From Gymnogyps californianus (lineage: Eukaryota; Chordata; Aves; Accipitriformes; Cathartidae), in the NCBI RefSeq assembly GCF_018139145.2, contig NC_059478.1:31557001-31621000 (forward strand): DNA of 64,000 nt, read 5' to 3'. Every line of letters begins with the position of its first letter. Within the stretch, counting starts at the first letter, position 1. The notes beneath the pieces were generated by a model, which did not search any database, was not told where the DNA came from, and was given only the letters and a program-made list of their open reading frames with translations. Shown one piece after another: positions 1 through 64,000 of the stretch. The position numbers were made by a program, and so were the translations under genes.

Positions 1-9162
<9,162 letters not shown>

Positions 9163-9431
9163 GCCAGTGTCCTGGTTTCGGCTGGGACAGAGTTAACTTT
9201 CTTTTTAGTAGCTGGTACAGTGCTGTGTTTTGGATTTAGTGTGAGAATGATGTTGATAACACGCTGATGTTTTAGTAGTTGCTAAGTAGCGCTTATCTTA
9301 AGCCAAGGACTTTTCAGTTTCCCGTGCTCTGCCAGCAAGCAGGTGTGCAAGAAGCTGGGAGGGAGCATGGCCGGGGCAGCTGACCCGAACTAGCCAAAGG
9401 GGTATTCCATACCATGGAACATCATGCCCAG

Positions 9432-9439
9432 TATATAAA
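9432..9439 (+). promoter_or_regulatory. LTR 1 TATA box
   Basis: TATATAAA sits about 264 bp inside the LTR, followed by a G-run (CTGGGGGGAG). The same motif occurs at the same relative place in the other LTR copies (from 19885 and from 20704), which marks it as the U3 core promoter of the family. Whether it is still active cannot be read from the sequence. Confidence 0.7.
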
Positions 9440-9659
9440 CTGGGGGGAGTTGGCCGGGAGGGGCGGATCGTGGCTCGGGAACTAACTGGGCATTGGTCAG
9501 CGGGTGGTGAGCAATTGCATTGTGCATCACTGGTGGGTTTTGTTTTTGTTTGTTTGTTTTCCCTTCCTCCCCCTCCTTTTTTGTTATATGCCTTTTCATT
9601 ACTATTATTATTATTACATTTCATTATTACTATTGTTAGTATTATATTTTACTTTAGTT

Positions 9660-9665
9660 ATTAAA
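9660..9665 (+). terminator. LTR 1 poly(A) signal (ATTAAA)
   Basis: ATTAAA in the context TTAGTTATTAAACTGTTCTT, conserved in the other two solo LTRs (20068-20073 and 20904-20909) and placed between the ATT-rich stretch and the CTCAACCCACGAG motif. This is the expected place for the R-region polyadenylation signal. It would act on plus-strand transcripts only, that is, antisense to DAB1. Confidence 0.6.
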
Positions 9666-9796
9666 CTGTTCTTATCTCAACCCACGAGTTTTACTTTATT
9701 TCTCCTCTTTCCTCCTCCTCACCCCACTGGGAGGGGGAAGGGGGAAGCGGCTGCGTGGTGCTGAGTTGCTGGCTGGGGTTAAACCACGACAGCCAG

Positions 9797-12700
9797 AAAC
9801 CCGCCCAGGAAAGTGTTGCCTCTTTCCTTCCATGTAACAAGCGGAGTCAATCTTTTCTTCTTCGCAGCTCCTGCCTCTGTCAGCAGAGACCCGCTGTCGC
9901 GCTCGGCTCTCCAGCCACCCCGTGCCACCGCACTTGCTTGGTCCCAGCCTGCGGGAAGGAGAATTATCCTGGATGCAGGGCTGCACTTACTGCCGGAGCT
10001 CAGTTTTATTTGAATAACGAGAGGCCGCGTCTTGGGGCTTTCACTCTCAGCTTGCCTTCCTCAAACTACAAATAACATCTCAAGGGTAGGAAGGGGGACA
10101 TTCACAAACCAACTAAGAAGATTTTATGGAAAACTCAAGCTTGAGGTCTCAAATCATTACTAGACCATAATCTACAGCAAAATTAGAAGCACATGTTTAA
10201 CAACAACACCACAATTCCTGAGATCTCATTTTAGGATTTCTTGAATAGAGAACACTACAGCTGCCAAAGCCACACTGGGTGAGCTGCTGATGCCCATCCC
10301 AGTTGTCCACTGTACCCTGCACAGGTAGGGATCTGCCCAGCGTCCTTCTTCAGAGGACCAGCACCACTATGTCATTCTAAAATGATCCTAAACTAAATTT
10401 TTGTATTAAAACCTTTTTAACTTCAAGACCTAACTTCAAGACCAATAGGTATTTTCCAATGCTCTGCTCTAAAATGCTTTCATAAATTGCTTTTCATAAG
10501 CAAAGAAATATCCCAAGCATTTGTTTGCAACTCAAGCACTTTACAATCCAAAATGGAACAAGATTATCAACAAAACTAAAAACTATTTGATTCTTATGCC
10601 CCAAACTGAGAAAAAATGCAAAAGCTAAAAACCCACTAACAACAGCGTCACACTAATTCAGTTGAGAAGGGTGATCACTTTTAATTAGAAAATGTGCCGC
10701 TGTTGACACAGGCAAAGAAATGTTTCGTTTGCAGCATATAGATTTATAATTCTCAGAGGCCCTTAAAATGTAAATGTAAGAGTAAGTATTTTATCTCCTT
10801 CTATAGATGTCACCATTCACCTTTAAGCCATATGTGTTCCAGCTGGACCCACTGCTCCTGTGTGAGTAGGAAAACATGACCTTTGCTGCCGAGTTGCAAC
10901 ATTGCGCTTGGACTTCCCACAGTCTTTTAAGAGAACAATAAATCCCCAGAGCTGGGTGATGCAATGTGCTTCTGAGCTTGCATCTAAAGTGGAGAGAGGC
11001 TTATCATCATGATCAGCGTTAAGGTACTTTATCCATCTCGCTAAAGCTACTGTAGAAGTAATAAACAAGGTTTTTAACACAGTCAATCATTTTAATTCGA
11101 GGCAATATACCTTAATTAAACTAAGATTCCCTCAAGCAAGCTAGAGACAGACCTGAACCCCGAACCCCAAGTATTCAACCCAAGTACGTCAAGTACATTC
11201 AATCCCAAGACGTGACTGGTAAACAGTCCAAGAGGAACATAAACTATTGTGGAAGATCCAGGTCAGAGCAGCCCAAGTTGAGTGCCAGAGGTGGGTGCTC
11301 CCCATGTCGTACCCATCAGCAGCAGTCACTGGAGCTGCTCGGGGAGTTGATCCCAGGGCGTTACCATCACAGCAGCACACCAGCTGCCATTCAACCCTGA
11401 CTTTGACATCAAGAGGGAGAGCTGTGTTTGCATTAGGTTATCTGACTTCACGTAATGCTCTTAATTTTGCAGGCTGCAGCTCACTCAAGGTGTTCTTCCC
11501 AGGCATTGTGTATTTTGGTGAGTGTTTCAAGAAGACTTATCCTCACTCTTGGTACAAGTCAAGTATTACACTTGATTTCGGCTCTTAACCTAACAGAGCA
11601 CCAAGCTAACATTGTATTAATATGCTAACGTTTAGAGCAAATGCTGTTCGTTCTCCCAGGGGATCTGTAAGTGAGTGTAATTCATAAATAGAAAAAGAAA
11701 ATAAACCAAAGCATCACTGCAATAAGCACACTGTTGCTTTTTCTGTATGTTCTTATAACACACTACGCATTCTTCACAGCACCCGCTAATCTAAACCAAT
11801 AGCCCTGGAAATGGCTATATCCTTTATTTAAATGTGTGAAGCCCTCAGGGCATAATCTGAATTTCTTGATTTTACGACTGTAAAATATATAATGATATTA
11901 TCACCAAAGTCAATAACATGCTCCTGGCAATCAATTCGCTGAAGAACGACACACCACTGTCTTTTTTTTTTTCTTTTCTAACTAATAAACTGCCAAAGTT
12001 GTATTCATCACACATTCAAATTATAAACCTGAAATAACACCTCCTTGTATCTCGCAGGGCTGAAAAACAATCACGTAGGCACTTATAAACAGCCTACATC
12101 TTCATGGGGACAATTAGCATTTTTATAGCACCAACACAGTGGAAAATACAAAACACTGCGGTGCAGAATGACCTCTAAGACGCCGCACACACTGAAGACT
12201 ACTAAATTAAGTGCTAAGTGAAAGATATTTCCTATTAGTTGTGCATATATACGCCCCTTTGTCCACATATACATGCATCCATAATTTTATGTATTTGCAC
12301 ATATGCATACACACATGGCGCACAGCTTCATTTGGTATCAATTATCTGAAGAAAATTCACAGTAATTTTAATCAACTACAGATTTCCCTAGGAAAAAAAA
12401 AGTACATAAGCAGGTGTAAAAGAGAAAATACTCATACATTATTATATGTACCTTTCAGTACATCTGCAACTAAACAGCAATTCATGAAGGAATCATGAAA
12501 AGTGCAAACAGATTATTCTCCTTGATGGCACATTTTTCTCAATGGCTTCACAGAACCGCAAGTCCAACACAGAGGGCTCAAAACTATCCGTCACACAAAG
12601 GGATGGATCTTGATACCAAGACCGCAGCACCTTGGGAACACAATTCTTTCTTCATAGGCATAAAAAAGTGCAGTGCAGCATGTTTATTTGGGATTTTCAA

Positions 12701-15700
12701 ACTAAAAAAACCCCACAAATTCTCAGATCCTCCTGATATCTGTTAATCTAATTTTTGAACTTTTCTGCTAGAGGTAGAAAACTTTGAGTTGCCAGGTCGT
12801 GTATTTGTCACTGTCTTTGGGAGCATGACTGCCCAAACCCACTGTGCTGCACCTAGAGATCTGACAAGGAAAAATAAAATCTTTTTCCTTTTTTAACATA
12901 ACATTTTAGAAAAGAAAACACATTATATCTAGCAGTATATGTGCACACAATTTAACTTCTGGTGTTATCATTAGCATTCTTTTCCTCTAACAATATTTCT
13001 CAGATGAGTTTCTTGCAATTAGCCATTTTTAACTTTTTTTAACAGAAGACTTACTGAAGGTTTTAATTTCAAGATCTGTAATTCATCTCAAGTGGCCAGA
13101 GTACACTCGCAGCAAGATCTGCTCACAACATCAATCACTGCCGTCTTTTAAATGAAGATGTACTTTGGATTTCACACTTTATTTCATCAATAAAGGTTAG
13201 TTCGTAGCAACTGAAGAAACCTACTGATGTAGTGAAATGCAATCTGTTTATGGGAGTGGATTACAACCTTAAAAAGCATGTTAAAAATTTACAGGGAATA
13301 AGTACCTCTTTTCTATATAGAACCCTATACAAAACCTTAGTTACAGTATACGAGTACAACTTGAATGCAAACTTCTCCTTTCATCAACTGACAAGGAGAC
13401 TCCTAAAAAGTCTGCAAGATGTGTTCTGGAGTGCTTTTAGCTTACCCAGCTACAGATAGCTTGCTGTGGGGTCAACAAGTGAACCGTGTTGGGGTCTCCT
13501 GTATTGACAAAGTGATATTGCCAAGGTACAAGTACATAAAACCTCAGCAAACTATCTTTTAAAACTCCTCCTGCCAAGAACCCTACCTCTTCCTATGAGC
13601 TTGCCCAAGAGTGCCATCAGGAAGCACGTGAGCCTCCTAGCCCAAGGAACTAGAGGGAGAACCTCCCTCCTGTCCCGCTGGTGCTTCAGTCCTCTTGGTC
13701 CTTCTGCTCAGAAAAAGGTAAAATGCCCCGTTTTGACAGCAACGCAAAGACTTGTCTTCAATGCAAAGACTGAGAATATTTCTACAGAAAATGATAAACC
13801 ATTTAAAGAGGGGACACAGAAACCACTCTGAAGGCTCAATGAACTTCTATTACAGTTAAATTTAAAAACATTACCTACAATTTTAAACACAGATAAGAGC
13901 TCTCCAGGAAAACTCAATCATCATTCAGACTATCATCTCAGCAGTACTTCTCGATTGTTCAGCACTGCTATTCACAGTAACCTCCAACTGAGAGATTTTA
14001 TGGCTTCTGGCATTATTAGTCTGTGAATTACTGTACTCGAAGACACCTACACATCCCCACTCTTAGAACCAAGTTTCCTATGTAAGTAAATAAGATGTTC
14101 CCATATTATTTGCTGTCTTTGATCAGAGCTTTATGAGCAGAGATGTCATTCACAAGGTGACAGCAATTGCACTTGCCAAGTTTTTATCTTAACACTTTGT
14201 ACTCTACACAAGCTAATGCAAACCAAGATGTACATTTTACTGTCTCCAAAGCAAAACAGTTGCGTGGACCAGATTAAATTATTTCTTTATAGTACAAAGA
14301 AGTATGTGTGAGTATGTCAAAAGAAGAATTCAATTATTTACAGAGAAGGCCTCAGTATAAAATAATGTTTGATTAAAATTTTGGACAAATCTCAGTGATG
14401 GAGAGTCTAGGGCGAGCACATGGGAGATGGCAGTGATTGAGCACATACGCTCCACGGGCAGATGACAAAGCACTCATTTTAGTTTTAGCCAGAAGGCTCA
14501 CTGATCAATTTTATTTTCTTAGATGGTCTTTGAGATGACAGTATATGGGCACATCCTCAGACACAGAAATGACCAAAAGCTGAATGTAATTAAACTTCCT
14601 TTCAGCGTCTGTACCATGCAAGTCTTCATAAATCTCTGAAAGCCATTTTGTAAGGTGCCTTTTACAGGCTGGATGCAGAAGCAGCTAAACCCCCAAATTC
14701 TACACTGATTTAAATCGAAATGAGACACTGCAATAAAACTTCATTTTGGGGTACTAGTCTTATTCAGCAAGCCCCAGGGAACAACCAAAAGTGAAACAAG
14801 GAAAACTTGGTGGTCCATCTTCTGCTGTTAGAGATTAAGAATAAAAATGATGTTTTCTGGACAACTAGAGGGGAAGGAAGAGGACAGGTATCTGTGGATT
14901 CTCCTCTTTAAAAGACAGAAGATAGTTCAGCAAACTTTGTTCACCTAATGTTTCAAAGCTGGGGTAAATGTTTAAATCAAGCAGACATCAAAACATCAAG
15001 TAAATAAAGCCCTTGGGAAAACAGGGTCATCAACCAGTTCATTCCTTACCCGCTTGCCCAGATGTCAGTATGACGCTGGTTGCTTCTGAGACAAAATCAA
15101 CTAAGAAAAGGTAATTGATTTTACAGTGATCCGTAATTGGCGTTAATATGTGCAGTGCATTTGGACAGGGCATGGTAAAAGCCCAGCCACTTTGAAAACC
15201 AAGGGACCTGTTACAGCTGTATTAATATGCCCAAGCAAAACAGCCCTAACGGGGCAGCCGGTAGATACCATCTACTGCCAAAAATCTCCATAAAGGACTT
15301 CCAAAGCAGCCAGGAGAGGCCAGTCCAAATGGCGCTGCTAAATTACCCCAGAATGTGTCATCTCCCAACCAAATCTGAACTTGCTGGGCAAAAGGAAAGT
15401 AAATTAGAATTGCCTTTCCCTCCAAGCTCCACCGTAGCACTGAGAAACACCTTAAAGCAGCTGAAAAACTAGCCAACACTAGGAAAACTGATCATTGAAA
15501 GACGAGCATCTAAATAATTATTTTGGAACGTGCAACAATATTTGCAGAGTTGCTGAATTCCCCTGACTCTCTTTAATCCTACAAGAACTAAAAGTGCTCA
15601 GAACTTATGAAAAAAAATCAAGCTGCTTTTATGTGTCTACCTATACCTGGCTTTAAGTATGTCATTTTCAGGAACAATTTTAATTAGGCTTTAATCCAGG

Positions 15701-16298
15701 ACACAGACATGCATGCGCTTACACGCGGCACCCCAAAGTCATGTTGAGAGACACAAATTCACAATTTACACTTCAAAGCCTACAAATACATTCTGTTGAT
15801 GAGTCTATCAGAGAGTTTAGTTTTTATTACGTACAAAGAAAGAGAAAGGGTGGAGAATCAGTTCACTTCATACAAATGCCAAATTCTCGTGCTGCCCTAA
15901 GATAAATGTTAATTCTCGGGGACTATAAAAAGAGCAAGTTAAGAAAAGGTTATGCTCTGCTGATTAACATTCCCAAATTTCTCTCATGTTCAATAAGAGA
16001 AAAATCTTTCCATTCAAGATAACTAATTACAGACATTGAAGTCCCCAAAGAAAAGAGCAATAGCTCCTAACAGCTAAAGCAGGAGGACAAAGCCATTCAC
16101 TGATTTACACTTTACTCTCTCTTGTCAACACTGTGGTCTCCGACTGCATCAGTGCTGCATGCACGCACAGAAATGGGACGGTGCACCACACTGGATGAAA
16201 TTATGGCCATGTGCTAGGGCAACCTTTCTCCTTGAGCCATCCTCTCTGTCAACGTAGAACTTTACTTTGTTGAAGACTCATGCCAGTACTCGTTAAAA
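9797..16298 (-). other. DAB1: Large DAB1 intron, between LTR 1 and the composite element
   Basis: About 6.5 kb of intron. Just after LTR 1 (9797-10080) the sequence is moderately GC-rich with several CpGs. Another GC-rich patch with overlapping short frames lies at 11210-11400. The rest is AT-rich and unique in appearance. I find no exon with convincing splice sites and coding content, and no named repeat. Confidence 0.75.
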
Positions 16299-16303
16299 CA
16301 GTT

Positions 16304-16715
16304 TGTCCTGGTTTTGGCTGGGACAGAGTTAATTTTCTTCTTAGTAGCTGGTACAGTGCTGGGTTTTGGATTTAGTGTGAGAATGATGTTGATAACACGC
16401 TGATGTTTTAGTTGTTGCTAAGTAGCGCTTATCTTCAGCCAAGGACTTTTCAGTTTCCCATGCTCTGCCAGCAAGGAGGTGTGCAAGAAGCTGGGAGGGA
16501 GCATGGCCAGGACAGCTGACCCGAACTAGCCACAGGGATATTCCATACCATAGAACATCATGCTCAGCATATAAAGCTGGGGGAAGAAGAAGGAAGGGGG
16601 GGACGTTTGGAGTGATGGCGTTTGTCTTCCCAAGTAACCGTTACACGCGATGGAGCCCTGCTTTCCTGGAGATGGCTGAACACCTGCCTGCCGATGGGAA
16701 GCGGTGAACGAATTC
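16304..16715 (+). repeat. Left 412-bp LTR arm of the composite
   Basis: The plus strand starts like the solo LTRs (TGTCCTGGTTTTGGCTGGGA) and stays similar through the U3 region to the TATA box (ATATAAAG near 16570). It then departs into a different subfamily sequence (GGACGTTTGGAGTGATGGCG, later AGATGGCTGAACACCTGCCT). From memory this second part belongs to another LTR subfamily of the same avian group, whose complete copies continue past GAATTC to a poly(A) signal and the CCACGACA end. Here it stops at GAATTC (16710-16715) and 28S sequence begins. Confidence 0.88.
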
Positions 16716-16933
16716 GCCTGCCCTTTCGGAACAGCGCTCGCCTATCGCTTAGGACCGACTGACCCACGTTCAACTGCTGTTCACATGGAGACCTGCTGCG
16801 GATATGGCTACGGCCCGGCGTGAGACTTACACCCTCTCCCCCGGATTTTCACGGGCCAGCGAGAGCTCACTGGATGCCACCAGAACCGCGACGCTTTCCA
16901 AGGCGCGGGTCCCTCTCTCAGGGCGAACCCATT
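16716..16933 (-). pseudogene. 28S rRNA fragment, antisense half of the core
   Basis: Read on the minus strand this is large-subunit rRNA. It starts AATGGGTTCGCCC, runs through CCTTGGAAAGCGTCGCGGTT, GAGCTCTCGCTGGCC and ATCCGGGGGAGAGGGTGTAA, and reaches CATATCCGCAGCAGGTCTCC. At about 16786-16790 it jumps to an upstream 28S segment (ATGTGAACAGCAGTTGAACG to AAAGGGCAGGC) through the shared motif TCCAxGTGAACAGC. In intact 28S the second segment lies several hundred bases before the first, so the order is rearranged. About 19 CpGs survive in 218 bp, more than in the sense half. It is a fragment, not a functional rRNA gene. Confidence 0.9.
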
Positions 16934-17207
16934 ATCCACAGCAGGTCTCCATGTGAACAGCAGTTGAATGTGGGTCAGTTGGTCCTGAACGGTAAGTGAG
17001 CGCTGTTCCGAAAGGGCAGGCGATGGCGTCCACTGCCCTCAGCTGATCGAAAGGGAGTCGGGTTCAGATCCCTGAATCTGGAGTGGCAGAGACAGGCGCT
17101 GCGAGGCACGCAGTGCAGTGATGCAACCAATCCCAGAGAAACCGGCAGGAGCTCTGGGGAGAATTCTCTTTTCTTTGTGAAGGGCTGGGTGCCCTGGAAT
17201 GGGTTCG
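16934..17207 (+). pseudogene. 28S rRNA fragment, sense half of the core
   Basis: The plus strand starts ATCCACAGCAGGTCTCC, crosses the same rearranged junction as the other half, then continues collinearly through 28S: ATGTGAACAGCAGTTGAATG, CTGATCGAAAGGGAGTCGGG, TTCTCTTTTCTTTGTGAAGG, ending CTGGAATGGGTTCG at 17207. The right LTR arm then begins at GAATTC. Several CpGs of normal 28S have become TG or CA (for example CCGAATCCGG is now CTGAATCTGG), the signature of methylated, non-functional DNA. About 186 bp at its right end are absent from the antisense half, so the core is not a perfect palindrome. Confidence 0.9.
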
Positions 17208-17619
17208 GAATTCGTTCACTACTTCCCATCAGCAGGCCGGTGTTCAGCCATCTCCAGGAAAGCAGGGCTCCATCACGTGTAACGGTTACTTAGGAAGACA
17301 AATGCCATCACTCCAGACATCCCCCTCTTCCTTCTTCTTCCCTCAGCTTTATATGCTGAGCATGATGTTCTATGGTATGGAATATCCCTGTGGCTAGTTC
17401 GGGTCAGCTGTCCTGGCCATGCTCCCTCCCAGCTTCTTGCACACCTGCTTGCTGGCAGAGCATGGGAAACTGAAAAATCCTTAACTTAGGATAAGCACTA
17501 CTTCGCAACAACTAAAACATCAGTGTGTTATCAACATCATTCTCACACTAAATCCAAAACCCAGTGCTGTACCAGCTACTAAGAAGAGAGTTAACTCTGT
17601 CCCAGCCAAAACCAGGACA
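17208..17619 (-). repeat. Right 412-bp LTR arm of the composite (inverted)
   Basis: The reverse complement starts TGTCCTGGTTTTGGCTGGGA and follows the left arm over its whole 412 bp to GTGAACGAATTC. It has its own TATA-like motif (CTTTATATG on plus near 17348). Differences from the left arm are scattered substitutions, many of them CpG-type, so the arms have drifted or came from slightly different templates. Together the arms place two LTR promoters pointing inward at the 28S core. Confidence 0.88.
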
Positions 17620-18420
17620 CAGTTACAAAATGATGCAGTAGATCACAACAGGCTGTAAACATCTGCAGACTGCAGAGTCTGGTGGTTGTGCTTCTGTTCC
17701 TTGAATGGTTTGGTTCACTGTTGCAAATAAAGTCTCATCTAAATCATAGGACTTGGTCTTCTGGGGAAGAGAAGGTGAGCATCAGTCTCAAAAGAAGCAT
17801 AAAAGCCCTGCCACTTGGCCTCCTCTGAAGCTCACTCCACCCCACCTCCCACTTCACTTAACCCCAACAACACTTAAGCCCCGATACCACTGAGCAAAGA
17901 CCAGCAAAAAAGCTGCATCATGCACTGTGCTGTGATGGCAACTACGTCACCGATGCAACAGTGCAGCTGCAGAATCACCCTGCACCTTTCTTCCTATGGA
18001 ATTAGTGGCACTGACAATTGTGTCTGGATTTATTAGTCGTTCTGACGATATTGGTATACAATGCAGTTCTGGAACATGCAGACCCATAAGTTTCTGGCTT
18101 AAAAAGCTGGCTCCAAGGCCATGGCATTAGAGGCAGCATGTGGCCTCGGAAGGGAATTATGTACGCACCTTACAAAGCCTATTCTCACGCAGAAAAAGGA
18201 AAAGAATGAAAATGACATGTTAAAAACACACAGTAAATAGATTTGTAGAAATTATCCTATGATCACGCTAATTCAATAAGAAAAGCAGCTGCTCTTTATT
18301 TTCCACAGGCAAACAGAAATACCAGTATTCACCACATGGCAGTCAACAACAAAACAAACCACTACTTCCCTGCTGAAATTGTTCACATTTTGCTATCCAA
18401 TGTTTCAGGAAGAAAATTAT

Positions 18421-18502
18421 TTTCATTTTGGCCTCCCACTGCCTCTGCAACATCAGAGAATGTCTCTCCCTGTTGGAAAAACAATAGGAGGCAAAGAGGA
18501 AA
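18421..18502. repeat. Degenerate inverted repeat related to the next hairpin
   Basis: The left arm TTTCATTTTGGCCTCC (18421-18436) pairs at about 13 of 16 positions with GGAGGCAAAGAGGAAA (18487-18502). Both arms resemble those of the much better hairpin that starts 169 bp further on, which suggests a duplication or two copies of one small inverted element. No known family was recognised. Confidence 0.4.
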
Positions 18503-18589
18503 GCAGCTTTTTTCCTGAGACTTTGGGCTAAAAAACGCCATCAATTTCAAAATTACAACAGTGGCAAAGTGCTTCTTTCAATCTGGTCC

Positions 18590-18652
18590 TTTCATTTTTG
18601 CCTCCTGCTGCCGTTCCTATTGTCAAAGTGGCAGCAGGAGGCAGAAATGAAA
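18590..18652. repeat. Hairpin, 23-bp stem and 17-nt loop
   Basis: The left arm 18590-18612 (TTTCATTTTTGCCTCCTGCT and GCC) is complementary to the right arm 18630-18652 (GGCAGCAGGAGGCAGAAATG and AAA) at 22 of 23 positions, with a 17-base loop at 18613-18629. After one mismatch, pairing continues for about four more base pairs outward. The size would suit a small RNA precursor or a short inverted-repeat element. Nothing shows transcription apart from its place in the DAB1 intron. Confidence 0.75.
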
Positions 18653-19620
18653 AGACTACTGCCGGCAATCACCCTTGGGCAAAGCGTTAATAAGAAGTGA
18701 AACACCCCTGTGCCATAACGAATTCCAGAGGTAAGAAATTGGGTTTGCGCATCTCTCGTGTGTGTAGTGCCACGGAGGATCAGCACATCAGGATAACTCT
18801 TCTGTTTCTGGAACTATATTGATCAGGCATCAAGGAGCCGAAGCGTTTGGGCTGGTACTCAGGAAACTAAGAATGAAACAGAATATTGTTAGAAAAATAG
18901 TAAAATACAACAAAAACAAAACGACAAAACCCACCAGATAACTCTAGTTCAAGTAAGAGGAAAGGAAATTACTCAACTGGGAAAAGTTGGGGCACTTTTT
19001 CAAGACATTGGGTAAATGGGTTGAGTTGTAAGGGCACAAGGACCCAACTGCCCACCAAGCTAACCTAGAATGTTTGAATCCAAAGAGCCTGTTGGTATGT
19101 GAGGGGAAACAGGACAAAAGACCAAAGCTGAGTGCTTAGTGCTACCAAAATTTTTACAAATTTTAACAAATTTGCTGAGCCACCTGCAGACCAGTCCAGT
19201 ATTTCAGAGGTATTCACCTAAAGAACAGCAGGAAGGTATACTGCAGACAGAAAGAAATGGCTAACAACCCTCCTTCCAAACACTCTACAAGCCAGAGAGA
19301 AGCTCTTGAAAAGGGTGACTATAACTAACCCAGCCAAATAATCACCTCTGTCTTGCCCTTTGGTGAAGTTTCCAAAGAACCCAAGCTGCCCAACTGCAAA
19401 TCAGTGCCCTCCACACATGACTTATTTAAAAATGATGCCTTCGTTACCTGAAAGGAGAAGCTCGGTCCCCAACTGAGCACTACCTGAAGGGGCTCTGCTT
19501 ACAGCCCCCAAGGCTGTCTCTGATAGCTGGGCACTGCAAGGATGATCGAATTGTATCCTTTTCGGAAGAAGTATGAGTGTTAAAGGGACAGTTTAACCTA
19601 GTTCTGGGAAGTTTTAAGCA

Positions 19621-20196
19621 TGTCCTGGTTTCGGCTGGGACAGAGTTAACTCTCCTCTTAGTAGCTGGTACAGTGCTGGGTTTTGCATTTAGTGTGAGAA
19701 TGATGTTGGTAACACGCTGATGTTTTAGTTGTTGCTAAGTAGCGCTTATCTTAAGCCAAGGACTTTTCAGTTTCCCATGCTCTGCCAGCAAGCAGGTGTG
19801 CAAGAAGCTGGGAGGGAGCATGGCCAGGACAGCTGACCCCAACTAGCCAAAGGGGTATTCCATACCATGGAACATCATGCCCAGTATATAAACTGGGGGG
19901 AGTTGGCCAGGAGGGGTGGATCACTGCTCAGGCATCAGTCAGCAGGTGGTAAGCAACTGCATTGTGCATCACTTGTCTTTCCTTATTTCTTTTTTTTTGT
20001 TGTATTCTTTTTCATTACAATTATTATTATTATTAGTTAGTAGCGTATTTTTATTTTTACTTTAGTTATTAAACTGTTCTTATCTCAACCCACGAGTTTT
20101 ACTTTTTTTTCCTTTCCTCCTCCTCACCCCACTGGGAGGAGGGAGGGGGAAGCGGCTGTGTGGTGCTTAGCTGCTGGCTGGGGTTAAACCACGACA
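19621..20196 (+). mobile_element. Solo LTR 2, same avian ERV family
   Basis: A 576-bp solo LTR from TGTCCTGGTTTCGGCTGGGA to TTAAACCACGACA with a perfect 5-bp duplication AAGCA (19616-19620 and 20197-20201). The TATA box starts at 19885, the ATT-rich stretch is near 20021-20037 and the ATTAAA signal is at 20068-20073. It is the same structure and orientation as LTR 1 but shorter in the T-rich part. No viral reading frames adjoin it. It lies antisense to DAB1. Confidence 0.93.
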
Positions 20197-20439
20197 AAGC
20201 AGCTGGAGTAAATCAAGAGAGAGGGTAGGAGCTGTGTCTTGGTCTGTTCCTGCTTAAGGCCTGAAAGAGAACATATTATTTGCCAAGATTATACATGCTT
20301 TTTTACTACCTTTGTGATAGCAAGAGTTCATTACAAGAGAGCAAAATCATAGTCCTCTGAAGACCTTGGGAAAAAAGCATGAATAAAGTTGACTTCATCT
20401 ACAGAAATTCTTTAAAAACACAGAAAACAACTGGGAAGC

Positions 20440-21033
20440 TGTCCTGGTTTTGGCTGGGATAGAGTTAACTCTCTTCTTAGTAGCTGGTACAGTGCTGGGT
20501 TTTGGATTTAGTGTGAGAATGATGTTGATAACACACTGATGTTTTAGTTGTTGCTCAGTAGTGCTTATCCTAAGTTAAGGACTTTTCAGTTTCCCATGCT
20601 CTGCCAGCAAGCAGGTGTGCAAGAAGCTGGGAGGGAGCATGGCCAGGACAGCTGACCTGAACTAGCCAAAGGGGTATTCCATACCATGGAACGTCATGCC
20701 CAGTATATAAACTGGGGGGAGTTGGCCGGGAGGGGTGGATCGCGGCTCAGACATCGGTCAGTGGGTGGTGAGCAACGGCATTGTGCATCACTTGTCTTTT
20801 CTTGGGTGTTATTTCTCTTTTTTTTATTATATTCCTTTTCATTACAATTATTATTATATTTTTATTATTACTAGTTAGTATCATATTTTCTTTTACTTTA
20901 GTTATTAAACTGTTCTTATCTCAACCCACGAGTTTTACTTTTTTTCCCCAATCCTCCGCCCCATCCCACTGGGAGCAGGGAGGGGTGAGCGGCTGCGTGG
21001 TGCTTAGCTGCTGGCTGGTGTTAAACCACGACA
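20440..21033 (+). mobile_element. Solo LTR 3, same avian ERV family
   Basis: A 594-bp solo LTR from TGTCCTGGTTTTGGCTGGGA to TTAAACCACGACA with a perfect 5-bp duplication GAAGC (20435-20439 and 21034-21038). The TATA box starts at 20704 and the ATTAAA signal is at 20904-20909. It lies only 243 bp after LTR 2 in the same orientation, but each has its own duplication and the DNA between them has no retroviral content, so they are separate insertions rather than the two LTRs of one provirus. Confidence 0.93.
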
Positions 21034-21038
21034 GAAGC

Positions 21039-24000
21039 GAATAAAGGAGCTAATGAAACTGAATATGGTATTATTTTTCATTGCATGAATTAAATAAAAG
21101 CAAGAAGGGTTTTCTTCACTGGAGCTGAGCCAAGATAAAGTTACCTTTATCCCATTAAAAATAAAAAGCAATGACACTTCACAAATAAAAGCACTACTAT
21201 TTCTTGTGCTAGAACTGAACAACAAAAATTTATGAAGCCTGAAAACTATACTCTGTGCAACGTGCACCTAAAGTGTTTCATCATCTGTGTTTCTTAAAAT
21301 AATAAAGGAAGATGATTTAAAAAAAAAAATCCATATGAACTCAAAAGGAGGAGAAGATGATTTTATTCTTAGTTCAGAGTTCTTTATTGACTTAACCTGT
21401 ACAAAATCCTTGTCCTATTAACTTTAAGGACATGCAGATAAAATCAGTCTGCTGAAATCAACACAAGCATAAAGAACAGCCTCAGGAGAAAAACACAGAT
21501 TCTATATATAATTAAAATATTAACAGCTTTTTAAAACATTATTATTCCTCTTGCAGTTGTGCTTATCTTCTGAAAAGCGTAAGACCCGTCTACTTGGTGT
21601 AATACTCTAGTTATTTGGTGGCTGGTACCATCAAGCTTTTCTGGCTATTTCTACCTCTAACAGTATTTTGCGAGATCACGCTGAAAACATTGATCAAATG
21701 ATGTATGAGTCCTCCTTTGGACTGCACCCCAATGCCTTCACAATAACTTGCCTATAACTTATTCATTTACAGACAAAATTGACTGTGTCTAATCTCCGTG
21801 GAAAAAAAACAACAATCTAATAATTTAATGTCTGTATGCAGCTTAGTGTATTATAAGATAGGGCATTGCTATGCCAGGTTAGTATGCTATTAGCTGGGGG
21901 ATTCTCAAGCATCTGTCATGCAAAGTAGGTCAATTTCTAGCCATATAATTCTGATTATGTCAAAATATTTATTCATGAGTTTCCTAATTCAACATACTTC
22001 AAATAAGTCATATTTATGTAAAAAAAAACCCATCTAAATTATGGTTGCTAACAACTGGGTTATCGCAGCTTCAAACACTCTGGTAATCCAGAGACGTGGA
22101 TAATGTTTTTCCCTTACAATGTACTATGGAGTAACAGAATTGTTTTTATTTCCTATTTGCCATTATTTTTAGTCTGGTTTCCTAAGGAAACAAGAGTAAC
22201 ACAGCCACACACTCCATGGGTGTATGTGGGAATGTGCAAAGCAACGGAAAACCCCATCCTCCCTTCTCATGCCCGTTCTTCCCTGCATTAACACTTGAAC
22301 CTTCAGGCCAATTTCAGTCAAGTCTCATCTATATTCTGAATTTTTCACTTAACCGGTCAGGGGAAAACAGGCGGCTGAATAGAGGAGAGAGACCCTATTA
22401 ATGGATTTGCTGAGGAAAGGTCACTCTGCGAACTTGTCTTTCCTCAGAGCTTAGATCAACATCAAGACCCAAGAAACCAGGCTTCCCCAGTTCCTCAACT
22501 CACAATAGTCTTTCCATCAAAATTAAAAGATTACCAGGAGGAAAGTGGGGTATACAATGACTTAGATCATCCACATGCTCAGGAAGATCTAACCCTTTCC
22601 AGTGAGAGATCAGGAGTGACTCCGAGCTGCAGGTAACACTCACGCAATAACAGGGAGATGGAAAAGTTCATTATCCAACCAAGGCCATCTGTGACTAGTT
22701 GATCATACAAAGACAAGAACAAATAGCCACTCTGAGGTTTTCAGTGCTATTGCAGGCAAAGAAAAGGTCTTCAAGATCACCGTTTTCTTCATTCTACTGT
22801 ACCCTGTTGCAGCATTCAAATTACCTGTGGATTTCCCCGTGCTTTTACCAGTACTTGCATTTATCAGCACCCACATGATGGACTCCAATTTTTACCAACC
22901 TATTAAATATCCTAAAAACTTCAGGCTTGGCAGAAGTAAAATCTTTTAACTTTCCTCCCCAAGTAAGTGCTGCCTAAGCCTATATTTCATCTTCTAATAT
23001 ACTGCCAGGAGGTGCGACTGAAAAATGTATAGTACTATCATTCCTAAGGCAAAAAATGATGAGCCTAATTCTTCGCTTTACTATGTTTTCTTTTATGCCA
23101 TTCTAGCACTGTACTGGTAAGTCAAAATGAAGAGACACTCCTCAGAGCAATGCCCGCAGCAAGATGCAAAAGGCACAAAGGCCGCGTGCAGTTTCTCCTC
23201 CTAGGTCATATGGAATAGCTTATACTTGTCTATAATCTATAGGATTCTTTGCTTCCAGGACAGAGGGGAAGGAACGGCTTTACCTTTCATCAGTTAAGAA
23301 GTTGTCCCTGAACAACAGAGAAAGACACACAAGACTTAAAACCTTTTGACGGTCTTTCACCTTTGTGTATTAACAAATCTTCAGGTTGCCTTGATACAAC
23401 CAAGGTAGAAAGGCTGCACCTGAAAAAATCATTAGAGGATGAAACTCTAAGTCATCAACCATGCAGCTACTTTTATAAGCTTTTAAATACAAATGTGTGT
23501 TTCTGGCCACCATTTTAAGAAGCTGTGTACCACCCTTGGGACTTCAGTCCTCTGACACTTGCAGGAGCTGTACAAAGACCTGAGCACATTACAGCCATTA
23601 CTCTCGTATTTGCTTGAGGTACCACGTATGCACACAGCTATGTTCTGTCAATGACCTTTTTAATCAAAGAAAAGAAAAGGAGGGCATTAACACTTTTAAA
23701 TGCTTTCAGTTACCAATGTCCTAACATTAATTTTCTAAGTGTTCTTCTACAGAGGTAATCAAACCGCGATCTGTATTCCCTTTGTCTGGCTGCTTCTCAC
23801 GCTAGGATTTAAATGCTATGTTTTGTTTCATCTGTAATAGTTTTCCCTTAGACCTTTCTGATGGAGTCTGCGGGCATTCAATATAATCTGATTGTTGATT
23901 ATGTCCGTGGCAGTTAAATAACTGCCTATTGGGCTGGTCTGAAAGAATCACAACGGTGGCTAACAGGACTAATCTCAGAACTACCATTTAAGAAAAATTC

Positions 24001-26689
24001 TTTTAAGATTTGAATGCCAATCCTTTCTTCAGCCACCCTCCTACGTGACACCCCAAAAGTAAAATCTATTCGATATTAAAAACATCAACAGTGAGCCTGA
24101 AGCGGCAGATCAAAATATAAATTTAGATGTTGAAAAAATATTTCTATTGTATAGATTTTACAGTTAAAAGACTACTGTTATATAAAAAACCCCTTCATAT
24201 TTTAGAAAACCTAACAGTATAAGACAAGGCAAGTTACAGCAGATGTTGTAGGATGAGGAAGACTTGATCCTTGGGATCATATTTTGGCAAGCAGCAATTT
24301 AAAAATTACGCAGAACTCATTATGCAAACTCTGACACTGCCTTGCGGCTGGTCTGCCCTGCCATTTCAGCCCATCCTTCACTTACACAAATTTCAAGTTC
24401 TTTACCTAAAACTTCAATACTTTCCTTAGGAACATGTGTGGGTTTGACTTTATTTCAAATGATCTGATTTCATCTTTTCTCCATCTCAAATATTAGGTGT
24501 TTGTAAAGCAAAGAGTGCAGACGCACATGTGCATGTACGAAAGGGAGACGTTTCAGCTCGACTTCGACTAGAACCGCCCCGTCCAGCAGCGCTTGCAGGT
24601 CTGGCCCTGGTCAGGATGGAGCTGACTAAACATCCATCTGAATAATGCCACTGGCAAGCTCAGCAAAGGAGTTAATAATAGTAGACATAACAAGATTCAT
24701 TTAATCAGCTATGTATATTTCTCTGATTACAACAAATGAAGAAGCAGGATTGTATGACAATTTCGAGAGCTTGGTAAACTTCAGCAGTGCCTTGTAATGA
24801 AGCCTTGGCAAGAAATAAGTGAAACACAAAGATTTTTCATATTGAGGCTGTGTAAACAGTTTCCACTTTTAGAAACGTATCCTAGCAACTCATAGAAATG
24901 GGTTTAAAAGACAGCTGGACAAAAACATAATTTGGAATAAAACCAGATGTAATTGCTAAACCAGCGAGTCTGGTGGTCCTGAACTGGTCTTGCAGCCACA
25001 TCTCAACTATGATTCAAGATGTTGAGAAAAGAAACACCAGGACAAACAGATGTTTTAAAACTAACACCTGCAGGAAAACCTATAAAAAAGTATATCAGAG
25101 TCAGTGGAAATTATTCTGAATTTTGTATTCCTTTCTTACTGATGTAGAAAATCTCTTTGGCTTCCAGTAGAGAGGCCTGCTGGACCTACACCTTGTGTTT
25201 TATATTTGCATGTTGTTAGACAGAGGTATGAGATGCACAGCTGAATTTTATTTATCAGGTGTTCACTCAATTCCACTGCAAATCAGATTTTTTTTGTTTC
25301 ATTTTTCAGGAGAAAACTGGAAGAAGTGACTTGTAATAATGCATAGACCTTGATTAAATGTCTAATCCATAATTCAATAGAGAGATTCTGCTGACATCAC
25401 CAGCAACGAAAAAGGTTCATAAAATCTATCATGAATATAAAAGGAGCCTAAACCATATTTCAGGATTAGTATTCAGACTACAATTGCATAAGCATTATTG
25501 GCAATGGGGATAAACCATGTTTATACATAACAGGTCATCTTATAAAAACCCCCAAGAAGCTGAAACATGAGAAAAGAGCATCCTGCTCCTGAGGTGCAGA
25601 GAATACTCCTCGGAGCATACTCAGTTTTACTGTGGAGGATTATATTGCTTTCCAGTGACTGCTTACATGTAACCTACAGTACATGGCATATACAGATACT
25701 GTTGGGTAATTAGCTCACTCACAAATCTTCACAACTGCACTCAAAAGCCCTTGTAAACGGCAGCAGATACCAGAAAGTGGGCCACAGACTGGGTCCCGGT
25801 TTGGTGTTCAAGGACTAAGCAAGGGATTCTTGGGGGATGAGGAAGAGTTGGGGCTTTTTTAGGGGGTGAGGTTGTTTTTTGAGCCAACACTTACAATAAA
25901 CTCCCCTGGGTAGCTTAGTTATCAAGAGGAAAGTTTATTATACTGAACATCTAATGGGTAAAAAGGTTTTTTTTTAAACTAGCATAGATACATATAACTT
26001 CCTCAAAATTTACATTGAACAGTTTGCCAGAGGACATTTTTCCACAAGAAACATCAGTGAATTTTCAGTCTCGCATGGCATCCTGAATATTCAAAGAGAG
26101 GCTCAACTAATTCTTTGATTTTTCCTTTCTCCAAAGGTTGAGTTTTAATAATTCTGTTATGAAGTTTGTCAACAAATACATTACCAAACCAGCAGTACAC
26201 GCTGCAACATATTGCACATTTAATTTCGTTTCAGTTGATAAAATTCCCGTCCTTTATGATATATTCCCCAGGTTGCATACAAGGGGCCAAATCCAGAAAC
26301 CTGTTTTTGATTCATAGAAAGGGAGTCATGATCTCACAAGGCAGCAAGCTCTAGCTTGATAAAATCCACCTTTCTAGTGATATAAAGTAAATTATTTATC
26401 TGAGAACACATTTCACACCGCTCCATTAATAATCACAGTTCATTGAAGGACTCCCCCCATCCTGGACATGGCATTATCTCAAGCAGAACCTCCATACCAC
26501 AGCACCCACGACTAAGTACCAACCAAAATATAAATCACCCTCTGGAGATCCACTGACTAGAGATGGATGCTAAGGCAATCAGCAGCCTGTGTTGAACATG
26601 TCAATAAAGTTCTTTAAGTTTGGTGGGATGGAAAATCAGACAGTGATACCACCCTGAAACAACCTTCCAGACCCCAAGGACTCCTGTGC
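21039..26689 (-). other. DAB1: Large DAB1 intron, LTR 3 to ancient CR1
   Basis: About 5.6 kb of mostly AT-rich intron. A small CpG-containing patch lies at about 24545-24640. A G/T-rich stretch lies at 25800-25890. No exon, tRNA or recognisable repeat was found. Confidence 0.7.
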
Positions 26690-27240
26690 CAGAAGGGACG
26701 ACTTTGCAAATTAGTGGCCTCTGATATATTTTTTAATTCATCGACCTTGCCCAACTGCTTTTTGAACTTTAAGCATCCGACACAAACTTACTGCCTAAAC
26801 CATATTGTTGCAAGGAGTCCCAAGCAATGCAGTGTACGAAGAACAGTGTTGTTCTCCTCCCTCTGAACCCAGCTCCCACCAGCTCTCACCCACCCCACGC
26901 AGCTTCTGCTCAAAGGAACCGCGAACGCTTGCTCACTTGGTTTTGTGGAACTAAACTTTCAGACGTCTTTCCAAAGTGGCGACTGAGAAATGAGAGCCCA
27001 CCACTGCACATATAAATTTATTACTATTGTTACCTCCATGTGCATTGTTTTACATTATCAGCATTGAATTGTATCTGCTGTTTCATCGCTCAGTTATTCA
27101 ATATCATCATACCTTTCAATGCTTCACTGCTATCTTTCATTTCTACTGCTTTGGATAGTATTTTACCGCTAGCAAACATCACTGCCTCTCTATCTGCCGC
27201 CTTCCTGGCTTATGTCACTGGTTCAGGGTGATTGACATCA
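26690..27240 (-). mobile_element. Ancient CR1-type LINE remnant with internal deletion
   Basis: On the plus strand 27030-27190 matches the antisense of the CR1 reverse transcriptase region: CCATGTGCATTGTTTTACAT, then ATCAGCATTGAATTGTATCT and GCTGTTTCATCGCTCAGT. On the minus strand this corresponds to the part after the FADDTKL motif (family peptide WQMKFNVDKCKVMHM, here decayed as QQIQFNADNVKQCTW). Upstream on plus, ACTGCTTTTTGAACTT and ATATTGTTGCAAGGAGT (26755-26820) match a more 3' part of the same LINE, with several hundred bases of the consensus missing between. Reading frames are broken. The match comes from memory of amniote CR1 sequences and was not computed. Confidence 0.65.
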
Positions 27241-27244
27241 GTCC

Positions 27245-30200
27245 TCTGGCAATGAAAATGAAGATCACCATTTTATTACCGCTTCCCCTCTTTCCCAATT
27301 CATTTATTACTTCTGAACTTTACACTTTTGGACTCATGCCACTTCTCAAGAAAAGTGAAAAAAAAATTCAGATGAAGACTAAGCTGAAATTCAAACGGAG
27401 AGCAGCTACATTTGGATTTATTTTGGAAAAATCTTAAAATCTTTTGTTCTAAATAGAGTTACTGACCTAGAAACATATATTCATCTCTGGAAATAAATCA
27501 AAATTCCTCCCACATTAATCTAATTGCACCAGTGGAAGCTAAGTAGTCCCTTAAGTAATTTAAGTTTCCTTATTTGAGGGGGGGAAAAAAATCAGACCTT
27601 CCCCATCGCTGGGAGTGTGTTTTTGTAGAACAAGCCAGTTATGATTAATTTCTCTGTTTGCAGTAGTAAAGGCATTTTCCCTTAAAATAGGAATAGGTGT
27701 GAGCAGATAGTCTGGGTGTTAGTGAGCATTTCATTAGCGAGTAAATAAATTACTTCAAAGTATATAAAACGGTCTAAGTTTGTTTGGGGTTTTTTTACTG
27801 TCACTGTGATAAAACTCCCCACAAAATTTGCTGATTTCTGAAATACAGTAAGCTCAGAAACTAGGAACCTTTTTTAGAGGTAGCTGTAATGAAAAAAATG
27901 GAAACTTTAAAGAATTAATGATCCTGCTGGGTTTCTTACCTCCTACTCCTGTAATCATGAAGCTATTTTATAAAAGGGCAGCAGCACCAATCATAAAAAT
28001 CATCCCCCTTTTCCTGCAGTGACAGTATTTAAAAGAAAGGAGGAACCCTTGCTCTATGCCCAAAGAAAGGGTGCAAATCCCAGGAGGATTCAGGTCTCTT
28101 GTCTTAATTAGAGGCAAATGTAGCTGCGCAGCCTGGCGCCAGGTACCTAAGATGTAGAGCAGCGCGTCAGACTCCTGTCTTGGTCTATCTATGGGCTCTT
28201 CTGAACCTCAGCCTCAGAGATTTGGCTCTCCCCATGTGACACAGAAGGGGCATGGGAGCTGGCGTAGTCTGGACTCCATCAACAGAGCAAGGAGACGGAG
28301 GACTATGCACCTTAAAGTTTGCATTGCAATGTTCAGTCCCTACGTACACGATATGAGAAACTTTTACACGTCTTGTTATATGCAGGTTGCAAAATGACTT
28401 CTGAGTGCTGTGCGACCATGCTTCGCCGTTTGCTTAAGGGCAAATGTAAACTCTTACGAGAAGTCTCCTCTCCCTTTTACCAGTCTGTGCAAAAAGTTCT
28501 TGCTCCTTTTCAAACACAAGGCTTAAGTACTGAGAATAAAATTTCAGCCCCATCACCCCAAGGAGGAGGCATCTCTGTCGACTGAGGTACCATTCCCCCA
28601 GCAGCTGTTTAGCAGCGTGACCCAGTTGTGATTTAAGATCAAGGACAACCAGGGAAACTCGTGTCACAGAGCACCAGAGAATTTATTAGGGCCTGTGGTT
28701 TCTTGTGAATCCCTTTTCCTTAGACAAGATGTTCTCTACAAATAGCTCTTTGTCTAGAGCAATTATTTGGGGATTAGGAAGAGCTAATAAAACCCTCTCT
28801 TGAAAGGCTGGATGAATTTGGGATGATAACAAGGTTGTGATGTGCCTAAGGGAGCAGAGGCATCTTTCTGATTGTAATTTAATCAACCTTGATTAAAAGA
28901 AAGAAACATTTACCTGTACCCTGTTCAATAAATTTTGATAAACGTCTATATTCCAGCAGGCAGCCAATCTATTCTACCTAGCGTGCTTACCGTAAACAGG
29001 CTAAACTCAGATTTCCTCTACTTCTGCTCTACCCCAAGAAAACCAAAGGAAGACATGATGGTACAAGTATATATGCAGTATGTATGCTAAAACCCCTGAA
29101 GAATACTCCTAAAACCCAAAACACAGACATGAGCAGTGTTCTTGAGAGACACGGTCCTGATTTCCGCTTTTAATATACTCCAAATCCACGTATCAGTATG
29201 GGGAATAACTGCTTGCTTAGATTAGGGATATATAGCTAGCAGAGCAGTACTAATGCATTTCCACCGCATTCAGCCCTAAGCATCACTGCAGTGGTGTAAA
29301 ATTAGACTTGCAACTCAAAGGACTTCCCTTCTCTGAGTCTGCAGAGGAAGGACCACCGCAGAGCTTCTGGCTTCCTGCTCACCGACAGCGTTTGGATAGT
29401 CTTCTGCAGCAGTGCAGACTACTCTTGATGAAGTGCTCCCACAGTAATCATCTCTAAAGGAAGAGTAATTTATATTAGCTACTTCTTCTTGCCGCAGCTG
29501 AGGGGACAACAATAAATAGTAATTATCTGTACTCTTCCCAAAATATCGAGCCTCTGAAATTCCAATTATTTGTTCTCATATATACCAGAACTCACCATCA
29601 GTGTAAATATTTCTTTCCACCATTTCTTTCAGTCTTTGAAAGAAAAGCCTATGTAGCGAAAATCTAAGGATGCAATGGATTGAATATGAATAGCTTATTA
29701 CTTCTGCAAAGTATCTTAATTATTGTAGGTCTTACTAATCCAGACAATTAAGGCTTGATTAGGCTGAAGTTATTTTTCCTACTTTAGTCATGTAGTTACT
29801 TTTATTTACATCAACAGCTCTAAGCTGCATATACTTAAAAACGAAAATAGTCAAAGAAATACCTACCTTCCAAGTGAATGAGTAGAGAAATACATTAGTC
29901 AGTGTTGCTTAATCAGAATAAATCTTAGCAATTGACTGAATTTTCCATATTCTTTACGCAAGCTGAAACAAGCTAATTCCTGTAAGATTTTGGACCCCGA
30001 GTTTAAATAGGTCAAAAAATAAGAGCACTGAAAGTTAAATACACGCTGCACACAATACAAATTAACATATTGCAAAATCACCTTCACTAAATGCAAATGG
30101 AAGATGAGATTCTGATATGCTTACTCCAGTATTAATCTGAGTGTGACTGCTGATGAACTGAGGTGCTAATTAACTTGTAAAGCTATCAGTATTTGGCTTT

Positions 30201-33200
30201 AACTGATTGGCTGTATTACAGAAATCCTAGGATGCTCAGAACATGTCAAAAAAAGAAAAACAAAGCTAAAAATACTTAGGTTCTCACTGTTTTGAGACAC
30301 TGGTGGTTTTAAAAGCAACAGCAGGGAAATCCAACAGATACGAACCGCTTTGCAAAATAATGAAGTGAATTAAATTAAACTATAGTTTGATGAAAATCAG
30401 TGAGGAAAACAGCTCTAATGATGCTAAGACTGGACTATAACATCTCTCCGACTACACCACACATTCAATAAGCACACTGTGCACATAAAACAAAGTAGTG
30501 AGTGCAATAAACATAAACCACAGTAAAAAGGAGAACGTGCACTTTATATTAGGCAGTATACAGAAACCTAGACCAATTATGTACATAAAATATTGGTATA
30601 GGCTTCACACATACGCAAGTAAAAAAAAAACAAGGAAAAAGCAGGGCAGCAGGCGACATTTTCAAGATGAAAAAAGTCCAAACCAGAACAATGGGAGCTA
30701 ATTAAAGAGCACATGACATAGCAGGCTCTTCCCTCTCCCTTACCTTGTTTCAATACCACTTCAAAATATATTAAGCAACATCAAATGAGGCAGGAGATCA
30801 TACGGTTGTTACTCTCTTCCCTGCTTACGAACACCAGAGTAAACTGACTGCCCAGAAGCTTTTGTTTTAAACACTTTTCCCCTTTCTGCTTTTGACTCAG
30901 TGGTGCCAGCTGGATACAGAAGACTCCCAAAGAGGCAGTTCCACATCTGGCAGAGAATAAAGTTTAACATCTGAAAGGCAGAGGGGCATATTGTCACCTG
31001 CTGAAATCTGCGGGGTGACAATACCGCGTAGGATTGGTGGCCCCACAAGCTGGGATCTGTATTAGAGCTTGATTACTTCACTGAAAAACCAGCAATTGGC
31101 AATTACAGCATAGCTAAAGGAAGGAACCCACCTGTTACTAGATCATTTATGCACCATTTTGTGTTAGTTAAGGATCATCTGTACCAAATTTTAAGCCTGG
31201 ATATCACACAGTTAATACTGAACAGAAGACAGTCACTAGCACAGGAAAGAAATATATAGGGAAAGCAATTAGCAGGGGAAAAAAACCCTCAGAATTGTTA
31301 AATACAGATCCTTAAATGTCTTATTACATAAATAGTTAATTAAGAATAATTTACAGAAACAATTATCATTACCATATCAACACTAATTGTTCTACACAGG
31401 AAGACAGCATTGTATAAAGCAAGATTGCCTGCCCGTTACTTCAGCACATAAAAATGTCAAGGGACTTTCTTTGGTCTCCTTAGTTCCCTTCCAGTCTTTT
31501 ACCATCTCAAGACAGAAGGACTCTAAAACAAATTCAAATAATGGGGGTTAACATTTTAAACACAGCACCTGCCTACTTTTATTGAAATAAGTCAAGTTAT
31601 TCTATTCAAAATATTCATCCTTTTTTCCCTTCCTTCATGAAAATATATCACTTACAGGAAAATGTGTCATTGCTAATATTGTATGGATAACAAGTAGTAA
31701 GATTATGTCCTCCTAAGTAAATATGAAGAGACATAATTATGTCTACATACGGTTAAAGTCTTGAGATTTTAAATTCAGTGAAAAATTCTTCAAAGAGAAA
31801 AGAAACAGTTGATATAAAAAAGAGGGAGAAAAAGACTGTCAAAAATTAAATGCAGGCGGGATGAAAAGAAGGCTTTCTGCTCACATTTTTCATGCCAGCA
31901 TTGTTTTCTCAAACCCTATAGATGGAAATAGAAGTTAAGTGCACGTATCCGAGCACAGAATCTGGCCCTTCAGCTCAGGGTTGCTGTGCCTGATTGAGTT
32001 TAATTTAAGCCTTCTTCAAATTGCCTCCCCTGTTGCCTATCTGCCAGCAGCCAGCAGCTTTCTCTGCACAGCACGTCCTGCCTGCAGGGCAGGGAAGGAG
32101 GAGAGCACCCGCTGCAGCTCACACGAGCGCAGGATTTTCAGCTGCTGCAAATGGTTGCAGCTCTCCGGGTTCCCACTCCTAAGAACTAGTCACCTTCTCA
32201 CCCACGAGTACCCAAAAGTTACCTGCTTTCCATTACAAATCTGCTCTGCTCAAGTAAAAAACTGCAGACGTGAACATCCTCTCCTGGATCTCAGATACGA
32301 GTAGTTCACGTCAGCCTTCCAGAATTTTTTTCATAGGGCAAACAGGGACTTCGAGATTGGAACATTTAAGCCATGTGCCCCATCAAATCAATCCAAACCC
32401 CCTGTTAACAAAAACATTACTACAACAGCCCCCCTGAACACAGTCACCTTCTATTTGCTCATTTAAAAGACAACCAAACCACTGTCCTTGGAAATTTCAA
32501 GTAATATGCTACAAAACCAGTTGTTTTTTCCTCAATCTGTATGACAAAGATGCCTGCTATCTCCTGTCTGCCTGTTCCAGGAAGAAACAAAAATTAGAAA
32601 CAGAATATTTATTTACATTTAGATTAGCTTTTCCTCAGTTGGCATGTAAATTAGAGGCAGGTGCGGAAGGAAAAACAGATCTTTTAAGTTGTTAACTTCT
32701 CATGGGCCAATTCCCTCATCTTCCACTGAAGTAGACACATGCAGCTCTAAGAGCTCTGTATAACCTGGTCAGGTTAGCTCTCGTCTTCTCCAGATAAAAA
32801 AGGAAACATTTGCAGAGAACTGAGATGTACCCAATACTTAAAAAAAATTTAGAAAGTTATTTGCTTCATGATGGCTAAATATTGAATATTGACCCCAGAG
32901 CCTAACACAGGAGAGGAGACTAAGAGAACTTTCTTTGTTTTTTTCCCTTTTGTCAACACCAAAGTGGAAGAGGATAAAGCTGGTATCTACATACACACAT
33001 GAAGGAGACGAACATCAGGAATGGCCTTACATAAAGACTATGTCAGTGTACTTTGGATATTTAACATTTACGCTAGCAATTGCAAGGGTGGTGGTAATAG
33101 CTGGAACAAGGAGCTTCTAAAGCTGTCTTTCCCAGGAGTAGTGGGCATGTGGAAACAAGGCAATACAAATTATTCACTCAGGTATTTTCCTCTGAGGCTT

Positions 33201-33509
33201 ATTAGATTTATAGCGGAAATAAGGGAAGAGAGCTCTGGAAGATGATATGGTGATAGGAATCTGAGAAATTGGCCATAGGCTTGAGCAGAAGAACACCTAC
33301 TATAGTGACACACAGTGGGGATCAGGAGAGCAAAGAAAGAAGCTCAAGGAAAAAAACCATCAACTGCATTGCAGCTGGAAAGTCACCTGCCTGACATTCA
33401 ACCATGCAGGTTGCTCGCAGCCTAGTCTAGCATATGCAGAAGGTAACTGGAAACAGCAACATGACACTGAAGAAACAGACTACAATAAAATCCTACATAG
33501 ATTTTGCAT
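27245..33509 (-). other. DAB1: Large DAB1 intron, between CR1 remnants
   Basis: About 6.3 kb of intron. GC-richer patches lie at 28100-28320 and 32020-32180; neither carries splice-bounded coding sequence that I recognise. No RNA gene or named repeat was identified. Confidence 0.7.
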
Positions 33510-33572
33510 AATTATCTGTGTGAGGGGCTGGACTCAAAGTTCCTCCCAATCCGATGATCTCATGAAACAGAA
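33510..33572 (+). mobile_element. CR1 LINE 3' end fragment (tentative)
   Basis: GAGGGGCTGGACTCAAAGTT followed by CCTCCCAATCCGATGATCTC resembles the 3' untranslated end of avian CR1 ('GGTTGGACT...GATGATCTC...TTCCAACC' modules), but no clean ATTCTATG-type terminal octamer follows. It is short and diverged, and the 5' limit is unclear. Confidence 0.4.
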
Positions 33573-36390
33573 AGTTTTAAGTTCTTGATATAGGAAGACA
33601 AATAAGCTTCATTTAGAAAGAGCAGTAGATCCTGATGCCTCCGTACAGTCAAGTGTCAATCGCTAAAGCTATGCTTTTCAAGCTTACAGAGGTCTCAGCA
33701 ACTATGACAGCCCCAAACTCAGCCCTACGTGTATTGTTCTAGCCCAGTCTACAAGACAGTATTAGCCCCGTTTTTTCTCATTGTGGCCCAGAGAAATACC
33801 AGGGTGGCGGCAAGCTCTCCAGGCTGGCCTGTCACATGGGAATTACTCAGTTTGGGGCTTTTGCTGAAACAGCTTGCAGGAATTAAGCTCTTTTACCTTG
33901 AAACTAAGTCTGAAGCCGCAGCCTAAACCTTTACATAATCTTTTCCTAATCACCACCTCCTCAGCTTACCTATAATTAAAATGACGAACACTGGATCTCA
34001 AATAAATGTACCACCACAGCAGAAGAACAAAGCAGACTTTAATACTGTTTGTGTTAGTGCTGTCATTTCAAAATTCCTCAGACCTAAAAAAGCAGTAGAA
34101 ATATGCACTCATTTATACAAGGGCATCTGCTCACAGCAAGGCTAGACATGTCATTATTATCCTCTACAAGCTCATCTTTTGAATAATACAGCATAATCGG
34201 AGAACAAATGCTGAAGATGGACAACTGACTTTCACTATTTCTTAGGTTCAAATGCTTTCTTGTGCATACTAAAGCGTGTACTTGTCCGGCAGCCACACAA
34301 GTGCACGAGGAAATCCTGCACACACCAGCAGGCACTTTAAAGCGCTAGTTTACCTGTTTGGCACATTTCTGTTGACAAATAGGATTTTCAGGCCAGCTTA
34401 TTAATAATGATTCTATGTGGAGCTATTGAATAATGAGGATAACTACTGAAAGTCATAACGTGCCTCTGGTCTTGGTGTTAGACTCCATCCAATTTCAGAG
34501 GCTCCCTTCGATGCTCTCCCGCAGCCTCCTGTCATTACGTGCAAAGTGAGCGGCAGCTCGGTGTGCCGAAATCAGAACTCAGCAGTTGAGAGCTTCACTC
34601 CAACAATGCTGGCTAATGAAAATGATGCTGGAGGAGAAGAGAACGGTAATGAGACATTTCAAAAAAAGTCACACGTGCTTGCTTTAAGGTGCGGAAGCAC
34701 TGAGGTGCACCACCCCGTTTTTTCAAATCGATGGAAGTCTAATGACTTCTGTAACAACTGCAGAAGCTCCTATCCAGGTACCGGCACCTTCTGATTTAAA
34801 ACAACTTGTAACATGGAAGTAGCACTTGGGAAAACATGAACTCTGTGCTGCCGGGTGCTGCCGCCTCTCCTTGCACAAAGGCTCAAGGGGAGGACCACAG
34901 CGCAGGAGTGGAAAGGACGAGGACCTATGCATCAGCATCGCAGAGCGCTGACTGAGCTGCTCACCCATGGGCAAAGGATCCCACTTAGCCACAGACTTCT
35001 GTTTCTCATCATGAACTTTTATCCTTTGTCCACAATCTTTGCTGCCTGCACTCATCCCTGTTCCTGCGCAGTCAGCCTACCCACAATGTGAAAAGGCAGA
35101 GGTGACCTTTTCCCACATGCCTACTGATTCAGAGAGTAATATTTAACATTTAAATGAGGCACAGTAGGTAAACATTTACAGCTGCCCTATCTCTGACTCT
35201 GTGCCTCACTGGCTAACACATAAGTCTTTTGTCTTTCAATTCAGTCAATAGATTTGCAAAATCCATTCTCAGAAAGTCTCCTCTAGATGTGACTGGACAG
35301 GATTTTGTTCCTTGGGGGGGGAAATCAGGCTACCCAGGTGTTCTGAGTAAGTGTCCATTGTTTAAAAAGAAAAATTTTTCAGCACTCATACCTTGCAGCG
35401 GTGAGTTCCATGGGGCAGATATTTCTATATTTCTTTTCTTTTTTTTTTAAACATAAATTTACTGCTCTTCAGGTTTTACTTCGTTTGATCTATTAGCATG
35501 AAGCATCTGATTTATCTTTGCCAACTCTCTGCACTAACCACCCTAATTTTATCCAGCTTCTCTTGTGTCTTTGCCTATCTACTACCTTTTTGACTATACT
35601 TCCCTGTAGCATAATGGTATTATAGAACTTTTGCAATTTTTTTTTTTTTTTATTTATTCCATTCTCCAGACATACTATGATATTGTCAGCATTAAGGGGC
35701 AGGCAATTAATTTTTCTCTGTATGGTGGGAAAAGATAAGAAGAAATCAGCTAAATTTACAGGGCAGAGATTAAGGAAAACTTTCTGTCCTGCACTTGGAC
35801 CACAGGAACACCTATCCATTAATAATATGCTGCTTCATCAAAGTTTTTATAAGAGCAGCTTAGACAGTCATCTGCCTGGCATGCTCCAGATCTTAGCTCT
35901 GTGACTTCTCAAGGACTTTCAAGCCCTACAACTCTATAAAATTATACCAAATTCATTTTCTACTATCATTTGGATTTTTTTTTTAAGCTAATATTTTTAA
36001 AGGATAAATGGAAGCATTTGTAGTTTCCCCCCCTAGCTGCCAGGAAGTCTAATGTATAAATTCCTAGAGGAACCTATAAAGCCAAGATGTTTTTATCTGA
36101 AGACTGCAAACTTAATATCATCCATGACTGAGTCAAAAAGTTTACAGCTTTCATCTTCAGCCTTTCTCCTGCAACCATTCTTTGGACTCATCAATTCTAG
36201 AGATATTCTTTCTATTCCTTGGCATCAGTTCTCTGTGTTTCTTCCAGATGAAAAACATATCCAGGCTGAATAGTATTTCACTGAACTGCACAGGATTCAG
36301 CTGAGCAGAAAGAAGTACGGTATTTTTCACTTTATTTTCGTAATAGCAATTATTCAGCATCATTTTCCCAGGCACAGTGCTGACTCAAAT

Positions 36391-36433
36391 GTAAATATAT
36401 AGTTATATGTAGAAGTAAATATATAGTTATATA
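36391..36433. repeat. Short tandem duplication, 24-bp period
   Basis: GTAAATATATAGTTATAT occurs at 36391 and again at 36415, separated by GTAGAA. It is just under two copies of an AT-rich unit, probably replication slippage. Confidence 0.8.
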
Positions 36434-39400
36434 TTTTGCCCTATGTATAGGAAAGTTCCCTAGAGTAGCTTTCAGTAATGTCATTGTGGTTTGCCTTCCA
36501 ACCTAAGACCTTCGTTATGCTCCTGTGGAGGAGAAATACATGGCTATGGCTGTTCATCACTGAGCACCATCAATGCCATATTTCTTCTATTAAGTTGGCA
36601 GTTTACAATGCAAAGGATTTTATTGGGTTTTTTTTTCCTGTCTTAGTCATCGCTTACCCATTCTTATGTTTTTTAAGTTTGTTTCCTAAAGAGACATGAT
36701 GACCAAGCTTTTGCGTCTCTCATTAAAATGCTTCAAACTACCAACTAATTGCAATCAAATTCAATGGAATATGGAAGAGGTCGAGTTCTCATTGAAGACT
36801 GGAAGCCCGAAAGAGGGGAAAGATTCAAATGAAGGTCCCCACTGAGAGAAAAGTTGCAACACCAGTTCAATCTCATCATTATGTTAAATAATCCACATAA
36901 GAGAAAGTAAGACTCAGCTAACACAGAACTACTCATATCCTCTTTCGCTGACAATCCTGGTCAGTTCATAACCTGGACAACAGACAACCAAAACAACTGA
37001 TTTTCAAGATCTGCTTTGGGAACAAATGTTAAGGATAATTTTTACAGCACACTGGAAAGCAAAATTAAAACCTAAAAATCTTCTACAGAACCATGTCCTC
37101 ATTCTCACAACATACACGAAAGCAAAAGCACTGGAAAATAAAAGTGAAGTCGAATTTAAGTTATAAATAATATTGAATAATGACTTTCCTTTCCAAGTAC
37201 TTCACATGTGTATTTTTACTTATTAATTGCAGTCACGCTTATGAGAAAGTTACAACTCAGCTTTGTTTTTTGGGTGGTGTTTTGTTTTTCTTCATCAAAG
37301 GTATTTTAATTTTCTTTGCCATTCTATTATTTTTCTTATTCTTTTTTAAACTTCCACCATTCCCTTTGCAAAGCAGCAGAGGTGAGGGAGGGCTGGTGCT
37401 TCGATCACTCCCCATCTCCCCACGGCTGTCAGCGGTATCCCCAATCTCCCCCAGCCTAAGCCTTTTCCCTCTACATTGGTACTTGCTGTTCAGTGCCACT
37501 AGCACCTTTTTCTCAATCAAGAAGAAAGATGAACAGCCGCCCGGGCAGTCAGGTTCAATTTCACTCCATAGATCAACTAACTAAGAGAGCCACAGCAGAG
37601 TATAATTTACATCCCCAGTCAAAAGTCTGAGTGTAGCTGACGGCCAACTTTACACAGCTTTGTCTGATCTTAATCCATTCCTGCACCTTGAGTTTCAGCA
37701 GCAACCAACTCAGCCCAATTGAAACGTTTTAATGTCTACTCTACAATACAAATTGCTCACTTGCTACAGAAAAGCCCATTCTTTATTTAAAAAAAAAAAA
37801 AAAAAAGACAAGGCAAAACATAGCATGGAGAAAAAATTCAAAAATACAGATTAAGCATTCAGCTCTTACCAACAAAGGCACAGTGAAATCCAGGTGAATG
37901 TTACCCAGTAAACAAAAGGACATACTTTCTTAATTTTCAATAGCTTAATATAATTTTTGAGCAGCAGATGTTCATCTTTTTTATTCAGCTACAAGTCATT
38001 TCAGCTCCAAGTAAAGCATTCACAACTTTGCAGGTAGCACTGCTAGAACATCGCTTAACTAGGCTGAGCATTTCCATCATCACTGTCTGACGGCTCACCT
38101 AAAAATGGTTTCGCAATAAAATTATATCAATTACAACTAATACTTTGATACAGTGTTGATAAAGAAGAAGTACTAATGGGACGTGGAACTCGACACCCTG
38201 ATGCCTTTCATTCTTGCGCCTGTTCAGTGACAGAACCCGACACGACACTGCTCAGAGCGGCAGCATCGTGCTGAAGCTGTCACCTAAGGGGCTTGCATCC
38301 AGCTTTGAATTTTTCACAAAAGTGAAGCTGAGTGACAGTGAGGTAAAAATTCAGCTTTTAACTCACGTTGGAGATTGGAAATGAAAACCTTATTTCATTC
38401 AGACCCATTGGTGGCAAGTCCTTCCATAGAAACAGATACAACTTCTCTAGTCCTGAAACGCTTCAAGCCAGCAACACACAAAAAACCTGAGAGTGATGCC
38501 CCGCAGAGGATAAAATGCGTTACAAGAAGGTAGTTTTGTTGGTACCATTTAATACAGAAAAACAGCATTTTCTTTTGTAAAATCAATGTAGTGTATCTAC
38601 CCTCCACTGATATATAGGATAAACCACAGAACTTTGTAACATATCATCAGGAGACCACCTGAAGACATTCACATCTGGGAAGACTCCCGTTCAGACAGAA
38701 GAATCTGTTTTCCTTTAACTCTGATGTTATTTAGTAGCAAAGAAGCACAAAAGCCTAACTCTGGGCACCGAGTCCATAATTTTACGTCTCTGGATTTCTA
38801 AGATTTACATCTGTCATAAATATCAGAAACATGAATCTTTGAAATCAAGTATTAAAATGAGGTATGATACCGTAATGCGCTGCGGCATATGGTAAATTGC
38901 TGTCATTTCTTGAGAGGTGGCAGCATTTCAGTGGTGGCTGATTGCTTTATTATTTTTGCATTCATTGCCCATCACTGATGTATGCAGGTTCATTTTCATT
39001 TTTAAAAAGTAGCTCTAAAATAAAATTTGAAAAAGCACTGTTCACAATAGGCAGAGTGCACCCGTGATTTCTAAGCAGTATTCTGTGAATCTTGTCTTTA
39101 TTTAGTTTTAAAGTTTGTACAATACTTTAAGATGTAGGATGAAAAAGACGGAGCTCCATCTTCATAGACAGTATTTATAGATGTGTACAGCATCTCTACT
39201 AATTTTGTGTTCAAACATGCCCTAAATATCTCCAGCAACGGAAAGCTCAAAACGTACATGAGCATTACTAGCTTCTTGTAAAGTGGATTCTCAAAAATAC
39301 ATCTTAAATCTATCAGGTTAGAGTCAACATTTAGCAGCCTACTCATCTGCCCTTTCCATTCTACAGAAAGGGAAGAAAAAAGCAGTATTTTAATTTTTCA

Positions 39401-42291
39401 GTAAAATAAATTAATGGAAAAATACTTGCCTATATCCTGCATGTGAAGCGTGCAAGGATGGAAAGCTGCTGAAGCACATTTTATTACCATCAACTGGAAT
39501 GTTCTTGGCTTACCAATACATTATCACAGTGTGTTGTTTTTCACAGTGGCATCTGAATGTTAATTCCTCCTGTGTTTCTTTGTGTTTACTGGTCCCTGTG
39601 TTATCCTTCTTGTACACTACAGGTTAGCTTGAAACTTCCTTAATCTCTTTGCTTAGATCAGAGCTTTCTGTAAAAATGTGCCATTTTTGTGCCCCCCCCC
39701 AACATTCTCCACGGTATCATAATTTACTGCAAGAGTGAGAACTAAATCAGAAAACAATTCTCTAAATACTATCTTACCCACACTGAATGGAAAAACACCA
39801 ACATCACAAGTCACGGATTTTAAATTATGACTTTAAGAGAGATCAAACTCCTCTGAACTCGTTTAAAAAGGCAGGTGAGATTCCCCATATACGCAATCAC
39901 CTGGATTTGATATACTTGCTATTTGCTCCAAATCTTCATTTTTCTGCAACTGTGATCTCATTGTTCTATATTTTGTTTCTCTAACTGCAAAGGGAAGCAA
40001 GAGAAGTGGTTTTCTAGTTCAGCATCAACACACATGATGGCGTAAGTAACATAGCCTTGCCATCACTCAGTGCATACAGCCCTCAGTCCTAATCAGACCT
40101 TTTCAGTTACCTGTTCTCCTTCCTATATTGAACCCAAATACTACAATCTTGGATGCATTAGAACTCCATAACCACACAAATACCTAACAACTGGCAAAGC
40201 ACAGCATTATTATATGCCTCCAAACCTTCCTTTGGTTTCGTAGACAATGTGCAAAGGTAAGGGAAGACTACATAAAGCCACCCTTTAAGTTGCTATAAAT
40301 CATGTCTGTTGTTAAGCCATGCCCAAAAATTATCCTCAGTGTGAGTTCAATAAAGAGAAACCATTGTCAAGATCTTTTTATCAGGTTGCTTTCAATTCCA
40401 CAGTAGCAAAAAGATGCTTATTTTAAATAACAGGTTCATTCTAGAAAGCTTCTTGGAAAGTGTATTATGGAAGAATATGCATAGAGTAACTTTTTTCAAG
40501 CAAATCTCAGACTACTGTTAGCAAGGATGAAAGCATGAGTAGGATTGTGAGGGAGCTCTCAGTGTCAGGATATATGGGTATAATAAGAGAAGAAATAACA
40601 GGAGAGATTGAGGGCAAGCCAGGTTTGCAGAAGGCCTCTAGGATGTAGTTAGAGAAACAATCCTTGCACTTGGCTAGCAACACCTCCCAGGATACTGTTG
40701 CAAACTGGTTTTAGTGAAAAAATCCCAGCAATAGGAGGTCCCAAAAAAACAAGGACAGGGCAAATCAAAATACATGTTGCAGTTCACTGAAGCTCCTGAC
40801 ACTTCAGGAAAATAATGTATTTCCATACTTGAAACAAATATACTGACGTGACTGGTGACTGACCAACGTTTAAGTTCTGAATTCAATAACCATATGATGT
40901 TTTGTTTCACGATTACAAAATGCTGCTTCTAGTAATTTATAAAAGTTAAGCTTTGGCTCTTTTCCATGAACTACACTAAGCATTGTCTCTCTTCCCTGTG
41001 AGACTGTGTATGCATTATCATTTTCTATTCTGCATCACTGGTATTGCTCTTTACCTGCAACCTCTGGAAAAGCATTGCAGAAACATTTTATTTAGACAGA
41101 AATGGAAACAAGACTGTAATGATGCCAAAGAGCAGTAATTAAAGCGAAACAAATTAAATTGGGAAGACAATTTACTTGAAATACTGTATTTCAGGCCACC
41201 TAAGGAAGAAAAAAAAGGGAAAAAAACCCTAAACAGTTTTTCATTTAGAGTCACGGTTAATTAATTATGAAGGTAAACCCATAACAACTAACAGCTGTAC
41301 TAGAAAAATCTTCTGTCTGTGTATTTGCAAATACTGCAATTCTCATACTCCCAAAGTCACTTCTGGGCTGCCAGATTTGATGGTGAGGTGAGGAAGAATG
41401 GAGCTTTTTCAGGAATATCCCACCAAATCCAATTTGATAAGAAAAATTTTGATTTAGATTCAGACTATAAAAAGAGTTCAAGAAAACAAAAGTATTACAA
41501 ATCCTGAAGTCACATGTATTTACTTATTCTTTGGACTTCTAACAAAGATGCTGCCCCAACCAACAAGTAGCCATGATGCAAAGTGGTTGTCCTGACAAAG
41601 GTCAAAAGCTTGTACGGCTATTCCTCTTCAGCAGGCTCCTCATTCCATCAAGAATAAATATGTAACTAGCCTCACACTCTCATTTTGTAAACACGAACTC
41701 CTGCCTATAAACAGCCAAATTATAAAGCAAAAAATAACTGTGAAAAAGAGAAGGTTACCAACCATCCTGGCTTTAAGCCAGGGCAGCGAGGGAGCGGAGC
41801 AGCTTTCCGCAGGTGCAGCCCCCAGCTCCTTTACTTCAGTGGGCACATCTTAGAAGCAGGAGTGCAACCCTGCCGCCCTCACTGTGATTAGAACTCCAAT
41901 ACTGGTGAAAAAATTCCCATTTGGGTGTTTTTGGACTACAATGGTATCTCGGCATACAGGGGATGTGAAGTACAAAGTGACAAATTTAAGCAGGTGTTTT
42001 CAAAGCAGTCACTCAGTTCAGGAAAAATGTACCAGTAAAAGTGCTTGATATGCTCCAGTAATATTTGTAAATAGTTTAAGGAAATACCTGAAATGACAGA
42101 CCAGCTAGTATGTCTAATTTCAATTCGGCATGACAGTTTTCCTCAAGGGAAGACAAGTCATAAATATGAAACTGTCAGAACTTCCTTAAAACTCAAGCAT
42201 GATATAGCCTAAATCTACCACAATAAGAATGGAAGAAAAATAAAAAAGAAACCTCAGAAAACAAGGCTGAAGTGATTTCTGCATGCCTTTT

Positions 42292-42305
42292 GGGGGGGGG
42301 GGGGG
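42292..42305 (+). repeat. G14 homopolymer
   Basis: Fourteen consecutive G, followed by A and four more G. An isolated mononucleotide tract, prone to length error. Confidence 0.9.
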
Positions 42306-43073
42306 AGGGGAAGAGGATTTTCTGCCAAAGTTATTTTTACAAGAGTCGTTCAAACCCAAATTTCCTTTTTGTCTGCCTTGGGCAGAATTCTCAATTTCCT
42401 ACGAGCAGAGTCCAAAGTGTGTTTTAAGGCACACTGACACCTTCAGAGCTGTGCAGATGCAACACCTGTCCCTGAAGCCGCCTGTCATTTTCTCCGATGC
42501 CATTGACACATTTTTCCTACTTTTCTCTCTTTGTTAACTCATAAAGGGAAACTGGAAAGAGATCAGCTTCTGTTGCTGTGCTGCAGACTGGATTTATTAG
42601 GAATGTCCTGACAACGTGCTGCCAAATGAAGGGAAAAAAATGGTTAAGAAATACGGTGAATATTTTCATATGTTAATAATGTCACACTGCGTATTTTACC
42701 TGCAGGAGATGAAAATATTTACAGCCTTTTACACATTACAGGAAAATGTATGTCTTTATCAGAGACTGAGGGAAAAAATGGGTTTAAAAAAGAGAAATAA
42801 AGGTTTATTTTAGTGAATATGGGCACGTTACGTGACAGTGACAAACTTGCGCCAACACAGAGCAAGCAGTATTTACAAAGCACTGAATCTAACAGCGGTT
42901 TGATTTCTGAAGCAGCTTTTCCGTTCTCCTCAGTAGCAATTTCATTCTATTTCTGTGAAAACGAAAATTTTAGAGAAACTCCAAGTTACTTGCCCTCCAT
43001 AACCTCTCTGCCTTTTTCACTAACAAAGAAAATAAAGCCTCTGCATGCTTAGCAGCTTCTCGGTGTTACTTAC

Positions 43074-43123
43074 CTGCTCCTCTTCCAACGCACTCTGCTG
43101 TGAGGTTGGCCATGTCTCTCTTA
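43074..43123 (-). other. Speculative alternative 5' coding exon of DAB1
   Basis: On the minus strand an ATG at 43113-43111 in strong initiation context (GACATGG, with G at -3 and +4) opens 13 stop-free codons (MANLTAECVGRGA) plus one base, ending exactly at GCAG|GTAAGT (GT at 43073-43072). The leftover G would pair with the GT that starts the 5979-6118 exon to restore the Gly codon in the normal DAB1 frame. A possible acceptor AG lies at 43125-43124 but has a poor pyrimidine tract, so it might instead be a first exon. One strong donor in the right phase is easily expected by chance in 58 kb, and I recall no such N-terminus for DAB1. Confidence 0.15.
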
Positions 43124-46100
43124 CTGCCATAAGATTTTTCACAGCATTAAATTGCCACATATACAACCCATATTATGTTGACCATTATGAAAACTATGCA
43201 GACCTTGCATTGAAAGCTGTATTTATTCACATTTAAAGGACAACTAGAATGATCACTGATACTGATTTATTTTCCTCAAAGTATTTTGCACAACTCGGCA
43301 AGCAGCAAACCTGGAGTCATATATGTTTATTCTTACAGCTGGGGACCAAAATACTTTCATAACGACAAGATATTTAAAATCCCTCCTTCCTAGAGAACCA
43401 GCTTTATTTCAGGTATCTTAGAGAGAAAATCACCTTCCCTTACCAGAGCGCTCCATTAAGAGCCAGGACGTGGCTGATGCACTGCCCAGCAGCCAGCAAT
43501 AAGTGGAATTTAAGGCTTTTAGCCAATCTGAGGCTTTGTCTACACTGCAACATTTTGTGGGTTTGTTGACCAGCTGATTGGGGGGGAAAAAAAAAAAAGC
43601 CTTCCTCTTGAGGATAGCACTGTTTTTTCAAATTTTCTTTTATCTAAATGGTGGACAGACACCTGGGCCATCGATTCCCTGAAATCATTGCCATGTCGCC
43701 TGCCCTCAGCAACTCCACAAGACCACTCACACACTAATGAACGGAGGCTGCTCATAACTATTAAGTTACTTCATTCCTGATTGTCATGCAAATTGGTTGC
43801 CTCTGAATTTCCTAGTAATGTTTAAATGCTTGTTTTGAACTGTAAATCCATAAATAGCTTCACAGGCAGCAACACCAACAAGCATATCTCATCATCTTGC
43901 CTAAGGGTACTGCAACCGCTTCAGCCAACACCCGCACTGGAACTGGTCACCTCCAAAATCTTCCATGCAAGTGTGCATAGTTTGAATTAAAAAAGCATTA
44001 CAGAAAAACGCCTGCCTTGTGCCAACAGTAATACTGCCGTAATTTTTTACTTTCTACAGGAACTTTCCAAAATGAGCACGGGAGATCAAATAATTCATTC
44101 ACATAATGAAGAAAACAATGATGCATGTGTAATGGTTTCAAGAAACACATTTTACTTCCCAAAACGCAAAAATAGTTTCATGAGGAAACTAATAAACCCA
44201 CGAGCATCCCAGTATTTCTTGCTGTACCACAGCCTATTTTATAACAGGCACACCTTAGTTTCCTATGACGTTTATATTTCAATAAAACAAACATTATTGT
44301 TTATTTTCTGTAATCATCCACTTTTCTACTCCAGCAAAATCTTATGAGGTGGTCACTTATATTTGGAAAGAAAACTGTAATAGATAAAAACAACAATAAT
44401 AAACAAACCAGGCATATCAGCACTAACACGAAATGGTTCTGACTTCTGTTTTTCCATGATGCTAACAATCCTTACATATTTCAGCTAGTCCTAATTAGGA
44501 TGGAACGGCCAATGTTGAAAAACAAACACAATTTTATCTTACAGTCTTAAAAATACACAAAAACACAACAGTCCATTTCAAAATGTATATTCTAGGAAAA
44601 CACATTTCTGTAGTGAAGAAGTCTGGTTTCAGCTAACAGGAGATATAATTTAAAATACTGTCTTGGTTTGGTAACTCCCGGGAAAATTGTCTGCATTGAT
44701 TCCAGCAGATCTATTTTGGAACAACTGAGAGCTCAGCCTACCACATTCAATGTGCAAAGCTTTTGCATTAGTTTCAAAGCAGAGTCCCCAGCAAATTTGT
44801 CTGAAGTGGGATAGCTCTAGCAAACTAAAAAGTTAATTCTCTCTTCTTAAGTTTCCCACAAGAGTGTAAACATTTTGTAGTAGGTTTCTTGCTTACATGA
44901 AATCTCACTAAAGATACTTCAGCCTGGAGCTTAACAAATGATACAGCACTTCAGATCAGATCCAGACAGAATATATGTAGTAAACTGTCTTCTGATTAAT
45001 CCACTACCTCAAAAGTCAATTTAAAACTGTTATTTTACAGCATCATGTTTATTCACCACAATAAGATCTAACTAACAGCAGAGACCTTTATCTTTCAAGC
45101 ACAAACTTACCCGAGAGATGTGAAAAGTAAAGCCTCCTGCTCTTTTCAGGCAAGTTTTTACTTATTTAAAACGCATCTATTTCACTATCTCACTAAATGT
45201 TTCCAATTTGCAGGTTAGGTTTTCCGCTTAACTGGAAAAACAAATGGAAGCTGTCAAGAATACTGCCTGAACAATATGTCAGCGTATCCCTGCCCAAGCT
45301 GACCTATGCTGCTATATGGGTAACTCTCATTCCCAGAGGAAGCTGCAATTGTTTTTCAGTGCGTATGTTCAAGCCACTCTTCTGCTGGTGTTACGACAGT
45401 CACCTCCTGGTGATTCAAACTGGGTGCTGCTGCTCACAGAGAAATCTAAGCAAGAAAGGTCTGATTGCTTCCCTTTCCTATGCATCTATAGTTACTACCT
45501 ACACGGCTTTCACTAACTTTCTTAGCTCCGGATGAATCTCTCTGGTCGTGCAATATTTCCAGTCTAATTACTGAGTCAGGACCAGGCACTCTGGAACACA
45601 GCTGTGACAAACACTGACCTGCATGTATTAGAGGATAAAGGCTCAATTTCATTTTTAAGACAAAACAGTAATATTTTTGCTGGTACTGCTGAAACTTCAG
45701 TAGTTCCTGGAAACAGCTTCTTCCTTTAAGGCAAAATCCTTAATCATAAAATGAGTCCATGTTTGCGTGCCTAATTCCATAAAATCTCTAAGCATGGAGA
45801 AACCATAAGCACAAGGCTGGTTTGACTTTTTCTGCTAGCACTCGGGATGCAGCACTTCAACACCTGGAAAGGTAACACCCACTGGAGCCAGTGGTGACCC
45901 TGGCCAGTAAAAGGAGCAACATGGACAGCAAGAAACCAAGACACACAGCCAAGATAACTTCAAGTTATTCAATATTGATTCAATATTAAAATCCTCTTTG
46001 TTCTACTTAAGTCAAAATGAAATATTTTAATGTATTTTGAGCCTTATTAAAACCTATTCTTCCTTTTTAAAACAAAACTTAATTGAAACCAGCTAGAAGA

Positions 46101-49100
46101 AGAAAGTTTCATTTATCATGAAGTGACATTTTGTAATTAAAATACAGTTCAGAACAAAATGTTTAGCTGCAAAGGCGTGAATTTTCCCTTCACTGTTGCT
46201 GCCAACTTGCTATTATTACGAGTGGGGTTAAAACTACAAAACTGGTGGTTGCTTCTTTTCACTGAAAATTAACTGAAAGGAAAACAGAGACTGTTTGTCT
46301 AGAAATGGCTCCCACCTTCTTCTCTTTTCAAGGAGAAAAGGCATGCCCGAGATGCAGTGCCATGACCAGATACTGAGTTCTGTGGGGCTGGTTCAGGCAT
46401 GATGGCTAGTCAAAATTAATAAACCGGATTAATAGCAATAGACAAGAACGGTACAGACTACACATCTTTCCTGTGTCAACTACCGAGCCCCGCAGCCGGG
46501 CTGCAAGTGGGCCATGCCTTCTAGCAGGGCTGTTTTCAGCCAAGAGCTTCGCCAGGTGAGCCAACGGCCTGGTCTGTCCCCAACTCTGCGGCGCGAGCCC
46601 TAGGAGCAGCCGGTCCACGGATAACAGGTCAACCCAACTAGCAGCATCTACCATATGGAAAGAGTGAGCAGGAAAGCAGCTGTAGGCCCCCACTGCGAAC
46701 ACGCAGGGTGTGAAAGGCAGTATGAGATTGGTGCCAGCCACAGGTGTTTTATCCTTGACGCTTTTGAGGGGCAATACAGGACAAAACTCACAGGACAGGA
46801 GGAGCACAGAAGGAATAATTAGATGCCTGCAATAAACTGTGACTCTGGATTAATATCAGGAAATGTCTCAATCATGGGGTTTGGATGGCCCTCAATAATG
46901 GTATTCACTGTCTGCATTTGTTCAGTTCCTCGGTATTGCTGGTTGTCTACTCTTCCAGACAGTAGCTGATGGTTTTGCTATCATGGAAGTGCTTTTTCAA
47001 TAAAGACGTTCCCTGTGCTCCCACCCGCAACGCCCCTCCTGCCCTTTCACTGCGGATCCTTTCCTTGCCCCATCCCGATTCCCTGGAGTTCCAGTAATCA
47101 TCTCTGTATAAACCTGCACTAATTATCTTTGCTAATGTGGAAAATAAAGAGTAAAGAGAACACAAAAGTTGATCCTCAAATGATAAGACATGAAACCATT
47201 TCTAAAGGTTACTATTTTGTTCAATACCTTCTGAAAAAGCTGCATTTCTAGATCATTTCCTCTATTTAGAGCAATCCTGTTCCTCTGTTCCTTCCCCCTT
47301 CTTAGTCTTCTTTCCTTAAAGGCTCCATTTTGGGGTCAACTCAGCCTTTAATGAATCAGTTGCTCCATCTGACTTCCTCTGAACATACTCGCATGTTAAG
47401 AGGACTGTTCATATGCAGCAGTACTCCCAAAATCATGCTAGCGAATCTGGAAAGCTGAATTTCAGTTGCAGGAGATAAGAACTGGAAAGATGCATGAGGT
47501 TACATACAGCTGGCTACAAAACTGACCATACTTAAATTTCTGTACATGGGTCTCTAACTAAAGAATCAAGTTAGTTTTAGATGCACGGAATCTTTTAGTA
47601 TTGTAACTGTGAAAACTGTACATGGTGCACACGAGCATTGCCTTCTATACTCACTTCTTGTGCCTAAAGGCTGAAAGGGCTCTGCTTGTAATAATTGTAA
47701 ACTGTTGTAAGCTGGAATCCAAAGCTGACTGGCAAATTACTTTGCGATATATCAAGTCATTCATTCCTTTTCCTAAAACAACGTTCTGGGTGCTAGGAAA
47801 ATCTCTGCATCCACGCACAGCAGCAATAAATACAAACCTTCTCATGCAGGCACAGAAAATGCGTAAGAAATTCTTATTCTTCTAAGTGGAATGTAAGACA
47901 CAACAATCATTTCCACTGTAACCTTCCACTTCAAGACACAAATAAAAGGAACATGATTTGGTTTCAAAATCTGTCAGTGAACTCGGAGTGATGAAAACAT
48001 TCTTACTACCCTCACAAAGTGAGCATGCTCCTAAGGCTTTGAAGTAGGTTAATACCATGATTACAGCATTTGCAGAGTTTTGCAATGGCATGCTGCTTCA
48101 ATCTCCTTTCATACTTAGCAACTACATGAATAAAAATGCTTTTGGTACAAAGGTTAAGTACATTAAAGAAGAGTCATATGAAGCTTTAGCCACGCCTCCA
48201 TCTGACATATGAAATAAAAATCTGCAGGATACAATGGCTTGATATACTCAGAGTTATTCAATGCTTTGGCACAATCTCACCACCTTTAATACCGCTTATG
48301 TGTTATAAGGTTTTTAAAAAAGGGAGCGTAAAGAGCTACGTCCAATCATACAATGAATCTAGCGCTTCAGCTTAATATAATGACCGTTAGGATTCACTGC
48401 CAGCCTTCGCATCAGGCTGTGATCCGGTTCCCTTTCTAAACTGGTACGTGAAACATCATCATTTGGAGGAATACCATCACCGCCATTGGCAAGAACTGAC
48501 CCAGCTGTGCACACACTGCGAAAAGGCTGTTCTAGCTGGACTCCAAACTCTCTCATCTAATGGTTGAATTCCAGATTCAGAGTTGAAATTTTCATGAAAC
48601 AAAAGTGCTTCCCTCAACAATTGTGACTTAGAATTAACTCAATACTACTATTAGGCTTGAGGTGAGTAAACTAGTAAGTTAACATATCTAAGTAAATGAA
48701 ATTCTGATGAATAGAAACATATTGACTATGAAATCTCAGACCTCAAAGCCTATCATACACAACAGATCAAATGCAAATCCTACTCTAAAAGCTGGCAAAG
48801 GAACTTCGAAACATGAAGTACTCTGAATATTTTGCCTTGGTCATACCAGCATAAGCATATTAATGTTTTCTAGACATGAAATTCTGGCTGACTAAATACC
48901 CATATTCCAGGGATGCTTAGCTTACATGAGCAGCACTGACAATAGGGAATTGATTACATTATACATCTACTATTGGCAATTAAAATAATTCACTTTTTTG
49001 TGTAAAAATATTAAAATTATGTTTTTAGGAGAAAATACCCAGTTCCTCTTTTCAAATCTGTTCTTTTTCTCCTCAAAGACCCCCATTTCTAAATCTTTCA

Positions 49101-52100
49101 GCTTGTCAGTTCTGAATAACTTGGTTAAAAAAAAATGGTATTTAAAGGGTTTTGAGTGTAATGCAGGCCGATAACCTTGAATATTTTAAAGCAGCAAGAA
49201 AGAAGTTTAACCACACATTTCAGCAAGTCTAAAGAGACATAATTTGAAAGGTATTTATAGCTAGTGCCTCTTTATTTTCACATCTCAGGCTTTTAGAACC
49301 TTTGGTTTAAACCTAAAGGGGAAATTTTTCCCTTTGAACTAGGTTACTTCAAATGGAAAATTCATTATTAACCTTAGAGAATTCAGTCTCCTCCAAACAT
49401 TATCTGCTTTGGAAAAAGAAAATCAACTTGTGTTTGGATATAATTAGTGTGGTAACAGAAATGACAAAATCTGGCCTGCAGAGGTTATAGGGCGTTAACA
49501 AAAGATGATGTTGTAATGGTCTAGACTTATCTGCTGGAGATACACTGTATAGAATGAAGCATGAAGAAAGGACAGAATATGTAATACTGACCTCACTGAG
49601 TTCATCTGATGGTCAGTAAACTCACGTGAGTTTCAAGTTACATTTCTCAAGATATCTTCACATTACTGAAAAAAACACACTAAAAGATGCACCTTTGGTA
49701 TCTCCCCCCCGCCAGCCCCAATCTCTAACTAGCACATTCCTCTGCAATTCAGCAGTGGAAAACAATGTCTAATATGCAGCATACAAATTTAATACAACAT
49801 AAAAGTCCTCGTTGATAATTCCGCATAAAGGTGTAGCTCTGACTTTCTTACTCTTTTGTGTTTGCCAACAACTCTAAATGAGAGAGTTTCTTGGGAAGAA
49901 GAAGAAACTCCACCGCCCTTGTCCCATGTGTTCTTTCTGTCTTTCGAACTCCAGCCACACAAAAACTCATTCACAAGTTTATTCCACACTTTGTTAGACC
50001 TTAAATGGTTAAAGTGCTGAAGATCAAATGCTGCGTTTTGCCTTGTGTTACCAACAGGCCCTGCAGTCTCAGACCCCACAATCTGAAAGAGACTGTGGGT
50101 GCCATTACAGAAGAAAACAAAGGCTGCCACCATTGACTTCAAGCTAATGCAGAAGTGTTGCCAGGAGTCTGATATTTCGCTACAAAAGATGGGAGTTGCG
50201 TTTGTTGTTACACAAATGAGCTTTCTCATTATGAAATATTCAGAAATAGATTAAAAGTCAATATGACTTTCCTGTAAGCTGAACTTTGAGTAAAAGGTGA
50301 AAAACAACTCCTACAGTTGCTTTTCAAAATTACAAGGCTTCAAACCTCCTCCGTTGCTAATGTCTTACTATAAAATTGGACTCCAGTAATAAAAAGTCAT
50401 CAAGTCAGGTTACTTGTTAACAGTGACATCTTTATATTTGTCTATCTCAGCAGATGATCATCAGGCAACAGGAAATACATTTTCATAGTATGTTTATAAA
50501 AGTTCTTATTGCATCTTTAAATTTGCATTGCATTTGCTTCATTATGAGAAGGATCCAAATCTTCCCTCAAAATCTTTTTTTTTTAAATTACCTTTTGTTT
50601 TAAGAACTGAGGAGTTTAATACAAAGCCACAAAGTATTTCGTATAAACACACAATAATTTCACTTACTAAAATTCCTGTATCCAACTACTCTATGGACAC
50701 TTAGCCCCAAATGACTGGTTCCACCACAAGATTAAAAACAAAACCAAACCTCCTCTGTGATCTTCATAATCTTTTCAGTATATTGGCAGTTTATGCATTG
50801 AATAGAATATGAGGAATTACTGAATTAAGGAATTACTGCAGAGAGTTTACTAGGTTTTCAAATATATGGGATATATATTTACTTTAGCTTTATTTGCTGC
50901 AATGACCATGTCCCTGAAAATGGTTATGAGATAATTTAAAATGAATGAATAATGAAATTAATATAACATCCTAAATGTTTTTAAACACAACGAAGGTTCA
51001 CTGCTTTCACAAGATCCAATCCCAGGATCCTTGTTGCTCTCTTAAATATCTCTACATTAAAAAAACCCAACCATGAACATACAAATTAGCATTACAGCAG
51101 GCTTTCAGGTTGTTAGAACCCCTTTCAAGCTATTATTGAAGACCCAAGTTGTGTTTGTTTCATTAAAGTAAGTAGTCTAGCAGCTAGTGGGACTACCTAC
51201 ACTTGCCTGGTAGGGAAGGACTTGGCCTAAAGAGAAAGAAGACAAACCTGCATTATCCTGGACCTCATTAACATATGCACATACAGATGAGCTGCAAAAT
51301 ATGGGCCTTTCCATCATTTTAAATAGAGTTAGATAAGAAGAGGTTTATTAGAAGTTAATATCATTAAAGACTGTTCATCCCCCTCTGTTCTAACCCTGTG
51401 GCCATGTTAAGCATCCGTATCTTAATCGCCTTCTTCACAACTGCTGCGATTTCAGTCTCTTCTCACCACTTCTTCTTCTTATTAGTTCAGAAAGTGCTGC
51501 CAAAATAATGTCTCCTGAATACTGCTCTGACTGCACCCCTCTGAAGCCCTGCGCTGATTTCCAGTCATTCAGACGATTCATTTTAAACTTATTGTTCCCT
51601 TCTTCCAGCTAAAGCTTGCTCAAAAATAGGATCCACATTCAAAATATTCAGATTTTTCCTGTTCTGATATTCTCCAAAAGGAAAAGGGGGCTGCAAAAGC
51701 AAACAAAGAAGGAAGAAAGGATGAAGAAAATGGAGAGACACATATATATGCCAAAGTGGCCCAGGGTCATCACCAGAGCTATGGGACTTCCCCCAAAAAT
51801 CATGCCCCACAATCAGCATGAGCTTCCCCCAGTCAAGCTCTTCCCCCGTCCCTGTGAATGGGAGGGATCCCCAACTCCTCTCACACAAAGCTTCTCTTTC
51901 TGAAACTTTACCTTGCATCTGAGGAAGTTTCCTTAATGAAGCCTTAGTTGAAAACAATACTTCTCTACAAAAAGTTCCTCTGCTAACATATCTGTTCATT
52001 TTGTTGAAAAAATATCCAAGACCAATTCCTGAATGCCTACAGTTTCTATGGCCTTATTTAATTCTCACGTGAGCCAATCTGTCTGCCTTTTTACATCTAC

Positions 52101-52213
52101 CTGAGTACTGTACTAAAGCACCACTGTCAGCTTGGATATTGTGACTATTTTCTTCTTCCAGTTCCTTTCATGTCGCTATGACGTGACCTTTTGCAAAAGC
52201 TCAAATCCTTTCT

Positions 52214-52273
52214 AAAAAAAAAAAAAAAACAAAACAAAAAACCCACTGTTCCTAGACTTTTTTTTTTTTTTTT
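52214..52273. repeat. A16 and T16 tracts facing each other
   Basis: A run of 16 A (52214-52229) and a run of 16 T (52258-52273) are separated by 28 bp, giving a potential A/T hairpin. Probably simple-sequence expansion; no retroelement body was recognised beside either tract. Confidence 0.8.
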
Positions 52274-55200
52274 AAGAAGTATATATGAAAAGAATTTTTC
52301 TAAGATGTAAAGAATTTAGATCTTCTGGTGCTTCCATCAATATCCGTGTATTCGTGTTCGGGTTGGGGTATCATGCAAACAAAGCAGGCAGCTCCATCTT
52401 GACTGTCAAGCATAGAAAGCAGCACCAAATGGAGCACATTCCCTGACCACTGTCCTTCCATTCACTGCACAGGGCAAAGGTCTCCAGGAAATAGCAATAT
52501 GAGCTCAGCTCATTAAAAACTGCATGAAAATGTATATCCTGAAGGGATGTTAAATTACGCTTACACAGGCAACTTTGAGTCTGTGCTTCCTTGGAACTTT
52601 AGTGCTTAACCTTATAGCCCCAGCATTTCTTTAATGCAATTAAATATAGAGGTATAGATATAACATGTTGCTTTAGTTACAGCCTAGCAAAGAGAAAGAA
52701 AATAGGTGAGACAGATAAAGAACTCTGTAGGTAGCTTTCATTTTGATCTCCAGTGTCTCTCTAGCTTTGCCATCTTTTTGACATGCTCACCACAGTCAAG
52801 GCTGTGTTTTTCCACATCCAGTTTTACTGAGAAGGGCTGATGACACATTATGTTTAAAGAGACACTTCAGAGTCTGGGCAATTTTTTTAAAAAACTGCAA
52901 TCCATAAACATCCCTATACTACTAAATATAGCAAATGCTAAACACATATAGGTAACCTTGTCAATATTAAACTTAAGCCATGCCCAAGTACAGAGTACAC
53001 CCAGTTTCCCTGATGCATTTAATTCACTTTATGTGACTTTGTACATTTGAATTCAATGTATAACTCATACAGGCAACACAAGGTATAAAAAAAGATTACT
53101 CTCAGTCAGCTACTGCTGATGTTTTTGCCCTCCACCTAGTTATCAGCATGCTAGTCCACATTATTGTGACGGGCAAGTATTACCCTCTTATTACTTTGAT
53201 GGCAATTTTATATTTAAAAATGAAATTAATAGCTAACCTCGAAAGACTTACTATGCTTAATTTCATTTCACTCCCTGAATCATCCTTTTCACTATACAAT
53301 CTCCACTAACTAAACTAAAAGAATCAGAGCTCTATTTATAGAACACAGATCAGCTGTTCAACATTTGCTAGTAGTTAAAATGGGGTAGACATTAAAAGCA
53401 AGTTGACTCTGGAGAAAGCTGCTCCTCCCGTCATTTGTAGAAGAGACTGCTGTGAAACATTAATATTTATGAAGTCAAGGCTAGAGCTTTCTGTGCTTTT
53501 GGACGACTTTGCAGGGCTCTCCCAAAGCATGACATCCTACCACCACTGAAACCACTGCCAGGAGGATCTCCCACCTTCCCCAGATGCACTCATTGAGGTC
53601 AGTTACAGGTAAGGTAGGAAGACACAATGCTGTCCCAGGAATCCCTCACAAGAAATCATCCCCTTCACAGCTAGGACAAATCAGGGAAGCGCAGAGGTTT
53701 GCTTCCACAAGACGGAAGCCACGCAGCAGCCTCCCAAAACACTGACCCACAACCCGGGAGTACGCGCATGACTTGAAGTCTCCTTTCCCCCTGCGCTCAC
53801 TCTGTATTCCTGGGTCAGGACTTCACTGTAGGCACGCTCTCCATTCTGAGCCTGCGAAAGAGCACTAGTGAGCTTCAAGTCAGAATGGCTGACAAGTAGG
53901 AGGAGAGGTCTGAGCACCAGCCACTGAAGCAAGAAGCTGAAATCCTGAGAGGCCCATAGGTTCAGGTGCCAAAAACTGGAGGAGACTGATGTTGAGAGGG
54001 ACAGCTACTGGACAAACTGGATGTCTAACATCACCTATGGAGAAAACCGTAGGGAGAGTGTGTGTGTGTCTATGTGTCTCCACTAGCAAACTTCATACCT
54101 GATCAGCCAGAGGGGAGGAACAGGACTGACCATCTGTGTTGTTCATGTGTATATAGGTGCTGTTCCTGATTATGTGGGTGCTGGTAAAAGCTCTGCTCTG
54201 TGCGGGGTGATATGTATGGCTGTTTGCAGTGTGCGTATCCATGCCTACTGGGAATACATGCTCAGCCTTGCTGCTGCCTGGATCTGGATACACCAAACCA
54301 TAGCAGCCTTGTATCAGGCTGGAAGAATCCTCCGGGCCCTGTAGCCCACCAGATTCAATTACCTCTAATGGTAGATCCTGGGAACACGATCATGTTAACA
54401 TCTTTGGTTCCACACATACTGACTTTTGTGTTGATGGAGCAACAGCTTGTTTTCTTCCCTAATGCAAGCATCATGAAGCAGACACAAAGCCCAGAGAGAC
54501 CATACACTGCTCACACCTCCACTTCAAACTTGATCTACTTGGAGCAAGAAAGGGCGGTTTCACAACTCAGCAGCCAAATGATAATTTGCCCTACTTCTCC
54601 TATTTTTATTGCTCTTTTGCAGCAATGAGTAATGCTGTCTCCAAGAAATGGAAGTGAAAGCTACTCTGTTCTTGTCAGAATAATAATGGATATTGTGTTG
54701 GCAACTGCCCTCCTGTGCTGCACAACAGCATAAATAAAAGGAATTGGGAAAAGCCAACAGTACTATAGTAAATAAAGTGTGTAAATTCACCTGCTTGCAA
54801 ATAAGTGATAACCTCTGTTGTTTGGTGTTTCAGCCTGGGCAACAAGAATAGGATAAACACCGTGTCTAAACCAGAAGTGAGTCAACTCCACTGATCCTCA
54901 TCTATGGAGAGAGGTTCTGGGGGAGAGGCACTGGCTGTTCAGGGAGGGTCAAAGTAGAAAAGTGTGGCTTGTAAGATGTCAGAAGTGCCTCCATACATGG
55001 CTCTACAGACAGCAACAGACTGAAAGATGGCCTTCTCCAAATCTCAGGGTAGTTCAATGCTGGGAAATTAGCTTTGGCCTCACTATTGTTACTAGTAGAA
55101 GGAAAGATGTCAATGAACATTAAAGTATTTGCTCCTTACAGCTTGGATTCACGTACAGTTTCTATTCACAGAGGCTACACAGATTCAAGGAGGGAAGACT

Positions 55201-57184
55201 TGCCTTCTTTCATGGTTTAGAAAATGGATCGTCTTTGAAAAATGCCTCACTACAGAGCACTAACTGTGAAACATGGTGCAGCTCCTAGTCGTAATGAGCC
55301 GTTAACATGTCCATGCAGCTAGACCGATACAGGTCTCTGCAGCCTGAGCTCTGGGCTAGCAGGATGCAAAGCGCTTCTGGTGTCAATAATATCTGAATGC
55401 AGAATGAGAAGTTATTCAAGACACGAAAAGGTTTCAGAAGGTGGTCCCTAATGATGGAGGTCTTCAACGAACAGCTGATGAGTACCAGTAACTTTATGCA
55501 TTGAATTTACAATCTTTCTGAACTTCACAAAGGACCCTATATTTTTCTAAGCAGCAAGCGCTCTTAATACTATCAGGGAAAGAATATTTTTGTCACTTAA
55601 AAAAAAGTGACTTAACAGGATCACACTTAACAGGACCATAGGTGCATAAACCATCAGTCTACCATCCAGTTGTTCATGATTTTAACATTACAGGCACCAG
55701 GAAACCAGCAATAGAAACCACTATGGCAGGTGAACAGGAGAAGAAAAACTCTCGAGGTCCACAGCATGAGGACTACCCTTGGCGGTTTTGGTATGATTAT
55801 TGTACACCACCACTCTGCTCTCAGGACGTGGGTTTCCCACAATTTCACAGGGCTCAGAACACACTTACAGAAGCCGGTCTGGCCCTTGGCAATGTCTCCA
55901 CATTCACTACCCAGCTCTGTCAGGGCTTCCTCCACTGTCACTCTCCGGAGAGACACATTTTCCTTTGTATCCAAAACCTATTTCATACAGGACTCCAGGA
56001 TTCTACACACATCTTTTGGGGCATATTCCTGGGAGAGCAAAGGTACCAAAAAGTACTCTGATTTCTCCTTTCCTGCAAAAACAAAGGCATTCAGTCGTCT
56101 TTGGCATTGGTTGCTGGTTTCTAAAAAAAAATTCCTCTTTCTTGCTGCTCACATCGCAGGGGACCTTAATTCTTTTTCATACTCACTATGCCTGCTCAAA
56201 AACCATAGATATACGTTAAGATCTGATCATCTGGCACTTGCATTAAAATATACATTGAAAGAACTGTAAAAAAAAAATTCAATTAAGTGCATATAATACA
56301 TCTACCCATGACTTCACTATGAATTGGCCTAGTTTAAAAAAATGAAAAAATTATTTTGCTTTTTATTCAGCCCTTTGTTTTCATACAAAAGACCCACACA
56401 AACACATTATTTAGTTACACAAACTAAATACATTGTCTCATCTGCAAAACCAACCAACTGTAAAAGCAGAGAAGTGCATTTTTTCCTGTCTTTACACTAC
56501 CACTAGCTATTATATATAACAATGTTTAGTTAAAAATAATACAAATAATATGTAATTATTTCTGAGGACACGTTTATCTCTAAGAGGAATTCATTTTCAA
56601 GAGGAACGTTATACTTAAACACATTCATGCACTGCGCCTTTGGACAACCCAAATATATTACATATTATATTACCTTTATTCTGGATGGCCAACAATGTCA
56701 ATATTGATTCCATAGGTAGAGCACATCAACTACAAGGATCACAGCCACATCTTTTCTTTACTCCTGAGGAGCACAGTGAATGTCTGGGCCTGACATATTT
56801 ATCACAGGGAGTCTGAGCCTATTACTTGGCCAAATTCACTATATAACTCTTTGAGCTCTTAAAGAGGAATATGCCATAAGGCATTAATGAAGGGCTTACA
56901 AATTCAGCCACAGTATATTTCAAAAGGCTACCAATTTCGTGGGCAAGTTTTTCTTAATATTAAGTGATCAGTATCCAAAAGGTCTATGACATTAAAGATT
57001 AAGGACACAGTATTTTTCAACTGAAGTTTTTGTGACTAATTTACTAAGATATTTAGCTAAACACTTCTGTTTCTGGCTGCTTAAATACACAAAGCAAAAC
57101 CTGCATGTATCCTTTAACTTGTACATTGCTCCACACTTTTTTCTTCACAAGCTGACTAATGAAATTACTGTGATATCATTACTG

Positions 57185-57300
57185 AGAGCGCCAGATATAT
57201 CAGTTAGAGCACAAAATAAGAAACAGGACCCTCAGATTACATATCAAGCTCTGCTCTGATTTGTGGTATAATCTTAGGAAAGTAATTGAGAGATCAGCAC
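57185..57300 (+). repeat. MIR-like SINE fragment, sense
   Basis: The plus strand CAGTTAGAGCACAAAATAAG, then CAAGCTCTGCTCTGATTTGT, then ATCTTAGGAAAGTAATTGAG follows the order of the MIR 5' and core region: 'GTTAGAGCA...', '...GGCTCTGCCACTTACTAGC...' and '...TTGGGCAAGTTACTTAACC'. Strongly diverged, and the 3' part is lost. Recalled from family consensus, not computed. Confidence 0.5.
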
Positions 57301-60300
57301 TGGCTGATGCAAAAATCTAACCACCATTGAAATCAATTTACATTTCCCCTATATGTACACAGGTCATGAAAGCTCATTACTTCCCATAAATTATATAAGA
57401 TTATGTAAGTTTTGAGGAATTTTCTCTAGTAATATGAAAAAGTATACACTGCAATAACGTGGACATTAATCTAAGTGTAATCTGTTTATTTCAGGGAAAA
57501 TTGGTGAGCAGTTTAATGCTTCCAAGATTGCTGGGATCAAGCTCATTTTCCAGATTTACTTGTCTTTGATTTCCCTTCAGCAAAATGGGAGCATTTACCA
57601 ATACAGCTGATACCTCTAACCTGTACTTTACAGTGAGTAACACTTCAACGTATTTTATTATTACTTGCAGAATTTCCCATAATGCCAATGGAAAAGGCAA
57701 AATGTTTCAGAAAAGTAGGAATGTTCAAATGCACATAATGCAACACACTGACAGAAATGTCATTTATTAATATTTATTAGGCAAGCAAATATCTTTGGAT
57801 GAAGAATGATATAAAAACATTATCATCATCAACATACTTGTCCCTGTAGCATATTTCTATGTGAGCCATATTAGGAAACGTCCACTCATCCAAACCTCTA
57901 GAGGCATTTTGGCTACTAATCCGGATGAATGAGGTCTCTCCTGTCAGTTACATCCATTACAAGACAGAATTCTCTTCCCTGAACTCTCTAAACAAAACTT
58001 TTCATTTACAAAGGTCCTAAGACAAATTTTGCTGGGAGTCTTTTCAATGACTGCAAGTGGACAAAAAGTTTCCCTGAAAATTAATTTATTTGCCTGTTTG
58101 GAAGTTCTACCTCCTTACCAGCCCCAACCCCTCACTTTCTCCATATTTCAATCAAATCTCAGATGTAGTTTAATAGTGTAAGCGGATGAAGCCAGAAACA
58201 ATGTACAGTACAGCCTGAACTGGATGCATAGGTGATCCTCACTGCCAGCAACCAAGATTTTCTAATGTACAGCCAGCCTTGGAGCACAGTAACACCCACC
58301 TATATTTAATGACTGTTACATGAGTCAAATCCTCTGTGGAACACGCATTGCATTAAGCTCCTAATTACTAGTTTCAACTGAAATGCTTTGACGACTGTTA
58401 AAACACTGAGAAATGATGACATAACAGAAGCTCTCAGGAAATGTTATTCTTAACACTCAACAGATTATTGATTCCTCTGCTGAGGAGCAGCAAAGTAACA
58501 GGAGCTCCAACCTTAACTTAGGCAGACCTGTCTCTCAATTAAAAACAACAGTAAACATTTTAACCGCAACAAGAGACAACATCCATCACCCCCGAAGAAT
58601 GCTTCAATTAACACAACCATGGACCTCCTTTGGTTGAATGCGGTATTAAAAATAGAATTCATGAGCTCTCTAATTTATGATAGGTTATTGGATAACTCTT
58701 GTTAATTATAGCTACACAATGTCAAAATTAATTATTTTCCCACCTTCTTTCAACTTGAGAACGAATTCATAACTTATATCAAGACTCAAAAGATGTGCAA
58801 TTAATATTGTCAGTAACCATTTCACAAAAAAGATTTGTTAAAGGCGGGCATGTGGACACAATTAGTGTATCAATTAATGTTGCTGTTACTTGATCTATAA
58901 ATTATTGAAAAACTTGTAACTACTGCAAGGAAACAAGGCAAATCCACTCCCCATCAATGAAATAAGCTCCTGACTGTGCCCTTCTTTCATTACTCTTTAG
59001 ATCAAATTTGAATTTTGCTGGATTCCGTGAATCTTAGCTATGTAATCAGAAAAATAAATGAAACTATACCAATCTGACAACTTGAAATACCTCATTACAG
59101 TGATGATGCTTTAATTGCTGTTAGCTGATCATAATGTTAAAAAAGAGTTAAATAATAAAAAAAAAAAAAATCCACCGTCATTGTTCATAGCACTTATTAA
59201 TTTAAACTGAAGTTCCAATCTGGAAACGAACCTATAAAAACTGTACCGAGATTTCTATGTATCAGCAAAATTGTAACTTTCACATCAACCAGAAACCTCT
59301 ATCCCACTCTCAAATTTAGCAATGATTAGTCCAAAGATTAGATTCAAATGAGGTCTAAGAAACCCAAAACAGGACTTGGGTAGCATTAGGCACTTATGAT
59401 GAAAACTGAAAATGACAAAACGTAACGTTATTTAAAGGCTGCTTATCCCCAAAGGCTTTTAAACTAACTAGGTACCTCCTGTTTGATCTAGAGTTTTGCT
59501 TCTGGGGAGGCAAAGGTTTTCCTTTAGATAGTTAGACAGACTCCACTCTCTCATTAGAGTTTAAAAGACCCAGGAAATAGATGTGACTCTGCCAGAGGCC
59601 CAATCCAATATCCGTGAATGTTCCCGGAACCACTGCACTCCTTTTAATTAGTAGTCAAGACAGTTAAAATGGGACACGAGCTTTTTGCCATCCTGATCCC
59701 AAGAGGATCAAACTCGGATCTTCTACTACCGAGAAAGCATTGCCATGCAACACCCTCTGCTCTGCTGGTGCAAGCAGGGTAATTCCTTACCTGGCATTAA
59801 ACAGCCCCCTGAGCGGAGTCCGCTCTCGCTTTCCCTCCTCAAGCACAGCTTCAGAACTTGTATATTCATTCAGTCAAAACAAAGTGCCCAACTCATGGCT
59901 GTGAGAAGGCACCTAGCTTTAGTAGAGACATAGCACATCACACCCTCTCTAAATTTCACGTTCCTACTGGCTAGTTACGGCAATCCCCGGCTTGGCGGCC
60001 TGCCTACTGTGAAATCTGTTTCCAGATGCCACGTGCTTACCACATATTGCAGTGGAAACCTATTAAATACGGGAATTTCACCCATGGGGATCCTTAGCAT
60101 CAAAGATCATTATGCTGATTGTCAACATGCCTGAGCTCCTCTTTGTATCTTGCTTCCATTTTTAAAAGTCCCTGTCATTTTCAAAATTGACTCAGAAGTC
60201 TTACTACAGGGGATATGATGAGAGATTAATTTTGAAAAAAAATCCTAAGCTTCAAACAGAATAATTACAGAATTAAAGTGCAAGAGGAAGAAACCAAATC

Positions 60301-61879
60301 GCTAGAAAAGTCTCCTGGCCTCCCCCAAGCAGATGCAGATCTGCATTCAAATTTGGTAGCCTGGCTCACTTCTTTACTGACCTCCCATTTCAGTTTTCCT
60401 GTTCAAGTTAGTTTTGCAAGAAGGGATTTTCCAAGGCAGTTATCAGTGTGGATTCAACATCAATGCAACACATTTCCCCCAAAGAAGTTTCTAAATCAAT
60501 TTTAATTCTGATAGGCTCAAGTAAATGTTTTCAGTTTGATTCAATAATCCATACACACTTATAAAATGGCTTTTCCCCCCAGGTACTACAAGACAAACAT
60601 GGTTTACGTTTCTAACAACTCTGGCTAATAAAAAATTCTAATTTGCTATCCCAAATGGTACAAACACATAATTTTTATTCACCTCTCAATGAACCAGATG
60701 ACATAAACAAATGAAATAAAATCAGCCTTTAAGAGCATTATTTGAACCATTAATTCTCTAAATGCTTCTTAAAGAACATATGATTTTTGGCAAACTCACA
60801 AAAAAAAAAAAGGCACCAAAAAAGTCCTCAAATAGAGCTTTCTAAATCTCCTGAGAATTTTGCATGATTTCCTTCTAGAGAGCAACATGAAACCTCTTCA
60901 GGATGTCTTAAAATTTGAGCAAGTTCTCAAAAAAGGTAATTACAACACAGTTACTAGTAGATATCAGCCAAGAGTGGCATGAGGATTAGGGCTGGAGGTG
61001 GGGGATGGCAGAAATATAATCTCCTCTAATAGCATCTAGTGCGCTGTAAGCTCGTAAGATGGAATAAAGTGTAGAAAGGAGGGCTGTGGAGGTCAGGATG
61101 AAACACGGGTCCTCAACTGGTAAGCATATTCACAGTACATGGAACAAAAAGTGACAATCTGGAGAGAAAAGGAGGTGCTTGGCTCACCCCCTTTTTCATA
61201 ATTGTGTCTTCAAGTCAGTTAAAACTCCTACCCTCTGCTGGGAGTATGACCAGGTAGCATTTCTAGAGCCCAGCAAATTCTGGATCCATCAGATCAATAT
61301 TGACTGAATAAAAGACAAAATCAGTACTTGATTTTTTAATAGCCTATTTTTAAGATTATCCAGGGTGATAATGTTAACATACAAAATTACAATTTGATAT
61401 TATCATGTTAATATTCAACTTACCTATAGTACATTAGAGTGTCACAGCTGTGATTCTACTTAAATAGCAGCTTCTGAGAGGACTTTGTATGTAAGTGCTT
61501 GTCCTAACTGTAGTAATAATCCTTTAGTGTTGAAACAGAATACCGTCTTACAAACCAGCTCTGATGACAATGGAGAGAAACTGAAGAGTTGACTATGACT
61601 AGAAAGCTTATGGCTGTAAAAACACTGTGCCTAATGAGAAATGTTTTAATAATCTCTTGTAAAAGAATTGCTTTGCATATGACTACAAAAAGACATAACT
61701 GTTCCCAACACATAAAAGAAAAATACAGTAAAATCTGTAACTTTGCAGGAGCATTAATGTCATTTGCCCCATCTGCAGCAGAAATCAAACTATTTCCCGG
61801 TCACCCAAAAATCAGTAATTATGCAACAGAGCCTAAAAGCAGTTATAAGAAACCATAAAAGAACTTCAAACACACATCC
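57301..61879 (-). other. DAB1: Large DAB1 intron with CNE-like AT-rich block
   Basis: About 4.6 kb of intron. The block at about 58620-59140 is repeat-free, AT-rich and dense in ATTAAT/TAATTA motifs, and has the look of a conserved non-coding element. Conservation itself cannot be judged from one sequence. No exon was found. Confidence 0.6.
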
Positions 61880-61985
61880 CACCCTGCTGCAGGGAGTTAG
61901 TCCATCCCAGTAGCAGGACTTTGCATTCATGCTCACTGAGTATCAGGAGACTCCTCCTGGACCTTTCCTCTCACCTGTCCAGGTT
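61880..61985 (-). mobile_element. Avian CR1 LINE fragment (reverse transcriptase 3' part)
   Basis: The plus strand GTCCATCCCAGTAGCAGGAC, TTTGCATTCATGCTCACTGA and CACCTGTCCAGG matches the antisense of the CR1 coding region commonly seen in birds (order 'CCC..GAGCAGGACTTTGCA...CTTCATGAGGTTCCT...CCTGTCCAGGTC'). It is truncated at both ends with no target duplication visible. Diverged and inactive. Confidence 0.65.
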
Positions 61986-62114
61986 ATTTAATTGTTTGCT
62001 TAACTAATGATGTTACAGTGCCTTTAACTCAAGGTATTCACTATACTACAAACAGATGAGTCACATCATCTGAATAACCATCATTTTCTTCTTGGGCATT
62101 GCACTTCAATAAAA

Positions 62115-62345
62115 GCAGCCTGCATTTATCTAACATTTTATCATGTTTTATATTCATATACCTTACAAATCTTAGAAATCAAGCTTTGTATTATTTCAAC
62201 ACTTCAAATAAGAAACACTACTTTACTATATCCTTATACAGATATACAGAGAGCTAAAGATTTAGCTGACGCTACGCAGAAGACTTATACTGACATCAGG
62301 AAAGAACCCTGTCCCATGCTCTAACTCCATACTAACCCTCGCACC
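62115..62345 (-). repeat. MIR/L2-like ancient repeat, antisense on plus
   Basis: The plus strand runs TGCATTTATCTAACATTTTA, TATACCTTACAAATC, ATACAGATATACAGAGAGCT and AAAGATTTAGCTGACGCTAC, then CCCATGCTCTAACTCCATAC. This is the order of a reverse-complemented MIR or L2 tail ('CATTTATTGAGCGC', 'CATTTTACAGATG.GGAAACTGAG', 'GCACAGAGAGGTTAAG', 'CCATGCTCTAACCACTA'). Diverged and probably amniote-age. It could equally be an L2 LINE end sharing this module. Confidence 0.5.
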
Positions 62346-64000
62346 CTTTCAGTCACCCCATATCTTCAGCGTGGGATACATCTGTGGGACAGACATTCCA
62401 TTAGGAAGTCATTATCAAACTTACTGCTCTTTCTCAGCGCAGTGCTGTGAACTGCAGATGGCAGGAGAAGTACCGGAACAGTAGATACTACAGCAAAAGA
62501 GGCCCCTCCCTGCTCTGGATGGAAATGGTTGCATGGCTCTTGCAGAAGTACAACAAAACCTGATTCACTGGAAATACACTAGAGCTGAAATTTCTGTTTA
62601 TAAAGCAAAGACTAATTTCTTGGGAATACTCAGTCCCACTGCATAATCAAACTCATTGATTGGTAACATTAGAAACTTCATGTTAGTACTCGCTACCTGT
62701 CAGTGCTTGCAGTTAACGAACTTGGGAAAAAAGGAGAAAAAAAAAATTCCCTGTTTTTCACATGTCCATCATTCACACTATACAGAGGAAGGCTCATTTG
62801 TTGAAATATACACAAATACATACAAATCAATGACAAGTAAATGAGCACACCAAGTTTCTTTTGACTTTCATTATGTGGGACTTGAATAGCAAACGTTGTC
62901 TGAATTGTATACCTTGTCTGTGTAAAGCATTCACTGTACCGCAAGGCCTTCGGATGGCTGGATGTGATCAGATGCACTCAGACTTGCACATACAACACAG
63001 AACAAGATTAATTCTGGAGATGTGCTACTGCCGTACATGGTCCCTTCCAGTTCTTCAGATACTTTCTACACGCTGCAGGGAGCTCTGATCGCTGCCACAG
63101 AACATATTTCATACTACTTCTCAGCAGTAAAGGTAATTCTCAGAATTTCCATTTGGGGGATAGAATCAGATTTTGTGCAGAGAAGCATTCAGTTATTATG
63201 ATTTATGAAAATGTTTTTAGAAGTTGGACGCCGAATATTTTATTACATAAACATCAAGTTCCTAAAACAGTTGTTTGCTGTTTTCAAAAGTTTCACCCTC
63301 CAGCAGAAGAAATAACATAGGAGACACACATCAAAAAAATGTTACCGTATTGCAAAGAACTGACATATTTTAATTTCCTGCCTGCCCAAAAATACTGAAT
63401 GATCATACAACCAAACCATCTTTACTTTCTTTACTTGCCTCGAACATCTCTCTCAGATCACATTCTCATTTACATCAAAGTTCCCCTATTTCTGCCTTTC
63501 CAAACTACAGCTTTTTTATCTTAAATGAATCATTTTTTCCTTGTGAGTTTAGGCTTAGAGTAGTCATAAGGATTCTAAACCATCTTCCCAAACAAACACT
63601 TAAAAATTTTTAATTGCTGTGTCTCTTTTTAAAAATGCTAATATAAAAATTTCTGATACAAAAACTATAGCAAACACAAGGCCTTAATTACCAGTTTGGT
63701 ACAATCGCTGTAGTAAAAGGTATAGCTGCCCAGAAGTTGAACAAGTTATTTATCAGATATCTGAGTAAAATTTGCAACACACACATATATGAGCAAAGAT
63801 GAGAATTTTTTTTTGTCTTAAAAAAATGTAAAAACTTCTCAGAAGTAAATGGCTAAATTATACACCCACAGAAAGAAACAGAGTGACAAACTGAAAAGCT
63901 CACATCAAAGTTCAAATTTTGCTGCCTCAAGTATTAAAACTCTTAGGTATGATTTTTTTCTTTATCATTATCTGCAGAGGTTTTAAAAAAAAAATAATCA
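62346..64000 (-). other. DAB1: Large DAB1 intron, right edge of window
   Basis: AT-rich intron to the end of the window, with short A and T tracts. No exon or named repeat is visible. The intron acceptor is at 6120-6119 and its donor lies beyond 64000. Confidence 0.75.

Follow-up and report, generated by a model that had tools for sequence, protein, structure and literature searches.

Several described systems join host RNA sequences to retroelements. In LTR-mediated gene retrocopies, a host RNA is captured by the reverse transcription of an LTR element and integrated together with LTR sequence, and SINEs derived from 28S rRNA carry 28S sequence within a retroelement that multiplies by way of LINEs. 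Solo LTRs, in turn, are U5-ended products of recombination between two LTRs. The LTR-28S palindrome described here resembles each of them in part. Host RNA is likewise captured and integrated with LTR sequence, although in retrocopies it lies inside a normal element ending in U3 and U5, whereas here both ends are U3. The palindrome also contains 28S-derived sequence, but of this core a single copy was found, with LTR ends doing the joining. It has the U3, the TG/CA ends and the 5-bp duplication of a solo LTR of the same endogenous retrovirus (ERV) family, but U3 stands at both ends and there is no U5. Chimeras of LINE-1 and 28S have been reported (PMC13174262, which also mentions the 28S-derived SINEs) in which 28S fragments of 50-482 nt (n=18) are joined to the retroelement, by RNA ligation or template switching as their authors suggest; the 28S edges recur near one position and 83% of the fragments are sense to the element. 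As in the palindrome, a reverse transcriptase joins 28S to a retroelement, but the LINE-1 chimeras are target-primed, without LTRs or the 5-bp duplication of an integrase, and the accessible part of that report mentions no palindrome. Host RNAs occur in retroviral particles (PMC5086612). In a third study, SIV and mock preparations contained comparable amounts of rRNA fragments, which are therefore not evidence of packaging (PMC3781035). Template switching by reverse transcriptase is already known; neither a double-U3 LTR-28S element nor a catalogue of an ERV "U3-U3" pathway appeared in the titles and abstract openings searched, a scope outside which most subscription papers fall.

The palindrome lies in the window, i.e., the 64,000-nt stretch of the Gymnogyps californianus genome analysed here. 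Its features are given in Table 1, together with the chimeric 28S loci found elsewhere in the genome.

Table 1. Features of the palindrome and its surroundings (window coordinates) and other 28S chimeras of the same genome (L numbers)
Feature	Location	Strand	Details
Target-site duplication, left copy	16299..16303	.	CAGTT, 5 bp
Left arm (LTR)	16304..16715	+	U3 terminus TGTCCTGG, then TATAAA (16570-16575), about 130 bp of R and the GAATTC end
28S rRNA, antisense to left LTR	16716..16797	-	Pseudogene-28S coordinates 2905 to 2822
Internal 28S-to-28S joint, left-half copy	16776..16798	+	GCTGTTCACATGGAGACCTGCTG
28S rRNA, antisense, beyond the jump back	16798..16933	-	Pseudogene-28S 3215 to 3080
Palindrome centre	16928..16937	.	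...GAACCCATT/ATCCACAG...
28S rRNA, sense	16934..17207	+	Short piece 16934-16948, followed after the same jump by 2822 to 3089
Internal 28S-to-28S joint, right-half copy	16939..16961	-	Identical to left-half copy
Right arm (inverted LTR)	17208..17619	-	U3 terminus at 17619
Target-site duplication, right copy	17620..17624	.	CAGTT
Solo LTR, same family as arms	9168..9791	+	Duplication GCCAG
Solo LTR, same family as arms	19621..20196	+	Duplication AAGCA
Solo LTR, same family as arms	20440..21033	+	Duplication GAAGC
L041	1547-2333, contig C1, 183.70 Mb		Complete LTR, GTCCTTTTTGG, antisense 28S (184 nt aligned), AACCAGGACA; duplication AACCC
L042			Sense 28S adjoining pol-like sequence (RT_RNaseH_2, E=0.002, under the curated cut-off)
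L043			LTR with 122 nt of antisense 28S in place of the R-U5 middle; duplication CTCCT
L044			Sense 28S, then R-U5, ending CACGACA; no U3
L072	Contig C1, 61.51 Mb		LTR, L062-like leader, sense 28S
L073			LTR as far as position 554 (approximate), followed by antisense 28S
L074	1286-1931		LTR with 50-nt sense 28S patch inside U3; duplication CCTAC
L077			U3 1-246, then antisense 28S

The unit opens and closes with a U3 terminus (TGTCCTGG.../...CCAGGACA), so that it reads TG...CA from end to end, and CAGTT stands once on each side of it. Such termini and a 5-bp target-site duplication are those of an integrase product. Among 50 LTR end pairs (fetched LTR loci plus the window, some pairs being counted twice), exact duplications were of 5 bp in 22 cases and never of another length. 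The preliminary description had taken the whole for a single integrated unit with one 5-bp duplication, and this proved correct. No match to U5 was found within 16304-17619, and the usual layout of a provirus or solo LTR, running from U3 to U5, is absent. The arms are 412 nt each and enclose 492 nt, as had been described, but they are not perfect copies, since 24 mismatches separate them (94.2% identity). Both consist of U3 and the first ca. 130 bp of R from one LTR subtype, and they break off in R at GAATTC, upstream of ATTAAA (which we take to be the poly-A signal of this LTR family) and of U5, as seen by comparison with copies such as L004 and L006 that match the arms through the R part and display what the arms are without. 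The R part of the left arm could be aligned in 33 of 43 compared LTR copies (those with a letter at arm position 301), and the three solo LTRs of the window share only their first ca. 280 bp with the arms. Two of these, at 19621 and 20440, are 243 bp apart and lie 2-3 kb from the palindrome. The ERV family itself is presumably ERVL-like.

The palindrome is a real structure of this sequence. A chance origin is excluded because the duplicated 5-mer sits exactly at the TG/CA ends and the 23-nt internal 28S joint occurs twice in the window, against 0.00 expected. Two opposed solo LTRs merely lying side by side, the case against which the preliminary description had set its claim, would bring two duplications, and they are ruled out: neither arm is complete, both stop at the same position in R, and there is one duplication only. 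Ordinary nested LTRs in opposite orientation do occur (L053 and L060), and the palindrome differs from both. Palindromes are common among long-read artefacts, and an inverted read-through in the assembly or the library could be suspected. Artefactual palindromes are nevertheless expected to be near-identical, whereas 24 substitutions and different family variants distinguish the arms, the centre is asymmetric, and the duplication flanks the unit, so we regard an artefact as very improbable.

The core gave an Rfam match to LSU rRNA (16944-17323, 59 bits with a gathering score of 50), the final part of which extends into the LTR arm. Compared with an rDNA pseudogene of the same genome (contig C274, L040, 428000-437500), a degenerate copy with 5.8S and part of 28S, nearly all of the core is 28S, antisense in 16714-16933 and sense in 16940-17207. 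The rearranged 28S core of 492 bp that had been described between the arms is thereby confirmed. Identity to the pseudogene is 82-86%, a figure that probably understates the likeness to functional 28S because the reference is degenerate; the genome searches made found no functional 28S. For the same reason, mutations shared by both halves away from functional 28S were dropped as an argument. The 28S-to-28S joint is common to both halves, as is the base at which they leave the LTR. With the right half as reference, a deletion of 186 bp at a 2-nt microhomology accounts for the left junction. At the centre there is a 6-nt complement (ACCCAT/ATGGGT) with one extra T, and pairing there is possible. 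Collections of phages and viral contigs gave no match.

A search of the same genome with the core yielded eight candidates, all of them scored: the palindrome, the C274 pseudogene and six further loci (L041-L046). A second search, with the 28S upstream of the core, gave 14 candidates, again all scored, and 13 further loci besides C274; both together span pseudogene-28S positions from about 995 to 3215. Of the 20 dispersed 28S loci, palindrome included, nine are chimeric with ERV sequence, eight with the LTR family of the arms and L042 with pol-like sequence. The core search alone contributed four 28S fragments joined to one or the other, each with its own breakpoints. In the palindrome, 28S is joined directly to the retroelement with short homology at its joints, as for template switching by a reverse transcriptase, and the switching onto rRNA that had been proposed for this locus is supported by its sibling chimeras. 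No junction with the arms' LTR family was seen at L068, L070, L071, L075, L076, L079 or L080, and no LTR junction at L045 or L046. Left out of the nine were L069, in which an old LTR 3' part lies ca. 190 bp from the 28S, and L078, a solo LTR with its own duplication (GGGGG) and 28S ca. 840 bp off. At 1501-1856 of L078, several 28S pieces occur in changed order and orientation, and no LTR was found joined to them.

The chimeras are separate events, since their LTR breakpoints and 28S pieces differ, and so do the duplications found (L041, L043 and L074). At L073 a duplication CCTTC is ambiguous, the 28S itself reading CCTTC there, and it is not claimed; at L044 a flanking duplication was looked for and not found. 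The 28S edge of L044 at its flank forms an 8-bp hairpin, GCTTCTCC-CACT-GGAGAAGC, like a short cDNA snapback. Past the 28S of L072, the opposite strand is open for 361 codons, for which Pfam gave nothing meaningful (one hit, HCMV_UL116, E=0.0001, below cut-off and in a threonine-rich stretch), and no U3 start with the matching duplication CTTGC, which would have made this locus a third double-U3 element, was found within 10.2 kb beyond its 28S. In five of the nine chimeras (the palindrome and L041-L044), the 28S has its 3' edge in a 24-nt interval around the CCCCGAGAGAGGGG hairpin, with a simulated chance of 0.0002 for uniform edges in 324 nt, a post hoc value. The 3' edges of the four chimeras from the upstream query lie elsewhere (pseudogene positions about 2341, 2069, 2810 and 2034). 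L073 and L077 share a 28S 5' edge (1981 and 1978), as if copying had run off the same fragment end. Four of six loci (L041, L043, L044 and L045) are located within ca. 16 Mb of contig C1 (167.6-183.7 Mb; simulated chance 0.0001), but over all 19 dispersed loci other than the palindrome the value is about 0.03 by hand, and this clustering was not used.

L041 is the sibling nearest in design. Its GTCCTTTTTGG is the leader as far as the TGG of the primer binding site (PBS), as in L062, where the leader after the LTR is GTCCTTTTTGGCACCCAACGTGGGG and the PBS is, we assume, of the tRNA-Lys type; the sequence thus exits the ERV 11 nt into the leader and 3 nt into the PBS. At the other end, AACCAGGACA repeats the initial 10 nt of U3 in inverted orientation, and a single duplication, AACCC, stands on both sides of the whole element. 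The LTR breakpoint, the 28S piece and the R subtype are all other than those of the palindrome, and L041 reads as an independent second double-U3 element of the same design. No signal of DNA secondary structure was detected in its 28S part (z 0.16).

The existence of L041, with U3 at both ends and 28S inside, could be taken to favour what the preliminary description had suggested, a non-autonomous family that replicates, with terminal inverted repeats made of LTR sequence and with 28S as its core. However, L041 differs in breakpoint, 28S piece and R subtype, and none of the eight core-search candidates in this genome held a second palindromic core. The copies with the same arms, the same core and independent duplications that were to be looked for were thus not found by the core search of this genome, where the chimeras differ in breakpoint and 28S piece, and the proposed family is left unsupported. 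The first look with the whole unit gave 6985 candidates; 40 of them were scored, and the only full match among those scored was the palindrome locus itself; as sole evidence against a family this search is weak, because the arms are common in the genome. Many copies with the same termini and core, by which a DNA transposon family with terminal inverted repeats would be recognized, were not found, and the arms belong to an LTR family. Moreover, by general retroviral knowledge, a transcript of the palindrome would be without 3' R, and the left U3 could not be regenerated by ordinary strand transfer. We thus give the family a minimal chance. The palindrome shows neither a function nor any sign of copying itself.

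The best explanation, to which we give a probability of roughly 0.6, is that the palindrome is a single aberrant reverse-transcription product of an ERV that makes 5-bp duplications, inserted by the integrase of that ERV. The ends, the duplication, the identity and orientation of the 28S, the junctions, the arm variants and the sibling L041, on which this explanation builds, can be read off the DNA itself. Plus-strand DNA primed at the polypurine tract would have begun at U3, copied U3 and part of R and, at GAATTC, switched to a fragment of 28S rRNA, copied as antisense. It would then have jumped backward by roughly 400 nt within the 28S, at a short imperfect repeat. Its 3' end would have snapped back at the 6-nt complement and copied itself toward its own 5' end, and the last ca. 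150 bp of U3 may have been finished on a second nascent plus strand, from another LTR haplotype. This second strand would have primed the complementary strand, giving a linear duplex whose two termini are both U3 ends. Integrase, whose use of two U3 ends is known from in vitro work, would have joined both, leaving the single 5-bp duplication; the loss of 186 bp in the left half and the substitutions in both arms would have come afterwards. On the same account, L041 would have had no snapback, and its second primer would have been extended by only 10 nt. We infer the intermediates, the order of the strands and the source of the RNA, and among these steps the snapback and the second-strand finishing are the weakest.

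The orientation of the 28S bears on the first of these steps. Since a DNA strand copied from rRNA is its antisense, 28S following a U3-first plus strand should be antisense, as it is in the U3-first pieces (the palindrome, L041, L073 and L077), while the U5-ended L044 has sense 28S, the orientation expected from minus-strand synthesis. Two patches within an LTR, L043 (antisense) and L074 (sense), are compatible with either route. Against a simple orientation rule are L072, in which U3 and leader precede sense 28S, and L042, with pol-like sequence followed by sense 28S; a minus-strand origin would require both to have ERV-derived sequence, copied earlier, beyond the 28S. The PBS is where plus-strand strong-stop DNA normally pauses before the second-strand transfer, and the switch point of L041 lies at this site.

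The copying of one half from the other was examined by comparing the arms with each other and with the sample of 43 LTR copies, in which sites were taken as variant from a rarer state of 15%. At positions 1-150 the arms differ at 12 of 150 sites, including the family variants 30, 32, 131, 136, 137 and 143, and the outermost ca. 145 bp of the right arm carry family variants other than those of the left. At 151-285 the differences are 2 in 135 sites, one of them at the family-variable position 173, and each arm is at least 6 differences away from every copy with enough coverage. At 286-412 there are 10 in 127, 7 at CpG, and the left arm is closer to one copy (L057, 5 differences) than to the right arm. 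Rare states common to both arms are C at 230 (in 1 of 43 others), C at 406 (1 of 32, a CpG site) and G at 59 (3 of 37). The contrast between 1-150 (12/150) and 151-285 (2/135) has p=0.012, and that between 1-150 and all of 151-412 (12/262) p=0.19. For variant sites alone it is 6/15 versus 1/18 (p=0.030) if site 32 is included, whose rarer state (6/43) is just below the 15% cut, and 5/14 versus 1/18 (p=0.064) without it. It should be noted that in 151-412 the two arms are separated by 12 differences in 262 sites, and the left arm and L013 by 13 in 258; over the whole arm the figures are 24/412 and 25/405. The arm comparison as such supports self-copying by snapback only weakly. The common 28S joint, breakpoint and rare states favour one source for the inner parts, and the overall distances are no proof of it. 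A simple snapback of one molecule was accordingly modified once the arm variants were seen, and support for it was lowered by the p values of 0.19 and 0.064.

The same differences can be explained with no hairpin if two independent plus strands, each already extended with antisense 28S, annealed by their 3' ends, primed each other and were integrated through their two U3 ends. Mutual priming of this kind would account for the differing outer variants and for both U3 ends, six complementary bases are available at the centre, and in 151-412 the distance between the arms is scarcely smaller than that to L013. However, the halves have an identical 28S joint, the GAATTC breakpoint and rare inner LTR states in common, and because of these features independent strands would need the same coincidences twice, or else a shared circular or rearranged 28S template. 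We therefore consider this route unlikely, albeit the most plausible of the alternatives. A rearrangement after integration, in which an LTR-28S chimera or a solo LTR came first and an inverted duplication and gene conversion followed, is less probable still. The 186-bp deletion of the left half does look later, nested opposed solo LTRs exist (L053 and L060), and the outer right arm resembles a neighbouring LTR, the one at 20440, which is the nearest to it of all compared copies and from which the outer-arm differences could derive by gene conversion. But an inverted duplication would not set the right U3 terminus exactly against the copy of the left duplication, and L041 has the same end design with an inverted U3 of only 10 bp. 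The 12 differences in 262 sites at 151-412, most of them at CpG, suggest an age of a few to about a dozen million years, a rough figure that takes general bird rates and assumes inner arms identical at insertion.

Genomic fossils would be valuable if they revealed the host RNA to which a reverse transcriptase switched, together with the intermediate and the strand involved. The breakpoints point to the step, plus-strand DNA being diverted at the PBS in L041 or in R in the palindrome, and the double-U3 ends imply a germ-line joining of two U3 termini by an integrase. Specific rRNA fragments may have served as templates, as the clustered 28S 3' edges of five among nine chimeras hint. That an avian ERV lineage repeatedly used defined 28S fragments at or before the second transfer, with its integrase inserting the products by way of two U3 ends, is a tentative proposal that we hold to be possible but doubtful. 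If true, a dead-end "U3-U3" pathway would have been taken recurrently and would be recognizable by inverted-terminus elements, and scanning bird assemblies for them can test this reading. In annotation, elements of this type account for matches to 28S within LTRs, which repeat masking may split or discard.
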